From Bergeriella denitrificans NBRC 102155 (GTDB taxonomy: Bacteria > Pseudomonadota > Gammaproteobacteria > Burkholderiales > Neisseriaceae): a stretch of 60,758 nt of DNA. Shown here one piece after another: positions 1 through 60,758 of the stretch; the first letter of the stretch is position 1, and every line of letters begins with the position of its first letter. The stretch covers positions 1 to 60,758 of the forward strand of contig NZ_BCWL01000002.1 in NCBI RefSeq assembly GCF_001592185.1, read 5' to 3'. A program made the translations under genes and the position numbers. The notes below the pieces were generated by a model that saw only the letters and a program-made list of their open reading frames with translations, ran no database searches and was not told the DNA's origin.

Positions 1-64
1 TCCGACACGGAAATGCTGTGTGCGGTTTTCAGACGGCCTTTTTGCGGGCGGTGTGGTGAAGCGG

Positions 65-95
65 AAAAAAAGCGGCGATACCTTGCGGTACCGCC
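65..95 (-). terminator. Intrinsic terminator of the nirV-like gene
   Basis: Read leftward, a nine-pair stem (GGCGGTACC / GGTATCGCC, one G-T wobble) with a GCAA tetraloop is followed by seven T. It lies about 35 bases past the stop codon of the nirV-like gene and is a classical Rho-independent terminator not built from DNA uptake sequences. Confidence 0.8.
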
Positions 96-128
96 TAAGC
101 TGCTTTGGTCATAAAACGCCAAAAAAAG

Positions 129-887
129 TTATTTCGCTGCGCAGCGGAAGCCTAAGTTTTTCAATGCGTATTTGGCTTGCAGGCTGGTGCGGATGCCGAA
201 GCGCATGAAGGCAGCGTAGTTGGTCGGGTCGCTCGCGCCTACGGATGCGCCGCTGCAGAACATCTGGCTGTCGGAGTTGCTGGAGTTGAGCTGGCTGCTG
301 TTGAAGTCTTCGGTCCACTCCCAAATCATGCCGTGCATATCGTAGATGCCCCAGTAGTTGGGCTTGCTTTGGCCGATGTTGCGCAGGCCGCTGCGGCCGC
401 CGTCGGCATACCAGTCGAGAATGGTGCGGTTGAAGCCGGGCTCGGCGGTGCCGTTGATTTGGGTGTTGGATGCTTGGGCGGCAAATTCCCATTCGTCGAT
501 GGTGGGCAGGCGCTTGCCTTGCGCTGTGCAGTAGGCGTTGGCGGCAAACCAGGAAACGTTGGTCACGGGGTGTTTCAGCTCGGCGGGTTTGGGCGTGAAG
601 TTATTGCTGCCGTTTTGTACCCAGTGCTCGAGATAGGAGGGCTCGGCCTGTTTGGAGCTGACTTTGCCTTTTTTCCATTGCGGGTGTTTGCGGATAAATT
701 CGGCAAATTCGGCGTTGGTCACGGGGTATTTGTCGATTTGGTAGGGCTTGACGTTAATCATGGGGGTATCTTTTTTCAGATACAGGGGGCGGTAGCTGCC
801 GCCGTCCACTTTGGCCATGTCTGCAGCTATGGCGCTGCTGCAGGCGAGCAGGCCGCCGAGAATGAGGATTTTGCGCAGGGTGTTCAT
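129..887 (-). CDS. nirV: NirV-like formylglycine-generating-enzyme-family protein
   Basis: An exported protein of 252 residues with a signal peptide (MNTLRKILILGGLLACSSAIAA) and an FGE/SUMF1-type domain. Family hallmarks visible are YPVTNAEF near the N-terminus, GMIWEWTEDF in the C-terminal half and the ending GFRCAAK. The reading frame stays open 54 codons further upstream, but the signal peptide and the upstream AAAGAGC support the start at 887. It follows aniA in the same direction. nirV genes of this family accompany copper nitrite reductase genes in several denitrifiers; their biochemical role is not settled. I infer a helper role for AniA from this position. The symbol rests on context more than on sequence identity. 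Confidence 0.75.
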   Translation of the reverse strand: MNTLRKILILGGLLACSSAIAADMAKVDGGSYRPLYLKKDTPMINVKPYQIDKYPVTNAEFAEFIRKHPQWKKGKVSSKQAEPSYLEHWVQNGSNNFTPKPAELKHPVTNVSWFAANAYCTAQGKRLPTIDEWEFAAQASNTQINGTAEPGFNRTILDWYADGGRSGLRNIGQSKPNYWGIYDMHGMIWEWTEDFNSSQLNSSNSDSQMFCSGASVGASDPTNYAAFMRFGIRTSLQAKYALKNLGFRCAAK

Positions 888-927
888 GATGTGCTCTTTA
901 TCGGATCGTTGTTGTGTTTTGGAAACC

Positions 928-970
928 GGTTTTTCAGACGGCCTGAAGCGGCCAAGCCGTCTGAAAAACC
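928..970. terminator. Inverted DUS pair between aniA and nirV
   Basis: Two uptake sequences face each other (GGTTTTTCAGACGGCC and its complement with a short loop). The hairpin is about 95 bases past the aniA stop and 40 bases before the nirV start, so it could end part of the aniA transcripts and lower nirV expression. Confidence 0.6.
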
Positions 971-1062
971 GGCCTGCGGTTGCGGGCTTTGGGAAAAAAG
1001 CCACCGTTATCTTTGGCGCAGCCGGGATAACAGTGGCTTTGCGGTTCACTATCCGTAATGAA

Positions 1063-2214
1063 TTAGTAAGCGTTGGCTGCCGATGCGGCTGATGCTGTGG
1101 CCGGAGCCGGTGCGGCAGAGCCTGCAGGTTGGTAAGCAGTGTCGCTCAGTTTCGGCGTCATGATTTCAGGGTTGGCTTCGCCTTCTACTTTCAGTTGACC
1201 CAGTGCGCCTTTGTTGAATGCGCGGAAGATAGAGTGGTCAACCAGGGTGTAGCTTCCCGGGGTATCGATTTTGAATTCGACGATGGCTGCGCCGCCGGCA
1301 GGAATCACGGTGCTTTGTACGTTTTCGTTAATCAGTTTACCGCCTTCTACATATACTTTGTCGAAGATTTCGCCGATAACGTGGAATGAAGACACCAGGT
1401 TCGGGCCGCCGTTACCGACGTACATACGCACGGTGTCGCCTACGTTGGCTTTCAGGGCGTTTTCACCGGCAATCGAACCTACGTGGCCGTTGAATACAAC
1501 GTATTCAGGCTGCTCGGCGATGGCTTTGTCCATGTCGAAGGCTTGCAGGCCTTGTGCGCCGTATTTGCCTTTGGTGTAGAAGTCGCCTTGTACGATGTAG
1601 AACTCTTTATCTACTTTCGGCAGACCTTCTTTAGGCTCAACCAAAATCAGACCGTACATACCGTTGGCGATGTGCATGCCGACAGGAGCCACGGCGCAGT
1701 GGTAGATATACAGGCCGGATTGCAGGGCTTTGAAGCTGAAAGTAGAAGTGCGGCCGGGTGCGGTAAAGGTGGCTTCTGCGCCGCCGCCGGGGCCGGTAGC
1801 TGCGTGGAAGTCAACGTTGTGCGGTACGGTAGAAGACGGGTCGTTAGAGAATTCCACTTCTACGGTGTCGCCTTCGCGTACGCGGATCATTTGGCCCGGT
1901 ACGTCGCCGTCGAATGTCCAGTAGTGGTAATCCACGCCGTCAGCCATTTTCATGGTTTTTTCTACGGTGGTCATTTTCACGCGGACTTTGGCCGGTGTGT
2001 CGCGGTCGATGGCCGGCGGTACTTCCGGTGCGTGGGTCATGACGGCATCGATAACGGGCAGCTCGCTTGAAGGCACGTCGGCAGCTTGGGCGGCCGGAGC
2101 GGAAGCTTCTGCGGCAGCCGCAGGTGCAGCGGCTTGTTCGGCAGGTTTGTCGCCGCCGCAGGCAGCTAAAGCGAACATGGAAGCAATGATTGCAGCTAAG
2201 GCTTGGCGTTTCAT
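1063..2214 (-). CDS. aniA: AniA, outer-membrane copper nitrite reductase
   Basis: Reduces nitrite to nitric oxide in the first step of the truncated neisserial denitrification pathway. The 383-residue protein starts with a lipoprotein signal ending LAACGG, then an Ala/Pro-rich linker (about residues 20-50) and two cupredoxin domains. Copper-site motifs are seen: [21 protein letters not shown] (type 1 and type 2 ligands) and SSFHVIGE. The Ala/Ser-rich tail resembles the extended C-terminus of neisserial AniA. It is divergent from norB, whose product removes the NO made here. An FNR box lies at the expected distance upstream. The length and near-continuous likeness to gonococcal AniA make the call firm. 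Confidence 0.97.
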
Positions 2215-2280
2215 AGTTATATTCCTTTTGTGGAAGAAATGTGGTTTTGAGAAAAACGGGTTAATGTGTAGTTTTGCGTA

Positions 2281-2286
2281 ATTATG
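2281..2286 (-). promoter_or_regulatory. aniA -10 element
   Basis: CATAAT on the minus strand lies so that transcription would begin near 2274, which puts the centre of the FNR box at about -41.5, the class II activation distance. No good -35 hexamer is present, as expected for an FNR-dependent promoter. Confidence 0.6.
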
Positions 2287-2308
2287 TAGAGGTCTCGCGC
2301 AAAATATA

Positions 2309-2322
2309 TTGACCTAAATCAA
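2309..2322 (-). promoter_or_regulatory. FNR box (anaerobox) of aniA
   Basis: Read leftward the site is TTGAT-TTAG-GTCAA, matching the FNR consensus TTGAT-N4-ATCAA at nine of ten defined positions. Neisserial aniA is known to be activated by FNR when oxygen is low. The rest of this 411-base aniA-norB gap (2215-2625) is AT-rich with several short palindromes (for example ATTTTC-T-GAAAAT at 2399-2411) that may include NsrR or NarP sites I cannot assign by eye. Confidence 0.85.
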
Positions 2323-2544
2323 TTAATTCACAAAATATGAACCTTTATTTACCAAATTAATACCTAGTAACTAGCAGAAATTAGTTATTTATAACTAGAT
2401 TTTCTGAAAATTCTGCGAATGGGTTTGTCGGTGTTTTGCAAAGATTGACGGTGTCATCAGGCTAAATAAGAATGATTTTGAATGTAAAAGCGTAAATATG
2501 CAAATAAAAGTAACGAAACCATTCCTTTGCGGCGAAAAGCGTGC

Positions 2545-2550
2545 TACAAT
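2545..2550 (+). promoter_or_regulatory. Probable norB -10 element
   Basis: TACAAT preceded by TGC (an extended -10) lies 76 bases before the norB start codon. The hexamer 17 bases upstream (TTCCTT) is a weak -35. norB is known to be repressed by NsrR in pathogenic neisseriae; I could not pick out that operator with confidence. Confidence 0.45.
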
Positions 2551-2625
2551 CCTTAACATTCATATTCAATGAATTAATTTCTCTGACTATAAGCAACCAC
2601 TTTATACCAAAAAGGAGTACCTGAA

Positions 2626-4881
2626 ATGGGACAGTACAAGAAGCTCTGGTACTTACTGTTTGCAGTGCTGACAGTTTGTTTCACCATTCTTGGCTATATG
2701 GGTAGCGAGGTTTATAAAAAAGCGCCTCCTTATCCCGAACAAGTCGTTTCGGCTTCAGGCAAAGTTCTGATGACCAAAGACGACATTCTGGCCGGCCAAT
2801 CGGCTTGGCAAACCACCGGCGGTATGGAAGTCGGCTCGGTATTGGGTCACGGTGCCTACCAAGCGCCCGACTGGACTGCCGACTGGCTGCACCGCGAGCT
2901 GGTGGCTTGGTTGGACATCACCGCTCAAGACACTTACGGTAAGAAATTTGCCGAATTGGGTGCGGAAGAGCAGGCTGTGTTGAAAACCCGCCTGGCCGAT
3001 GAATACCGCGAGCAAAGCCGTGTGAAAGAAGACGGCAGCGTGGTCATCAGCGATACCCGCGTGAAAGCCATCGAAGCCATTACCCCTTACTATATGGGTG
3101 TGTACGGCGACGATCCGGCCTTCCAGCAAACCCGCGAACACTTCGCAATGAAAAACAACACATTGCCGAGCGTGGAAGCGCGTCAAAAGCTGTTTAACTT
3201 CTTCTTCTGGACTGCATGGTCTGCTTCTGCCAACCGTCCGGGCGAAACCTTTACCTATACCAACAACTGGCCGCACGAGCCGCTGATTAATAATGTGCCG
3301 ACTACCGAAAACTATATGTGGTCGTTCACCAGCGTGGTCTTGCTGCTGATGGGCATCGGCCTGCTGATGTGGGGTTACTCTTTCCTGACCAAACACGAAG
3401 AAGTGCAAGTGCCGACCGAAGATCCGCTGTCCAAAATCCAGCTGACCCCTTCGCAAAAAGCCTTGGGTAAATATGTTTTCCTGACTGTTGCGCTGTTTGT
3501 GGCACAGGTATTGCTGGGCGGTCTGACCGCGCACTACACCGTGGAAGGCCAAGGTTTCTACGGCATCGACAAGGCTTTGGGCTTTGAAATGGCCGACTTG
3601 TTCCCGTATGCCCTGACCCGTACTTGGCACATCCAATCTGCGATTTTCTGGATTGCCACAGGCTTCCTGACTGCGGGCTTGTTCCTGGCACCGATTGTCA
3701 ACGGCGGTAAAGATCCGAAATTCCAACGCGCCGGCGTAAACTTCCTGTATATCGCCCTGTTTATTGTGGTTGGCGGCTCTTATGCCGGTAACTTCCTGGC
3801 GCTGACCCACATCATTCCGCCTGAGCTGAACTTCTGGTTCGGCCACCAAGGTTACGAATATCTGGACTTGGGCCGTTTCTGGCAGCTGCTGTTGATGGTC
3901 GGTCTGCTGTTGTGGCTGTTCCTGATGCTGCGCTGTACCGTGACCGCCTTTAAAGAAAAAGGCACCGACAAAAACCTGTTGGCAATTTTCGTTGCCTCTA
4001 TGGTCGGTGTGGGCGTGTTCTACGCACCGGGCTTGTTCTACGGCGAAAAATCTCCGATTGCCGTGATGGAATACTGGCGCTGGTGGGTGGTACACCTGTG
4101 GGTAGAAGGCTTCTTCGAAGTATTCGCCACCGCCGCATTTGCCTTTATTTTCTACAACATGGGCTTCGTGCGCCGCAGCACCGCTACCGCCTCTACTCTG
4201 GCCGCTGCCGCCATCTTCATGCTGGGCGGTATTCCGGGCACGCTGCACCACCTGTACTTCACCGGTACCACTTCGGCTTCTATGGCCATCGGCGCATGTT
4301 TCTCCGCCTTGGAAGTCGTGCCTTTGGTATTGCTGGGTCGTGAAGCGTACGAACACTGGTCTTACCAACACCTGTCGCCTTGGGCAAAACGTCTGCGCTG
4401 GCCGCTGATGTGCTTCGTGGCCGTGGCATTCTGGAACATGATCGGTGCCGGCGTATTCGGCTTCCTGATTAACCCGCCGATTTCCCTGTTCTACATCCAA
4501 GGTCTGAACACCACCGCCGTACACGCACACGCCGCTCTGTTTGGTGTATACGGTTTCCTGGCACTGGGCTTCGTATTGCTGGTGGCCCGTTACCTGAAAC
4601 CGGATGTCGAGTTTGACGACAAACTGATGACTTGGGCATTCTGGCTGCTCAACGGCGGCTTGGTCGGCATGATTGCCATCAGCCTGCTGCCGGTCGGCGT
4701 GATTCAAGCCTACGCTTCGATTACCGAAGGCTTGTGGTATGCCCGCAGCGAAGAATTCATGCAAATGGAAATCCTCGATACCCTGCGCTGGGTGCGTACC
4801 GCAGCCGACTTAATCTTCATCGGCGGTGCCGTATGCGTCGCATGGCAGGCAACCAAAATCGTATTCAGCCGCAGCAAATAA
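2626..4881 (+). CDS. norB: NorB, quinol-dependent nitric oxide reductase
   Basis: Single-subunit qNOR of 751 residues in the inner membrane; it takes electrons from quinol and reduces two NO to N2O, detoxifying the product of AniA. The first 230 residues form the periplasmic cytochrome-c-like extension (no CXXCH) typical of qNOR, followed by the multi-helix heme-copper-oxidase-like core. Metal-ligand segments are visible: RTWHIQ, VHLWVEGFFEVF, GTLHHLYFTG (the FeB histidines) and AVHAHAALFGVYGF. A strong ribosome site (AAAGGAG) precedes the ATG. The gene is divergent from aniA and ends in a DUS terminator. Confidence 0.97.
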   Translation: MGQYKKLWYLLFAVLTVCFTILGYMGSEVYKKAPPYPEQVVSASGKVLMTKDDILAGQSAWQTTGGMEVGSVLGHGAYQAPDWTADWLHRELVAWLDITAQDTYGKKFAELGAEEQAVLKTRLADEYREQSRVKEDGSVVISDTRVKAIEAITPYYMGVYGDDPAFQQTREHFAMKNNTLPSVEARQKLFNFFFWTAWSASANRPGETFTYTNNWPHEPLINNVPTTENYMWSFTSVVLLLMGIGLLMWGYSFLTKHEEVQVPTEDPLSKIQLTPSQKALGKYVFLTVALFVAQVLLGGLTAHYTVEGQGFYGIDKALGFEMADLFPYALTRTWHIQSAIFWIATGFLTAGLFLAPIVNGGKDPKFQRAGVNFLYIALFIVVGGSYAGNFLALTHIIPPELNFWFGHQGYEYLDLGRFWQLLLMVGLLLWLFLMLRCTVTAFKEKGTDKNLLAIFVASMVGVGVFYAPGLFYGEKSPIAVMEYWRWWVVHLWVEGFFEVFATAAFAFIFYNMGFVRRSTATASTLAAAAIFMLGGIPGTLHHLYFTGTTSASMAIGACFSALEVVPLVLLGREAYEHWSYQHLSPWAKRLRWPLMCFVAVAFWNMIGAGVFGFLINPPISLFYIQGLNTTAVHAHAALFGVYGFLALGFVLLVARYLKPDVEFDDKLMTWAFWLLNGGLVGMIAISLLPVGVIQAYASITEGLWYARSEEFMQMEILDTLRWVRTAADLIFIGGAVCVAWQATKIVFSRSK

Positions 4882-4910
4882 AGCTGAATGTCTATCGGAT
4901 TGAATACACC

Positions 4911-4945
4911 GAAAAAGCCGTCTGAAAATTCAGACGGCTTTTTTT
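4911..4945 (+). terminator. Inverted DUS terminator after norB
   Basis: AAAAAGCCGTCTGAA and TTCAGACGGCTTTTTTT form a near-perfect hairpin ending in a T-run, 30 bases after the norB stop. Confidence 0.85.
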
Positions 4946-5098
4946 GATGCCCGCAGTGCAGAATAGGGCTGCGGAGTAGAGAAATAGGCCGGTTGTGAAT
5001 GTGGCCATAGCTGAACATACGACTGCTCCGCTATAATCGGCATATCCGCTGACATTTTAGTCACGACAGACTTTTATTACCGGAAACAGGAGGACATC

Positions 5099-5545
5099 AT
5101 GAAAGCAAAACTAGGGCAGGCAGCCGCAGCCTGTCTCGCCGCGCTACTGGCCGCCGCGCCCGCCCATGCCGCCGATGAGCAGGCCAAAATCGATTTGGTG
5201 AAAAAAGTGTATCAAACCGAGCAATATGCCCGCTACGCGTCGCCGTCGTTTCAAAAAATCATCCGCCTGGGCAACAAGGCCGCCGAAAAAGCCGACCCGG
5301 AAATGGCGTGCGAAATGTACGAGCATTACGCCATCGGCTTGGGCAACGGCGATTCGGATGTGAAAAACCTGAAAATCACGCCGATGAAAGGTAATCTGGT
5401 GCGCGCCACTTTCCGAAACGGCGATGAACAAGTCAGCACCGATTTCGACATCAGCTGCACCAAAGGCCGCTGCGTGATTAATGATGTCAACGGCTACCGC
5501 GACATCTACCGCCGGATTATCCGCACCCGCTCTTGCGGTGATTGA
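5099..5545 (+). CDS. Small exported protein of unknown function
   Basis: A 148-residue protein with a clear Sec signal peptide (MKAKLGQAAAACLAALLAAA, cleavage after AHA) and a compact mature part of about 124 residues containing four cysteines (MACEM, ISCTKGRC, RSCGD) that could form disulfides in the periplasm. A strong ribosome site (CAGGAGG) sits seven bases before the ATG. I do not recognise the family. It is a single-gene unit between two DUS terminators, beside but not inside the denitrification block. Confidence 0.85.
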   Translation: MKAKLGQAAAACLAALLAAAPAHAADEQAKIDLVKKVYQTEQYARYASPSFQKIIRLGNKAAEKADPEMACEMYEHYAIGLGNGDSDVKNLKITPMKGNLVRATFRNGDEQVSTDFDISCTKGRCVINDVNGYRDIYRRIIRTRSCGD

Positions 5546-5559
5546 TGATTGGTTTGCAT

Positions 5560-5604
5560 GAAAAAAGCCGTCTGAAAAATCGATGATTTTCAGACGGCTT
5601 TTTT
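5560..5604. terminator. Bidirectional inverted DUS terminator
   Basis: AAAAAAGCCGTCTGAA, a short ATCGAT-containing loop, then TTCAGACGGCTTTTTTG. It separates the small exported protein gene from the convergent ppc and can end both. Confidence 0.85.
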
Positions 5605-5618
5605 GATGCCTACACAGA

Positions 5619-8321
5619 TTAGCCGGTGTTACGCAGACCTTGCGCCACGCCGTTGATGGTGAGATGGACCATCAGCAGGGCGTGCGGGTCTTCCGGGTTT
5701 TGGCGCAGGCGTTTGAGCATGGCGACCTGCAGACCGTTGAGCGCGTTCAGATAGGGAATACGCAGCGCCAGCGAGCGGGCCAGGCTGCGGTTGTCGCTCA
5801 AAAGCTCGGTGGTTTGCAGAATATCCAGCAGGGCTTTGCGGCTCTTCAGGTATTCTTCTTTAATCATGGCGAAAATCACGGCGGCTTTTTCGGGCGATTC
5901 GCTCAATTCGGCATAATCTTCCGCCAGCGTGATGTCGGTTTTCGCCATTACCTGCTCCATATTCGACAGCATGGCTTGGAAAAACGGGTTGTTTTTCGCG
6001 TGCTGCTGCATCAGCGTCATATTGGCCGGGTTTTGCTGACACAAAGTCACGACCGCGCTGCCGAAGCCGTACCAAGCAGGCAGCATCAGGCGGTTTTGCA
6101 TCCAGGAGAAGACCCACGGAATGGCGCGCAAATCCTGAATCCGCGCCAGCGTTTTGCGGCTGGCGGGACGGCTGCCGAGGTTGAGGGTGGCGATTTCGCG
6201 TATCGGGCTGGTTTGCAGGAAGTAGTCGATGAAGTCTTCATGCGTAATCAGCTCGCGGTAGTATTGGAACGAAATATCCGACAAAGCCTGCATCATCTCG
6301 GAATCGGGGTCTTTGCGGTCGGGCAGCAGGCTGGCTTCCAGCGTGGCGGCGACCAGCGTTTCCAGATTGCGGCGGGCATTGCTCGGGTCGGCGTATTTGG
6401 CGGTGATGACTTCGCCCTGCTCGGTAATGCGGATTTGACCGGCCACGCTGCCTGCGGGCTGCGCCAAAATCGCTTGGTAAGACGGGCCGCCGCCGCGGCC
6501 GACGCTGCCGCCGCGGCCGTGGAACAGGCGCATACGCACGTCGTATTTTTTAAACAGCTCCACCAAGCCCAATTCGGCCTGATACAGACACCACGAACTG
6601 GCGACGTAGCCGCCGTCTTTATTGGAGTCGGAATAGCCGAGCATGATTTCCTGAATATTGTCGCGGCTGGAGAGCAGCGCGCGGTACCATTCCAGCGCAA
6701 ACATGGTGTCCATCACCGGGCAGGCGTTTTCCAGCGCTTCGATGGTTTCAAACAGCGGCACGATATTCATACGGCTCTGCGGCTTGCCGTCGGTTACGCT
6801 CAAGAGGCCGCTTTCTTTCAGCAGTAGGGCGACGGCCAGCAGATCGCTGGGTTTTTCGCAGTTGGAAATAATGCACTGGGTCACGGCTTCTTCGCCGAAT
6901 TCGTCTTTGATTTTGCGCGCTTCGTTGAAAATCGCTAACTCGCGGCGGGCGTGTTCACTGTAGGTGACAAACGGGCTGTAGAGCGGGCGCTGGTGGTGCA
7001 GTTCGCGCAGCAGGGCGGCCTGTTTTTCGTCTTCCGAGAGCTGCCAATAATCTTCTAAACCGGCAGATTGGAACAGCTCGGCTACCACATCGCCGTGTTT
7101 TTCCGCGTGCTGGCGCAAATCCAGCGGCATCATGTGAAAGCCGCATACGGAAGCGGTGCGGATAATGTCGGCGATGCGGCTGTCGGCGGTGAGGCTGCTG
7201 CCGTTGTCGCGCAGCGAGCGTTGCAGGGCGTGCAGGTCGCGGAGAAACTCGGCGGCATGGGCGTAAGGTTCGCCGAAGCCGAATTTGCTGCCCAAGCCCA
7301 GGCCGAGCGCGCGCGCTTTGCCCATCACGCGTGCCATGATATAGGCGATGGCGCGGCGGTAAGGCTCTTCGGCGCGGGCGATTTCTTTATCGGGCGACTG
7401 CTCGGCCATCGCCGTTACATCATCATTGACGCTGACTCGGCGGGTGGAAAGCGGCAGCTCGCGGTAGAGCTTGTCCAGCTCGGCGCGGTAATGGCGGAAC
7501 ACGGCATCGGCGTGGCGGGTAAAGGCGTGGCGCAGCGTTTCGGCGGTCACGAAAGGGTTGCCGTCGCGGTCGCCGCCGATCCAGCCGCCGATTTTCAGAA
7601 TATCGGGCACGCGGATGCCGGGATAGGCCGTCTGAAGATCGCGCTCCATGCCGCGGTAGAGTTTGGGCAGAGCTTCAAAAAAGCTCATCGGGAAGATGGA
7701 TACGCCGTTGTTGATTTCATCGTTGACGGTGATTTTGTAGTGGCGGGTTTCGCTGGTCTGCCACAGGCCGAGCAGGATGGTGTCGATTTCGCGGCGCAAA
7801 TCCGCCAGCGCCGTCGCGTTGGTGCAGCGTTCGCGCTTGGGCAGCAGGGCGCGGATGCGGCGGTTGAAGCTCAATACCGACTGGCGCTGTACCTCGGTCG
7901 GGTGCGCGGTCAACACGGCAGTGACATTGGTGGCGTCGAGTTGCGTCTGCAGGGTTTTGCTGTCCACCTGGCCGGCACGCAGCTTGCGTACGGTATCGGC
8001 CAGGCTGCCTTCGGCGGCATCGTGTCCGGCATCTTCGTGAACTTGGCGGCGGCGCTCGTGGTGTACGTCTTCGGCGATATTGAGAATTTGCGCCAGCAGG
8101 CCGCAAGCCAGCGTTAAATCATGGGTTTGGCGCTCGTCGAGCTGGGGCAGTACTTTTTCAATCACCGCGCCGCTGTCGTCGGAGGCCGACAGCAGTTTGA
8201 CGGTTTCCACCACCAGCGGCGATGCTTCTTCATGCAAAAGGTCGAACAGGGATTGTTTTAAAAATTCCGCATCGGCCGCCAGCGCGGCATCTTTGGGGTT
8301 ATTCAGGATATGGAGCTGCAT
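5619..8321 (-). CDS. ppc: Phosphoenolpyruvate carboxylase
   Basis: Adds bicarbonate to phosphoenolpyruvate to give oxaloacetate, refilling the TCA cycle; a cytosolic tetramer. At 900 residues it has the usual length. Catalytic segments are present in order: VLTAHPTE (about residue 155), [23 protein letters not shown], and the glycine loop [14 protein letters not shown]; it ends in RNTG, the conserved C-terminus that carries the aspartate-inhibition site. I start at MQLHILNN (8321) because of the GAGAGAG just upstream; the frame is open 19 codons further but without family likeness. It is divergent from ettA. Confidence 0.95.
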
Positions 8322-8480
8322 GGTTTCTCTCTCTTCAATCAGGCAGATTGCGGATCCGGAGCGCCGGCGCGCGGACACGCAACAGGATATGAAATTAAAT
8401 TCCGCTAACGGCAGGATAAATCAAACTTTCCAAACCGACAAGCCTGATATTTGTTTCATAAGAAATAAATTGATGCCGCG

Positions 8481-8524
8481 CCGCCATGCCGTCTGAAAAA
8501 CGCGTTTTTCAGACGGCATGGCGG
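8481..8524. repeat. 44-bp palindrome of two AT-type DUS
   Basis: CCGCCATGCCGTCTGAAAAA and its exact reverse complement meet around CGCG. Unlike the other inverted pairs it lies between two divergent genes (ppc and ettA), where neither needs a terminator, and it carries the ATGCCGTCTGAA form of the uptake sequence. Confidence 0.85.
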
Positions 8525-8603
8525 CAATATTTTTCAAGCTGCCTGATTTGTGTTTTTCAGTTAAAATCAAACTATCTGTATCCATCACCCACGAAAGATT
8601 TTC

Positions 8604-10277
<1,674 letters not shown>

Positions 10278-10280
10278 GCT

Positions 10281-10325
10281 AAAAAAGCCGTCTGAAAAAT
10301 CGATGATTTTCAGACGGCTTTTTTT
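10281..10325. terminator. Bidirectional inverted DUS terminator (ettA/hemA)
   Basis: AAAAAAGCCGTCTGAA and TTCAGACGGCTTTTTTT flank the same ATCGAT-containing loop found in the hairpin at 5560. It lies between convergent ettA and hemA. Confidence 0.85.
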
Positions 10326-10345
10326 ATCAAGAGATTTCAAGAGAT

Positions 10346-11596
10346 TTAATGCTGATCCAAATGATAAATTTGGGCAACGGTTTCAATCAGGTTGCTGTCG
10401 TCGGCTCCGGCTTTATTCAAAGTACTGGTGGGGGAGTGGAGCAGCTTATTGGTTAATTGGATGGAAAGGCGCTCAAGTACTTCTTCGGCGGGGGTGCCTT
10501 TGGAAAGCTGCTTCATGGCGTTTTCGAGTACTTGTCGGCGGGCGCGTTCGCCTTCGTCGCGCAGGGCGCGGATTAGGGGGACGCTTTGGCGGCTTTTCTG
10601 CCATTTAACGAATTCGGCGACTTTTTCTTCTACCATGGCTTCGGCAGCAGAAGCGGCTTTTTGGCGAGCTTCTTTGCCGCTTTGCACGATTTCCATCATA
10701 TCGTCCACGGTGTAGAGATAGGCGTCGTTCAGTTCGGCGACTTCGGCTTCGATGTCGCGGGGGACGGCCAGGTCTAAAAGGAACACCGGCATGTGTTGGC
10801 GTTTTTTCAGGGCGCGTTCGACCATGCCTTTGCCGACTAAAGGCAGCTGGCTGGCGGTGGAGGAAACAATGACGTCGTATTCGTGCAGGATGTCGGGCAG
10901 CGCGCCGAGCAGGCAAGGCTCGGCGTGGACGCTGAGTTTATCGCACAATTCTTGCGCGCGCGGCAGGGTACGGTTGGCGACGGTAATCAGTTTGGGCTGC
11001 TTGGCGGCAAAATAGGTGGCAACCAGCTCAATCATTTCGCCGGCACCGATAAACAATACGTTTAAGTCGGCAATATCGGGAAAGATTTGCTCGGCCATTT
11101 TGACGGAAGCGGAGGCCATGGAGACGGAGTTTTCGCCTACTGCGGTATCGGTACGGACTTCTTTGGCCACGGCAAAGGTTTTTTGGAACATGGCGTTCAG
11201 GTGGCTGTCCATACTTTCCTGCTCTTGCGCGATGCGGACGGCGTCTTTGATTTGGCCGAGAATCTGCGGCTCGCCCAATACCATGGAATCCAAGCCGCAG
11301 GCAACGCGGAAGGCGTGGCGGACGGTTTCGTTACTGTCGAGGGTATAGAGGTAGGGGCGGATTTCTTCGAGCGGCAGGTCGTGGTATTGCGCCAGCCATG
11401 CGATGATTTCTTCGGTTTCGCCGACGCAGTAAAGCTCGGTACGGTTACAGGTAGAGAGAATGACTGCTTCTTTGGCCGCGCGGCTGTGGGCCAGACGGTG
11501 TACGGCTTCAGGCAAATCGGCGGCTGTGAAAGCCAGCTTTTCGCGTATGCTCAAAGGCGCGGTTTGGTGGTTGAGTCCGACGGCTGTAAGTTGCAT
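10346..11596 (-). CDS. hemA: Glutamyl-tRNA reductase
   Basis: Reduces the glutamate on tRNA-Glu to glutamate-1-semialdehyde with NADPH, the first committed step of heme synthesis by the C5 route. The 416-residue protein starts MQLTAVGLNHQTAPLSIREK, has the catalytic cysteine at residue 50 in STCNRTELY, an NADP-binding stretch VLFIGAGEMIELVATYF, and the helical C-terminal dimerisation domain. Its heme product serves NorB and the respiratory cytochromes. It appears to be a single-gene unit converging on ettA. Confidence 0.96.
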   Translation of the reverse strand: MQLTAVGLNHQTAPLSIREKLAFTAADLPEAVHRLAHSRAAKEAVILSTCNRTELYCVGETEEIIAWLAQYHDLPLEEIRPYLYTLDSNETVRHAFRVACGLDSMVLGEPQILGQIKDAVRIAQEQESMDSHLNAMFQKTFAVAKEVRTDTAVGENSVSMASASVKMAEQIFPDIADLNVLFIGAGEMIELVATYFAAKQPKLITVANRTLPRAQELCDKLSVHAEPCLLGALPDILHEYDVIVSSTASQLPLVGKGMVERALKKRQHMPVFLLDLAVPRDIEAEVAELNDAYLYTVDDMMEIVQSGKEARQKAASAAEAMVEEKVAEFVKWQKSRQSVPLIRALRDEGERARRQVLENAMKQLSKGTPAEEVLERLSIQLTNKLLHSPTSTLNKAGADDSNLIETVAQIYHLDQH

Positions 11597-11736
11597 GTGA
11601 TGATGGGAATAATGGTGTTTAGGGCAGTATTATAGCGTAAACCGGCTTTGAAATGAATGTTTCGGAAGCGGCAGCGGGCGTTGCGGGTGGGTATCAGTGT
11701 GTATTCTGTCTTTCAGCGTATTTTCTAGAAATAGTC

Positions 11737-11777
11737 AAAAAGCCGTCTGAAAAATACGATTTTTCAGACGGCTTTTT
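11737..11777 (-). terminator. Inverted DUS terminator after rpoH
   Basis: AAAAAGCCGTCTGAA, short loop, TTCAGACGGCTTTTTA; it lies just past the rpoH stop codon on the minus strand. Confidence 0.8.
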
Positions 11778-11795
11778 ATGGTATCAACAATCCGC

Positions 11796-12659
11796 TTAAG
11801 CGTTTTCTGCTTCTTCGGCCAGGAAACCGCGCAGTTTCTGCATGGCTTTGGCTTCGATTTGGCGGATGCGCTCGGCGGATACGCCGTATTCTGCGGCCAA
11901 TTCGTGCAGGGTCAGTCCGCCATCGTCTTGCAGCCAGCGGCTTTCGACAATGCGGCGGCTGCGGTCGTCGAGCTGCGCCAGGGCATTTTGCAGACCTTCG
12001 GTTTGCAGCGCGTAATGGGCTTGCTTGGCCAGCTGCTGGGTCGGCTCGGAGTCGTTGTCGGCCAGCCAGTCGATGGGAGCGAAGCTGTCTTCGTCATCGT
12101 TGTTGTCGGCCATGATGGCGATGTCGTGGCCGGTCATGCGCTGTTCCATTTCCAAAACTTCGGAAAGTTTAACGCCCAAATCGTCGGCGATGTCCTGCGC
12201 TTCTTTCGGTGACAGGGCATTCAGGCTTTTACGCATGGAGCGCAGATTGAAGAACAGTTTGCGCTGCGGCTTGGTGGTGGCAACGCGTACCAAGCGCCAG
12301 TTACGCAGGATAAATTCGTGAATTTCGGCTTTAATCCAGTGTACGGCAAAGGAAAACAGGCGTGCGCCACGCGAGGGCTCGAAGCGTTTGACGGCTTTCA
12401 TCAGGCCGATATTGCCTTCCTGAATCAGGTCGGCTTGGCTCAAGCCGTAACCGTCGTAGCCGCGGGCAATGGATACGACAACGCGCAGGTGGGAGAGAAT
12501 CAGCTTTTTGGCGGCTTCCAAGTCACCTTTGAGCTGGCGCTCTGCCAAGCTGTGTTCTTCTTCGGCGCTCAGCATGGGAATGCTGTTGACAGTATGGATG
12601 TATTGCTCCAGGCTGCCGTTGCCGCTGTGAATGACCGGTAATGCAAAAGCGTTATTCAT
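11796..12659 (-). CDS. rpoH: RpoH, heat-shock sigma factor (sigma-32)
   Basis: Directs RNA polymerase to chaperone and protease promoters. The 287-residue protein has sigma region 1.2/2 (LSHLRVVVSIARGYDGYGLSQ, then DLIQEGNIGLMKAVKRFEP), the RpoH box (about residues 130-142, QRKLFFNLR), and a C-terminal region 4 helix-turn-helix (LTLHELAAEYGVSAERIRQI). I choose the ATG at 12659; a TTG immediately before it would also suit the upstream AGGA spacing. It is monocistronic with its own promoter about 150 bases upstream. Confidence 0.96.
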   Translation of the reverse strand: MNNAFALPVIHSGNGSLEQYIHTVNSIPMLSAEEEHSLAERQLKGDLEAAKKLILSHLRVVVSIARGYDGYGLSQADLIQEGNIGLMKAVKRFEPSRGARLFSFAVHWIKAEIHEFILRNWRLVRVATTKPQRKLFFNLRSMRKSLNALSPKEAQDIADDLGVKLSEVLEMEQRMTGHDIAIMADNNDDEDSFAPIDWLADNDSEPTQQLAKQAHYALQTEGLQNALAQLDDRSRRIVESRWLQDDGGLTLHELAAEYGVSAERIRQIEAKAMQKLRGFLAEEAENA

Positions 12660-12806
12660 CAAAGGTATTTTCCTTTTATTGGTGCTGCCTTATGGTGGCA
12701 GCTGAAGTGTGTGGCCGGTGACAGAGTATATCACTGCTTGGCGGATACGGCTATTTTTCGCAGCGCCTACGGCCGAATATTTGAGTAGTTTACTCAGGTT
12801 TTAGGT

Positions 12807-12835
12807 ATTATATTACAGACATCTGTGAATGTAAA
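12807..12835 (-). promoter_or_regulatory. Probable rpoH vegetative promoter
   Basis: On the minus strand TTTACA (-35) and TATAAT (-10) are separated by exactly 17 bases, near consensus for sigma-70. The spacer contains the inverted repeat ACAGA-TG-TCTGT, which could bind a regulator. The start would be near 12800, giving rpoH a leader of about 140 bases. Confidence 0.6.
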
Positions 12836-12972
12836 TATCGCAATCGGGTTATGATTCAATAAGTTTTGTGTGTTTTGGTTGTGTGGTGCGGTAGGGGGAA
12901 ACCGGATTTTGAGAGCGGATTTTGAGGGTGGTATCAGGAGAGCGAGGGCTGTGAAAGCACGGAAATATGGCG

Positions 12973-13003
12973 AAAAAAAGGGGGTGGCTGATTTGCCACA
13001 CCC
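12973..13003 (-). terminator. Intrinsic terminator of the AniS-like sRNA
   Basis: Leftward reading gives GGGTGTGGC-AAATCA-GCCACCC, a stem of eight pairs with one bulged base, directly followed by seven T. Confidence 0.85.
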
Positions 13004-13109
13004 AAACACACACACATCAAGAGGAAAGAGGTAATGAAAACATTTCAAAAAATGAAGCGTAATAACCGCTAAGTGCATCAAGGCAAGCGGTATCTGCCCT
13101 GATGCATTA
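12973..13109 (-). ncRNA. aniS: AniS-like FNR-induced small RNA
   Basis: No credible protein is encoded in the 540 bases between rpoH and the next gene, but the minus strand has every part of an sRNA gene. An FNR box at 13144-13157 and a perfect TATAAT at 13117-13122 set a start near 13109. The transcript begins with a strong hairpin (arms TGCATCA-GGCA / TGCC-TGATGCA at 13074-13106), continues with an unpaired stretch containing ACCTCTTTCCTCTT, which is complementary to ribosome-binding sites, and ends in a GC hairpin (12981-13003) plus seven T. About 137 bases. AniS of N. meningitidis is an FNR-activated Hfq-binding sRNA of similar design; the name rests on that design, as I cannot align it. 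Confidence 0.75.
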
Positions 13110-13116
13110 GATAGGC

Positions 13117-13122
13117 ATTATA
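13117..13122 (-). promoter_or_regulatory. -10 element of the AniS-like sRNA
   Basis: A perfect TATAAT on the minus strand, seven bases before the inferred start at 13109-13110. Confidence 0.75.
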
Positions 13123-13143
13123 AATAAAAATGATTTCGCGGTT

Positions 13144-13157
13144 TTGACGCAAATCAA
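13144..13157 (-). promoter_or_regulatory. FNR box of the AniS-like sRNA
   Basis: TTGAT-TTGC-GTCAA on the minus strand, with the same half-sites as the aniA FNR box in this window. Its centre (13150.5) is 41.5 bases from the inferred start, the class II activation position. Confidence 0.85.
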
Positions 13158-13201
13158 TTTCATGCAGATTGCCTGATAAAAAGATGTAAATAAAATGTTT
13201 G

Positions 13202-14221
13202 TTATGGCTGCGCCGTGGACGGGGTGAAGGCATCGGCGTGGAAGGCCTCAGGCGGCAGCCCGCATTGCCCGGTGAACAGGGCTTGTGCGGCATAAACCAT
13301 CTGCTCTGCGCCGCAGGCATAAACAGCATAAGCGCTCATATCGGCAATATCTTGTGCGGCCAAGTGTTGCACATAGCCGCGTGCACCTTGCCAATCGTCA
13401 TCCGCTTGGGAAAGTATGGGCATAAAGCGGCCGTGTGCCAGCTGTTGTATCAGCTTGGCTGCTTCTGCTTGTGCATACAAATCGGCTGCGCGGCGGGCAC
13501 CCCAGTAGAAATGGACGGGATGGCGGAAATCTCGGCGGATCAGTTCCAGCAGAATACTACGGATAGGCGCATATCCTGTGCCGGTGGCCAGCAGGATAAC
13601 GGGCTGCTCGCAATCAAAGTAGGGATAAGGCGCGCCGAGTGGCCCTTTGATGCGGACGATGCTTTTTTCTTTAATGGCCGGCGCATTGCCGAACAGCATA
13701 TCGGCGCACACGCCGTTTTCGCGCCTGCGGATATGCAGCTCAATCAATCCTTGCCCGTCGGGCGCGTTGGCAATCGAATAGCTGCGGCTGATGTTGCCGG
13801 GCAGCAGTAAATCCACATATTGCCCGGCTTCAAACATCAGCTGCGGCGATTTGGGCAGCGCGAGCGTGAGCAGGGCGGTATTGTGTGCGAATGCGATGGA
13901 TTGGACGCGAGCGGGCAAGGTGCGGACGGGGATGCTGCCGGCGCCGGTATAGCCCGGAATGTCGATGCGCAGATTACTGCCCGGCGTGGCGCAACACATC
14001 AGGATTTTGCCCTGCGCCGCTTCTTCCGCCGATAAGGCCCGCCCCGAATGCTCGGCCAGGCTGACTTGGCCGTCAAGCAAAACGGCTTTGCATTGCCCGC
14101 AAAAACCGTTTTGGCAGGAATGCGGCAGGTTCAGATTTTGGCGGAGCGCGGCGGCCAGCACGGTTTCCCGTGCATAGACGGTAAACGAGGATTGGTCGGG
14201 TAGGGTAACGGAATGAGTCAT
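13202..14221 (-). CDS. 2Fe-2S ferredoxin-type NAD(P)H oxidoreductase
   Basis: A 339-residue soluble electron-transfer protein. The N-terminal 90 residues are a plant-type ferredoxin domain with the cluster motif CQNGFCGQC and a fourth cysteine in LMCCATP. It is followed by a ferredoxin-reductase module with the FAD-binding RSYSIANAP (about residue 195) and the NAD-binding ATGTGYAPI (about 245). This architecture is shared by CDP-6-deoxyglucoseen reductase-like and phenol-hydroxylase-reductase-like proteins; the partner oxygenase or reductase is not apparent nearby. The start at 14221 (MTHSVTLPDQ) is preferred to one 16 codons upstream because the domain begins here. Confidence 0.85.
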   Translation of the reverse strand: MTHSVTLPDQSSFTVYARETVLAAALRQNLNLPHSCQNGFCGQCKAVLLDGQVSLAEHSGRALSAEEAAQGKILMCCATPGSNLRIDIPGYTGAGSIPVRTLPARVQSIAFAHNTALLTLALPKSPQLMFEAGQYVDLLLPGNISRSYSIANAPDGQGLIELHIRRRENGVCADMLFGNAPAIKEKSIVRIKGPLGAPYPYFDCEQPVILLATGTGYAPIRSILLELIRRDFRHPVHFYWGARRAADLYAQAEAAKLIQQLAHGRFMPILSQADDDWQGARGYVQHLAAQDIADMSAYAVYACGAEQMVYAAQALFTGQCGLPPEAFHADAFTPSTAQP

Positions 14222-14325
14222 ACGGATTATTCGGCTATGCAGCCTGTTCAAATTATAGGTATTGAACACTGAATGATACTTCGACTATGTATAGGCGGTA
14301 TCGTTTATCATCGGATTAAGAGAGA

Positions 14326-14383
14326 GGCCGTCTGAAAATACAGGGTCGAAATTCGGGATTTCAACGGCATTTTCAGACGGCCT
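14326..14383. repeat. Inverted DUS pair with long loop
   Basis: AGGCCGTCTGAAAAT and ATTTTCAGACGGCCT face each other across about 27 bases. It lies between the gatB 3' end and the start of the oxidoreductase gene and probably terminates gatB transcripts. Confidence 0.65.
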
Positions 14384-14427
14384 GTAATGCCCGGCGGCAG
14401 CAAGCATCTGCAGCCGGAGAGCGGGCA

Positions 14428-15858
14428 TCAGCCCAGCTTCGCTTTCACCAATTCCTGCACCTGCGCCGGATTGGCCTTGCCTTTGCTGGCCTTCATCACT
14501 TGGCCGACAATCGCATTGAGGGCTTTTTCGTTGCCCGCTTTAAACTGCTCGACGGCTTTGGCATTGTTTGCCAACACTTCGTCTACCATCGCTTCGATGG
14601 CGCCGGTGTCGGTGATTTGTACCAAACCGTGTTTCTCGATGATTTGTTCGATGGAGGCTTCCGGCTCCGCCCACATCGCTTCAAAGGCTTTTTTCGCCAG
14701 CTTGCTGCTCAAAGTGCCGTCTGAAATTTTGCCCACCAAAGCCGCGAGGCGCGGCGCAGTAATCGGGCTTTGCGCCAACTCCAAACCTTCTTTGTTGAGT
14801 GTAGCCGCCAGTTCGCCGTTCATCCAGTTGGCCGCCAGCTTGCCTTGGCCGCTTGCTTTGGCGGCTTCTTCAAAGTAAGCGGCTTGGCTACGGCTTGCAG
14901 TCAGCAAACGCGCATCGTATTCGCTCACGCCGAATTCCGCTACGAAACGCGCCGCCATTTCCTTCGGCAACTCAGGCATTTCCTCGCGCGCTTTCTGTAA
15001 CTGGCCGTCTGAAATCATTACCGGCAGCAAATCCGGATCAGGGAAATAGCGGTAGTCGTGCGCGTCTTCCTTCAGGCGCATCACGCGGGTTTCACCCTTG
15101 TCGGGGTCGAACAGCATGGTCGCCTGCTGCACCTTGCCACCGTCTTCCAAAATCTCGATTTGCGCTTCCACTTCGTAATTAATCGCCGCTTCCAAAAAAC
15201 GGAACGAATTCAAGTTTTTAATTTCGCGGCGCGTGCCGAACTCGGCCTGTCCTTTCGGGCGCACCGATACGTTGGCATCCACGCGGAACGAACCTTCCGC
15301 CATATTGCCGTCGCAAATATCCAGCCAAGTCACCAAACCGTGCAGCGCCTTGGCATACGCCACCGCCTCGGCGGCGGAACGCATTTCCGGCTCGGACACC
15401 ACTTCCAGCAGCGGCGTACCCGCGCGGTTCAAATCAATGCCCGTCGCACCGCTCAAACCTTCGTGTACCGACTTGCCCGCATCTTCCTCCATATGCGCGC
15501 GGGTGACATTGATGGTTTTCACCTCATCGCCCACCACGATTTCCAGCTTGCCGTGTTCCACAATCGGCAAATCCAACTGGCTGATTTGATAGCCTTTCGG
15601 CAGGTCGGGATAAAAATAGTTTTTGCGGTCGAACACGTTTTTCTGATTGATTTTCGCATCCAGTGCCAAGCCCAATTTAATGGCTTTGGCCACTGCCTCG
15701 CGGTTCATCACCGGCAGCACGCCCGGCAGCGCACATTCCACCACGCTCGCATGCGCATTCGGCTCCGCGCCGAACGCAGTTGACGCGCCGCTGAAAATTT
15801 TGGATTTAGTGTTTAATTGGACGTGGATTTCCAGTCCGATTACGGTTTCCCAGGTCAT
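14428..15858 (-). CDS. gatB: Aspartyl/glutamyl-tRNA amidotransferase subunit B
   Basis: With GatC and GatA forms the enzyme that converts Glu-tRNA-Gln (and Asp-tRNA-Asn) to the amide form. The 476-residue protein starts [20 protein letters not shown] and has the GatB kinase-like core ([48 protein letters not shown]) and the C-terminal YqeY-like helical tail. The ribosome site CCTCCT/GGAGG lies directly before the ATG. In this genome gatB is separated from gatA by a RAYT gene, so it may be transcribed through or from its own promoter. Confidence 0.97.
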
Positions 15859-15930
15859 AGGAGGGTCTTTCTTTACTGGTTATTTTGATATGAAATTCGA
15901 GTAATGAGCGAATGCTTAGTCACTTTGTAG

Positions 15931-15951
15931 GGGAGGGTTTTATACCCTCCC
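15931..15951. repeat. REP-like palindrome, left of RAYT gene
   Basis: GGGAGGGT-TTTAT-ACCCTCCC: an eight-pair stem with a five-base loop, set in TTGTAG...GCAA. It is an inverted, diverged copy of the element at 16567-16587, with paired base changes that keep the stem. Confidence 0.8.
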
Positions 15952-15965
15952 GCAATACTTAAAAT

Positions 15966-16490
15966 TCAGAAACATGGATTTTCTGTGGTTCGGTTTTTTT
16001 CAGCCGTAGTCGCCCGATAAAACCTATCCAACTCCCATTGCAAGGGATTATTGCGGATGTATTCGCGTATTCTTTCATGGGTTGATTCATTGCGGATAAC
16101 GTGGTCATAAAAGCTTCTCTGCCACAATGTTCCGTCAGCGCCCACAGCCTTAGCTGCCTTTAAAAACAGGGAAGTGCTTTTTCCCTTGAACCATTTTACC
16201 GCCGCCGTTAAATCAGTATGACCGCTTTCGTTTACCCAAATAAAGTGAAGGTGATTGGGCATCAATACGCTGTCTTCGATATAGCAGCCTGGAAACTTCC
16301 CGTTTAATTCGGATAAAACCACCATGACCATTTTGCCGGTTTGATTTGGCTTCATTTCGCCGTTTTCAATCTGACCAAACAAATTATGTCGGTTGTGCGC
16401 ACAAATGGTCACGAAGTAATAACCTGATTGTGCATAGTCATAATTTTGCAAACGGATGATACGCCGTTTGGGATATTGGTTTTCCATCAT
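15966..16490 (-). CDS. REP-associated tyrosine transposase (RAYT, Y1/IS200-like)
   Basis: A 174-residue single-domain Y1 transposase. Visible features: YYFVTICAHNRHNLFG near the N-terminus, the HUH-type metal motif in PNHLHFIW (about residue 83), WQRSFYDHVIR, and the helix REYIRNNP carrying the catalytic tyrosine. Such proteins are single-copy, domesticated relatives of IS200/IS605 transposases that recognise REP hairpins. Here two inverted REP palindromes flank the gene at 15931 and 16567. The insertion lies between gatA and gatB, in the same direction. The frame is intact, so it may be active. Confidence 0.9.
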   Translation of the reverse strand: MMENQYPKRRIIRLQNYDYAQSGYYFVTICAHNRHNLFGQIENGEMKPNQTGKMVMVVLSELNGKFPGCYIEDSVLMPNHLHFIWVNESGHTDLTAAVKWFKGKSTSLFLKAAKAVGADGTLWQRSFYDHVIRNESTHERIREYIRNNPLQWELDRFYRATTAEKNRTTENPCF

Positions 16491-16566
16491 ATAGGACTGA
16501 ATCCGTTATTTCTACGGGTTTAGGCCGTCTGAAAATATTGAAACGTTTCTGCCGGGTAGCTGTTGC

Positions 16567-16587
16567 GGGCGGGTGTGAAACCCGCCC
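16567..16587. repeat. REP-like palindrome, right of RAYT gene
   Basis: GGGCGGGT-GTGAA-ACCCGCCC: an eight-pair stem and five-base loop, embedded in TTGC...CTACAA. Its reverse complement aligns with the element at 15931 over about 31 bases. Confidence 0.8.
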
Positions 16588-16607
16588 CTACAAGCGGTTG
16601 CGAAATG

Positions 16608-18056
16608 TTACGCAGGTGCTTTTGTATGCCAGTCGCTGTTTTGCTGGATTTGGTGCGCTGCGCCCAAGATTTTGGCTTCGCTGAAATAGTTGCCGATTAA
16701 TTGCACGCCGATGGGCAGGCCGTCTGAAGAGAAGCCGGCGGGCAGGCTGACGGCGGGCAGGCCGGCGAGGTTGACGGATACGGTGTAGATATCCGACAGG
16801 TAGGCTTGCACGGGATCTTCGTTCAGGCTGTTGAGCTTGGGTGCGGCGGTGGGGGCGGCAGGGCCTAAAATCAGGTCGCAGTCTTTTAAGGCCGTCTGAA
16901 AATCGTTGGCGACGAGGCGGCGCAGTTTTTGGGCTTTGAGGTAGTAGGCGTCGTAGTAGCCGTGGCTCAATACGTAAGTGCCGATCATGATGCGGCGTTT
17001 GACTTCGCTGCCGAAGCCTTCGGCGCGGGTGTTGCTGTACATTTCTTCTAAGTCGCCGAACTGTGCGGCGCGGTGGCCGTAGCGCACGCCGTCGTAGCGG
17101 GAGAGGTTGGTGCTGGCTTCGGCGGAGGTCAGGACGTAGTAGGCGGGAATGGAGAGCTCGGTTTGCGGCAGGGTGACTTCTACCATTTCTGCGCCTTGTG
17201 CTTTCAACAGGTCAATGACTTGCTGCAGGGCCGTCTGAACGTCGGTGCTGTTGTTCTCGCCGAAGTATTCTTTGGGCAGGCCGATTTTGAGGCCTTTGAG
17301 TGTTTGGTTCAAATCGCGGGTGTAGTCTTCTTTTTCGCGCTCGATGCTGGTGGAGTCGCGCTCGTCGAAACCGGCCATGGCGTTGAGCAAAATCGCGCAG
17401 TCTTCGGCGGTTTGCGCCATCGGGCCGGCTTGGTCGAAGCTGGAGGCGTAGGCGACCATGCCGAAGCGGGATACGGTGCCGTAGGTGGGTTTGATGCCGG
17501 TGATGCCGCAATGTGAGGCGGGCTGGCGGATGGAGCCGCCGGTGTCGGATCCGAGTGCGGTGGGTGCGAGACGTGCGGCGACGACGGCTGCGGAGCCGCC
17601 TGAGGAGCCGCCGGGTACGTTTTCAAGGTTCCACGGGTTTTTGGTGGCGCCGTAAAATGAGGTTTCGTTGGTCGAACCCATGGCGAATTCGTCCATATTG
17701 GTGCGGCCGAGTGTGACCATGCCTGCGTCGAGCAGGTTTTGCACGACGGTGGCGGTGTAGGGGGAGACGAAGTTGTCGAGCATTTTGCTGGAACAGGCGC
17801 TCTTCCAGCCGGTTTGGCAGAAGATGTCTTTGTAGGCGACGGGTACGCCGGTCAGTGCGCCGGCGTTGCCTGCGGCGATGCGCGCGTCGGCGGCGCGGGC
17901 TTCGGCCATTGTCAGGTTTTTGTCTAGGGTGATGTAGCCGTTGATGGCGGGATTTTTCGTATCGATGGCGTTGAGGTATTCGGTGGCCAGTTCTACGGCG
18001 GAGATTTTTTTGGATTGCAACAGCTCGGAGGCTTGTTTCAAGGTATAGGTGGTCAT
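16608..18056 (-). CDS. gatA: Aspartyl/glutamyl-tRNA amidotransferase subunit A
   Basis: The amidase subunit that releases ammonia from glutamine for transamidation. It has 482 residues, close to the family length. The amidase-signature catalytic triad is visible: Lys76 in VAYKDIFC, Ser151 in [10 protein letters not shown] and Ser175 in [10 protein letters not shown]. The ATG at 18056 starts [13 protein letters not shown]. It lies downstream of gatC (188-base gap with a DUS) and upstream of the RAYT gene and gatB, the usual C-A-B order with one insertion. Confidence 0.97.
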
Positions 18057-18243
18057 AATTATCTTTCAGACGGCATTGCGGCTTGGTATGTGTTTTATTT
18101 CATCTGCTATTTTCAGACGGCCTGGGGAACGGGCAATACATAGGGCTGTCAACCCATACATGATTGGAATGGATAGAGTGCATCGGTTTGACAACCCAAT
18201 CTACGGTTTGCCGGATATCCTACGTTTCAGGCCGTCTGAAAAA

Positions 18244-18534
18244 TTATTCTTCAATCACTTGCGGTACGATATACAGGCGGTTGCGTACTTCGGGAGCGAC
18301 GGCTTGGTATTCGGCGGCGCGGTCGGTTTCGGTGACTTTGTCTTCGCGCAGGCGCAGGGCGGCTTCGTGCGGGTGCGCCATCGGCTCGATGCCGTCGGTG
18401 TCGACGGTTTGCATTTTCTCAACCAGCGTGAAAATATCGTTTAATTCTTGCAGGGTTTGCGTTTTTTCATCATCGCTCAGGCGCAGGCGGGAAAGGCGGG
18501 CGATTTTTTCCACATCGTGTAAGCTTAAAGCCAT
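18244..18534 (-). CDS. gatC: Aspartyl/glutamyl-tRNA amidotransferase subunit C
   Basis: A 96-residue stabilising subunit wrapped around GatA-GatB. The sequence has the family start [19 protein letters not shown] and the middle segment [10 protein letters not shown]. The same frame is open far upstream of 18534, across the marC gene on the other strand, which makes this gene easy to mis-start; likeness to GatC begins only at [10 protein letters not shown]. It heads the gatC-gatA-RAYT-gatB run. Confidence 0.95.
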
Positions 18535-18765
18535 AAAAAATCCTTGTCTGATAGCCAATCTGCCCCGCTGTGGGGTATGATTGCGTTCATCTTCTATGAA
18601 ACGAAGAATTATAACTGAAAACTCATGCGCCGGCATGGTGATTTTGGGCGTTGCGCCGCCGTGCGTGCCGTCTGAAAAAGGAAGGGCTGCGGGCTGCCGC
18701 GCGGCTCTCTTGGGTAACGGGAAAGGTTGCGGGCATACTGTCGGCAGGGTATGCGGGGAACGGAA

Positions 18766-19425
18766 ATGGAACTCGGTGTTGGAATTACTACGCTGATGCT
18801 GGCGTTTATGGTGCTGATTAATCCTTTCAGCGCCTTGTCGATTTATTTGGATATGACGCGCAATTACAGCTCGCGCGAGCGGCGTAGGGTGGCGCAGATT
18901 GCCGCTTTGACGGTGTTTATCGTGATTGCTGTGTTTGCCGTGTCGGGCGGCTTTCTGCTGAAGCTTTTGGGCATTAGCGTGGGCTCGTTCCAGGTCGGCG
19001 GCGGGATTTTGGTGCTGCTGATTGCGATTTCGATGATGAGCGGCAACGATAATCCGGCCAAGCCCGATTTGGGCACGAGCGAGGAAAATGCCATTACGGT
19101 ATCGGCGCCGAAAAACAACGGCATGGCTGTGGCTGTGGTACCGATTGCCATTCCGATGATGATTGGTCCGGGCGGGATTTCGACGGTGATTATTTACGCA
19201 TCGGCAGCCAAAACGTATTGGGACCTTGTGTCCATCATCGCAGCCGGTTTCCTGATTAGCATCATCTGCTGCCTGACCCTGCTGGCTTCGGCGAAAATCA
19301 GCAAATGGCTGGGCGATACGGGGCTGACCATTCTCAACCGCGTGATGGGTATGATGCTGGCGGCGGTATCGGTGGAGATTATCGTGGCCGGTTTGAAAGC
19401 GATTTTCCCGCAGCTGGCCGCTTAA
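18766..19425 (+). CDS. marC: MarC-family inner-membrane protein
   Basis: A 219-residue polytopic membrane protein of the MarC/UPF0056 family, some members of which transport neutral amino acids (SnatA). Six hydrophobic stretches are seen, with the family segments [15 protein letters not shown] near the N-terminus and [15 protein letters not shown] in the middle. I start at MELGVG (18766), preceded by GGGGAACGG; an in-frame ATG at 18751 is possible. It is a single-gene unit, divergent from gatC, and ends in an inverted DUS. Despite the name, a role in drug resistance is not supported for the family. Confidence 0.88.
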
Positions 19426-19444
19426 AGGCGCAGAGCCGCCATTG

Positions 19445-19488
19445 GGCCGTCTGAAAAACTGTTCACTGAAGAGCGTTTTCAGACGGCC
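19445..19488 (+). terminator. Inverted DUS terminator after marC
   Basis: GGGCCGTCTGAAAA and TTTTCAGACGGCC around an 18-base loop, ending 24 bases before the next start codon. Confidence 0.7.
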
Positions 19489-19512
19489 ATTATATTTTGA
19501 AAAGGAGTAAGC

Positions 19513-20856
19513 ATGTTCCACAGCCTGAATGCCGCCGACGGCCGCGAGCTTTACCGCCGCGAAGCGCAAACCTGGCCGCAGTTTGCGGCGGATTTGGCGC
19601 AGCTGCGGGCGCGGCAGCGGCAGTTTGCGGCGCTGGGCGTGACCGGACGTGCGGCGTTGCTGGCGCGTTTTGCCGACCGGCTGGAGGCGGAAAAAGACGT
19701 GTTGGCGCAGATGGTGTGCGAAGAAGTCGGCCGCTGCCTGCACGAATGCCGCGCCGAACTGAATAAATCGGTGGAATTAATCCGCTATTACGTCCGCCTG
19801 TCGCCCGAGCTGCTGGCGCACAAAACCATCGCCACCCAAGCCAGCCTGAGCCAGGTGCGCTTCGAGCCTTTGGGTGTGGTGTTGGCGGTGATGCCGTGGA
19901 ACTATCCGGTGTGGCAGGTATTGCGTTTTGCCGTACCGGCTTTGTGCGCGGGCAACGCCTGCGTGGTTAAACCCGCGCCCAGCGTGGCCAGGGTCACGGC
20001 GGCGCTGTTTGATTTGATTGGCGGCGATTTGCCGATGATGCCCGCCTGGCTGGCGCATGAAGAAACTTTACGCGCCATCGAGCATACCGACGCGCTGGCG
20101 TTTACCGGCTCGACGTACACCGGCCGCCTGTTGGCCGCCCATGCCGGGGCGCATGTGAAGAAAACCGTTTTGGAGCTGGGCGGCAGCAATGCGTTTATCG
20201 TGATGCCCGATGCCGATTTGGCGCAGGCGGCCAAAGATGCCTGCTATTCGCGTTTTCGCGATGCCGGGCAGTCGTGCAACGCCGCCAAGCGCATTATTGT
20301 GACTGAAGTGGTGGCAGAGCCGTTTATCGAACTGTTTTTGGACGAATGTGCCAAATTGAAAAGCGGTGACCCGAAATCGCCCGACACCACGCTGGCGCCG
20401 CTGCACCGCGAAGATTTGCGCCGACAGGTGCACGCGCAGGTGGAGGACGCGCGCGAGCAGGGGGCGGAAATCTTGTGTGGCGGATATATTCCTGAAGGCG
20501 CGGGCTGGTTTTATCCCGCAACGGTGTTGGACAAAGTCAATCCGGCCTGCCGTGTGTACCGCGAGGAAGTGTTCGGCCCCGTAGCACTGATTTTGCGTGC
20601 GCGCGATGCGGCGGAAGCGGTGGCTCTGGCCAATGATTCGCCGTTCGGATTGGGCGCGTGCATTTATTCGGCGGATACCGAGCAGGCTTGGCGGTATGCG
20701 GAGCGCATCGAAGCGGGCGCGGTGTTTATCAACCGCCATACCAGCAGCGATTTGCGCCTGCCGTTCGGCGGCGTGAAAGCGTCGGGCTACGGGCGCGAGC
20801 TGTCGGAATTCGGGCTGTATGAGTTTGTGAATGTGAAAACGTATTGGCAGAAATAG
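19513..20856 (+). CDS. NAD(P)-dependent aldehyde dehydrogenase, succinate-semialdehyde type
   Basis: A 447-residue cytosolic aldehyde dehydrogenase. Features in order: [18 protein letters not shown] (about residue 130), the glycine loop FTGSTYTG, the general base in [10 protein letters not shown], and the nucleophile in [11 protein letters not shown]; it ends with [16 protein letters not shown]. Length and pattern match the short succinate-semialdehyde dehydrogenase group (Sad/GabD-like), which oxidises succinate semialdehyde to succinate. The substrate is an inference from family. A strong AAAGGAG lies nine bases before the ATG. Transcription ends at the bidirectional terminator shared with sodB. 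Confidence 0.85.
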
Positions 20857-20901
20857 CGGGCTGTTGCGCCTGTTTCGGCTTTATCTGACAAGTCTTGCGG
20901 C

Positions 20902-20943
20902 AAAAAAGCCGTCTGAAAAACAGTATTTTCAGACGGCTTTTTT
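20902..20943. terminator. Bidirectional inverted DUS terminator
   Basis: AAAAAAGCCGTCTGAAAA and TTTTCAGACGGCTTTTTT between the convergent aldehyde dehydrogenase and sodB genes. Confidence 0.85.
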
Positions 20944-20962
20944 CAATGTTCAATCGCGGGGA

Positions 20963-21544
20963 TTAAGCGGCAAAGCGTTTGGCTACTTCGTCCCAGTTCA
21001 CGATTTCCCAGAAACCTTTCAGGTAGTTCGGGCGGCTGTTGCGGTAGTCGATGTAGTAGGCGTGTTCCCATACGTCGCAAGTCAGCAGCGGGGTGTTGTC
21101 AGTAGTCAGCGGGGTAGCGGCGTTGGAAGTGGAAACCAGATCCAATTCGCCCGCAGGGGTTTTTACCAACCATGCCCAGCCTGAGCCGAAAGTGCCGGCC
21201 GCGCAGGCGTTGAAGGCTTCTTGGAAGGCTTCGAAGCTGCCCCATTTGGCATCGATGGCGGCAGCCAAGTCGCCGGCAGGTTTGCCTTGGCCTTTAGGTG
21301 TGAAGCCCAGCCAGTAGAAGGTGTGGTTCCAGGTTTGCGCTGCGTTGTTGAATACGCCGCCTGAAGATTTTTTCACGATTTCTTCCAAAGACAGGTTTTC
21401 AAACTCGGTGCCTTTGATTTGGTTGTTCAGATTGGTGATGTAGGTTTGGTGGTGTTTGCCGTAGTGGTATTCCAAAGTTTCTTTGGAAAGATGCGGCTCC
21501 AGAGCGTCCAGGGCATACGGCAGTTGTGGCAGTTGGTGTTCCAT
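20963..21544 (-). CDS. sodB: Iron superoxide dismutase
   Basis: Dismutates superoxide in the cytosol. The 193-residue protein has the metal ligands His27 (EYHYGKHH), His74 (TWNHTFYW), Asp157 and His161 (DVWEHAYY). Gln70 in AAQTWNH and the overall pattern indicate the iron form. A GGAGTGC ribosome site precedes the ATG. It is monocistronic and divergent from dnaB. Confidence 0.96.
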
Positions 21545-21690
21545 TTCAGCACTCCTTATGGGTTGTGTGTCGTCATTGTCGGCGCAGGCGTGCGGCTTTT
21601 TCAGACGGCCTGCTGCTGCCGCTTATGTGGCGGCAGAGATGCCATTTTACCTGCGCTGAGTTTAAAAAACCAATAAAACTTATGCTGCGC

Positions 21691-21696
21691 TATAAT
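21691..21696 (+). promoter_or_regulatory. Probable dnaB -10 element
   Basis: A perfect TATAAT 38 bases before the dnaB start; no strong -35 at 17 bases upstream, but TGCTGCGC precedes it. Confidence 0.45.
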
Positions 21697-21734
21697 AGTG
21701 CATTCTTAATGTGTGCCTGATTGCGAGATGTGCC

Positions 21735-23141
21735 ATGAATGATTATCCGGATATGCCGTCTGAAGACCGCGAGGTCGGTGCGTTGTCGCTGCCGCCGCAC
21801 TCGATGGAGGCGGAGCAGTCGGTATTGGGCGGCCTGCTGCTGGAGAATTCGGCGTTTGACCGCATCGTCGATGTGCTCGGCGGCGAGGATTTTTACCGCC
21901 ACGAGCACCGCCTGATTTTCCGCGCAATAGCCAAGTTAATCAACGAGCACCGCCCGGCCGATGTGATTACGGTGCAGGAAGCGCTGGAACGCAATGAAGA
22001 GCTGGAAGCGGCGGGCGGCTTCGATTATCTGATTTCATTGGCGCAAAACACGCCTTCTGCCGCCAATATCCGCCGCTATGCCGAGATTGTGCGCGAGCGT
22101 TCCATCATGCGCCAGCTGGCCGAAGTGGGTACGGAAATCGCCCGCAGCGCCTACAATCCGCAAGGCCGCGACGCGGGGCAGCTTTTGGACGAAGCGGAAA
22201 ACAAAGTGTTCCAAATCGCCGAGAGTACCGCTAAATCCAAGCAGGGCTTTTTGGAAATGCCCGCGCTTTTGGAAGAAGTGGTGGCGCGTATCGATATGCT
22301 GTACTCGCGCGACAATCCCGATGAAGTCACAGGCATTCCGACCGGCTTTATCGATTTGGACAAGAAAACATCGGGCCTGCAGCCGGGCGATTTGATTATC
22401 GTGGCCGGGCGGCCGTCTATGGGTAAAACCGCGTTTTCCATTAATATCGCCGAATATGTGGCGGTAGAAGGCAAGCTGCCGGTGGCGGTGTTTTCCATGG
22501 AGATGGGCGGTGCGCAGCTGGTGATGCGTATGCTCGGCTCGGTCGGCCGGCTCGACCAGCATGTTTTGAAAACCGGCCGTCTGGAAGACGAGCATTGGGG
22601 GCGGCTGAACGACGCCGTGGTCAAGCTCTCTGACGCGCCGATGTATATCGACGAAACCCCCGGCCTGACCGCGCTGGAGCTGCGCGCCCGCGCCCGCCGC
22701 CTGGCGCGGCAGTATAACGGCAAGCTGGGGCTGATTGTCATCGACTATCTGCAGCTGATGGCCGGCTCGGGGCGCAGCGACAACCGCGCGTCCGAATTGG
22801 GCGAAATTTCCCGCTCGCTCAAGGCTTTGGCTAAGGAGCTGCAAGTGCCCGTGATTGCGCTGTCGCAGCTGAGCCGTACCGTAGAGCAGCGTACCGACAA
22901 GCGGCCGATGATGTCGGACTTGCGCGAATCGGGCGCCATCGAGCAGGATGCCGACCTGATTATGTTTATGTACCGCGACGAATACTACAACCCCGAATCG
23001 CCCGTAAAAGGTTTGGCCGAATGTATCATCGGCAAACACCGTAACGGCCCGACCGGCAAAGTGTTCTTGACCTGGATGGGGCAGTTTACCAAATTCGACA
23101 ACGCGGCCTATATTCCCGAATCCGCCCTGATGGAAGATTAA
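21735..23141 (+). CDS. dnaB: Replicative DNA helicase DnaB
   Basis: The hexameric helicase at the replication fork. The 468-residue protein has the N-terminal primase-interacting domain (PPHSMEAEQSVLGG) and a RecA-like C-terminal ATPase with Walker A GRPSMGKTAF (about residue 225), Walker B LIVIDYLQLM and the arginine-finger region ESGAIEQDADLIMFMYRDE. The start is MNDYPDMPSED; eight more in-frame codons upstream lack homology. An AT-type uptake sequence (21753-21764) is read as codons 7-10 (MPSE). As in other neisseriae the pilHIJKX pseudopilin genes follow on the same strand. Confidence 0.97.
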   Translation: MNDYPDMPSEDREVGALSLPPHSMEAEQSVLGGLLLENSAFDRIVDVLGGEDFYRHEHRLIFRAIAKLINEHRPADVITVQEALERNEELEAAGGFDYLISLAQNTPSAANIRRYAEIVRERSIMRQLAEVGTEIARSAYNPQGRDAGQLLDEAENKVFQIAESTAKSKQGFLEMPALLEEVVARIDMLYSRDNPDEVTGIPTGFIDLDKKTSGLQPGDLIIVAGRPSMGKTAFSINIAEYVAVEGKLPVAVFSMEMGGAQLVMRMLGSVGRLDQHVLKTGRLEDEHWGRLNDAVVKLSDAPMYIDETPGLTALELRARARRLARQYNGKLGLIVIDYLQLMAGSGRSDNRASELGEISRSLKALAKELQVPVIALSQLSRTVEQRTDKRPMMSDLRESGAIEQDADLIMFMYRDEYYNPESPVKGLAECIIGKHRNGPTGKVFLTWMGQFTKFDNAAYIPESALMED

Positions 23142-23201
23142 GCGGATTGTGCGGCAAGGGGCTGATTTCGTGTTCAACCACCATGATAAGGCCGTCTGAA
23201 A

Positions 23202-23867
23202 ATGATGCCCGATAGCAAAGGTTTTACCTTTATCGAAATGCTGCTGGTGCTGGTGTTGTCTGCCGTGGCTGCCGCCATTGCCCTGCCCAATCTGGGCGGC
23301 TGGCGGGCGAAGGCGCGTGCGGCCAATCAGGCGCAGCAGCTGGCGAACCTGCTGCAGTATGCGCGGGGCGAAGCGGCGCGGCTCAATTTAACGGTGTATG
23401 TCTGCCCGGCGCAAATCCGCGTGGACGGGCGGGCGCAAGGCCATTGCCGCGCCGAAAACAGAGCGCAGGGGCTGACGGCTTTTGCCGATGCCAACCAAAA
23501 CCGTCTGTATGACGACGATACCCGCGACCTTTCCCTGCGCACGGTGATTTTAAACGCCAATCTCACGCAGGGCGAAGCGCCGAAAAATACCTACCGCTAC
23601 CAAAGCTGCAGCGCGGGCGGCAGCTGCGCCGATACCGATGATTTGGTGTGGGCGTATTACCCCGACGGCGCATTCGGCTACGGCAGCCGCATGGGCGCTC
23701 AGGCGCGTATGGCCGCCGCAGGGCGTTTGCGCGTGATTGTCTCGGATGCCCGCGCCGACGGCAGCGATGCGGCGGCGCGCTCGGCGGTGGTGGTGATAGA
23801 CGCGGGCGGGCGTGCGGAAGTGTGTGCGAAAAACGATGAGCGTGCCATCTGCCGCCATCCCGATTGA
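23202..23867 (+). CDS. pilH: PilH (FimT/GspH-family minor pseudopilin)
   Basis: Minor type IV pilus subunit that helps prime pilus assembly. The 221-residue prepilin has a six- to seven-residue leader cut before FTFIEMLLVLVLSAVAAAIA (Gly-1, Glu+5), and a globular GspH domain with paired cysteines (YVCPAQ, GHC, SCSAGGSC, EVCAK, AICRH). The start is ATGATG directly after an uptake sequence (AGGCCGTCTGAAA), so translation may begin at either codon. It is the first of five pseudopilin genes after dnaB. Confidence 0.9.
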   Translation: MMPDSKGFTFIEMLLVLVLSAVAAAIALPNLGGWRAKARAANQAQQLANLLQYARGEAARLNLTVYVCPAQIRVDGRAQGHCRAENRAQGLTAFADANQNRLYDDDTRDLSLRTVILNANLTQGEAPKNTYRYQSCSAGGSCADTDDLVWAYYPDGAFGYGSRMGAQARMAAAGRLRVIVSDARADGSDAAARSAVVVIDAGGRAEVCAKNDERAICRHPD

Positions 23868-23885
23868 TAAAGAACGAGGGCGCGA

Positions 23886-24482
23886 ATGGCCAATCCAAGC
23901 GGAAAAGCGGCGGCAGGCCGTCTGAAAAAACGCCAGCAGGGCGTGACGCTGATTGAAGTGCTGGTGGCTTCCGCCATTTTGCTGATCGGCGTATTGGCTT
24001 TGCTGTCGGTACAAACCCGGGCGGTGTCGGGCGTGCGCGAGGCCGAGGGCGAAAGCGCCGTTTCGCTGATTGTGCAAAACCTGTCGGCGGGCATGGCGGC
24101 CAATCCCGTGCTGACCGCAGCGGGCAACAGCCTGCCGGGCAAATCTTTCCGGCATTATTATGGCAGCGGGCGGGCGGCGGCCTGTCGCGGCGATTATGCG
24201 GCGCGTATGGATAAAACGCAGCTGGCGGCCGCCCAATTATGCCGTTTTCAAAACAGCCTGGCCGCCGCTTTGCCCGAAAGTACGGTGTATTACGCCGTGT
24301 GCCGCGACACCTCGGGCAACGAGCCGACGCTCAACGGCGGTACGTTCAATCCGCGCTGCAACAACCGCGCCGGTATGACAGCGATTAAAGTGGCCTGGCT
24401 GCCCGGCTCGGATGCCGAGGGCGGCCTGCGTTCGGCAGACGGGCAGACGTATTACACGTTTCAAATCAGGATGGCGGAATAA
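23886..24482 (+). CDS. pilI: PilI (PilV-type minor pseudopilin)
   Basis: A 198-residue prepilin of the PilV family. The long basic leader ([19 protein letters not shown]) is cut before VTLIEVLVASAILLIGVLAL; an uptake sequence is read within the leader codons (GRLKK). Eighteen bases separate it from pilH and its stop overlaps the next start by one base (TAATG), so it is translationally coupled. Family members sit in the tip complex of the pilus. The name is given by position and domain. Confidence 0.87.
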   Translation: MANPSGKAAAGRLKKRQQGVTLIEVLVASAILLIGVLALLSVQTRAVSGVREAEGESAVSLIVQNLSAGMAANPVLTAAGNSLPGKSFRHYYGSGRAAACRGDYAARMDKTQLAAAQLCRFQNSLAAALPESTVYYAVCRDTSGNEPTLNGGTFNPRCNNRAGMTAIKVAWLPGSDAEGGLRSADGQTYYTFQIRMAE

Positions 24483-25423
24483 TGACGCAGCGCAAAATCA
24501 CTTATCTGCCGCCTAAACCGGCTTCGCGCGGCTTTACGCTGATGGAATTTCTGGTGGCCGGCGCACTGGGCATGATTGTGCTGGTGGCGGCTACATCGGG
24601 CTATACCGCCATGCGGAATATGAACCAGGCGGCCAATGCGCGCGCGGCGGTGCAGCAGGATGTGCGCCGCGCGGCGGCTTTGCTGGCGCAGGACGCACGG
24701 CAGGCCGGCGCGTTCGGCTGCTTCGATACCGCCAAAGCCGTACGCGGCGATGTGCTGGAAGACAGCGCGCCCGATCATGCCCAAGCCTTAACGGCGGCAG
24801 GGCAGGCGGGCGTGCAGCCCGTTAAGGTATTGGGCAGCGCGGCGGCCTTGGGCATCAGCGGCTTCAGCTCGTCGGGCAGCGTGCTGGTGTTCCAATACGG
24901 CACACCTTCGGGCACGCTGTATGCGCCCGGCCAAGATGTTGCGGCGGGCGCGGCGCTGTACAGCAGCTGCCGCTATCTGTTCAGGCCGTCTGAAAATCTG
25001 CCGAATGCTGCGGCAATCCGCGCGGCTTTAAGATTGGCGGACACACGCGCCGACGGCGAAGTATCGGTGATGCGCTATACCCCCGCTGCTTATGCGGTGG
25101 GCAGCCTGAACGGCGAGCAGGGGCTGTACCGCTTCGGCTTGGACGACAACGGCCGCTGGGGCAGCCCGCAGCTTTTGGTCGCCAATGCGGCATCATGGTC
25201 GCTAGCTTATCTGTATGTGGAAAACTGCCCCGCAGGCAGCAATCCGAGCGAAACATTCGTTTATACGGCCACGGCCAACCCGGCGCGCACGCCCGCGCTG
25301 ATACGCATCAGCCTTAACGGCGGCAATATCGCCTCGGAAGCGGGCGGTATAGGTATAGTAGATGTGCCCGCCATCGAAGTCGGCATCAAAGGAGGGAATG
25401 CATGCGCCAACCGCGTCTGGTAA
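24482..25423 (+). CDS. pilJ: PilJ (PilW-type minor pseudopilin)
   Basis: A 313-residue prepilin with leader ending ASRG before FTLMEFLVAGALGMIVLVAA, the largest of the set, as usual for PilW/PilJ proteins. The body has scattered cysteines (FGCFD, YSSCRY, VENCPAG, NACANRV). Its start overlaps the pilI stop by one base, and its 3' end overlaps pilK by 22 bases. Part of the minor-pilin complex that starts pilus assembly. Confidence 0.87.
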   Translation: MTQRKITYLPPKPASRGFTLMEFLVAGALGMIVLVAATSGYTAMRNMNQAANARAAVQQDVRRAAALLAQDARQAGAFGCFDTAKAVRGDVLEDSAPDHAQALTAAGQAGVQPVKVLGSAAALGISGFSSSGSVLVFQYGTPSGTLYAPGQDVAAGAALYSSCRYLFRPSENLPNAAAIRAALRLADTRADGEVSVMRYTPAAYAVGSLNGEQGLYRFGLDDNGRWGSPQLLVANAASWSLAYLYVENCPAGSNPSETFVYTATANPARTPALIRISLNGGNIASEAGGIGIVDVPAIEVGIKGGNACANRVW

Positions 25424-25971
25424 ATGCCCCGCAGCGGCAGCAGGGTTTTGTGCTGTTTATGGTGTTGGCGGTGATGATGGTGGTGGCTCTGTTTGTGGTG
25501 GCTGCCGTGCAGTCCTACAACACGGAGCAGCGCATCAGTGCCAACGATGCCGACCGGAAATTCGCCGCTTCTTTGGCCGAAGCCGCTTTGCGTGAGGGTG
25601 AGCGGCGGGCGGTCACCCTGGATAGGGAAGGGGCGGTTTTTACCGCCGATTGTGCGGACGGATTGTGTACCGCAGTCGGCTCGTCCGCGCCTGCGGGCAG
25701 AAACGATATTGTGATTGAAGGCGCGCCGACCGTACCCGCTGTATCGCGCCGCTGCGGTAATGCCTTGTGTTTGGATAACCGCAGTCGAAGATATAATGTC
25801 GGCGGCTTGAATACCAATAAAGACCCGCGCTATCTGATTGAGTTTATCCGCTTTGATGCCGAAACCGGCGAAGCCGTTTATCGGGTCAGCGCGCAAGGCC
25901 GGGGCAGGATTGCCAATACGGCGGTGGTGGTGCAATCGTATGTAAGGGTGGGCGCAAATGCGGGCAACTAA
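25402..25971 (+). CDS. pilK: PilK (PilX N-terminal-domain pseudopilin)
   Basis: A 189-residue protein with a leader ending RQQG before FVLFMVLAVMMVVALFVVAA. This helix lacks the usual Glu+5, as in PilX/GspK-type pseudopilins that cap the complex. Two cysteine pairs are seen (ADCADGLC, RRCGNALC). The start overlaps pilJ by 22 bases and its end overlaps the next gene by 14, a pattern of tight coupling. Confidence 0.85.
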   Translation: MRQPRLVNAPQRQQGFVLFMVLAVMMVVALFVVAAVQSYNTEQRISANDADRKFAASLAEAALREGERRAVTLDREGAVFTADCADGLCTAVGSSAPAGRNDIVIEGAPTVPAVSRRCGNALCLDNRSRRYNVGGLNTNKDPRYLIEFIRFDAETGEAVYRVSAQGRGRIANTAVVVQSYVRVGANAGN

Positions 25972-26419
25972 ATTCGGCGTGCAAGGCTTTACTTTGGTGG
26001 AAATGCTGCTGGCTTTAGCCATCGTCGGCCTGCTGGCCGTATTTGCCGTGCAGAGCTATCAAAGCCATATCAATAAAGGCTATGAAGCGCAGGCTGCGTT
26101 GGATTTGGGCAGTTTGAACCAGTCGGTAGCCGCCATGCGCCTGCGCGAGCCGTCGCAAACCGCAGCCGAATGGGATGCGCGTATGCAGTCGCTGGCCGCA
26201 AGCCTGCAGGCCGCATCGCCCGCAGGCAGCCGCTACCGCTACGAAGTCGAGTTAGTGTCGGACGGCGGGCGGACGCGCCATTATCTGTATGCCTTGCCGT
26301 CTGAAAACGGCGCAGCGGCGCTGTGGGCAGACGGAGCGGGCGGAATTTACCGCTGCGACACTGCTGCGGCCGCGCGTCGGCGGGAAGCGGGCGAGCATAC
26401 CGCCTGCCGCCGTATATAG
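25958..26419 (+). CDS. PilX/PilL-position minor pilin
   Basis: A 153-residue prepilin: leader MRATKFGVQG cut before FTLVEMLLALAIVGLLAVFA, then a small pilin body whose only cysteines (YRC and HTAC, near the C-terminus) could close a D-region loop. In N. meningitidis this place holds pilX (aggregation) and in N. gonorrhoeae pilL; the sequence is too diverged for me to choose, so I give no symbol. Last gene of the dnaB-pilHIJK cluster. Confidence 0.82.
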   Translation: MRATKFGVQGFTLVEMLLALAIVGLLAVFAVQSYQSHINKGYEAQAALDLGSLNQSVAAMRLREPSQTAAEWDARMQSLAASLQAASPAGSRYRYEVELVSDGGRTRHYLYALPSENGAAALWADGAGGIYRCDTAAAARRREAGEHTACRRI

Positions 26420-26465
26420 TCGGACAAGATAAAGCATACGGCGTGTGCGCTTTGCTGCGTTATAT
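26415..26465. repeat. Partial Correia-like sequence
   Basis: Begins with TATAGTCGGACAAG and contains TACGGCGTGTGCGC...GCTGCG, resembling the TATAGTC end and the TACGGCGTTGC core of the 70-base element at 58654. It follows the last pseudopilin gene and lacks a clear opposite end. Confidence 0.4.
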
Positions 26466-26531
26466 GTTCAATATAAATAGGTGCATTTTTCAGACGGCAT
26501 CGGGCGGTTTCCGAGCGCCGGATAAATCCGT

Positions 26532-26537
26532 TATAAT
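26532..26537 (+). promoter_or_regulatory. Probable pgsA -10 element
   Basis: TATAAT 53 bases before the pgsA ATG; the hexamer 17 bases upstream (TTCCGA) is a poor -35. Confidence 0.45.
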
Positions 26538-26589
26538 CAAACCGGTTTTGCGGCGCCGTTTCGGCCGCCTTTCGATAAAAGGTCATACC

Positions 26590-27153
26590 ATGCCTTGCAA
26601 CATCCCCATCTTGCTGACTTGGCTGCGCGTTTTGCTGATACCGGTCTTTACCGCCCTGTTTTATCTGCCCGCAGGCTGGGTGGATACGCAAACCGTCAAC
26701 TGGCTGGCCGCCGCGATTTTTGCCATAGCGGCGGTCACCGATTGGTTCGACGGATTTTTGGCGCGGCTGTGGAAGCAGACGTCCGACTTCGGCGCGTTTC
26801 TCGACCCCGTGGCCGACAAGCTGATGGTGGCGGTGGCGCTGCTGCTGCTGGTCAGCCTGAACCGCACCTATGTTATTTTCGCCATGATTATCATCGGGCG
26901 GGAAATTACCATCTCAGCTCTGCGCGAATGGATGGCGCAGATGGGCAAGCGCAGCAGCGTGGCCGTGGCCACCATAGGCAAGCTGAAAACCGCCGCGCAG
27001 ATGGTGGCTATTTTACTGCTTTTGGCCGGTTTGGAAGATTTTTACGGCTTCGATTTGGTGCTGATCGGTAACATATTGATGTTTATCGCATCCGTATTGA
27101 CCATCTGGTCGATGTTTTACTATCTCAAAATGGCCTGGAAAGAATTTAATTGA
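26590..27153 (+). CDS. pgsA: CDP-diacylglycerol-glycerol-3-phosphate 3-phosphatidyltransferase
   Basis: Makes phosphatidylglycerol phosphate in the inner membrane. The 187-residue protein starts MPCNIPILLTWLRV and has the CDP-alcohol phosphotransferase signature DGFLARLWKQTSDFGAFLDP followed by VADK, plus four or five hydrophobic segments. An open frame extends far upstream but without likeness. The product of pgpA (31241) catalyses the next step, dephosphorylation. As in E. coli, a Gly-Cys-Leu tRNA cluster follows. Confidence 0.95.
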   Translation: MPCNIPILLTWLRVLLIPVFTALFYLPAGWVDTQTVNWLAAAIFAIAAVTDWFDGFLARLWKQTSDFGAFLDPVADKLMVAVALLLLVSLNRTYVIFAMIIIGREITISALREWMAQMGKRSSVAVATIGKLKTAAQMVAILLLLAGLEDFYGFDLVLIGNILMFIASVLTIWSMFYYLKMAWKEFN

Positions 27154-27182
27154 GAAATTTTCAAAAAAGTGCCATAAAGTGC

Positions 27183-27211
27183 TTGACGTGTTCAGGCAAA
27201 TCCATAATAAT
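27183..27211 (+). promoter_or_regulatory. Probable tRNA-cluster promoter
   Basis: TTGACG (-35) with TAATAA or AATAAT 16-17 bases downstream, followed by a GC-rich stretch (GCCGC), the usual form of stringently controlled stable-RNA promoters. It lies between pgsA and the first tRNA-Gly. Confidence 0.55.
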
Positions 27212-27254
27212 AGCCGCTTCGTTACTTCGCAGAAGTAATTGAGATTGAATCCGG

Positions 27255-27330
27255 GCGGGAATAGCTCAGTTGGTAGAGCGCAACCTTGCCAAGGTTGAGG
27301 TCGCGAGTTCGAGACTCGTTTCCCGCTCCA
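27255..27330 (+). tRNA. tRNA-Gly (GCC), copy 1
   Basis: A 76-base cloverleaf with acceptor GCGGGAA/TTCCCGC, D arm with GG, anticodon loop CTTGCCAAG reading GGC/GGU, T loop TTCGAGA and encoded CCA. Identical to copies 2-4. Confidence 0.97.
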
Positions 27331-27352
27331 TCCGGAATTCGACAGCCCTAAT

Positions 27353-27428
27353 GCGGGAATAGCTCAGTTGGTAGAGCGCAACCTTGCCAAGGTTGAGGTC
27401 GCGAGTTCGAGACTCGTTTCCCGCTCCA
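27353..27428 (+). tRNA. tRNA-Gly (GCC), copy 2
   Basis: Identical in all 76 bases to copy 1, after a 22-base spacer. Confidence 0.97.
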
Positions 27429-27453
27429 GTTTATCGTCAAATGTCATCCTAAT

Positions 27454-27529
27454 GCGGGAATAGCTCAGTTGGTAGAGCGCAACCTTGCCAAGGTTGAGGT
27501 CGCGAGTTCGAGACTCGTTTCCCGCTCCA
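27454..27529 (+). tRNA. tRNA-Gly (GCC), copy 3
   Basis: Identical to copy 1; the spacer before it (25 bases) differs in sequence from the others. Confidence 0.97.
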
Positions 27530-27544
27530 TTAGCCCGGCATTTG

Positions 27545-27625
<81 letters not shown>

Positions 27626-27665
27626 AGTCAGCAGCATGCTTTATCCGTAAAGCAGCTTTCAGTTT

Positions 27666-27739
27666 GGCGAGATAGCAAAGTGGTTATGCAGCGGATTGCA
27701 AATCCGTCGACGCCGGTTCGATTCCGACTCTCGCCTCCA
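27666..27739 (+). tRNA. tRNA-Cys (GCA)
   Basis: A 74-base cloverleaf with acceptor GGCGAGA/TCTCGCC, D loop with GG, anticodon stem GCGGA/TCCGT with loop TTGCAAA, four-base variable loop, T loop TTCGATT and encoded CCA. One C-A mismatch in the T stem. Confidence 0.96.
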
Positions 27740-27748
27740 CTTTCTCAC

Positions 27749-27826
27749 GGCGGGGTGGCAGAGTGTTTATGCCATAAGGGGTGCAACCTTTATGCAGGCC
27801 GGTTCAAATCCGCGCCCCCGCCTCCA
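27749..27826 (+). tRNA. Non-canonical tRNA-Cys-like gene (GCA)
   Basis: 78 bases with a perfect seven-pair acceptor (GGCGGGG/CCCCGCC), TCCA end, three-pair D stem (GCA/TGC) and T loop TTCAAAT, lying between tRNA-Cys and tRNA-Leu. The anticodon arm is unusual: ATAAGGG/CCTTTAT makes seven pairs, eight with the flanking C-G, around the six-base loop GTGCAA, with GCA preceded by T. The D loop (GAGTGTTTA) has no GG pair, and the T stem needs a bulged C (27813). Either a decaying duplicate of tRNA-Cys or one of the non-standard bacterial tRNA-Cys species with extended arms. The well-paired acceptor and long anticodon stem argue against simple decay. Confidence 0.65.
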
Positions 27827-27858
27827 GTTTGCTTGTTTTTCGACTGGGAAAAGCAAGA

Positions 27859-27948
27859 GCCCGGATGGTGAAATAGGTAGACACAACGGACTTAAAATCC
27901 GTCGGGGCTAAACACCCCGTGCCGGTTCGATTCCGGCTCCGGGCACCA
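27859..27948 (+). tRNA. tRNA-Leu (TAA)
   Basis: A 90-base class II tRNA: acceptor GCCCGGA/TCCGGGC, anticodon loop CTTAAAA (TAA), a long variable arm (CGGGG...CCCCG), T loop TTCGATT and ACCA end. Confidence 0.96.
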
Positions 27949-27975
27949 CGCACCCCAAAATATAAAATGTTGATG

Positions 27976-27998
27976 AGACCGCATGAAGCGGTCTTTTT
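27976..27998 (+). terminator. tRNA-cluster terminator
   Basis: GACCGC-ATGAA-GCGGTC followed by five T, 28 bases after tRNA-Leu. Confidence 0.88.
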
Positions 27999-28109
27999 CG
28001 TATCGGCCGTCTGAAAAGGGCGGCTTTTTTATGCGTGTCGTAAACGGTGTTGCATTTTTAATACAGCAAAGATAAAGAAAATTTGCCCGAATAAAAGATT
28101 TTCAAAACA

Positions 28110-28394
28110 ATGGCCTGCCTACCCGAGCAGAACCAAGATACGGTATTGGCGCGCTATACCCAAGCCGTGTTGGCGCAGGCAGACCGGGACGATAAAGCCG
28201 CTGTGCGGCAGCTGCGTGAATTAGTAGCGGAGCACCCGGAATATTTCACGCGCCTGTCGGTATCGCATCCCAAATTGTCATGGAAAGGGCTGACCCCGCG
28301 TGTGAACTGGACATGGACGCGCGTGGGCAGCAACCATTTCTACTACCGCTTTGCCGAGCATAAGGTGTTTATCGATATTTCCAAGCAGTTTTAG
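28110..28394 (+). CDS. Small protein of unknown function
   Basis: A 94-residue soluble protein without signal peptide or membrane segment. The N-terminal half is helical and charged (LAQADRDDKAAVRQLRELVA); the C-terminal half is aromatic (VNWTWTRVGSNHFYYRF). I do not recognise the family. The ATG is not preceded by a good ribosome site (AAAAGATTTTC), so the start is uncertain. Codon use is like its neighbours and an inverted DUS follows the stop by 16 bases, which supports a real gene. Confidence 0.65.
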   Translation: MACLPEQNQDTVLARYTQAVLAQADRDDKAAVRQLRELVAEHPEYFTRLSVSHPKLSWKGLTPRVNWTWTRVGSNHFYYRFAEHKVFIDISKQF

Positions 28395-28409
28395 GGAAAT
28401 GTGAACCCG

Positions 28410-28463
28410 GGCCGTCTGAAAAAAGGCATCAATTGAAGTATGCGGACGCATTTTCAGACGGCC
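28410..28463 (+). terminator. Inverted DUS pair after the 94-residue ORF
   Basis: GGGCCGTCTGAAAA and ATTTTCAGACGGCC separated by about 27 bases; probable terminator. Confidence 0.65.
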
Positions 28464-28511
28464 TTTGCCAGATTGCCGCGAAGCTGTTACACTTAACGCG
28501 TTATGATTACA

Positions 28512-28620
28512 GGGCATATTCCTTTTATGAAAGACGCAGAGCAGAGTAGTTTGATACAAAGCCCTACGCATATGCCCGATTTCCGGCAGCCCGACGCCAC
28601 CGACCGTCAGGCTGCTTTTT
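28512..28620 (+). promoter_or_regulatory. Structured leader with terminator-like hairpin upstream of terC-family gene
   Basis: GGGCATA (28512-28518) can pair with TATGCCC (28571-28577), enclosing about 52 bases, and is followed by GCAGCC...GGCTGC (28586-28615) plus five T. The whole ends 21 bases before the start codon of the TerC/CBS gene, where a terminator would act as an attenuator. TerC-family genes are often under Mn-sensing yybP-ykoY riboswitches; I see only a short GAGTAG reminiscent of that motif and do not claim a match. A 42-codon ORF (28503-28631) runs through the same region. Confidence 0.4.
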
Positions 28621-28640
28621 CACGTTTATAGGAAAGTAAA

Positions 28641-30197
28641 ATGGATTTCAGTTGGTTGGCCGATCCGCATACCTGGATTGGCTTTGTAACGCTGCTGATA
28701 CTTGAAGTGGTTTTGGGTATCGACAACTTGGTGTTTGTAGCGATTTTGGCCAACAAGGTCAAGCCCGCGCTGCGCGATAAGGCGCGGATTGTCGGCTTGG
28801 GGCTGGCGGTGCTGATCCGCATCATCATGCTGGGCTTTATGGCGCACATTATGACGCTGACGCAGCCGCTGTTCCATTTGGGCAGCTTGAGCGTATCGGG
28901 CAAAGATTTGATTATGTTTGCCGGCGGTATCTTCCTGCTGTATAAGGCCACCACCGAGCTGCATGAGCGTTTGGAAGGGCACAACCAATTTGCCGTGGCC
29001 GACAACCATAAAAAACACGCGCCGTTTTGGGGCGTGGTGTTGCAGATTTTGATTTTGGATGCCGTGTTCTCCATCGACTCGGTGATTACCGCCGTGGCAA
29101 TGGTGGACCACATCGTGGTTGCGATGGCGGCGGTGGCCGTGGCAATGGCGGTGATGATTACCGCCAGCAAACCGCTCACGGCGTTTGTGGACAAACACCC
29201 GACCGTGGTAATGCTCTGCCTGGGCTTCCTGCTGATGATCGGTTTCAGTCTGCTGGCCGAAGCCTTCCACTTCCATATCCCGAAAGGCTATCTGTATGCC
29301 GCTATCGGTTTCTCGATTTTGATTGAAGTGTTCAATCAGGTATCGCAGAAAAACAGCCGCAAAAACGACTACATCAGCAGCTCGTGGCGCAAACGCACCG
29401 CCGAAAACGTGCTCGGCATGATGGGCATCCGCGAAAGCGTGCTGGCCAAAGCGGGCAATGAAGCCGCCGACGACGCGCATTTTGAGGAAAACGAAAAATC
29501 CATGATCCGCAGCGTGCTGACTCTGGCCGAGCGGCCGATTATGGGCGTGATGATTCCGCGCCGCGACATCGAGCGGCTGGATATTTCCCAAAGCAAAGAA
29601 GAGCAAAATGCCCAGCTGCAAAACACACCGTTCAGCCGCCTGCTGGTGGTGGGCAAAGCCGGGGTGGACGAGCCTTTGGGCTATGTGAACAAAAAAGACT
29701 TGCTGGCGCAGTTTTTAAGCAGCGGCGAGATGAATATTCAGACGGCCTTGCGCCAGCCGCTGGTGCTGCCCGACAGCACCACCGCGCTCAACGCGATTGA
29801 ACTGTTCCGCCAAAGCAGCGCCGATTACGCGCTGGTGGTGGATGAATTCGGCGCGGTTTTGGGCATGGTAACCATGAAAGATTTGTTTGAAAGCATCGCC
29901 GGCGAGTTTCCGGAAGAATTCGAGCGCGAGGAAGAATCGGCCGTGCAGGAAAACGAAGACCAAAGCCTGACGGTGGACGGCGCGCTGGAATACGTCGAGC
30001 TGATGCCGCAGCTGAACCTGCCGCCGCAGGGCGAGGACGCCGACTTCCACACCGTCGCCGGCCTGATTATGGAAGAGCTGCAAAGCATCCCCGATGTCGG
30101 CGATTTTGCCGATTACCACGGCTGGCGCTTTGAAGTCATCGAAAAAGAAGGGCAGCGCATCGAGCGGGTGAAAATCACCAAGCTGCCGGAAGAGTAA
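28641..30197 (+). CDS. yoaE: TerC-family membrane protein with CBS and CorC_HlyC domains
   Basis: A 518-residue inner-membrane protein, the same length as E. coli YoaE. The first 240 residues form seven or so helices of the TerC family (LLILEVVLGIDNLVFVAILA, LDAVFSIDSVITAVAM, with the intramembrane Asp residues). They are followed by two CBS domains (about 285-425, RPIMGVMIPRRDIERLD, DYALVVDEFGAVLGMVT) and a C-terminal CorC_HlyC domain (about 435-515). TerC proteins are linked to manganese or other metal efflux and to metalation of exported proteins; the function here is inferred from family. A good ribosome site (ATAGGAAAG) precedes the ATG. Confidence 0.9.
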   Translation: MDFSWLADPHTWIGFVTLLILEVVLGIDNLVFVAILANKVKPALRDKARIVGLGLAVLIRIIMLGFMAHIMTLTQPLFHLGSLSVSGKDLIMFAGGIFLLYKATTELHERLEGHNQFAVADNHKKHAPFWGVVLQILILDAVFSIDSVITAVAMVDHIVVAMAAVAVAMAVMITASKPLTAFVDKHPTVVMLCLGFLLMIGFSLLAEAFHFHIPKGYLYAAIGFSILIEVFNQVSQKNSRKNDYISSSWRKRTAENVLGMMGIRESVLAKAGNEAADDAHFEENEKSMIRSVLTLAERPIMGVMIPRRDIERLDISQSKEEQNAQLQNTPFSRLLVVGKAGVDEPLGYVNKKDLLAQFLSSGEMNIQTALRQPLVLPDSTTALNAIELFRQSSADYALVVDEFGAVLGMVTMKDLFESIAGEFPEEFEREEESAVQENEDQSLTVDGALEYVELMPQLNLPPQGEDADFHTVAGLIMEELQSIPDVGDFADYHGWRFEVIEKEGQRIERVKITKLPEE

Positions 30198-30210
30198 CAG
30201 CATACCGATA

Positions 30211-30244
30211 CAGGCCGTCTGAAAACACGTTTTTCAGACGGCCT
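30211..30244 (+). terminator. Inverted DUS terminator after yoaE-like gene
   Basis: CAGGCCGTCTGAAAA and TTTTTCAGACGGCCTG around ACACG. Confidence 0.8.
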
Positions 30245-30288
30245 GCGCTGCATCAGCGGCTGCGCCGCAGGCATACGGAGGGCGTATC

Positions 30289-31248
30289 ATGAACGAATTT
30301 GACTTTATCCGGCGCTATCTGCAGCGGCAGCCGTCGGACAGTGATGTGGTGCTGGGCATAGGTGATGATGCCGCCATCGTGCGGCCGCAGCCGGGATACG
30401 ATTTGTGTTTCAGCAGTGATATGTTGCTGAAGGGTCGGCATTTTTTTGCTGATGTTGCGCCGGAAGATTTGGCTTGGAAAGTGTTGGCCGTCAACCTTTC
30501 CGATATGGCGGCAATGGGCGCGCGCCCGCGCTGGGTGTTGCTGAGTGCGGCGCTGCCCGAGTTGGACGAAGCGTGGCTGGCGCACTTTTGCGACAGCCTG
30601 TTTGCATTGGCAGCGCAACACGGCGTGGCCTTAATCGGCGGCGATACCACGCGCGGCGATTTGGTGTTTAACGTCACCATTATCGGCGAGCTGCCGCAAG
30701 GGCAGGGGCTGCGGCGTGATGCGGCGCAGGTAGGAGACGATATTTGGGTGTCGGGCCGGGTGGGTTTGGCGGCGGCGGCCTTAAACAGCCGTCTGAAAAA
30801 CTGCGTGCTGCCGCCCGAAGCCGCGCCCGAGTGCGAAGCCGCGCTGCTGCGTCCGATACCGCGCGTGGCTTTGGGGCGGGCGCTGTTGCCTGTTGCCCGT
30901 GCCGCGCAGGATATTTCAGACGGCCTGGCGCAGGACATCGGCCATATTTTGAAGGCTTCGGGCGTGGGTGCGGAGCTGTGGGCGGACAGTCTGCCGACGC
31001 TGCCGGCCTTGAAGCAGCATTTGGGCAGGGCGCAGTGGCTGGCCTATACTTTGGCGGGCGGCGATGATTACGAGCTGGTGTTTACCGCCGCGCCCGAGCA
31101 TCGGGAAGCGGTATCGGTGGCGGCGGAAGCTGCGGGCACGCAGGTGACGCGGGTCGGGCGGATAAACGGCAGCGGCGGTTTGCAGATTGTGGATGCCGCG
31201 CATCAAGACATTACTTTGACTTCTTTGGGGTTTGATCATTTTGGCTGA
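30289..31248 (+). CDS. thiL: Thiamine-monophosphate kinase
   Basis: Phosphorylates thiamine monophosphate to the active diphosphate cofactor using ATP. The 319-residue protein starts MNEFDFIRRYLQRQ and shows the ThiL/PurM-type motifs VLGIGDDAAIV, VNLSDMAAMGA, LIGGDTTRGD, AAQDISDGLAQDI and AGGDDYELVFTA. The GGAGGGCG ribosome site is clear. Its end overlaps the start of pgpA, so the two form an operon, as in many Proteobacteria. Confidence 0.95.
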   Translation: MNEFDFIRRYLQRQPSDSDVVLGIGDDAAIVRPQPGYDLCFSSDMLLKGRHFFADVAPEDLAWKVLAVNLSDMAAMGARPRWVLLSAALPELDEAWLAHFCDSLFALAAQHGVALIGGDTTRGDLVFNVTIIGELPQGQGLRRDAAQVGDDIWVSGRVGLAAAALNSRLKNCVLPPEAAPECEAALLRPIPRVALGRALLPVARAAQDISDGLAQDIGHILKASGVGAELWADSLPTLPALKQHLGRAQWLAYTLAGGDDYELVFTAAPEHREAVSVAAEAAGTQVTRVGRINGSGGLQIVDAAHQDITLTSLGFDHFG

Positions 31249-31732
31249 CTTTAAACCTGATTGGCATTGGCTGCGGCAGCGGCCGCTGTGTTTTTTGGCA
31301 TTCGGCTTCGGCAGCGGGCTGGCACCCGTCGCACCGGGCACGTTCGGCACGCTGCCCGCGCTGCCGCTGGCCTGGATATTGCACGGCGTGGGGCTGGGCG
31401 GCTGGCCGATGGCGCTGCTGTGCGCCGTATTGTTTGTATGGGGCATCCGCATCTGCAATGAAGCCGAGCGGGCGTTGGGCGTGCAGGATTACGGCGGTAT
31501 TGTGTGGGACGAAATCGTCGCCATGCTGCTGGTGCTGGCGTTTGTACCGCTTAGCTGGGGCTGGTGGCTGGCCGCGTTTGCGGTATTCCGTTTGTTTGAC
31601 GCGCTCAAACCGTGGCCGATTAAGTGGTTTGATGCCCGCATCCACGGCGGTTTGGGCATTATGCTGGACGATTTGATTGCCGCGCTGATGAGCTTGGCGG
31701 TATTGGGGCTGGCGGGGTGGATGCTGGGGTGA
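31241..31732 (+). CDS. pgpA: Phosphatidylglycerophosphatase A
   Basis: Removes phosphate from phosphatidylglycerol phosphate, completing the route begun by PgsA. About 163 residues with the family features RPLCFLAFGFGSGLAPVAPG, VWDEIVAML and FDALKPWPIKWFD, and three or four membrane segments. No ATG is available. A TTG at 31241 (MADFKPDW) lies ten bases after GGGG and is preferred; another TTG at 31232 would add three residues. It overlaps thiL by eight bases. Confidence 0.92.
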   Translation: MADFKPDWHWLRQRPLCFLAFGFGSGLAPVAPGTFGTLPALPLAWILHGVGLGGWPMALLCAVLFVWGIRICNEAERALGVQDYGGIVWDEIVAMLLVLAFVPLSWGWWLAAFAVFRLFDALKPWPIKWFDARIHGGLGIMLDDLIAALMSLAVLGLAGWMLG

Positions 31733-31810
31733 GGCTGACTATAACGATATCGTAAAACTTCTAACGGAAATCCTGATTGCCGTCATTAGCTACGCAAGTC
31801 CGCTTCGCTC

Positions 31811-31830
31811 CCCCCCGCGCAGGCGGGAAT
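31811..31830 (-). repeat. dRS3-like repeat, left copy
   Basis: On the minus strand ATTCCC-GCCTGCGC-GGGGGG matches the neisserial dRS3 form (ATTCCC-N8-GGGAAT) except at the far end. With the copy at 31890 it forms a 21-base inverted repeat (31814-31834 / 31886-31906, 20 of 21 pairs). Confidence 0.7.
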
Positions 31831-31889
31831 CCACTTCAAATATTAAGCAACATTTTGTTTTAAAATAAGTTATGTTATTCCATCGGTGG

Positions 31890-31909
31890 ATTCCTGCCTG
31901 CGCGGGAAT
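31890..31909 (+). repeat. dRS3-like repeat, right copy
   Basis: ATTCCT-GCCTGCGC-GGGAAT differs from the dRS3 form at one defined base. The 50-base AT-rich interval between the two copies holds no gene. The rest of the 460-base gap (31733-32193) has the DUS hairpin at 31945 and an AT-rich leader. Confidence 0.75.
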
Positions 31910-31944
31910 GACGTCGCTGAGCGTTTCGGTTTTTTGCAAAGAAA

Positions 31945-31980
31945 CAGGCCGTCTGAAAAAGCGTTTTTCAGACGGCCTGT
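31945..31980. terminator. Inverted DUS hairpin after pgpA
   Basis: ACAGGCCGTCTGAAAAA and TTTTTCAGACGGCCTGT meet around GCG; it ends about 210 bases before the next gene. Confidence 0.7.
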
Positions 31981-32193
31981 TTGCGTATATTGCTTACAAT
32001 TTGCCGATTATTTTGAGGAGTGTGCGCCGTATGTTGGGATTTTGAAAAATTATTTATTTTTAATTTTCAAATGATTATTGAAATTTTTATGCAAAATCGG
32101 CTTGCGGTGCGTTTTGATGCTTACTATTCCATTGCATTTTTTAACGCCTTATGCTGAAATGCAAACATATTAGAAGCAAACCAGGAGAGAATA

Positions 32194-33573
32194 ATGGAGT
32201 CGTTAAAATCATTCTTCGACGTTGTGAGCGGCTGGGTATGGGGCCCGCCGATGCTGGTGCTGATTGTCGGCACGGGCGTGGTTTTGACTTTTCTGCTGAA
32301 AGGCTTGCAGTTCAGCATGCTGGGCTATGCGCTCAAGCAGGCGTTTATGCCGAGCCACAAACGGCCGGACAACGGCAAAGAAGAGGGCGATATTTCCCAC
32401 TTCGGCGCGTTGATGACGGCGCTTTCGGCTACTATCGGTACGGGTAACATCGCCGGCGTGGCGACTGCGGTTGTGGTCGGCGGCCCGGGCGCGGTGTTCT
32501 GGATGTGGATTACCGCTATTTTCGGTATGGCCACCAAATACGGCGAGGGCGTGCTGGCGGTGAAATACCGCGTCACCAACAAGCGCGGCGAAATGTCGGG
32601 CGGCCCGATGTATTACATTCAAAACGGCTTGGGTAAAAACTGGAAATGGATGGCGTATGCTTTCGCGTTGTTCGGCACGTTTGCATCATTCGGCATCGGC
32701 AGCTCGGTGCAGTCCAACTCGGTCGCGCAGGCGGTGGAAACCAGCTTCGGCATTGCCGGCGCCTACACCGGTGTGGTGCTGACCGTGTTTACCGCGATTG
32801 TGGTATTGGGCGGCATCCGCGGCATTGCAAAAGCGGCTTCGTTCATCGTGCCTGTGATGGCGGTGATGTATGTATTGGGCGGTTTGGCGATTATTGCCTT
32901 TAACTTGGATATGGTTGCCCCGGCCGTTAACCTGATTTTCTCTGACGCGTTTACCGGCCAGGCTGCCGCAGGCGGCGCATTGGGCGCGGTTATCCGCTAC
33001 GGTGTGGCACGCGGCGTGTTCTCCAACGAAGCCGGTATGGGCTCTGCGCCGATTGCGGCGGCTGCGGCCAAAACCGACCACCCTGTGCGTCAGGCATTGG
33101 TATCGATGACCGGTACGTTTTTGGATACCATCGTGGTATGTTCGATTACCGGTATCGTATTGGTGATGGGCTTGCTGGGTGCGGGCGGCGAATTTGTGAA
33201 GCCTGAATTGAGCGGCGCGGCGCTGACCACCGTTACCTTCGACAAGCTGCTGCCGGGCATCGGCGGGCTGGTGGTCACCATCGGTTTGATTTTCTTCGCT
33301 TACTCTACCATTTTGGGCTGGTGTTACTACGGCGAGAAATGTGCGACTTATGTATTCGGTGAAGGCTTTGCCAATGTGTACCGTTTGTTCTACGTCGCCT
33401 CCGTGATGTTGGGTACGGTATTGAGCCTGGATTTGGTATGGCTGGCATCCGATACCTTCAACGGCCTGATGGCACTGCCGAACTTGATTGCCTTGCTGCT
33501 GCTGGCTAAGGTGATTGTCAGCGAAACCAAAGACTTTAAGCAGAAGATTAAGAGTGGTGAATTACCGCGTTAA
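32194..33573 (+). CDS. Sodium:alanine/glycine symporter (AGCS family)
   Basis: A 459-residue polytopic inner-membrane carrier that takes up alanine or glycine with sodium. Family signatures: FGALMTALSATIGTGNIAGVATA (about residue 70, cited in part), GGPMYYIQNGLGKNW, RGVFSNEAGMGSAPIAAAAA and STILGWCYYGEKC. The protein has about ten hydrophobic segments and the AGGAGAG ribosome site. It is monocistronic, with an inverted DUS terminator after it. Confidence 0.92.
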   Translation: MESLKSFFDVVSGWVWGPPMLVLIVGTGVVLTFLLKGLQFSMLGYALKQAFMPSHKRPDNGKEEGDISHFGALMTALSATIGTGNIAGVATAVVVGGPGAVFWMWITAIFGMATKYGEGVLAVKYRVTNKRGEMSGGPMYYIQNGLGKNWKWMAYAFALFGTFASFGIGSSVQSNSVAQAVETSFGIAGAYTGVVLTVFTAIVVLGGIRGIAKAASFIVPVMAVMYVLGGLAIIAFNLDMVAPAVNLIFSDAFTGQAAAGGALGAVIRYGVARGVFSNEAGMGSAPIAAAAAKTDHPVRQALVSMTGTFLDTIVVCSITGIVLVMGLLGAGGEFVKPELSGAALTTVTFDKLLPGIGGLVVTIGLIFFAYSTILGWCYYGEKCATYVFGEGFANVYRLFYVASVMLGTVLSLDLVWLASDTFNGLMALPNLIALLLLAKVIVSETKDFKQKIKSGELPR

Positions 33574-33585
33574 TCTAGTCGGATA

Positions 33586-33620
33586 GAAAAAGCCGTCTGA
33601 ATTTTCAGACGGCTTTTTTT
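33586..33620 (+). terminator. Inverted DUS terminator after AGCS symporter
   Basis: AAAAAGCCGTCTGAA directly joined to TTTTCAGACGGCTTTTTTT. Confidence 0.85.
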
Positions 33621-33660
33621 GTTTTCGGGTTTGTGAAATGTCTGCGTAAGGCAGTATTTT

Positions 33661-34344
<684 letters not shown>

Positions 34345-34358
34345 TTATAAAAAATTAC

Positions 34359-34387
34359 TTCATTCCATGCAATAGTGTATGTATAAT
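34359..34387 (+). promoter_or_regulatory. Probable mtrCDE promoter
   Basis: TTCATT (-35), 17 bases, TATAAT (-10). It lies in the mtrR-mtrC gap (34297-34565), whose AT-rich part should also hold the divergent mtrR promoter and the MtrR operator; I could not fix the operator boundaries. Confidence 0.6.
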
Positions 34388-34565
34388 GCGAACCCGAAAA
34401 CACACATCATTTATCAAAATGTTACGCGGCTTCGACCGTTGACTGCCTGCTTCTTTGCCCTGAACGGGGTAAGGGCGCAGGCCTGTTTACGTTTTGAAAA
34501 TATGTAATAAGTTTACAAACCGTTTTGTGAAATCCCTTACATTGAATATGAAGACAGGAATCGTC

Positions 34566-35849
34566 ATGACACTTCATCCCTCTAAAGTGCTGCGTTTGGC
34601 AGCCGTAGCCGCCGCCACTGCCCTGGCATTGTCTGCGTGCGGAAAAGGTTCGGATGCCGCCGCGCAGCAGCAGGCCGCCGGGCAGCAGCAGGAACACGCG
34701 CCGGAAGTCGGCGTGGTCACCGTTTATCCGCAAACCGTTGCGCTGACCACCGAGCTGCCGGGCCGCTTGGAGTCGGTACGCAAGGCCGAGGTGCGCGCCC
34801 AGGTCGGCGGCATTATCGAAAAACGCCTGTTCCAAGAGGGCAGCTATGTCCGCGCCGGCCAGCCGCTGTATCAAATCGACAGCTCGACTTATCAGGCGGA
34901 GCTGGAAAGTGCGCGTGCGAACCTGGCTTCCGCTGAGGCTTCGCTGGCCAAAGCCAATGCCGATTTGTCGCGCTATAAGCCTTTGGTGGATGCCGATGCC
35001 ATCAGCCGCTTGGAATACGATGCGGCGGTAACGGCCAAGCGTTCGGCGGAAGCGGGCGTGAAAGCGGCCAAAGCAGCCATCAAGAGCGCGGGTATCAGCC
35101 TGAACCGCAGCCGTATTACCGCGCCGATTTCCGGCTTTATCGGCCAGTCTAACGTTTCCGAAGGTACGCTGGTCAGCGCGGGCGATACGACTGTGCTGGC
35201 GACCATCCAGCAGACCAATCCGATGTATGTAAACGTGACCCAGTCGGCCACCGATATTATGAAGCTGCGCCAGGCTGTGGCCGACGGCAAGCTGCAGGCG
35301 GTCAACGGCGGTATCGCGGTGGACATCAAATTTGAAGACGGCACGGTTTACGGTCAGAAAGGCCGCCTGCTGTTTGCCGATCCGTCGGTAAACGAATCCA
35401 CCGGTCAGGTGACCCTGCGTGCGGCCATTCCGAATGACGACAATGTCTTGTTGCCGGGTCTGTATGTGCGCGTATTGATGAATCAGGCCGATGTGGCCAA
35501 TGCTTATGTGGTGCCGCAGCAGGCGGTTACGCGCGGCGACAAGGACACGGTATTGATTGTCAACGCGCAGGGCGGTATGGAGCCGCGCGTGGTGACCGTG
35601 GCGCAGCAGCAGGGCAGTAACTGGATTATTACAGACGGCCTGCAAGAGGGCGACAAGGTGATTGTGGACGGTACGATGATTGCGGGCATGACCGGTGCGA
35701 AAAAGGTCACGCCGAAAGAATGGACGCCGCCGTCTGAAACTGCGGCAGCGGCGCAACAGGCACCTGCCGACGAAGCCGCCTCCGCAGCCGATGTTCAGAC
35801 GGCCCCGGCATCCGCCGCCGCTTCAGAAGCTGCTTCGGAACAGAAGTAA
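34566..35849 (+). CDS. mtrC: MtrC, periplasmic adaptor of the MtrCDE efflux pump
   Basis: A 427-residue membrane-fusion lipoprotein (signal ending LSACGKG) linking MtrD to MtrE. Visible are the lipoyl half-motifs (VRAQVGGIIEKRLFQEGSYV; SRITAPISGFIGQSNVSEGT), a coiled-coil hairpin of about 60 residues and the beta-barrel segments. I start at MTLHPSKVLRL (34566) since AGGA lies eight bases before it; an ATG at 34548 is also in frame. The C-terminal 45 residues are Ala-rich and of low complexity. It is the first gene of mtrCDE. Confidence 0.95.
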   Translation: MTLHPSKVLRLAAVAAATALALSACGKGSDAAAQQQAAGQQQEHAPEVGVVTVYPQTVALTTELPGRLESVRKAEVRAQVGGIIEKRLFQEGSYVRAGQPLYQIDSSTYQAELESARANLASAEASLAKANADLSRYKPLVDADAISRLEYDAAVTAKRSAEAGVKAAKAAIKSAGISLNRSRITAPISGFIGQSNVSEGTLVSAGDTTVLATIQQTNPMYVNVTQSATDIMKLRQAVADGKLQAVNGGIAVDIKFEDGTVYGQKGRLLFADPSVNESTGQVTLRAAIPNDDNVLLPGLYVRVLMNQADVANAYVVPQQAVTRGDKDTVLIVNAQGGMEPRVVTVAQQQGSNWIITDGLQEGDKVIVDGTMIAGMTGAKKVTPKEWTPPSETAAAAQQAPADEAASAADVQTAPASAAASEAASEQK

Positions 35850-35862
35850 GGATTAACGAGAC

Positions 35863-38800
35863 ATGGCTCAATTTTTTATCAACCGGCCCATCTTTGCATG
35901 GGTGATTGCAATCTTTATTATGATTGCAGGGGTTATCGGCATTAAAAACCTGCCGATTTCCCAATATCCTTCGGTGGCGTCGCCCACCATTACGCTGACG
36001 GCGACTTATCCGGGTGCTTCCGCGCAGGTGATGGAAGACAGCGTATTGGCGGTCATCGAGCGCAATATGTACGGCGTGGACGGCTTGGACTACATGACCA
36101 CCTCCGCCGACTCCAGCGGCTCGGGTACGGTAACGCTGACCTTTACGCCCGACACCAATGAGGATTTGGCGCAGGTAAACGTGCAAAACAAGCTCTCCGA
36201 GGTGACGGCTTTGCTGCCTTCTACCGTGCAGCAAAACGGTGTGATTGTGTCGAAGGCGCGTTCCAACTTCCTGATGGTGGTGATGTTGTCTTCCGATACC
36301 AAATCCACCGAGGAGATGGCCGACTATGCCCAGCGCAACATCGTGCCGCAACTGCAACAGGTTGACGGCGTGGGTAACGTGAACCTGTTCGGTTCGCAAC
36401 GCGCTATGCGCGTATGGGTCGATCCGGCCAAGCTGCAAAACTACAACCTGTCGTTTGCCGATGTGAATGCGGCCATTCAGGCGCAAAACGCGCAGATTTC
36501 CGCCGGCTCCATCGGCGCGCTGCCCGCAGTGCAGGGGCAGACCATTACGGCGACCGTCAGCGCGCAAGGCCAGCTGAGCACGGCTGAAGAATTCGGCAAC
36601 ATCATCGTGCGCTCTACCGGCTCCGGTGCCAACGTGTATCTGAAGGATGTGGCCGAAGTGTCTTTGGGCAGCGAAAGCTATATGTCGGGTACGCGCCTGA
36701 ACGGCAAGCCGACCGTCGGCATGGGCGTGTCGCTCTCCGCCACGGGTAACGCGATGGCCGCCGCAGCGGAAATCAAAACCCGTATGGCCGAGATGGAAAA
36801 ATACTTCCCCGAGGGCGTGACTTGGAGTACGCCTTACGACACTTCCACTTTCGTGGCGTTGTCGATTGAGAAAGTGATTCACACGCTCTTGGAAGCGATT
36901 GTGCTGGTGTTTATCGTGATGTTTGTATTCCTGCAAAACATCCGCTATACGCTGATTCCGACGATTGTGGTGCCGATTTCGCTGTTGGGCGCGTTTGCCG
37001 CCATTTCGTATCTGGGCATGTCGATTAACGTGATGACCATGTTTGCCATGGTACTGGTAATCGGTATCGTGGTCGATGACGCGATTGTAGTGGTGGAAAA
37101 CGTCGAGCGGATTATGGCCGAAGAAGGGCTGCCGCCGAAGCAGGCTACCCAGAAGGCCATGGGTCAGATTTCCGGCGCAGTCATCGGTATTACCGCCGTA
37201 TTGATTTCGGTATTCGTACCGCTTTCCATGCTCAGCGGCGCCAGCGGCAATATTTACCGCCAGTTTGCGCTGACGATGGCTTTGGCGATTGCGTTTTCCG
37301 CCTTCCTGGCACTGACGCTGACCCCGGCTTTGTGCGCCACCATGCTCAAGCCGATTCCCAAAGGCCACCATGAGGAGAAAAAAGGCTTCTTCGGCTGGTT
37401 CAACCGCAATTTCAACAAAGGCGCGAAAAAATACGAAGGCTTCGTAGCGCGCGGTTTGCGCAAAGTCGGCCGTATGTTTGCGATTTACGCGGCTTTGGGT
37501 GCGGTGGCGTTTTTCGCAATGAGCCGCCTGCCCACCTCTTTTCTGCCAAACGAAGACCAAGGTTTTGTGATGGTGTCGGTGCAGCTGCCGGCCGGTGCGA
37601 GCAAAGAGCGTACCGAAAACACGCTGGCTACGCTGACCAATATCGCCACCTCCATGCCCGAAGTGGAAAACATCCTGACCATTTCCGGCTTCAGCTTCTC
37701 CGGTTCGGGTCAGAATATGGCGATGGGTTTTGCCATGCTGAAAGACTGGTCGGAGCGCAAAGCCCCGGGCAGCGACGCGGAATCTGTGGCCGGCAAGCTG
37801 ACCGGCGCGCTGATGGGCTCGGTGAAAGACGGTTTCGCCATCGCCATCAACCCGCCGCCGATTATGGAATTGGGTAACGATTCCGGCTTCTCTTTCTACC
37901 TGCAGGACCGCAACAACAACGGCCACGCCGCATTGTTGGCCAAACGCGAGGAGCTGATCGGCAAAATGCGCCAAAACGCGGCCATGTTCGACCCGACCAA
38001 CGTCCGCGCCAGCGGCTTGGAAGACGCACCGCAGCTGAAAATCAGCATCGACCGCGAAGCCGCCGCAGCGCAAGGCATCAGCTTTGCCAGCATCAACAGC
38101 GTGCTGGGTACGGCTTTGGGTTCGTCTTACGTCAACGACTTCCCGAACGCAGGCCGTCTGCAACGCGTGATTGTGCAATCCTCCGCCAATGCGCGTATGC
38201 AGCCCGAAGATATCCTGAAACTGACCGTGCCCAACAGCGCGGGCACAGCCGTGCCGCTCTCCACCATCGCCAGCGTTTCCTGGCAGACCGGCGTAGAGCA
38301 GAGCCAACGCTTCAACGGCTACCCGGCCATGCCGATTACCGGCGCACCGGCTGCGGGCAAATCCACGGGTGACGCCATGGCCGAAGTGCAGAAGATGGTG
38401 GACGAGCTGGGCGGCGGTTACAGCCTGGAATGGGACGGCCAATCCCGCGAGGAAGCCAAAGGCTCTTCGCAAACCAACATGATTTACGCTTTGGCGGGTA
38501 TTGCCGTATTCCTGGCACTGGCTGCGCTGTATGAGAGCTGGTCGATTCCGCTGGCGGTGATTTTGGTGGTGCCTTTGGGTATTTTGGGTGTGGACACCGG
38601 CGCACTGCTGCACGGCAATTCGCGCGACATCTACTTCACCATCGGTATGGTGACGGTGATGGGCTTGAGTGCGAAAAACGCGATTTTGATTATCGAGTTT
38701 GCCAAGGATCTGCAGTCGCAGGGCAAGAGTGCGCTGGAGTCGGCCATCGAAGCCGCACACCTGCGTTTCCGCCCGATTTTGATGACCTCGTTTGCCTTTA

Positions 38801-39045
38801 TTCTGGGCGTGGTGCCGATGTATATCGCCTCCGGCGCAAGCTCCGCGAGCCAGCGCGCCATCGGTACGGCGGTATTCTGGGGTATGCTGGTGGGTACGTT
38901 CCTCGCCGTATTCCTCGTGCCGATGTTCTATGTCGTGGTGCGTAAGTTCTTCAAGCCTTCGCAGCATGAAATGGAAATCGCCCAGCAGGAACACGCCGCA
39001 CATGAAGCGGTCGTATCCGGCGGCAAGGATCAAATTAAGCATTAA
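35863..39045 (+). CDS. mtrD: MtrD, inner-membrane RND drug/proton antiporter
   Basis: A 1060-residue RND transporter with twelve transmembrane helices and two large periplasmic loops. It exports hydrophobic antibiotics, detergents, steroids and antimicrobial peptides. It starts MAQFFINRPIFAWVIAIFIM, typical for HAE1 pumps; proton-relay aspartates are in GIVVDDAIVVVENVER (TM4), and the conserved Lys is in MGLSAKNAILIIEFAKD (TM10). It lies 13 bases after mtrC. An inverted DUS separates it from mtrE. Confidence 0.97.
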   Translation: MAQFFINRPIFAWVIAIFIMIAGVIGIKNLPISQYPSVASPTITLTATYPGASAQVMEDSVLAVIERNMYGVDGLDYMTTSADSSGSGTVTLTFTPDTNEDLAQVNVQNKLSEVTALLPSTVQQNGVIVSKARSNFLMVVMLSSDTKSTEEMADYAQRNIVPQLQQVDGVGNVNLFGSQRAMRVWVDPAKLQNYNLSFADVNAAIQAQNAQISAGSIGALPAVQGQTITATVSAQGQLSTAEEFGNIIVRSTGSGANVYLKDVAEVSLGSESYMSGTRLNGKPTVGMGVSLSATGNAMAAAAEIKTRMAEMEKYFPEGVTWSTPYDTSTFVALSIEKVIHTLLEAIVLVFIVMFVFLQNIRYTLIPTIVVPISLLGAFAAISYLGMSINVMTMFAMVLVIGIVVDDAIVVVENVERIMAEEGLPPKQATQKAMGQISGAVIGITAVLISVFVPLSMLSGASGNIYRQFALTMALAIAFSAFLALTLTPALCATMLKPIPKGHHEEKKGFFGWFNRNFNKGAKKYEGFVARGLRKVGRMFAIYAALGAVAFFAMSRLPTSFLPNEDQGFVMVSVQLPAGASKERTENTLATLTNIATSMPEVENILTISGFSFSGSGQNMAMGFAMLKDWSERKAPGSDAESVAGKLTGALMGSVKDGFAIAINPPPIMELGNDSGFSFYLQDRNNNGHAALLAKREELIGKMRQNAAMFDPTNVRASGLEDAPQLKISIDREAAAAQGISFASINSVLGTALGSSYVNDFPNAGRLQRVIVQSSANARMQPEDILKLTVPNSAGTAVPLSTIASVSWQTGVEQSQRFNGYPAMPITGAPAAGKSTGDAMAEVQKMVDELGGGYSLEWDGQSREEAKGSSQTNMIYALAGIAVFLALAALYESWSIPLAVILVVPLGILGVDTGALLHGNSRDIYFTIGMVTVMGLSAKNAILIIEFAKDLQSQGKSALESAIEAAHLRFRPILMTSFAFILGVVPMYIASGASSASQRAIGTAVFWGMLVGTFLAVFLVPMFYVVVRKFFKPSQHEMEIAQQEHAAHEAVVSGGKDQIKH

Positions 39046-39052
39046 GCAAGCA

Positions 39053-39095
39053 AAGGCCGTCTGAAAAATGCCCGTACGGGTTTTTCAGACGGCCT
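39053..39095 (+). repeat. Inverted DUS inside the mtrCDE operon
   Basis: AAAGGCCGTCTGAAAAA and TTTTTCAGACGGCCTC around ATGCCCGTACGGG-like loop bases, in the 62-base gap between mtrD and mtrE. It could act as a partial terminator or an mRNA-stabilising hairpin that changes the MtrE ratio. Confidence 0.7.
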
Positions 39096-39107
39096 CAAGG
39101 ACACAAC

Positions 39108-40550
39108 ATGAAACATGTAAATTTCAAGTCGGCAGCAGGCATCCTGGCCGCCGCCGTATTATCGGCCTGTACCCTGATGCCCAAATACGAGCAGCCCAAG
39201 GTCGCCGTGGCCGACACGTTTAAATACGACACCGCCGGGCCGGGCATTCAGGCCGCCTCTTTGGGCTGGCAGGACTATTTCGCCGACCCGCGCCTGCACC
39301 GCTTAATCGATATCGCGCTGGAACGCAACACCGATTTGCGCAGCGCCGTATTGAATGCCGAAATCTACCGCAAGCAATACATGATTGAGCGCAACAATCT
39401 GTTGCCGAGCGTGACCGGCACAGGCAGCGGCAACCGTGCGCGTACCGCAGCCGATTTGAGCGGTACCGGTAACGCCCGCATCGGCGAGTCTTACAGCGTG
39501 GGCTTGGGCGTAGCCGCCTATGAGCTGGATTTGTTCGGCCGCGTACGCAGCAGCAGCGAAGCCGCCCTGCAGGGCTATTTCAACAGCGCCGCCAACCGTG
39601 ATGCCGCGCATCTGACTTTGGTGGCATCGGTTGCCAAAGCCTATTTCAACGAGCGTTACGCCGAAGAAGCCATGGCACTGGCGCAGCGCGTATTGGCAAC
39701 CCGCGAAGCCACTTACGGCTTATCCCAGCTGCGCCATAAAGCCGGCGTGATTTCCGCCGTCGATTTGCGCCAACAGGAAGCCTTAATCGAAGCGGCCAAA
39801 GCCGATTATGAAAACGCCGTGCGCGCGCGTGAAACCGCCCGTAACGCCTTGGCCGTATTAATCAACCAGCCGCTGCCCGAAGACTTGCCGCAAGGTCTGC
39901 CTTTGAGCCGCCAGTTTAAAATCAGCCGTCTGCCTGCGGGCTTGAGCTCCGAAGTATTGCTCAACCGCCCCGACGTGCGTGCGGCAGAATTCGCCCTGAA
40001 ACAGGCCAACGCCAATATCGGCGCGGCGCGTGCGGCGTTTTTCCCCAGCATCAACTTAATCGGCTCGCTGGGCTTTGCTTCGGCAGATTTCAGCAACCTG
40101 TTTAAAGGCCCGAACCGCGTCTGGTCGTTCGGCCCGTCCGTCAGCGTGCCGATTTTCAACTGGGGCACGACCCAAGCCAATCTGGATGTAGCCAAGCTGC
40201 GCCAGCAAGCGCAAATCGTTGCCTATGAAGCAGCCGTGCAGTCCGCCTTCCAAGACGTATCTAATGCCTTGGTGGCACGCGAGCAGCTGGATAAAAGCTA
40301 TGCCGCTTTAAGCAAGCAGTCGCGCGCCTATGCCGATGCGCTGCGCTTGGTTAACCTGCGCTACAAACACGGCGTCTCCAGCGCCCTGGACTTGCTGGAT
40401 GCCGAGCGCAGCAGCTATGCCGCCGATACACAGGTACTGGCCACCCAGCTCACCCGTCTGGAAAACATGGCCGACCTGTATAAAGCCCTCGGCGGCGGCA
40501 TGAAGCGCCTGAGCAGCGATGCGGCCGAGCCTGTCGCTTCTGCCCGCTAA
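39108..40550 (+). CDS. mtrE: MtrE, outer-membrane channel of the MtrCDE pump
   Basis: A 480-residue TolC/OprM-type lipoprotein channel (signal ending VLSACTLMP). Two repeated outer-membrane-efflux domains are seen, each with the long helical pairs (EIYRKQYMIERNNLLPSVTG; NANIGAARAAFFPSINLIGS), and VAAYELDLFGRVRSSSEAAL. MtrE serves MtrD and probably other pumps. The ATG follows CAAGGACACAAC. Confidence 0.96.
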   Translation: MKHVNFKSAAGILAAAVLSACTLMPKYEQPKVAVADTFKYDTAGPGIQAASLGWQDYFADPRLHRLIDIALERNTDLRSAVLNAEIYRKQYMIERNNLLPSVTGTGSGNRARTAADLSGTGNARIGESYSVGLGVAAYELDLFGRVRSSSEAALQGYFNSAANRDAAHLTLVASVAKAYFNERYAEEAMALAQRVLATREATYGLSQLRHKAGVISAVDLRQQEALIEAAKADYENAVRARETARNALAVLINQPLPEDLPQGLPLSRQFKISRLPAGLSSEVLLNRPDVRAAEFALKQANANIGAARAAFFPSINLIGSLGFASADFSNLFKGPNRVWSFGPSVSVPIFNWGTTQANLDVAKLRQQAQIVAYEAAVQSAFQDVSNALVAREQLDKSYAALSKQSRAYADALRLVNLRYKHGVSSALDLLDAERSSYAADTQVLATQLTRLENMADLYKALGGGMKRLSSDAAEPVASAR

Positions 40551-40567
40551 TGGTGCGGATATGAAGT

Positions 40568-40609
40568 CAAAAGCCGTCTGAAAACAGCTGTTTTCAGACG
40601 GCTTTTTTG
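40568..40609 (+). terminator. Inverted DUS terminator after mtrE
   Basis: AAAAGCCGTCTGAAAACAG and CTGTTTTCAGACGGCTTTTT, an unbroken palindrome with T-run. Confidence 0.88.
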
Positions 40610-40650
40610 TGGCATAGGCGAGCCGTTTGGTAGCGCAAACCATCTTACGG

Positions 40651-40656
40651 TATAAT
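40651..40656 (+). promoter_or_regulatory. Probable etf-QO -10 element
   Basis: TATAAT 45 bases before the start codon; TTTGGT lies 19 bases upstream as a weak -35. Confidence 0.45.
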
Positions 40657-40700
40657 TTCAAGATTTGCTTTAAATACAAAAAGATTAAATAGGAACCGTC

Positions 40701-42359
40701 ATGACAGAGAATATCGGGCGCGACAGCATGCAGTATGATGTGGTGGTGGTCGGCGCAGGCCCATCCGGTTTGAGTGCGGCCATCAGGCTCAAGCAGCTGG
40801 CCGAAGCGGCGGGGCGCGACATCAGCGTCTGCGTGGTGGAAAAAGGCTCGGAAGTCGGCGCGCACACCATGTCGGGCGCGGTCATCGATCCGCTGGCGCT
40901 GGGCGAACTTTTCCCCGATTGGCGGGAACGCGGCGCACCTTTAACGCGCAGCGTTACGCAAGACAAAGTATGGTTTCTGACCGAGCAGAAAGCCTATAAG
41001 CTGCCGGTTACGCCGAATTTCAACAACCACGGCAATTACATCATCAGCATCGGCGCATTGGTGCGCTGGCTGGCCGAGCAGGCCGAGGCGCTGGGCGTGG
41101 AAATCTACCCCGGATTTGCTGCCGCCGAAGTGCTGTATCACGAAGACGGCTCGGTCAAAGGCATCGCCACCGGCAATATGGGCGTGGGCAAAGACGGCGA
41201 GCCGACCGAAATGTTCCAGCCCGGCATGGAATTGTGGGCGCAGCAAACCGTCTTCGCCGAAGGCTGCCGTGGCTCGCTGAGCAAGCAAATCATCGAACGT
41301 TTTGCGCTGGATAAACACAGCCAGCCGCAAACCTACGGCCTGGGTATCAAAGAAATCTGGGAAGTGCCGTCTGAAAACTGCCAACCCGGTCTGGTGGTGC
41401 ATACCGCAGGCTGGCCGCTCGACAGCCGCACCTACGGCGGCTCGTTTATCTACCATCTCGACGACAACAAAATCGCCGTCGGCTTTGTGGTCGGCCTGGA
41501 TTACCAAAATCCCTATCTGTCGCCGTTTGAAGAATTCCAACGCTTTAAAACCCATCCCGCCGTGCGCGATACCTTCAAAGGCGGCCGCCGTCTTGCCTAC
41601 GGCGCGCGCGCGCTGGTGGAGGGCGGCCTGCAGAGCCTGCCCGAATTGGCGTTTCGCGGCGGCGTATTGGTCGGCGACGCGGCCGGCTTTCTGAATATGC
41701 CGCGCATCAAAGGCATCCACACTGCCATGAAATCGGGTATGCTGGCCGCCGAAGCGGTTTTCCCCGAATTGGCGGATTTGTCGGAAAGCGAATGCAGCAG
41801 CGGCAAAGAAGCGGCGCGTTACCGCAGCCTGTTTGAGCAGAGCTGGGCGTATGAAGAGCTTTACGCCGCGCGTAACGTGCGCCCGTCTTTCAAATGGGGC
41901 GTGTATGCCGCTTCGATTTATACCGGCATCGACCAAGTTTTGTTTAAAGGCAAAGCACCCTGGACGCTCAAGCATCACGGCCGGGACAACGAAGCGCTGA
42001 AAAAAGCCGCCGACTGCCGCCCGATTGATTATCCCAAACCCGACGGTGTATTGACGTTTGACCGCTTGAGCAGTGTGTTTCTTGCCAATACAGCCCACGA
42101 AGAAAGCCAGCCCGACCATCTGACCCTGAAAAATCCTCAGGTGATGATGGATGTGAACTATCGGGAATACGCTTCGCCGGAAACCCGCTATTGCCCGGCG
42201 GGCGTGTATGAAATCGTAGAAGAGGGCGGCGCGCCCAAGCTGCGGATTAACGCCGCCAACTGCGTGCACTGCAAAACCTGCGACATCAAAGACCCGACGC
42301 AAAACATCGTATGGGTCTGCCCCGAGGGCGGTAGCGGCCCGAACTACGGTGCGATGTAA
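40701..42359 (+). CDS. Electron-transfer-flavoprotein:ubiquinone oxidoreductase
   Basis: A 552-residue membrane-bound FAD and 4Fe-4S protein that passes electrons from ETF to the quinone pool. The FAD motif VVVGAGPSGLSAAIRL is at residue 15, a second FAD/quinone region includes GDAAGFLNMPRIKGIHTAMK, and the C-terminal ferredoxin domain has the cluster cysteines in ANCVHCKTCDIKDP and WVCPEGGSGP (about residues 512-545). Length matches the family. The ETF genes are not in this window. The ribosome site AGGAACCG is clear. Confidence 0.95.
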   Translation: MTENIGRDSMQYDVVVVGAGPSGLSAAIRLKQLAEAAGRDISVCVVEKGSEVGAHTMSGAVIDPLALGELFPDWRERGAPLTRSVTQDKVWFLTEQKAYKLPVTPNFNNHGNYIISIGALVRWLAEQAEALGVEIYPGFAAAEVLYHEDGSVKGIATGNMGVGKDGEPTEMFQPGMELWAQQTVFAEGCRGSLSKQIIERFALDKHSQPQTYGLGIKEIWEVPSENCQPGLVVHTAGWPLDSRTYGGSFIYHLDDNKIAVGFVVGLDYQNPYLSPFEEFQRFKTHPAVRDTFKGGRRLAYGARALVEGGLQSLPELAFRGGVLVGDAAGFLNMPRIKGIHTAMKSGMLAAEAVFPELADLSESECSSGKEAARYRSLFEQSWAYEELYAARNVRPSFKWGVYAASIYTGIDQVLFKGKAPWTLKHHGRDNEALKKAADCRPIDYPKPDGVLTFDRLSSVFLANTAHEESQPDHLTLKNPQVMMDVNYREYASPETRYCPAGVYEIVEEGGAPKLRINAANCVHCKTCDIKDPTQNIVWVCPEGGSGPNYGAM

Positions 42360-42425
42360 GTTAGTAGCCTGTTTTTCAGACGGCTTTTTCGTTTAAAATA
42401 CTTCATTTATCCAGCGAGCTGAAGC

Positions 42426-42824
42426 ATGACTTGCCCCATCTGCCATGCGGAACACGAAGACGTGTTGCTGCAAACCCCGAATCTGCGCGTGATTGCCGTG
42501 CACAACGAAGCCGGTTCGCCCGCATTTTGCCGGGTGATTTGGCAGCGCCACGTTGCCGAAATGACCGACCTGAATGCGGCAGAACGCGCGGAGCTGATGG
42601 AAGCGGTGTACCGCGTTGAAGCCGCGATGCGCCGCGTTTTGCAGCCCGCCAAAATCAATTTGGCCAGCTTGGGCAACGTTGTGCCGCACCTGCATTGGCA
42701 CGTGATTGCGCGTTTTGAAAACGACGCATCTTTCCCCGCGCCGATTTGGGCGCCGCCCGTACGCAGCCATGAGATGACGCTGCCCGAAGATTGGACGGCG
42801 CAGGTGAAAGCACTGCTGGCTTGA
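42426..42824 (+). CDS. HIT-family hydrolase
   Basis: A 132-residue histidine-triad nucleotide hydrolase or transferase. The HxHxH triad is seen in VVPHLHWHVIARF (about residue 95), with the active-site region NLASLGNVVPHL before it and an N-terminal CxxC (MTCPICHAEHED) that may bind zinc. Substrate unknown; relatives cleave AMP-lysine or dinucleoside polyphosphates. It is a short gene between etf-QO and ldcA with no obvious partner. Confidence 0.9.
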   Translation: MTCPICHAEHEDVLLQTPNLRVIAVHNEAGSPAFCRVIWQRHVAEMTDLNAAERAELMEAVYRVEAAMRRVLQPAKINLASLGNVVPHLHWHVIARFENDASFPAPIWAPPVRSHEMTLPEDWTAQVKALLA

Positions 42825-43023
42825 TAAGACGACGACACGCAGCCGCGCCGTTGCAGACGGCATTTTTCAGACGGCCTGAGCGGCTGATATTGCAGAAAAT
42901 GCAGCCAATATCAGCCAATATTTTTATTTTATTCAATCATATACACACTCAACAGCTTTTGCGGTATTCTTCCTGCGGCGCAGGCCGTCTGAAAACCGCG
43001 CTGGCAAACAAAAGGATTTTGAC

Positions 43024-44205
43024 ATGACCTGGCAACCTTCACGCCGCCACTTTCTCCGCGCCACGGCTGCCGCAGCCGGCGCCGGCCTGCTGACCGCCTG
43101 CGGCAGCACGCCCGCTCCCAAACCCAATGTGCGTACTTCTTCTGTGAAAGCCCAATCCGTGCCGACCCGACAAACTTCCGCCGCCGGCGACACCGTTTTG
43201 CGCGTTGTCGCACCCTCCGGCTTTGCCGAATCTTACGAACGCTTCAACCTCGGCCTGACGCGCCTGTATAACGCAGGTTTTGTGGTGACCAACCAGCAGG
43301 CCGGTTCGCGCCGCTACCAGCGTTTTGCCGGTACGGATGCCGAACGCGCCGCCGATTTCCAAGCCGTAGCGACCGGCCGCGTGGCCACGCCGAAAGTGCT
43401 GATGGGGATGCGCGGCGGCTACGGTGCGGCGCGTTTGCTGCCCGCCATCGACTTCGCATCGCTGGGCGCACGGATGCGCGAAAAAGGTACGCTGTTTTTC
43501 GGCTTCAGCGACGTGTGTGCCATCCAGCTGGCGCTCTTGGCCAAAGGCAATATGATGAGCTTCGCCGGGCCGATGGTGTACAGCGAATTCGGCCGCCCCG
43601 AGTTGAGCACGTTTACCATGGATTCGTTTATCCGCGGCACCACAGAGCGCACCAACACCATCGATGTGCACACCATCCAGCGCAGTGATGTCAACGTAGA
43701 AGGCACGCTGTGGGGCGGTAATCTGAGCGTATTGGCATCGCTGGCGGGTACGCCTTATCTGCCCGATGTGCCGGGCGGCATCCTGTTTTTGGAAGACGTG
43801 AGCGAGCAACCTTACCGCATCGAGCGTATGCTCAACACGCTGTATCTGGGCGGCGTATTGCAGAAGCAGCGTGCCATCGTGCTTGGCGATTTCCGCATGG
43901 GCACCATCCGCGATACTTACGATTCGAGCTACGACCTGCCCGCCGTCGCCAACCACATCAGCCGCGTCACGCGCGTGCCCGTGCTGACCGGTTTCCCGTT
44001 CGGCCACATCACCAATAAAGCCACTTTCCCGCTGGGCGCACACGCCAAAATCCGCAGCAACGGCAGCGGCGGCTATTCGGTGACCTTCAGCGGCTATCCG
44101 ACCCTGAACGCCGCCGGCCTGAATTTGGACAGTCTGCTGCCGCCGCCTATGCCGGTGTTCGACGGCTCGTCTTTTGGCGGCATCATCGAAGAAATCACGG
44201 AATAA
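43024..44205 (+). CDS. ldcA: LD-carboxypeptidase (peptidase S66)
   Basis: Trims the terminal D-Ala from tetrapeptides of peptidoglycan. The catalytic residues align with E. coli LdcA: Ser162 in FFGFSDVCAIQ, Glu257 in LEDVSEQPYR and His328 in PFGHITNK. Unlike the cytosolic E. coli enzyme this 393-residue form has an export signal with a twin-arginine (SRRHFLR) and a lipobox (LLTACGS), so it should be a periplasmic lipoprotein, perhaps Tat-exported. Gonococcal LdcA is likewise periplasmic and alters released muramyl peptides. DUS before and after. Confidence 0.92.
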   Translation: MTWQPSRRHFLRATAAAAGAGLLTACGSTPAPKPNVRTSSVKAQSVPTRQTSAAGDTVLRVVAPSGFAESYERFNLGLTRLYNAGFVVTNQQAGSRRYQRFAGTDAERAADFQAVATGRVATPKVLMGMRGGYGAARLLPAIDFASLGARMREKGTLFFGFSDVCAIQLALLAKGNMMSFAGPMVYSEFGRPELSTFTMDSFIRGTTERTNTIDVHTIQRSDVNVEGTLWGGNLSVLASLAGTPYLPDVPGGILFLEDVSEQPYRIERMLNTLYLGGVLQKQRAIVLGDFRMGTIRDTYDSSYDLPAVANHISRVTRVPVLTGFPFGHITNKATFPLGAHAKIRSNGSGGYSVTFSGYPTLNAAGLNLDSLLPPPMPVFDGSSFGGIIEEITE

Positions 44206-44213
44206 TCCGCAGC

Positions 44214-44248
44214 AAGGCCGTCTGAAAACCGATTTTCAGACGGCCTTT
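44214..44248 (+). terminator. Inverted DUS terminator after ldcA
   Basis: AAGGCCGTCTGAAAA and TTTTCAGACGGCCTTTGT around CCGA. Confidence 0.82.
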
Positions 44249-44319
44249 GTTGATTGTGAATGGATACAAAAAGTACTGAGCAGGTTGCGAACTTTGCAAA
44301 AAAGTTAATTTTTTTAGTG

Positions 44320-44341
44320 ACGTCATTCCCGCGCAGGGAAG
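44320..44341 (+). repeat. Shortened dRS3-like repeat
   Basis: GACGTCATTCCCGCGCAGGG shares its GACGTC-ATTCCC flank with the copy at 31890 (opposite strand), but the spacer is reduced to five bases. Confidence 0.5.
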
Positions 44342-44370
44342 TTTAAGTTTTTTAATAAAATTTCAGGCTG

Positions 44371-44409
44371 TTCCCAAACTGGGAAAACGCGCTAGTGTCA
44401 GTCTATAAT
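44371..44409 (+). promoter_or_regulatory. Probable promoter of LOG-SDR-ubiJ-nadK run
   Basis: TATAAT at 44404-44409, with the palindrome TTCCCA-AAC-TGGGAA (44371-44385) overlapping the -35 position. The palindrome could be an operator for an unknown regulator. Confidence 0.45.
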
Positions 44410-44467
44410 CCGGCTGAACAGTTCGCTTTGGGGATAATGCCGCCACACACAGCACAGGAGCAGAAAC

Positions 44468-45070
44468 ATGACCTTAAAATCAGTGGCCGTCTATTGCGGC
44501 TCGAATTTGGGCAACTCGCCCGATTACGTCCGCGCCGCGCAGGAAACCGGCCGCGAGCTGGCGCAGCGCGGCAGCCGCCTGGTGTACGGCGGCGGCAAAA
44601 TCGGCCTGATGGGCGCGGTGGCCGATGCCGCCTTGGCAGCGGGCGGCGAAGTGGTCGGCGTGATTCCGACTTTTCTGCGCGAAAAAGAAGTGGCGCATCC
44701 GGGCTTGAGCGATTTGCTGGAAACGCCCGATATGGCGACCCGCAAAAACAAAATGATTGAGCTGGCCGACGCCTTTATCGCGCTGCCCGGCGGCATCGGC
44801 ACCTACGAAGAATTGTTTGAAGTCTTGTCGCTGGCGCAGCTGCGCCGCCACAGCAAGCCCGTGGGCATTTTGAATATTGGCGGCTTTTTCGATCCGCTGC
44901 TGGCGCTGATGCGGCAAACCGCCGATGCGGGCTTTATGCCGCAGGCCAATTTAAATCTGTTGTGCGAGGCGGACACACCGCAGGCGCTGCTGCAGAAAAT
45001 GGCCGATTACCGCTTTGTGGACGCGCCCAAATGGGTCGAGCCGGAATGGGTGAAGCAGCAGGCCGTCTGA
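44468..45070 (+). CDS. LOG-family nucleotide 5'-monophosphate phosphoribohydrolase (TIGR00730)
   Basis: A 200-residue Rossmann-fold enzyme that cleaves the N-glycosidic bond of nucleoside monophosphates (cytokinin riboside monophosphates in plants; purine and pyrimidine monophosphates such as AMP for related bacterial enzymes). The signature PGGIGTYEELFEVL (about residue 107) and the RKNKMIELADAFIAL lead-in are seen. The start codon follows CAGGAGCAGAAAC. First gene of a run with an SDR-like gene, ubiJ and nadK. Confidence 0.92.
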   Translation: MTLKSVAVYCGSNLGNSPDYVRAAQETGRELAQRGSRLVYGGGKIGLMGAVADAALAAGGEVVGVIPTFLREKEVAHPGLSDLLETPDMATRKNKMIELADAFIALPGGIGTYEELFEVLSLAQLRRHSKPVGILNIGGFFDPLLALMRQTADAGFMPQANLNLLCEADTPQALLQKMADYRFVDAPKWVEPEWVKQQAV

Positions 45071-45112
45071 AAAAAGCCGTCGTTTCACGACACGCGCCGA
45101 AAGGAATACGAT

Positions 45113-45877
45113 ATGACGACACATCAGGCTTTGCGCTGCGGCATTCTTGGCTTCGGCTATCTCGGCCGCCCGCTGGCGCAGAAAATTTACGAGCAGGGCG
45201 GTGCCGTGTCCGCGCTCAAACGCCGCATCAGCTCCGACGATGTCAATCTGCCGCTGGACTTGGAAGCGGCGGATTTGAACGACCCTGCGGTTTTTCAGAC
45301 GGCTTTTTGGCAGCGTTGGGCGGATAAAACCACCTGGTTCTGCCTGCTGCCGCCCTCGGCGCTGCAGGATTACGCGGGTACGTTGCGCCGCTGGTTGGCG
45401 CTGGCGGAGCAGTCGGGCGTGCAGCATATCGTGTTGACGGGCAGCACCAGCGTATATGGCGAACGCGCGCGCTTGTGCGACGAGCACACGCCGCCCGAGC
45501 CGCAAACCGAAGCGGCGCGGCAGATTTTGGCGGCGGAAGCCTTGTTTTGGGCGAGCCGCATTCCCCATATCGATATTTTGCGGCTGGGCGGCCTGTATTG
45601 CGCCGAACGCCACCCCGTCAGCCGCCTGTCCGGGCGGGGCAGGCTGGGCGGCGGCGCGCGGCCGGTGAATATGCTGCATCGGGATTTGGCGGTAGAAGCC
45701 CTGTTTCAGACGGCCTTAAATCCGCAGGGCAAACGCTTACGCAATATCGTCGAACCCGCGCATCCGACACGCGCCGAATTCTATACCGCCGAAGCGGCCA
45801 AACTCGGCCTGAGTGCGCCCGATTTCGACCCGGCAGACCGCACGGACGGAAAAATCGTAACCAGCCTGTATGCCTGA
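45113..45877 (+). CDS. SDR-type NAD(P)-binding protein (YeeZ-like)
   Basis: A 254-residue extended short-chain dehydrogenase/epimerase relative. The Rossmann motif is GILGFGYLGRPLAQ (residue 10), and ISTS-like VLTGSTSVYGE (about 110) precedes the position of the catalytic Tyr, here VYGE. It is shorter than true sugar epimerases; relatives such as E. coli YeeZ are of unknown function. Two uptake-sequence cores are read within the coding sequence. It lies 42 bases after the LOG gene. Confidence 0.85.
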   Translation: MTTHQALRCGILGFGYLGRPLAQKIYEQGGAVSALKRRISSDDVNLPLDLEAADLNDPAVFQTAFWQRWADKTTWFCLLPPSALQDYAGTLRRWLALAEQSGVQHIVLTGSTSVYGERARLCDEHTPPEPQTEAARQILAAEALFWASRIPHIDILRLGGLYCAERHPVSRLSGRGRLGGGARPVNMLHRDLAVEALFQTALNPQGKRLRNIVEPAHPTRAEFYTAEAAKLGLSAPDFDPADRTDGKIVTSLYA

Positions 45878-45993
45878 TACAAAACGTGTACGACCTGCCG
45901 CCTGCCGAGCGGCGGCAATCTGACGAAACAACTATATTTCCGCGTGATAAGCCTGTAAAATCGTTTTTTTCAGACGGCCTCAGGAAAATACGC

Positions 45994-46566
45994 ATGTCCG
46001 CCTTAATCCCCATCATCAACCACCTGATTCAGCAAAACCCCGAGCATCGGCAGGCTTTGTCAGCCTTTGCCGGCAAGCGTCTGCGCGTGGACATGGCGGG
46101 CTTCCGCCTGCAGGGGCAGATTGGCGGGGAAGGCTTTTTGGAATGCAGCGATGCCGAGCCGGATGCCGAAATCAGCTTCCGCAGCAGCGCCATTCCCAAA
46201 ATCCTGCAAGGCCGCCAGCCCGGCGTGGGCGACATCGCCTTGAGCGGCGATTTGGTGTTGGGCATGGCGCTGCTGCCGATTTTCGGCGCGTTGCGCTACG
46301 ACGCCCATCAGGATTTGAACCGTCTGTTCGGCGAAGCCGCCGGCGCGGACATCGGCAGCCGCGCCGCGCAAATCGGCCAAACCGTGCGCCAAATCGGCCT
46401 GAGCCTGGCCGAGCAGATGAGCGAGTTTTCCCGCGAGCCGGAATCGCCCGTGATTGATCAGGAAACGTTGGCGGCCTGGTTGGAAGAAGTGGACCGGCTG
46501 CGCGACGACGTGGCCCGCCTCAATGCCCGCCTCGACCGCCTCGAGCGCGATATCTGGATAGACTGA
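45994..46566 (+). CDS. ubiJ: UbiJ-like ubiquinone biosynthesis accessory factor
   Basis: A 190-residue protein with an SCP2-like lipid-binding fold (about residues 10-105, MAGFRLQGQIGGEGFLECSD) and a C-terminal coiled coil (EEVDRLRDDVARLNARLDRL). This is the UbiJ pattern: a lipid-carrying scaffold of the ubiquinone biosynthetic complex. It starts at MSALIPIINHL after CAGGAAAATACGC. It lies 116 bases after the SDR gene and 59 before nadK. Confidence 0.85.
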   Translation: MSALIPIINHLIQQNPEHRQALSAFAGKRLRVDMAGFRLQGQIGGEGFLECSDAEPDAEISFRSSAIPKILQGRQPGVGDIALSGDLVLGMALLPIFGALRYDAHQDLNRLFGEAAGADIGSRAAQIGQTVRQIGLSLAEQMSEFSREPESPVIDQETLAAWLEEVDRLRDDVARLNARLDRLERDIWID

Positions 46567-46625
46567 CCCCGTTTGCATTTGACCGCGTGCCGTTTTCAGA
46601 CGGCCTGCGATTTGGAGTGCCCCGC

Positions 46626-47516
46626 ATGAAAAGCCCGTTTCGCAACATCGGCATCGTAACCCGCCCGAATACGCCCGGCATCGAGCATACCGCGCATCGG
46701 CTGATTGATTTTTTACAGCGCGAAGGTTTCGGCATTTATCTCGACGAGCAGAGCGTCGGCGAGCAGGCGCTGCTGCCTGAGGATATCGCCCGCTGCCGCG
46801 CAGCCGCCAAAGCCGATTTGGGTAAAACCTGCGATTTGGTGGTGGTGTTGGGCGGCGACGGTACGTTTCTTTCCGTGGCGCGGGAAGTCGCGCCGCGTGC
46901 CGTGCCCATGATTGGTATCAACCAGGGGCATTTGGGCTTTCTGACCCAGATTTCGCATGAAAACATGACCGAGGGCTTAAAGCCGATTTTGGAGGGCAAA
47001 TATCTGCCGGAAGAGCGGATTTTGCTGGAAATCGAGCTGGTGCGTGACGGCGAGGTGTGCGAACGCTCGCTGGCTCTGAACGATTGCGTGCTTTCGCGCG
47101 GCGGGGCAGGGCAGATGATTGAGTTTGAAGTGTTTATCAACCGCGAGTTTGTCTATACGCAGCGCTCGGACGGCCTGATTGTGTCCACGCCCACCGGCTC
47201 GACGGCTTATGCGCTGGCGGCGGGCGGGCCGATTTTGCAGGCCGGATCGCGGGTGGTGACTTTGGTGCCGATTTGCCCGCAGTCGATGACCAACCGCCCG
47301 ATTGCGGTGTCCGACAGCAGCGAAATCGAAGTATTGGTGACCAAAAGCGGCGACGCGCGCGTGCATTTCGACGGGCAGTCGTTTCTCGATATCCAAAACC
47401 TCGACCGCCTGATTATCCGCCGCTACCACAACCCGCTGCGCGTGCTGCATCCGACTGATTACCAGTATTACCGCACGCTGCGCCAGAAGCTGCATTGGGG
47501 CGAGCAGTTGGTGTGA
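46626..47516 (+). CDS. nadK: NAD kinase
   Basis: Makes NADP from NAD and ATP in the cytosol. The 296-residue protein has the motif VVVLGGDGTFLSVAR (about residue 70), NDCVLSRGGAGQMIEFEVFI and TPTGSTAYALAAGGPI, with NQGHLGFLTQ between. The start is MKSPFRNIGIV (46626); thirteen upstream codons made of an uptake sequence are excluded. Last gene of the run, followed by a DUS terminator that recurs after the M16 protease gene 8 kb downstream. Confidence 0.96.
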   Translation: MKSPFRNIGIVTRPNTPGIEHTAHRLIDFLQREGFGIYLDEQSVGEQALLPEDIARCRAAAKADLGKTCDLVVVLGGDGTFLSVAREVAPRAVPMIGINQGHLGFLTQISHENMTEGLKPILEGKYLPEERILLEIELVRDGEVCERSLALNDCVLSRGGAGQMIEFEVFINREFVYTQRSDGLIVSTPTGSTAYALAAGGPILQAGSRVVTLVPICPQSMTNRPIAVSDSSEIEVLVTKSGDARVHFDGQSFLDIQNLDRLIIRRYHNPLRVLHPTDYQYYRTLRQKLHWGEQLV

Positions 47517-47550
47517 TAAATGAAAGACCTGCGCGGGTGTGTGTAAATTT

Positions 47551-47640
47551 AAAAAAAAGCCGTCTGAAAATGGAGATTTTCAGACGGCTTTTCCCGTTAT
47601 GTAGGGGAATGGATTTCCTGTTTCGGGGTTTAATGGACAT
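47551..47640 (+). repeat. Terminator-bearing 80-bp repeat, copy 1
   Basis: Inverted DUS with a GGA loop (GAAAATGGAGATTTTC), followed by CCCGTTATGTAGGGGAATGG and ATTTCCTGTTTCGGGG. The same order with seven or so base differences, all transitions in the first 35 bases, is found at 55489-55570. The two copies frame the ABC-receptor-protease module. Confidence 0.7.
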
Positions 47641-47694
47641 TTAGGATGATTTTTTATCCCATTCTCCTTTATTAAACACCAAGTTGACACACAT

Positions 47695-47747
47695 TGGTAA
47701 AAATCGCTGAAAGTACTTCAGCTAGGGGATTTCAGCGATTCTTACCA
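47695..47747. repeat. 18-bp inverted repeat upstream of the ABC transporter
   Basis: TGGTAAAAATCGCTGAAA and TTTCAGCGATTCTTACCA pair at 17 of 18 positions around a 17-base loop. It does not end in a T-run and contains no uptake sequence. The surrounding gap (47517-47916) has no gene; besides this it holds the repeat at 47551 and the promoter at 47824. Confidence 0.8.
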
Positions 47748-47823
47748 TTCTAAACGGCCATTAGCTTTAATGAGTACTTTTCTTTCAGGTAGGTTGCTAT
47801 GGTGGAAAGGCTATTCGAAAAAA

Positions 47824-47853
47824 TTCAACTCATCTGAATGAAAGGCGTATAAT
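47824..47853 (+). promoter_or_regulatory. Probable promoter of the ABC transporter gene
   Basis: TTCAAC (-35), 18 bases, TATAAT (-10), with the Fur-like site just downstream at the expected start point. Confidence 0.55.
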
Positions 47854-47861
47854 ATATTTTT

Positions 47862-47880
47862 GAATATCATTCTCATTTTC
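47862..47880. promoter_or_regulatory. Fur-box-like site before the ABC transporter gene
   Basis: GAATATCATTCTCATTTTC agrees with the palindromic Fur consensus at 14 of 19 positions. It overlaps the inferred transcription start, where Fur binding would repress when iron is plentiful. Confidence 0.55.
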
Positions 47881-47916
47881 CGAGTTTAAAAAAATCCAAA
47901 ACAGAGATATGTCATA

Positions 47917-49584
47917 ATGCTTAAAATTCTCAAACAATTCAAATGGTTTCTTAAAGATTACTGGTGGCGCAAAGATAATATACTGTCTTGGGTGGTGTTG
48001 ATCGTATTGGTGGCGTTGGGCTTCGGCGTGGTGGAAATCAATGTGCGGATTAACGAATGGAGCAAGTCGTTTTACGATACGCTGGAGGCGTTTCAGGCGG
48101 ATAAGCTGTATGTATTGATTCAGGAATATTTGGTTTATGTGGCTGTTTTCGTGGTGGCGGCTGTGTATCGCGGCTGGCTGCGCAAACTACTGATTATCCG
48201 CTGGCGCTCGCATTTGACCGAACGGCTGCTGGGCGATTGGCTGGAAAAGCGGGCGTTTTACCGCATTGCGCTGAAACAGATCACGGACAACCCCGACCAG
48301 CGGATTGCCGAAGATGTGAATATTTTTGTTTCGCGCACCATCGAGCTGTTTATCTCGCTGCTGACCAATCTGGCGCAACTGTATTCGTTTATTGCGATTT
48401 TGTGGAAACTGTCGGGTACGCATACGTTTAACATCATGGGGCATGACATTACCGTTACCGGTTATTTGGTGTGGATTGCGGTGGTCTACGCCTTATTCGG
48501 CAGTATTTTCACCCAGGTCATCGGTAAAAAACTGCACGAGTTAAACTACCGCCAGCAAAAATTCGAGGCAGATTTCCGTGCTTCATTGGTGCGTAAAAAC
48601 GATAATGCCGAGCAAATCGCGCTGTATCACGGCGAAAGCCGCGAGCGAGCTACTTTGCGCGGCGAGTTTAACGAAATTATCGGCAACTGGCGTTTGTTGA
48701 TGAACCGCGAGCGTAATTTGGGTTTTTTCACCACCGCGTACGACCGCTTTTCGCTGATGCTGCCGGTGTTGGCGAGCATACCGTTGTTTATGGCCAAGGC
48801 CATTACGTTGGGCGGGCTGATGCAGATTCGCAGCGCGTTTGGTGCGGTGTTTAACTCATTGAGCTGGTTTGTGTTTGCCTATACCATTTTGCCGGAGTGG
48901 AGTGCGACCGTGCAGCGTCTGCACCAATTCCGTGAAAACATCCTGACCGAGCAGGACAACGATAAGCCCGCGCCGCTTTCAGACGGCCTTGAAATCAACG
49001 GCCTGAATATTTATACGCCGAACGGCGAAGCCATTTTGAGCAATGTGCGCGCCAAAATCAGCCCGCAAAAATGGACGCAATTGGCCGGACGCAGCGGCTT
49101 GGGCAAATCCACACTGCTGCGCACCATCGGCGGCCTGTGGGCGGATTACGACGGTGCATGGCAGGCGCCGAAAGGCACCAGCCTGCTGCTGCCGCAACGC
49201 ACCTACCTCGGCAGCGGTACGCTCGCAGAAATCCTCAGCTACCCCGATACCCATATCCACGACGACCGCGTGTATCACGAATTACTGGCCGAAGTCGGTT
49301 TGGAAAAATGGCAGCACGATTTGCACAAAGCGCAAAACTGGGCGCAAACGCTCTCTGCCGGCGAGCAGCAGCGCATTGCCATTGCCCGCGCCTTGTTGAT
49401 TCAGCCCGATTATCTCTATCTCGATGAAAACACTTCGGCGCTGGATATGCAGTCTGCACGTTATTTGTTGAACCTGCTGAAAGAAAAATTACCGCATACC
49501 ACCGTCGTTATTGTCAGCCATCAGCCGGAATTGGCGGATATGTATGATGAGGTGTTGGACTTGAGCGCATTTAAAGCTGCTTGA
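47917..49584 (+). CDS. YddA/FusD-like ABC transporter (fused permease and ATPase)
   Basis: A 555-residue half-transporter of the SbmA/BacA-related ABC_membrane_2 family, like E. coli YddA (561 residues). The first 330 residues hold six hydrophobic segments with the family signature SRTIELFISLLTNLAQLYS and EADFRASLVRKNDNAEQIAL. The ATPase follows with Walker A GRSGLGKST (about 390), signature LSAGEQQR and Walker B YLYLDENTSALD. Next to it are a TonB-dependent receptor and an M16 protease, in the order of yddA-yddB-pqqL and with the parts of the Fus system, where FusD is this protein. Likely moves peptides across the inner membrane; direction not shown. Confidence 0.85.
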   Translation: MLKILKQFKWFLKDYWWRKDNILSWVVLIVLVALGFGVVEINVRINEWSKSFYDTLEAFQADKLYVLIQEYLVYVAVFVVAAVYRGWLRKLLIIRWRSHLTERLLGDWLEKRAFYRIALKQITDNPDQRIAEDVNIFVSRTIELFISLLTNLAQLYSFIAILWKLSGTHTFNIMGHDITVTGYLVWIAVVYALFGSIFTQVIGKKLHELNYRQQKFEADFRASLVRKNDNAEQIALYHGESRERATLRGEFNEIIGNWRLLMNRERNLGFFTTAYDRFSLMLPVLASIPLFMAKAITLGGLMQIRSAFGAVFNSLSWFVFAYTILPEWSATVQRLHQFRENILTEQDNDKPAPLSDGLEINGLNIYTPNGEAILSNVRAKISPQKWTQLAGRSGLGKSTLLRTIGGLWADYDGAWQAPKGTSLLLPQRTYLGSGTLAEILSYPDTHIHDDRVYHELLAEVGLEKWQHDLHKAQNWAQTLSAGEQQRIAIARALLIQPDYLYLDENTSALDMQSARYLLNLLKEKLPHTTVVIVSHQPELADMYDEVLDLSAFKAA

Positions 49585-49601
49585 GCGGGGTAGACAGAAT
49601 C

Positions 49602-49637
49602 AAGGCCGTCTGAAAAATATTTTTCAGACGGCTTTTT
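49602..49637 (+). terminator. Inverted DUS terminator after the ABC gene
   Basis: AAGGCCGTCTGAAAAATA and TTTTTCAGACGGCTTTTTT. It implies that the receptor gene has its own promoter. Confidence 0.8.
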
Positions 49638-49731
49638 TAGATGCTTTTAAAAGCATTAAATTTTGCATTTTTACCGTCGGATTACATCACTTGGGTGGTC
49701 TATCCAACATTTCAGACGGCAAATGGTAGCT

Positions 49732-49753
49732 CGGACACTTTTGCCCGACAATA
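49732..49753. repeat. REP-like palindrome, CACTTTTGCCCGAC type
   Basis: TCGGAC-ACTTTT-GCCCGA, followed by CAATACTT. A second copy (TCGTGC-ACTTTT-GCCCGA) is at the right end of the window (60735-60756). The copies share CACTTTTGCCCGAC and differ within the left arm. Confidence 0.5.
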
Positions 49754-49784
49754 CTTTCAGACGGCTTGGGTAAGAGTAGGCAGG

Positions 49785-49813
49785 CAACAGTGCCCGCCCT
49801 GCGGGAACTGTTG
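49785..49813. repeat. Strong hairpin before the receptor gene
   Basis: CAACAGT-G-CCCGC, loop CCT, GCGGG-A-ACTGTTG: twelve pairs with one G-A internal mismatch. No T-run follows. It lies in the 472-base gap 49585-50056, which otherwise holds the DUS terminator, stray uptake-sequence halves, the REP-like palindrome and an AT-rich promoter zone. Confidence 0.7.
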
Positions 49814-49924
49814 TAAATAAAATACATTTAAAACTCATCTTTTAAAAAAGAAAGCCCAAATAAAACAACATATTAAAAAATCAGCATAAAGTAATTATTT
49901 TTATTTTGGTAGATAATAAAAATC

Positions 49925-49947
49925 TAATTGATAAGCAATATCAATTA
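49925..49947. promoter_or_regulatory. Fur-box-like palindrome before the TonB-dependent receptor
   Basis: TAATTGATA-AGCAA-TATCAATTA is a perfect inverted repeat of nine-base arms. Its core GATAAGCAATATC matches the right 13 bases of the Fur consensus at 11 positions. A GATAAT 13 bases upstream (49912-49917) may be the -10. Confidence 0.6.
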
Positions 49948-50056
49948 GTGATAAATTTGCGTAAATTTTGTTCCGGAAAATATCAGTTTTTTCCGCATAC
50001 CGATAAGCCGTCTGAAACGGCGCATGATTAACCGAGTTGATTAGAGATTTCACACC

Positions 50057-52621
50057 ATGAAACCGACCACAATGATGCTGGCCCTGGCTGCCGCGTTTTC
50101 TACCCCTTATGCTTTGGCTGAAGAGGATGATGTTCAGACGGCCTCTGACAGCCGGCAGGCCGAAGTCGTACATAATTTAAATGAGATTGTGGTGTACGGC
50201 AGTCCGTTCAGCCAGCAAATCGGTACGCAAACGGTGACTCAGCAAGATATTCAAAACCAGCCGACCGGTAACGGTAATCTGACTGATTTATTGCGGGATA
50301 ACGTGAATGTTCGTTTTTCCAATAATGCGGGCAGCTCGTTGTCGGCGGGTGAGATTTCTCCGGACGAAGTTTCATTTCACGGTGAGAAGTTTTACAACAA
50401 TAATTTTGTCGTCAATGGTATGTCCAACAACGACAACATCAATCCCGCGCAAGGCGGGGGCGGCAGCAATGCCAATCATGAGCAGGGCTTGAATCCGTAT
50501 GAGCTGCCGGCCGGCGGTACGCAGTCGTTTTATTTGGATTCCGGCTTGGTTAAAAATCTTGAGGTATTCGACAGCAACGTGTCGGCCAAACACGGTCAGT
50601 TTACCGGCGGCGTGGTGGTGGCCAATTTGATTGATGCCGATGTCAAGAAAGCCAGTGGCAGAATCTCATACCGCACCACACGCGATGAATGGGCTGAGTT
50701 CCATATCCAAGAGGGTAGGGAAGAAGAGTTTAACGAAGCCAGCAAATATTCCGCCCAACCGCAATTCCGCAAACAGCAATATAGTGCGACCATCAATCAG
50801 CCTTTGAACGATAAGTTGGCGGTATTGTTCTCTTACAACCGCAGCGAATCGGATATCCCGTTCCGTCATTCCCAGCTGCGTCCCGCCGACCAAGCGACGG
50901 TTGCGGAAGGTACGTACAGCACCAACACCAAGCGCTTGAGTGAAACCTATCTGTTGCGCTCGACCTATCTGCCGGAAAACGGTGATGTGTGGAAGTTTAC
51001 CGCCATGTACGCGCCGCACGAATTCAAGCTGGCCAAAGGCAATGTGTATAACGGTAACTTTACCAATCAGGGTGGCGGTTATCAGTTTGACGTGAAATGG
51101 GATAAAGAATTCGACAACGGCCTGCGTATGGAAAGTTATGCGGGCTATAAGGAAACCGGCGATAAGATTACCCACGACGGCAGCAACTACAATATTTACC
51201 GCCGTACCGACAGCATCGGTTGGCGTGCGGCAAGTAATGCGACGACCAATGAGGGCGGCTACGGCAGTTATGAAACCGAAAAACGCACCTTCACCCTGAA
51301 GCAGGATTTCAGTGGCCTAAAATTTGATACCGGCGCGTTAAAACACAATCTGATTTTCGGTTGGAAAGCTGATTTTGCCTCGGGTAAATACCGCCGCTTT
51401 AATGATGTGGCCAACAACCGTACTTATATCGCTTCAAACCGTGTGGTGTGTAACGGCGCAGATGCCTGTATCGACGGCGAACAATATGCCCGCGCCCGCC
51501 GTTTGTATAAAGCCATGACCAATAAGGCCGATGACAATACTTATTCTGCTTATGCGGAAGACCGTCTGAAGTGGAAAAACTGGGAAGCATCGCTGGGCGT
51601 GCGCGCCGACCACAGCCAGTTTACCGGCAATACCGATTTTGCCCCGCGCTTCTCTACTTCGTATGACGTGTTCGGTAACAAGAAAACCCGTCTGTTCGGC
51701 GGTTTCAACCGCTATTACACCAATTCCATGCTGGCGTACAAACTGCGCGAAGGCATTAACAGCTATACCGACCAAACCCGTACACTGCTTGCCAATGTTC
51801 CGCAGGCGTGGGTAGATTCTATCGAGGGCTTGGAATCAGGTGTCGGCCAATGGCACATGGGCGACATCAAAACGCCGTACAGTGATGAAAAAGTATTGGG
51901 TTTTGAACAAAATATCGCGGGTGTGGTCGGTACGTTCAAATGGGTCAACCGCCACAGTAAAAACAGCCTGACCCGCAAAACCACCGGTACGGGTACAGAC
52001 CGTGTTAGCGAGTTGGTTAACTCGGGCTGGAGCAAAAACGACAGCTACACATTGGATGTACGCCCTGAAAAAGCGTGGAAATCCAAATATGCCCATATCG
52101 ATTGGAGTTTGGGCGTACAAGTCAGCGACAGTAAATCCAACAGCAATACTTATGACGACCCTTTGAACGCCGAAGCGGATAGAGTGGAAAAAGTCATTTA
52201 CGACGGCAAGCTGATGAATGTCGGCGACCTGCCTCCTGAGGACTACAATCAGCGTTGGCGCGCCTTTGCCACGTTGAACACGTATTTCCCGAAACTGCGC
52301 CTGAATTGGAGCCAGCGTTTCAGCTATAACCCGGGTTATAAAAACCGCTACCTTGAAGAAAACAATGTAGCCTGCTCGATGAGCGTGTGCGGAGATTACG
52401 GCGGCGAAGTCGATGTGTACAATACACAGAAAAACGGCAGCATGTTCTTAGTTGACTGGCGTTTTGTCTACAAACAACCGACTGTCCGCAACCAGTCGCT
52501 GGACATTACCTTGGATATCAACAACGTATTCAACAAACGCGCCGTTGTGCGCACCACCAGCTCGACCAAAACCTATAAAATGGGGCGCAATTTCTGGCTG
52601 GGTGTTGCTTATAACTGGTAA
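50057..52621 (+). CDS. TonB-dependent outer-membrane receptor (YddB/FusA position)
   Basis: An 854-residue receptor: signal peptide (to about residue 21, TPYALA), a TonB box in NEIVVYGS, a plug domain (about 45-200, IQNQPTGNGNLTDLLRDNV, SAKHGQFTGGVV) and a 22-strand barrel ending in the aromatic WLGVAYNW. Two short cysteine pairs (VCNGADAC, ACSMSVC) lie in probable surface loops. It has no likeness that I can see to TbpA, LbpA, HpuB or FetA beyond the general fold. Between an ABC transporter and a periplasmic protease gene it should import a protein or peptide, possibly an iron-containing one; the ligand is unknown. Confidence 0.88.
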   Translation: MKPTTMMLALAAAFSTPYALAEEDDVQTASDSRQAEVVHNLNEIVVYGSPFSQQIGTQTVTQQDIQNQPTGNGNLTDLLRDNVNVRFSNNAGSSLSAGEISPDEVSFHGEKFYNNNFVVNGMSNNDNINPAQGGGGSNANHEQGLNPYELPAGGTQSFYLDSGLVKNLEVFDSNVSAKHGQFTGGVVVANLIDADVKKASGRISYRTTRDEWAEFHIQEGREEEFNEASKYSAQPQFRKQQYSATINQPLNDKLAVLFSYNRSESDIPFRHSQLRPADQATVAEGTYSTNTKRLSETYLLRSTYLPENGDVWKFTAMYAPHEFKLAKGNVYNGNFTNQGGGYQFDVKWDKEFDNGLRMESYAGYKETGDKITHDGSNYNIYRRTDSIGWRAASNATTNEGGYGSYETEKRTFTLKQDFSGLKFDTGALKHNLIFGWKADFASGKYRRFNDVANNRTYIASNRVVCNGADACIDGEQYARARRLYKAMTNKADDNTYSAYAEDRLKWKNWEASLGVRADHSQFTGNTDFAPRFSTSYDVFGNKKTRLFGGFNRYYTNSMLAYKLREGINSYTDQTRTLLANVPQAWVDSIEGLESGVGQWHMGDIKTPYSDEKVLGFEQNIAGVVGTFKWVNRHSKNSLTRKTTGTGTDRVSELVNSGWSKNDSYTLDVRPEKAWKSKYAHIDWSLGVQVSDSKSNSNTYDDPLNAEADRVEKVIYDGKLMNVGDLPPEDYNQRWRAFATLNTYFPKLRLNWSQRFSYNPGYKNRYLEENNVACSMSVCGDYGGEVDVYNTQKNGSMFLVDWRFVYKQPTVRNQSLDITLDINNVFNKRAVVRTTSSTKTYKMGRNFWLGVAYNW

Positions 52622-52676
52622 TTTTATATGACGCGGTATTTTCAGACGGCCTTTACGTTTCCCTAGGCCGTCTGAA

Positions 52677-55475
52677 ATGCTTTTTAACGACTCACAAAAG
52701 ACCTCAAACCTTATGAATGCTTTTATCCCCCAAATCATCTTTGCCGCAGCGGTATCGACTGTCGCCGTCGGCGCTTACGCTGAAAATACCTACAGTACAG
52801 GCCGTCTGAATAATGGGCTGGTGTACCATGTGTTAAACGTACCCTCGGAGCCGGGGCGGGTTGATGTGCGCGTGCAGGTCGGCGTGGGGGCGAGCGATGA
52901 AAACGGTACGTCTGAAATCGGCGTGGCGCATATGGTCGAGCACATGGTGTTCCGCGCCGCACCCGATTATCCGCAAGGTGTGGGCGAAACGCTGATTCAG
53001 CAGGGCTGGCGGCGCGGCGCGAATTTCAATGCCATGACCAACTACGAACGCACGCTGTATATGTTCAGCCCGAACAAGGGCAAGGTGCAGTTGGATGAAA
53101 CGCTGAAAGCTGCCGCAGCGATGATGACACCACGCCCGTTTGCACAGGCCGATTGGCAAAAAGAGCAGCAGATCATTGAGGCCGAATGGCGCAACGGTTT
53201 GGGCGTGGCCGAGCGCATGAACCGCAAGCGCAACGAGGTCATCCGCAGCGGCAGCCGCCAGTCGCGCCATGCGATTATCGGCACGCAAACTAGCATTCAA
53301 AACACGCCGGTCAATGTATTGGAAGATTTCCACCGCCGCTGGTACGTAGCCAACAATATGCAGGTTATGATTTCCGGCGATATTACGCCCGAGCAGGCAC
53401 GCCCGTTGCTGGAAAAATATTTCGGCCGTCTGAAAACCGGCGAGCTGCCCGACCGCAGCGGTGCGTATTACGAGCCGGTATTGCAAAACGGCTGGCACGT
53501 CAACCAGCTTCAGGATAAAGACAGCGGTGGCAGCTTCGTAGCCGTATTGTTCCGTCAAAACGACGCGCCCTCGCGGGTTTACGACAGCGAGGCCGGTACG
53601 CGCGCGCGCATGGTCGACCGCTTTGCCGCACGGATTCTGGCTCAGCGTGTGAAAAACGAATTGAAAGACCTGCCAAAAGCAGTCAGCACCATTACCGCGC
53701 GTAAAAGTGATATCGGCCGCGAAAGCATCGCCATCGGCTTGGTTGCTTCGGTTACCCCCGACGGCCATAACCAAGGCCTGACGGAGATTTTGAAACTGCG
53801 GGAACGCATTTTGCGTGCACCGGTCACGCGGGCTGAGTTTGACGATTACATGAAAACCATGCGCAGCACCATCGCACGGGCGAAACAGAAAACCACGCTG
53901 CCCGAGCCGTTTGGCGATGCGATTCAACTGGTCAGCGAAAACGCCTTAAACGGCAAACCGGTACGTACCCAAGCGCAAAACGCTGCCAGTGCCGAGCCGG
54001 TGTTAAACCGCTTGACGCCGTCTGAAATTACCGCGCGTTTGCAACAATGGCTGAACGCTGATGACAAGCTGGTGCAAATCCAAGCGCCTAGCCTCACCGA
54101 AATCAAAGGCTTTCCGAACGCCGCACAAATCGAAGCTGAAGCCGCCGCTCTGCAAACCGCGCAACTGCCGCCGTTGCAAGCCAAAGCCGAAGCAGGCAAG
54201 GGCGCGTTTACCGCCAAAGCGAAAAAAGGCGAAATCACTGCCGAAAGCTACGACCAATCATTGAAAATTACCCGTTGGACGCTGCAAAACGGCGATAAAG
54301 TGGTGCTGCTGCAAAACCCCGTGGCCGCCGGCAAGGTTTATCTGCAAGCCTACGGCGCGGCGGGCTTTATGAGTAGCAACCTCAATCCGTGGCAATCGCA
54401 GCTGGCGCAGCAGATTGTATGGCAGTCCGCTCCGCAAGGTTGGACAAACGAGCAGTTGAACGAGTGGAAAAAACAGCACAAACTCAGCCTGAATATGCGC
54501 CTGAATGCGACCAATAGCAAAGTGGACGGCAGTGCCGCCGATAAAGAAGCAGAAAACCTGTTCCGCCTTTACCAAGCCTATTACACCACGCCGCAAGTGG
54601 GCGAAGATTACCGTGATGCGATTATGACCATGATTCGCCGTTTGACCATGGATGAAACCGCTTCCCGAGCGGCTAAAGAAAAAGCCGTCACCGATTTGCG
54701 CTTCGGCGGCAAAGCCTATCTGTCGCCGACGCAGACGGATTTGGAAGAAACCGAAGAGCCGCAACTGTTGGCACAATGGCAAAGCCTCAGTCAAGCACCG
54801 ACCACCTACTATATTTTGACTGCGCAAAAACCGCGCAAAATCAAGCCATTGGTCGAACAGTATCTGGCCGCCATCGAGCGCAAGCCGGTTGAAAGCGCCA
54901 AGCCGTATCAGGCCTTGAGCGGCGACAAAGTCGAGCGCCAAAACGTCAACGCCGAAGCGCGTACCGATGTCGCCGCCTGGTCGTTTAGCGATGAAAAATG
55001 GTCGCCGCAAACCGCCGCCCAAACCGCCATTTTGCGCACCTTGGCCTACGAGCAGCTCAAAGCTGAATTGCGCGACAAAGCGTTGGGCGTGTACAGTCTG
55101 AAGTTTGAAACCACACTCAATCCCGAGACCAATCGGGTTGAAAGCGAACTGCGCTTCACTACCACCGCCGACAAAGCCGACGGACTGTGGAAGCTGGGCG
55201 AAACCACGCTGGCCAAACTGCCGCAAACCATCACCGAACAGCAAGTCGCGCCTTTGCGCAGCAACTTTGTCGAGCAGGAAAAAGGCCGTCTGAAAAACCC
55301 CGAAACCTGGCTCAACCGTTTGGTATTGAGCGAGCAGCATTTCGGTGACGCGCGTTATCTGAATGAAATGGACAAACTGCCCGAAGCCATCACGGTGGAA
55401 AAATTGCAGGACACCGCCCAATTATTGTGGAACCCGCAAAACCGCCGCGTGTTGATTGCCGATCCCATGAAGTAA
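52677..55475 (+). CDS. Periplasmic M16 zinc protease (PqqL/FusC-like)
   Basis: A 932-residue two-half M16 peptidase, near the 931 residues of E. coli PqqL. A signal peptide (IIFAAAVSTVAVGAYA) precedes the inverted zinc motif HMVEH (about residue 85); the downstream glutamate ligand is in QQIIEAEW. The C-terminal half lacks the motif, as usual. FusC and PqqL cleave ferredoxin-like proteins in the periplasm after import through a TonB receptor. The gene starts 55 bases after the receptor gene, at an ATG touching an uptake sequence; an ATG at 52713 gives a more standard signal peptide. Neither has a good ribosome site. Confidence 0.88.
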   Translation: MLFNDSQKTSNLMNAFIPQIIFAAAVSTVAVGAYAENTYSTGRLNNGLVYHVLNVPSEPGRVDVRVQVGVGASDENGTSEIGVAHMVEHMVFRAAPDYPQGVGETLIQQGWRRGANFNAMTNYERTLYMFSPNKGKVQLDETLKAAAAMMTPRPFAQADWQKEQQIIEAEWRNGLGVAERMNRKRNEVIRSGSRQSRHAIIGTQTSIQNTPVNVLEDFHRRWYVANNMQVMISGDITPEQARPLLEKYFGRLKTGELPDRSGAYYEPVLQNGWHVNQLQDKDSGGSFVAVLFRQNDAPSRVYDSEAGTRARMVDRFAARILAQRVKNELKDLPKAVSTITARKSDIGRESIAIGLVASVTPDGHNQGLTEILKLRERILRAPVTRAEFDDYMKTMRSTIARAKQKTTLPEPFGDAIQLVSENALNGKPVRTQAQNAASAEPVLNRLTPSEITARLQQWLNADDKLVQIQAPSLTEIKGFPNAAQIEAEAAALQTAQLPPLQAKAEAGKGAFTAKAKKGEITAESYDQSLKITRWTLQNGDKVVLLQNPVAAGKVYLQAYGAAGFMSSNLNPWQSQLAQQIVWQSAPQGWTNEQLNEWKKQHKLSLNMRLNATNSKVDGSAADKEAENLFRLYQAYYTTPQVGEDYRDAIMTMIRRLTMDETASRAAKEKAVTDLRFGGKAYLSPTQTDLEETEEPQLLAQWQSLSQAPTTYYILTAQKPRKIKPLVEQYLAAIERKPVESAKPYQALSGDKVERQNVNAEARTDVAAWSFSDEKWSPQTAAQTAILRTLAYEQLKAELRDKALGVYSLKFETTLNPETNRVESELRFTTTADKADGLWKLGETTLAKLPQTITEQQVAPLRSNFVEQEKGRLKNPETWLNRLVLSEQHFGDARYLNEMDKLPEAITVEKLQDTAQLLWNPQNRRVLIADPMK

Positions 55476-55488
55476 GGGGATAGGCATG

Positions 55489-55570
55489 AAAAAAGCCGTC
55501 TGAAAATGGAGATTTTCAGACGGCTTTTTTCCCGCTATACAAGAGAACAGATTTCCTGTTTCAGCGTAAA
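55489..55570 (+). repeat. Terminator-bearing 80-bp repeat, copy 2
   Basis: Inverted DUS with the same GGA loop as at 47551, then CCCGCTATACAAGAGAACAG and ATTTCCTGTTTCAGCG. It terminates the protease gene and matches the copy after nadK in the same orientation. Confidence 0.7.
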
Positions 55571-55711
55571 AGAGTAAAAATTCTAGAGAAATTATCTTTA
55601 TTTTGAATATTTTTTAGGGATATTCCCCATTGTTATTTTTTCGCTTTGGTTAAAAACGGTTAAGAAGGCGGCGTATAATAAATGCTTCCCGTATGACAAA
55701 GATGAAATAAG

Positions 55712-57076
55712 ATGTCTGCAAATCCTTCCCGTCAAACCTGGTCGAGCCGTTTGACGTATATTCTGACCGTGGCGGGCGCGACGGTCGGCTTCGGCGCTAC
55801 TTGGCGTTTCCCGTATTTGGTCGGTGAAAACGGCGGTGGCGCTTATGTATTTTTATTCTGTATCGCGATGTTTGTCATCGGCATTCCGATGATTTTGGTG
55901 GAAAACGTGATTGGCCGCCGCCATAAGGTGAATGCGCTCGATGCGTTCGGCGGCGAGATGAACGGCCGGCCGGTGGCGAAAATCTGGAAGCTGGTGGGCT
56001 GGATGGGTCTGCTCGGCGCGTTCGGCATTATGGCGTATTACATGGTGCTGGGCGGCTGGGTTATCAGCTATATCGTCAACATTATCGGCGGCGGCTTGGA
56101 TGTGTCGCAGCCGGTGGACGGCGCGCTGACTAAGGCGTTTTTTACCGAACATATTGAAAACAGCCCGTGGGCCATCGCGTTTTATACGCTGCTTTTCGTG
56201 GCGGTGAACCAGTGGATTTTGGTGAAAGGTGTGATTGGCGGGATTGAGAAGGCGGCCAAGTATTTGATGCCGCTGCTGTTTGTGTTTCTGATTGCGATGG
56301 TGATCCGCAATGTGACGCTGCCGGGCGCGATGGAAGGGATTGTTTTTTATCTGAAACCGGATTTCAGCAAGGTTACGGCGGAGCTGTTTGTGTTTGTATT
56401 GGGGCAGGTGTTTTTTGCCCTAAGCCTGGGCTTCGGCGTGATGATTACGTTGTCGAGCTATTTGGATAAAAACGAAAATCTGGTGCAGACGGCGGTGATT
56501 ACGGCGGTTACCAATACCGTGATTGCGGTACTGGCGGGCTTTATGATTTTCCCGTCGCTCTTCAGCTTCGGCGTGGCGCCCGATTCCGGCCCGACGCTGG
56601 TGTTCCAAAGCCTGCCGATTGTGTTTTCGCATATGTGGGCGGGGCCTGTGTTTGCGGTGATTTTCTTCAGCCTGCTGCTGATTGCGGCGCTGACGACTTC
56701 GCTGACGATTTACGAGGTGCTGATTACCACCATTCAGGAGAAAACCAAAATCCGCCGCAGTATGGCGATTACGCTGGTGTTGGGCGGGATTTTCCTGCTG
56801 GGCAATATTCCGTCGATTTTGAGCTACGGCCCGTGGCGCGGGGTATCGGTGTTCGGCATGAATATTTTTGATGCGTTCGATTATATCAGCGGCAATATCC
56901 TGTTTATGCTGACCGCGCTGGGTTCGGCGCTGTTTGTCGGCTTTGTGATGAAAGACGAGGCCAAAGACGAATTGCTGTATCAGGGCAACCATGCCACGGT
57001 GAATATTTGGTTCAATTATGTGAAATACATTGTGCCGCTGGTGATTTTGCTGATTTTCTTCAGTAATCTGCTTTGA
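55712..57076 (+). CDS. Sodium-dependent transporter, NSS (SNF/SLC6) family
   Basis: A 454-residue inner-membrane carrier with about twelve hydrophobic segments. TM1 carries the sodium and substrate site GATVGFGATWRFPYLVGENG; later segments include LGQVFFALSLGFGVMITLSS (TM6-7 region). Bacterial members such as LeuT, MhsT and TnaT take up amino acids with sodium. The substrate is not readable from the sequence. It is a single-gene unit with an AT-rich upstream region (55571-55711) that includes a possible promoter. Confidence 0.92.
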   Translation: MSANPSRQTWSSRLTYILTVAGATVGFGATWRFPYLVGENGGGAYVFLFCIAMFVIGIPMILVENVIGRRHKVNALDAFGGEMNGRPVAKIWKLVGWMGLLGAFGIMAYYMVLGGWVISYIVNIIGGGLDVSQPVDGALTKAFFTEHIENSPWAIAFYTLLFVAVNQWILVKGVIGGIEKAAKYLMPLLFVFLIAMVIRNVTLPGAMEGIVFYLKPDFSKVTAELFVFVLGQVFFALSLGFGVMITLSSYLDKNENLVQTAVITAVTNTVIAVLAGFMIFPSLFSFGVAPDSGPTLVFQSLPIVFSHMWAGPVFAVIFFSLLLIAALTTSLTIYEVLITTIQEKTKIRRSMAITLVLGGIFLLGNIPSILSYGPWRGVSVFGMNIFDAFDYISGNILFMLTALGSALFVGFVMKDEAKDELLYQGNHATVNIWFNYVKYIVPLVILLIFFSNLL

Positions 57077-57082
57077 GTCATG

Positions 57083-57110
57083 AAAAGCCGTCTGTTTTCA
57101 GACGGCTTTT
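57083..57110 (+). terminator. Truncated inverted DUS terminator
   Basis: AAAAGCCGTCTG-TTTT-CAGACGGCTTTT: the hairpin keeps eight core bases of the uptake sequence and loses the AA, so it is a terminator but a poor uptake signal. Confidence 0.8.
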
Positions 57111-57171
57111 GCATGGCCTGAACGGCGGTTTTGAATTACAATGCCTTACATTTGCAACAACAGGCAATAAG

Positions 57172-57528
57172 ATGCGTATTTGGATTGTGGTCGCGCTGGC
57201 CGCCGTATTGGTCGGCTGCGGGCAGGAAGGGGCGGATGCCCTGCAGGAAAACATTGAGCGGCAGGTTCGCAGCGGCTTTGTGAGTGTCGCCGAGGAGCAG
57301 TGCATGAACCGCCTGCCTTCGGGGCATCCGCTGTTTGACGAAGAAAAAGCGCGGCAGATTTGCGGCTGTACGGCGCAGAAGTTGGCCGATAGTCTGGCTG
57401 CCGGAGATTTGGCCGCTTTGGCGGGCGGTGAAATCGGTAAGGAGGCCGCCGCAAAAATCCAAGATGCCGCGCTGGCGTGTGCCAAAGAAATGATAACGCC
57501 GGGCAGCCGCGCCGCTTCTGCGCCTTAA
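57172..57528 (+). CDS. Small lipoprotein of unknown function
   Basis: A 118-residue protein with signal MRIWIVVALAAVLVGCGQEG (lipobox LVGC) and three further cysteines in a short helical body (EEQCMNR, QICGCTAQKL, ALACAKEM). The CGC pair and spacing suggest disulfides. Family not recognised. The frame continues upstream to 57073 but those codons come from the terminator of the preceding gene. A CAGGCAATAAG precedes the ATG. Confidence 0.82.
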   Translation: MRIWIVVALAAVLVGCGQEGADALQENIERQVRSGFVSVAEEQCMNRLPSGHPLFDEEKARQICGCTAQKLADSLAAGDLAALAGGEIGKEAAAKIQDAALACAKEMITPGSRAASAP

Positions 57529-57673
57529 AGGCCGTCTGAAAAAGCGTGCAATAGGGCGGAATTGCCCTGGGTGCGCGGCTGCACTCCCATATTGTTTTAA
57601 TCGGAAGGTTAAGTAACCTACTGATTTTATTCGATAAATATATTTAACCGTTGACAATAGAAAAGAGCCAGTT

Positions 57674-58651
57674 ATGACTACTTTAGCCCAATTTCTTCCG
57701 CAACATCTGCAACAACACGCCATTCCCGCCGAGCTTGGCAGCGTCTTGGCAACCGTTGCCGCCGCCTGTATCGACATCAACGCCAAAGTCCGCCTGGGCG
57801 CGCTTTCGGGCGTACTCGGCATGGCAGGTACGGGCAATGTGCAAGGCGAAGATCAGAAAAAGCTGGATGTGATTGCCAACGATATGCTGATTGCCGCGCT
57901 GCAGGCCGATGCCAATGTGGCGGGGCTGGCGAGTGAGGAAGAAGATACGTTTGTGGCCGCGCACCCCGACGGCGGCTATCTGGTGCTGTTCGACCCGCTC
58001 GACGGCTCGTCCAATATCGATGTGAACATTTCCGTCGGCACGATTTTCTCGATTCTGCCCAAGCCCGAAGGCGCGTTGGATACGCAGTCTTTCCTGCAAA
58101 AAGGCAGCGCGCAGGCCGGCAGCGGCTATGTGCTTTACGGCCCGCAAACCCAGCTGGTGTTTACTTTGAAACACGGTGTATTCGTGTTTACCCTCAATGA
58201 GCAAAACGAATTCGTGCTGACCCAGGAAAACCCGCAAGTGCCCGCGGCGACCAAAGAATTTGCCATTAATATGTCCAACCGCCGCCATTGGCTCGCGCCG
58301 ATGCAGCAGTATATCGACGAACTTTTGGCCGGCGACACCGGCCCGCGCGGCAAAAACTACAATATGCGCTGGGTCGCCAGCATGGTGGCGGAAATCCACC
58401 GCATCCTGATGCGCGGCGGCGTGTTTATGTATCCGCAAGATACCCGCGATTTGAGCAAACCGGGCAAGCTGCGCCTGATGTATGAAGCCAATCCGATGAG
58501 CCTGATTATGGCGCAGGCGGGCGGCGCGGCCGGCAATGCCGTGCAGGATATGCTCGACATTCAGCCCGAGGGCCTGCATCAGCGCGTGGCCGTGGTAATG
58601 GGCAGCGCGGAAGAAGTGGCGTATGTGACCCGTCTGCACGCGCAGGCATAA
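57674..58651 (+). CDS. fbp: Fructose-1,6-bisphosphatase class 1
   Basis: Removes the 1-phosphate of fructose 1,6-bisphosphate in gluconeogenesis. The 325-residue protein carries the metal-binding signature LFDPLDGSSNIDVNISVGTI (about residue 110), EEED near residue 77 and the sugar-phosphate-binding NYNMRWVASMVAEIHRIL and GGVFMYPQDTRD. Together with Ppc it supports growth on lactate or pyruvate. The ribosome site AAAAGAG precedes the ATG. Confidence 0.96.
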   Translation: MTTLAQFLPQHLQQHAIPAELGSVLATVAAACIDINAKVRLGALSGVLGMAGTGNVQGEDQKKLDVIANDMLIAALQADANVAGLASEEEDTFVAAHPDGGYLVLFDPLDGSSNIDVNISVGTIFSILPKPEGALDTQSFLQKGSAQAGSGYVLYGPQTQLVFTLKHGVFVFTLNEQNEFVLTQENPQVPAATKEFAINMSNRRHWLAPMQQYIDELLAGDTGPRGKNYNMRWVASMVAEIHRILMRGGVFMYPQDTRDLSKPGKLRLMYEANPMSLIMAQAGGAAGNAVQDMLDIQPEGLHQRVAVVMGSAEEVAYVTRLHAQA

Positions 58652-58653
58652 GG

Positions 58654-58723
58654 TATAGTCATTGAAAATAAGAATGATACGGCGTTGCTGCGCCTTGTCT
58701 CATTCTTATTTTCTTCGACTATA
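58654..58723. repeat. Correia-like 70-bp inverted-repeat element
   Basis: Starts TATAGTC and ends GACTATA, with long inner arms GAAAATAAGAATGA / CATTCTTATTTTC and a core TACGGCG...CGCCTTG. The core words recall the Correia repeat, but the ends (TATAGTC rather than TATAGTGG) and the short length differ. It begins just after the fbp stop. Confidence 0.75.
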
Positions 58724-58732
58724 TTTTGCATC

Positions 58733-58779
58733 AAAAAGGCCGTCTGAAAATAGGCTCTATTTTCAGACGGCCTTTTTTC
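58733..58779. terminator. Bidirectional inverted DUS terminator (fbp/znuB)
   Basis: AAAAAGGCCGTCTGAAAATA and TATTTTCAGACGGCCTTTTT, around GGCTC, between convergent fbp and znuB. Confidence 0.85.
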
Positions 58780-58818
58780 GGGCGGAACAAGCCGATAGGC
58801 AGAAACATTCGCAAGCGT

Positions 58819-59694
58819 TTACGCCGCGCGGTGTTTCTTGCGCCGCAGCCATTTGGTTAACACGCCGCCTTCCCAGCCGAAAACCACCGACACCAAATAC
58901 AGCGCGCCGCAGCAGAGAATAATGGCCGGGCCGGACGGAATTTCGACATGGTAGGAAAACAGCAGCCCGACGAAGCCGCACAGCAGCGCCAGCAGCGCCG
59001 CAAGCGCAATCAGCATACCGAGGCTTTTTGCCCACAGCCGCGCCGTAATGGCCGGCAGCATCATCAGGCCGACCGACATCAGCGTGCCCAATGCCTGAAA
59101 ACCGGCTACCAGGTTCATCACCACCAAAATCAGAAACAGCACATGCCAAAAGCCGCCTTTGCCGCCCACTGCCTGTAAAAACAGCGGGTCTATGCTCTCC
59201 AGTACCAAAGGGCGGTACATCACCGCCAGCAGCAGCACCGTCAGGCTGGCGGCGGCGGCAATCAGCTGCAGGGCGGGGATATCGACCGCCAATACCGAGC
59301 CGAACAGCAGGTGCAACAAATCGACGCTGTCGCCGTTTTTGCTCACCAACACCACGCCCACGGCCAGGCTGGACAAATAAAATGCGGCGAAATTGGCATC
59401 TTCTTTCAAACCGGTAAAGCGGCTGACCAAGCCAGCCAGCAGTGCCATCAGCAGCCCCGCAGCAAAGCCGCCCGCGCTCATGGCCGGCAGGCTCAATCCC
59501 GCCAGCATATAGCCCACCGCCGCACCGGGCAGCACCGCGTGGCTCAAGGCATCACCCACCAGGCTCATGCGGCGCATCACCAGAAACACGCCCACCGGCG
59601 CCGCACTCAGCGCCAGGCAAAACACCGATACCAGCGCGTAGCGCATAAAGTCGAACTCGACAAACGGCGAGAAAATCAAATCGTAGGCATTCAT
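58819..59694 (-). CDS. znuB: Metal ABC transporter permease, ZnuB type
   Basis: A 291-residue polytopic permease of the ABC-3 family (zinc/manganese). Eight or nine hydrophobic segments are seen, with the family segment LVGDALSHAVLPGAAVGYML (about residue 31) and LGTLMSVGLMMLPAITARLW (about 208). It ends in a basic tail (WLRRKKHRAA). It is downstream of znuC by 64 bases. The expected zinc-binding protein gene znuA does not follow; fbp converges instead. Confidence 0.9.
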   Translation of the reverse strand: MNAYDLIFSPFVEFDFMRYALVSVFCLALSAAPVGVFLVMRRMSLVGDALSHAVLPGAAVGYMLAGLSLPAMSAGGFAAGLLMALLAGLVSRFTGLKEDANFAAFYLSSLAVGVVLVSKNGDSVDLLHLLFGSVLAVDIPALQLIAAAASLTVLLLAVMYRPLVLESIDPLFLQAVGGKGGFWHVLFLILVVMNLVAGFQALGTLMSVGLMMLPAITARLWAKSLGMLIALAALLALLCGFVGLLFSYHVEIPSGPAIILCCGALYLVSVVFGWEGGVLTKWLRRKKHRAA

Positions 59695-59758
59695 AGCGTG
59701 TGTTTAAAATTGGGAGAAGCGGGCATCGGCAGCTGCCGGGCGGCATATTCAGACGGCA

Positions 59759-60484
59759 TCAGGCCGCGCACCAGTCGGCGGATTCCTGCTTTTGCACGGC
59801 AGCATTGGCTTGGGATAAAAATTCGTCGGTCAAAACTTTTTCGGTCGCGCCGGCGGCGATTTTTTCGCGTGCCAGCAGCAGCGTATGGGAAAAATAAGCG
59901 CGCACCTGCTCGTAATCGTGCAATACCGCAATCACGGCCTGGCCGTCGCGGTGGCAGCGGCGCAAAACCTCCAGCAGCGCATAAGTCGTGCGCGCATCGA
60001 CCGCGTTAAACGGCTCGTCCAGCAGCAGGAATTTCGCATTTTGTGCCAGCATACGCGCAAACAGCACGCGCTGAAACTGACCGTTGGACAAATGGGCAAT
60101 CTGCCGGTCGGCAAAATCGCGCATCTCCACCCGCTCCAGCGCGGCATACACGCGCTCGCGCTGCGCGGCGTTGACGCGGCCGAAAAAGCCGATTTCATAC
60201 CACAAACCCATAGCCGCCAGCTCGAATACCGTCATCGGCTGGCTGCGGTCGATTTCCGACTGCTGCGGCAGATAGGCAATGTCTTTGCGCTGCAGGCCGA
60301 CCCAGTGCACATGGCCCGTATCGGCCTGCTGCAAACCCATCACCGCTTTGAGCAGCGTGGACTTGCCCGCGCCGTTGGGGCCGAACACCGCCCACATCGA
60401 ATGGTCGTCAAACGTCATATCGATATGATGCACCGCCGGGCGGCGGCGGTAGCTGACGGTCAGGTTGTCGATAACGATGCTCAT
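59759..60484 (-). CDS. znuC: Metal ABC transporter ATPase, ZnuC type
   Basis: A 241-residue ATP-binding subunit powering ZnuB. Walker A is FGPNGAGKSTLLK (about residue 37), the signature is LSNGQFQR (an Asn where LSGGQ is usual, common in this family) and Walker B is FLLLDEPFNAVD; the H-loop is AVLHDYEQ. I start at MSIVIDNLTV (60484), whose ATG overlaps the stop of the small upstream ORF (ATGA). Zinc rather than manganese is inferred from the Zur-like site. Confidence 0.9.
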   Translation of the reverse strand: MSIVIDNLTVSYRRRPAVHHIDMTFDDHSMWAVFGPNGAGKSTLLKAVMGLQQADTGHVHWVGLQRKDIAYLPQQSEIDRSQPMTVFELAAMGLWYEIGFFGRVNAAQRERVYAALERVEMRDFADRQIAHLSNGQFQRVLFARMLAQNAKFLLLDEPFNAVDARTTYALLEVLRRCHRDGQAVIAVLHDYEQVRAYFSHTLLLAREKIAAGATEKVLTDEFLSQANAAVQKQESADWCAA

Positions 60485-60585
60485 GAGCCGACCGCCCAGA
60501 AATACAGGCCCCAAATCGCAGCGGCCGCCGCCAGCGCAATCAGCAGGCGCTGGAGCAGCCCGGTCAGTAAAATGGAATTCATCAT
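60481..60585 (-). CDS. Small membrane ORF coupled to znuC
   Basis: A 34-codon ORF (33 if the second ATG is used) with sequence MMNSILLTGLLQRLLIALAA followed by AAAIWGLYFWAVGS: one transmembrane helix with a single Arg and an aromatic end. Its TGA overlaps the znuC ATG (ATGA), so the two are translationally coupled. An uptake sequence (GGCCGTCTGAAAG) lies directly upstream with GAAAG as a possible ribosome site. No function is known to me; a small subunit or regulator of the transporter is an inference. Confidence 0.6.
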   Translation of the reverse strand: MMNSILLTGLLQRLLIALAAAAAIWGLYFWAVGS

Positions 60586-60643
60586 GCAGACTTTCAGACG
60601 GCCGCACGCAGCGGCGTACGGCGGAATGGAAAAGGGAAGTAGA

Positions 60644-60658
60644 TGATACAGTATAACA
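60644..60658 (-). promoter_or_regulatory. Zur-box-like site upstream of the znuC operon
   Basis: Read leftward TGTTATACTGTATCA matches the meningococcal Zur consensus TGTTATDNHATAACA at 13 of 15 positions (the centre and left half perfectly). It lies about 60 bases before the small ORF. Zinc-bound Zur would repress the operon. Confidence 0.6.
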
Positions 60659-60734
60659 TTATGATTGTATAGGGGCGGGGTAGGGGGTGTTAGAGAGACG
60701 GCAGTTATGTTTTTTGAAAACCATCTGCCGTGGG

Positions 60735-60756
60735 TCGTGCACTTTTGCCCGACGAT
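60735..60756. repeat. REP-like palindrome, second CACTTTTGCCCGAC copy
   Basis: TCGTGC-ACTTTT-GCCCGA followed by CGATTC, at the right end of the window; related to 49732-49753. Confidence 0.5.
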
Positions 60757-60758
60757 TC

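Follow-up and report, generated by a model that had tools for sequence, protein, structure and literature searches.

The window (the whole stretch of DNA analysed here, 60,758 nucleotides) carries three intact open frames at 47595-55570 that run in the same direction, from an ABC transporter through a TonB-dependent receptor to an M16 protease, and that likely encode all parts of a Fus-type protein-import module, which would scavenge iron in three steps and whose prey is probably not quite the plant ferredoxin taken by Pectobacterium. Judged from sequence comparison the module is a member of the Fus family proper, despite its D-A-C gene order, which is that of yddA-yddB-pqqL, and it appears to be a mosaic in which the receptor is of other ancestry than the transporter and the protease. 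The preliminary description had reported these three genes in this order with an intact HxxEH motif, as we find them. Its label of a yddA-yddB-pqqL or Fus-like module stands for the gene order and for Fus, with FusA and FusC as best matches, but not for kinship with YddB and PqqL, which sit on distant branches.

Three genes of the Fus family

The components expected of a Fus system were found: a FusA-family receptor (by phmmer, tree and model), a FusC-family M16 protease with HxxEH and the distal Glu, and a fused FusD-type ABC transporter in the cluster (Table 1). The transporter matches the Pfam families ABC_membrane_2 (2e-49), SbmA_BacA (5e-35) and ABC_tran (9e-18), contains Walker A, signature, Walker B and H-switch motifs, and is 86% identical to its N. 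iguanae counterpart and 52% to Dickeya FusD. Pfam and NCBIfam searches of the receptor gave zero matches. With phmmer, FusA (4zgv, 690 bits) and YddB (6ofr, 229 bits) were the sole distinct PDB sequences that matched it at E 0.001, and a model built without templates reached TMq 0.84 to FusA and 0.77 to YddB; among the matches listed, siderophore-receptor and TbpA chains gave 0.51-0.58 and TbpA and FrpB chains 0.51-0.55. Clustering with a siderophore receptor, which the preliminary description had held to count against its proposal, was not seen. A second FusA-family receptor is encoded in the same genome, on contig C23.

Table 1. Positions of the features of the module in the window
Feature	Position	Strand	Basis or remark
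Direct repeat, left copy bracketing the module	47553..47629	+	Opens with DNA-uptake-sequence hairpin, probable nadK terminator
Probable promoter -10, TATAAT	47848-47853	+	Putative; overlapped downstream by Fur-box-like site, whole element 47848..47880
Fur-box-like site ahead of ABC gene	47862-47880	+	14/19, P ~0.04; function inferred
FusD-type ABC half-transporter, 555 aa; SbmA/BacA-like membrane part fused to ATPase	47917..49584	+	Pfam, identities, motifs
Weak Fur-box-like site ahead of receptor	49924..49942	+	13/19, P ~0.17
FusA-type TonB-dependent receptor, 854 aa	50057..52621	+	phmmer, template-free model, trees
TonB-box region NEIVVYGS	50180..50203	+	FusA Asp53 position is Asn here
FusC-type M16 protease, 932 aa	52677..55475	+	PDB search, tree, active site
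HMVEH zinc-binding active site, aa 85-89	52929..52943	+	Open frame and alignment
Direct repeat, right copy, and module terminator hairpin	55489..55567	+	Sequence comparison

The catalytic residues of the protease are intact (H85-E88-H89 and the distal Glu, E170), and the catalytic H, E, H, E are conserved in 53/53 FusC rows. Its best PDB match is FusC (6b03/6brs, 619 bits, against 132 bits for PqqL, 6ofs), not an unrelated M16 family. The start is probably Met13, at 52713, followed by what by eye is a signal peptide, and the protease is expected to be periplasmic. Ferredoxin-binding sites of FusC are given in part of PMC6071955 as F1 (Y298, M392, A428) and F2 (R180, R332, R796, R798). Three of these seven contacts are kept in the window protease (R180, R332 and A428), with Y298 changed to Thr, M392 to Ala, R796 to Ser and R798 to Lys, such that F1 reads T, A, A and F2 reads R, R, S, K and the full Pectobacterium set is not present. 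M392 is mostly retained in enterobacterial, Acinetobacter and Pseudomonas FusC rows; the kept F2 arginines are also present in PqqL and are therefore uninformative on ferredoxin.

The repeats that bracket the module share 40 nucleotides at 100% identity and an adjoining 41 at 78%, and the portion past the hairpin occurs at two sites in the genome, both flanking the module (≤3 mismatches allowed). No FusB-like ORF lies in 47595-55570, and the single TonB_C match in the whole genome is on a contig other than that of the module. The neisserial DNA uptake word is present in 90 copies in the 60-kb window.

Fur-box-like sites had been proposed to open both transcription units, and such sites can be located, but within the window they are weak and near chance; their P values come from 300 Markov-resampled sequences, scored over 19 bases against a Fur consensus. 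A score of 14/19 is also reached at three further places in the 60 kb, and on the tonB contig, used as a control, the best site scores 13/19, no better than the module. Better sites stand ahead of the receptors of two relatives, N. iguanae (16/19, with 12/19 ahead of its ABC gene) and genome G038 (14/19). The element made of TATAAT and AATATCATTCTCATTT is retained in a decayed ABC copy of genome G008, and TAATTGATAAGCAAT of the window receptor site is retained in N. iguanae, whose best site lies elsewhere before the receptor. In two isolates of H. influenzae, according to part of PMC2627913, the receptor HI1369 is iron/heme regulated whereas the protease HI1368 (pqqL) is not significantly so; these are possible relatives only, and we count HI1368 against iron control of the module.

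Distribution and apparently separate histories

The complete module is found in 3/46 Neisseria species genomes, each time between unrelated neighbours; in G001, the closest relative found by NAD kinase comparison, the module is absent and 606 bases separate nadK from the SNF transporter. Among the best 80 of 244 named FusA-family loci, a FusC homologue lies near the receptor in 57, and FusC together with an ABC transporter in 35. FusC-like proteases occur in 21 of the 46 genus genomes, and all eight carriers of type-2 receptors have one in the same genome (8/8, tallied by hand; chance 0.0008, kinship ignored). FusC-like proteases of other Neisseria (31-37%) were considered as extra modules and set aside: the fetched loci had no adjoining FusA or close FusD homologue. 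Presented earlier as a further iron route in Neisseria, the system is not new in outline: in 2016 PMC5095587 already counted Neisseria with the genera in which distant homologues of the fus operon occur. New here are the full module in 3/46 genomes with unrelated flanks, its mosaic ancestry, the lack of FusB beside one TonB_C gene found in the genome, and the 3/7 FusC contacts.

Trees were built from 48 receptor, 53 FusC and 25 ABC rows, after exclusion of ORFs that were split or short (below 700 aa for receptor and protease), low scores and loci outside a hand-picked list. In the ABC tree the window, N. iguanae and G038 make up a single clade (support 99), as they do with G021 and G031 in the FusC tree (100), while in the receptor tree the window and N. 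iguanae fall inside a mainly Pasteurellaceae/Moraxella clade (100). AU tests, run without E. coli rows (and for FusC also without stand-alone proteases) on groups chosen once the trees had been seen, rejected a single Neisseria receptor clade (p 3e-67) and a placement of the window and N. iguanae FusC with Pasteurellaceae (p 5e-43); the two receptors as sisters were not rejected (p 0.30, reduced row set). These trees show the protease and transporter as an old Neisseria lineage and the receptor as common to Pasteurellaceae, and the component of the module that changes hands appears to be the one that recognises prey. In the order window/N. iguanae/G038, uptake word counts are 4/3/4 in FusC, 1/0/0 in the receptor and 1/0/0 in the ABC gene, and GC is.504/.467/.507 in the receptor versus.557/.526/.624 in FusC; both are compatible with a younger receptor, although the numbers are low and receptor genes might have a different GC content for other reasons. 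The Pasteurellaceae uptake word AAGTGCGGT, sought as a trace of receptor transfer, has 0 copies in the window and 0 in the N. iguanae and G038 genes of the module; a similar word, ACAAGCGGT, has one copy in the window, outside the module.

Two other accounts of ancestry can be weighed against these data. An artefact of long branches or convergent loops, giving a Pasteurellaceae-like receptor without any exchange, would fit the long terminal branches of the Neisseria receptors (0.5-0.7 in the receptor tree), but we consider it improbable, because the clade rejection survives restriction to 759 columns free of gaps (AU p 4e-8; this tree has 27/48 receptor rows) and because the window receptor is about as close to Aggregatibacter (51%) as to N. 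iguanae (52%), with FusC at 36% and 73%. That the module is instead an E. coli-like YddAB-PqqL system, loosely related to Fus, strikes us as most improbable: the D-A-C order and the lack of FusB beside either cluster speak for it, yet identities to YddA/YddB/PqqL are 39/30/23%, while those to Pectobacterium FusD/FusA/FusC reach 48/44/38%, and the E. coli sequences sit far out on very long branches of the ABC, receptor and protease trees, which largely refute this account as to ancestry, although function could still be shared.

Prey and proposed mechanism

Many bearers of the receptor clade come from herbivore hosts, and the receptor is of the FusA family with the same fold (phmmer, model), as would be expected if the module, like that of Pectobacterium, imported plant-type [2Fe-2S] ferredoxin itself, from chewed plants or from the debris of oral phototrophs. 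These bearers, among the best 80 of 244 loci, include Lonepinella koalarum, N. iguanae, Pasteurella testudinis, Chelonobacter oris, Actinobacillus capsulatus, A. vicugnae and Bibersteinia, whose species names we take to indicate koala, tortoise, iguana, rabbit, vicuna and sheep as hosts. We nevertheless find plant ferredoxin doubtful as the prey. Other bearers, A. kilianii and P. bettyae, are presumably human-associated; in the FusC pocket Y298 and M392 are lost and R796 and R798 altered. The docking-interface positions (the PMC5095587 list, as given in a passage of that paper) match Pectobacterium FusA at 27% identity, compared with 45% over other receptor positions, although they diverge quickly in all lineages. 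The module also lacks FusB, which touches ferredoxin directly in Pectobacterium, according to part of PMC13253070. Net charge at the docking positions ranged from -12 to +2 across the 48 rows; it did not separate enterobacterial from other receptors and was set aside. Capture of an iron or metal protein of the animal host, in the manner of Tbp/Lbp with import and proteolysis added, is quite conceivable, if short of probable. The receptor-tree clade of the window holds only bacteria that we take to be animal-associated, and a TbpB-barrel-like surface lipoprotein adjoins the receptor in some Pasteurellaceae relatives, though it is absent from the Neisseria module. Host proteins are favoured as prey for obligate human pathogens or commensals in part of PMC6793856. 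The prey could also be a non-iron protein. A Colicin_M search for ferredoxin-type bacteriocins gave 0/46 genus genomes and likewise 0 in control genomes, and so is uninformative.

For the Fus-type iron scavenger that we favor, Fur would lift repression of the module in iron limitation, the FusA-type receptor would capture a small, folded extracellular protein, and the general TonB, with no dedicated FusB, would power its entry into the periplasm, the last two steps by analogy with the family. There the FusC-type protease, with its visible active site, would trap and cleave the imported protein, setting free iron or a fragment that carries it, and the FusD-type transporter would move the products inward across the inner membrane. 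More tentatively, we picture the Fus module as a plug-in kit for predation in bacteria of the mouth and mucosa, its protease and transporter kept in the genus, its receptor traded across families (Neisseria with Pasteurellaceae) and its imported protein switched; one periplasmic protease may serve the window and C23 receptors for different prey. Non-plant prey of the Fus family is a question raised by PMC6793856, and a complete import-and-digest module in Neisseria is a place to seek it. Changes in prey range could be followed through the discordant histories of receptor and protease.

Comparison with known systems

Receptor, protease and transporter are homologous over about their full length to those of Pectobacterium FusA-FusB-FusC-FusD and are likewise adjacent, with an intact catalytic site and, in the model, the same receptor fold. 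The systems differ in order, (B-)A-C-D there and D-A-C here, in the FusB that the window lacks and in ferredoxin sites of FusC that the window protease retains in part; the Asp53 of Pectobacterium Fus sensu stricto, described with the FusB-box in part of PMC13253070, is absent from the window receptor. E. coli yddA-yddB-pqqL shares gene order, protein families and the lack of an adjoining FusB, but identity is far lower (39/30/23%) and its proteins form separate long branches. Fus clusters of Pasteurellaceae (Aggregatibacter kilianii, Lonepinella, Mannheimia and others) have the nearest receptors outside the genus (44-51% identical, best 80 of 244 loci), whereas their proteases are 35-38% identical and in another clade, their order is mostly A-C with D present or not, and some have the TbpB-barrel-like lipoprotein ahead of the receptor. 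Iron piracy by Neisseria is textbook knowledge, and the systems familiar from it take the metal off at the surface; TbpAB, LbpAB, HpuAB and FrpB (FetA) are not known to involve a protease or protein import. Like the window module they employ TonB-dependent receptors, and TbpA draws its iron from a host protein.

A Fus-family module between nadK and an SNF-family gene

The interval between nadK and an SNF-family transporter gene holds three co-directional genes (ORF and domain search), and the ABC transporter, receptor and M16 protease that the preliminary description placed here are real. The genes are separated by 472 bases (ABC-receptor) and 55 bases (receptor-protease), and Met13 (52713) is the probable start of the protease; judged by eye, a clean signal peptide follows it.

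Features of the window and of related loci (G, Neisseria-group genomes; L, fetched loci; C, contigs of the window's genome)
Feature	Position	Remarks
nadK	46587-47516	left neighbour of module
Direct repeat, left copy	47553-47629	brackets module
ABC half-transporter	47917-49584 (+)	first module gene; 555 aa
Receptor	50057-52621 (+)	second module gene; 854 aa
M16 protease	52677-55475 (+)	third module gene; 932 aa
Direct repeat, right copy	55489-55567	brackets module
SNF-family transporter gene	55712-57076	right neighbour of module
AniS small RNA (Rfam)	12973-13081 (-)	59.4 bits (gathering 50)
tRNA cluster	27255-27948	four tandem tRNA-Gly(gcc) genes, then tRNA-Cys, tRNA-Leu
Second FusA-family receptor	L003:6823-10572	contig C23
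TonB_C match	L035 = C159:1335-1550 (-)	
Truncated FusD/ABC remnant	L160:8684-9283	genome G008; adjoins guaA
Stand-alone FusC-like proteases	L042-L059; L039:16270-18960	L042-L059 in Neisseria genomes
Lipoprotein beside FusA-family receptor, Pasteurellaceae	L078:8666-9910	lipobox by eye; TbpB_B_D above Pfam cut-off
Same	L098:8651-9940	lipobox by eye; TbpB_B_D just below cut-off
Same, second copy	L098, near 7588-8616	
Same	L101:8794-9888	lipobox by eye; no TbpB_B_D match
Same	L074:about 9075-9881	no TbpB_B_D match
Same	L126:13439-14659	

The receptor matched no Pfam or NCBIfam model; FusA itself falls below significance in a TonB-receptor HMM (PMC6071955). In phmmer searches of the PDB, the only two distinct sequences matching the receptor at E 0.001 were FusA (4zgv), with 690 bits across aa 40-854, and YddB (6ofr), with 229 bits; the protease scored 619 bits with FusC and 132 bits with PqqL. 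Pairwise identities are 48, 44 and 38% to Pectobacterium (P. versatile) FusD, FusA and FusC, compared with 39, 30 and 23% to E. coli YddA, YddB and PqqL. An AlphaFold model of the receptor (pLDDT 77.5, pTM 0.78), built template-free on 23 receptor sequences with Pectobacterium FusA sequences among them, gave a TMq of 0.84 to FusA, 0.77 to YddB and 0.51-0.58 to PfeA, FrpB and TbpA chains. Since bits, identities and model scores favour the Fus proteins, the earlier name, yddA-yddB-pqqL, suits the gene order, which is that of E. coli, but not the ancestry.

Distant homologues of the fus operon have been named in Neisseria, E. coli, Yersinia and Pasteurellaceae (PMC5095587), and the Fus family has been mapped with its substrates left open (PMC6793856); among the papers listed, no title or abstract opening presents a study of a Neisseria Fus member. 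The module belongs to an established family, and its genus had been listed among the bearers; in outline, the further iron route proposed for Neisseria has a precedent in those homologues. The new points are the mosaic ancestry that the trees indicate, the same site standing empty in a near relative, and the absence of FusB and of some of the ferredoxin contacts.

Distribution, ancestry and insertion site

Of 46 Neisseria species genomes, 11 have a FusA-family receptor (E 1e-3); ten of these receptors match over most of their length (that of G016 at only 27% identity), and the G031 match covers 59 residues at a contig end. Family-wide, 18 of 83 genomes have receptor matches, some distant or partial only. 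The complete ABC-receptor-protease module is present in three of the 46, namely the window genome, N. iguanae and G038, where gene order is A-C-D. G031 carries ABC (71%) and protease (61%) genes on separate short contigs, and G021 a single protease (54%) without partners. The G008 remnant is 90% identical to the window ABC protein over 200 aa. Many Neisseria species carry other FusC-like proteases that lack module partners and share 31-37% identity with the protease of the module, and no FusA or close FusD homologue directly adjoins them among the loci fetched; a 30% ABC protein lies ~3 kb from one (L052), and N. iguanae has one ~7 kb from its module.

In the ABC tree (25 rows) the window, N. 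iguanae and G038 proteins group together (tree value 99). In the FusC tree (53 rows) the window and N. iguanae proteases group (97), are joined by those of G021 and G031 (100) and nest in a 15-row Neisseria-only group (100). The receptor tree (48 rows) places the window and N. iguanae receptors in a 14-row clade otherwise made up of Pasteurellaceae and one Moraxella (100), nearest to Aggregatibacter kilianii and Lonepinella, with the G038 receptor outside it. AU tests of groupings chosen after the trees were inspected reject the window and N. iguanae proteases with Pasteurellaceae (p 5e-43) and the three Neisseria receptors together (p 3e-67; p 4e-8 on 759 gap-free columns), and do not reject the window and N. 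iguanae receptors as sisters (p 0.30). Judged from these trees, the receptor appears to have a different history from the ABC transporter and protease, which makes the module a mosaic.

The comparison of gene neighbourhoods across relatives proposed in the preliminary description, run over stretches of 16, 19.4 and 19 kb, found no flanking ORF of at least 90 aa common to the three loci besides the module genes, so the module lies at three different sites. At the nadK/SNF site it looks like an insertion. In G001, the nearest relative by NAD kinase (89%; 46 genomes searched), nadK and the SNF gene are 606 bases apart with no module between, and searches of the 46 genus genomes found no receptor or ABC match there. 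In the direct repeats, the DUS hairpin part has at least dozens of relatives in the genome (from 40 of 910 candidates scored), and the portion beyond the hairpin occurs only twice, both times flanking the module. The module may instead have been lost from G001. That genome alone has SNF within 1.5 kb of nadK among 30 nadK loci examined (46 genomes), and the empty-site comparison therefore rests on one genome pair.

Fur-like sites and receptor partners

Fur-box-like sites had been described as opening both units. Against a 19-base Fur consensus, with P from 300 Markov-resampled sequences, the ABC gene is preceded by a match of at best 14/19 (P 0.04) and the receptor by one of 13/19 (P 0.17). 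These candidate sites are weak, 14/19 being reached at three further places in the window. In relatives, the best match ahead of the receptor is 16/19 in N. iguanae and 14/19 in G038; the N. iguanae ABC gene has 12/19, and the tonB contig, as control, 13. The promoter region of the G008 remnant is still recognisable, and TATAAT and AATATCATTCTCATTT are present again in it; as that stretch is 87% identical overall, they lend modest support to the candidate Fur-like site.

The C23 receptor, 37% identical to that of the window, adjoins a divergently oriented di-haem CCP/MauG gene, a pairing described for clusters without FusC (PMC6793856). Similar pairs are found in two Neisseriaceae MAGs (L122, L146) and Lampropedia (L115). 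All eight genomes of the genus with a C23-type receptor hold a FusC-like protease somewhere, and we infer that in the window's genome both receptors may depend on the protease of the module. The Pasteurellaceae lipoprotein neighbours, which are related to one another, hint at a two-part, TbpA-TbpB-like receptor in Fus-type modules.

Comparison with the Pectobacterium Fus system

The intact HxxEH reported for the protease is confirmed: FusC H80, E83, H84 and E165, kept in 53/53 protease rows, correspond to its aa 85, 88, 89 and Glu 170. The ten stand-alone proteases included in the FusC tree all retain these catalytic positions, and seven of the ten have lost R180. Among the seven published ferredoxin contacts of FusC (PMC6071955), R180, R332 and A428 are retained, and R796, R798, Y298 and M392 are Ser, Lys, Thr and Ala; PqqL also carries both retained arginines. 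Nearly every enterobacterial, Acinetobacter and Pseudomonas row has Met at position 392 (Pantoea has Leu and Yersinia has Ser), whereas none of the Neisseria, Pasteurellaceae and Moraxella rows does; PqqL carries Ala as well. This residue pattern, confounded by ancestry, argues against unchanged plant ferredoxin as prey. TonB_C has one match in the whole genome. Whereas the module has no FusB gene (ORF inspection) and its receptor carries Asn at the Asp53 position, Pectobacterium Fus has both FusB and the FusA Asp53 that pairs with it (PMC13253070).
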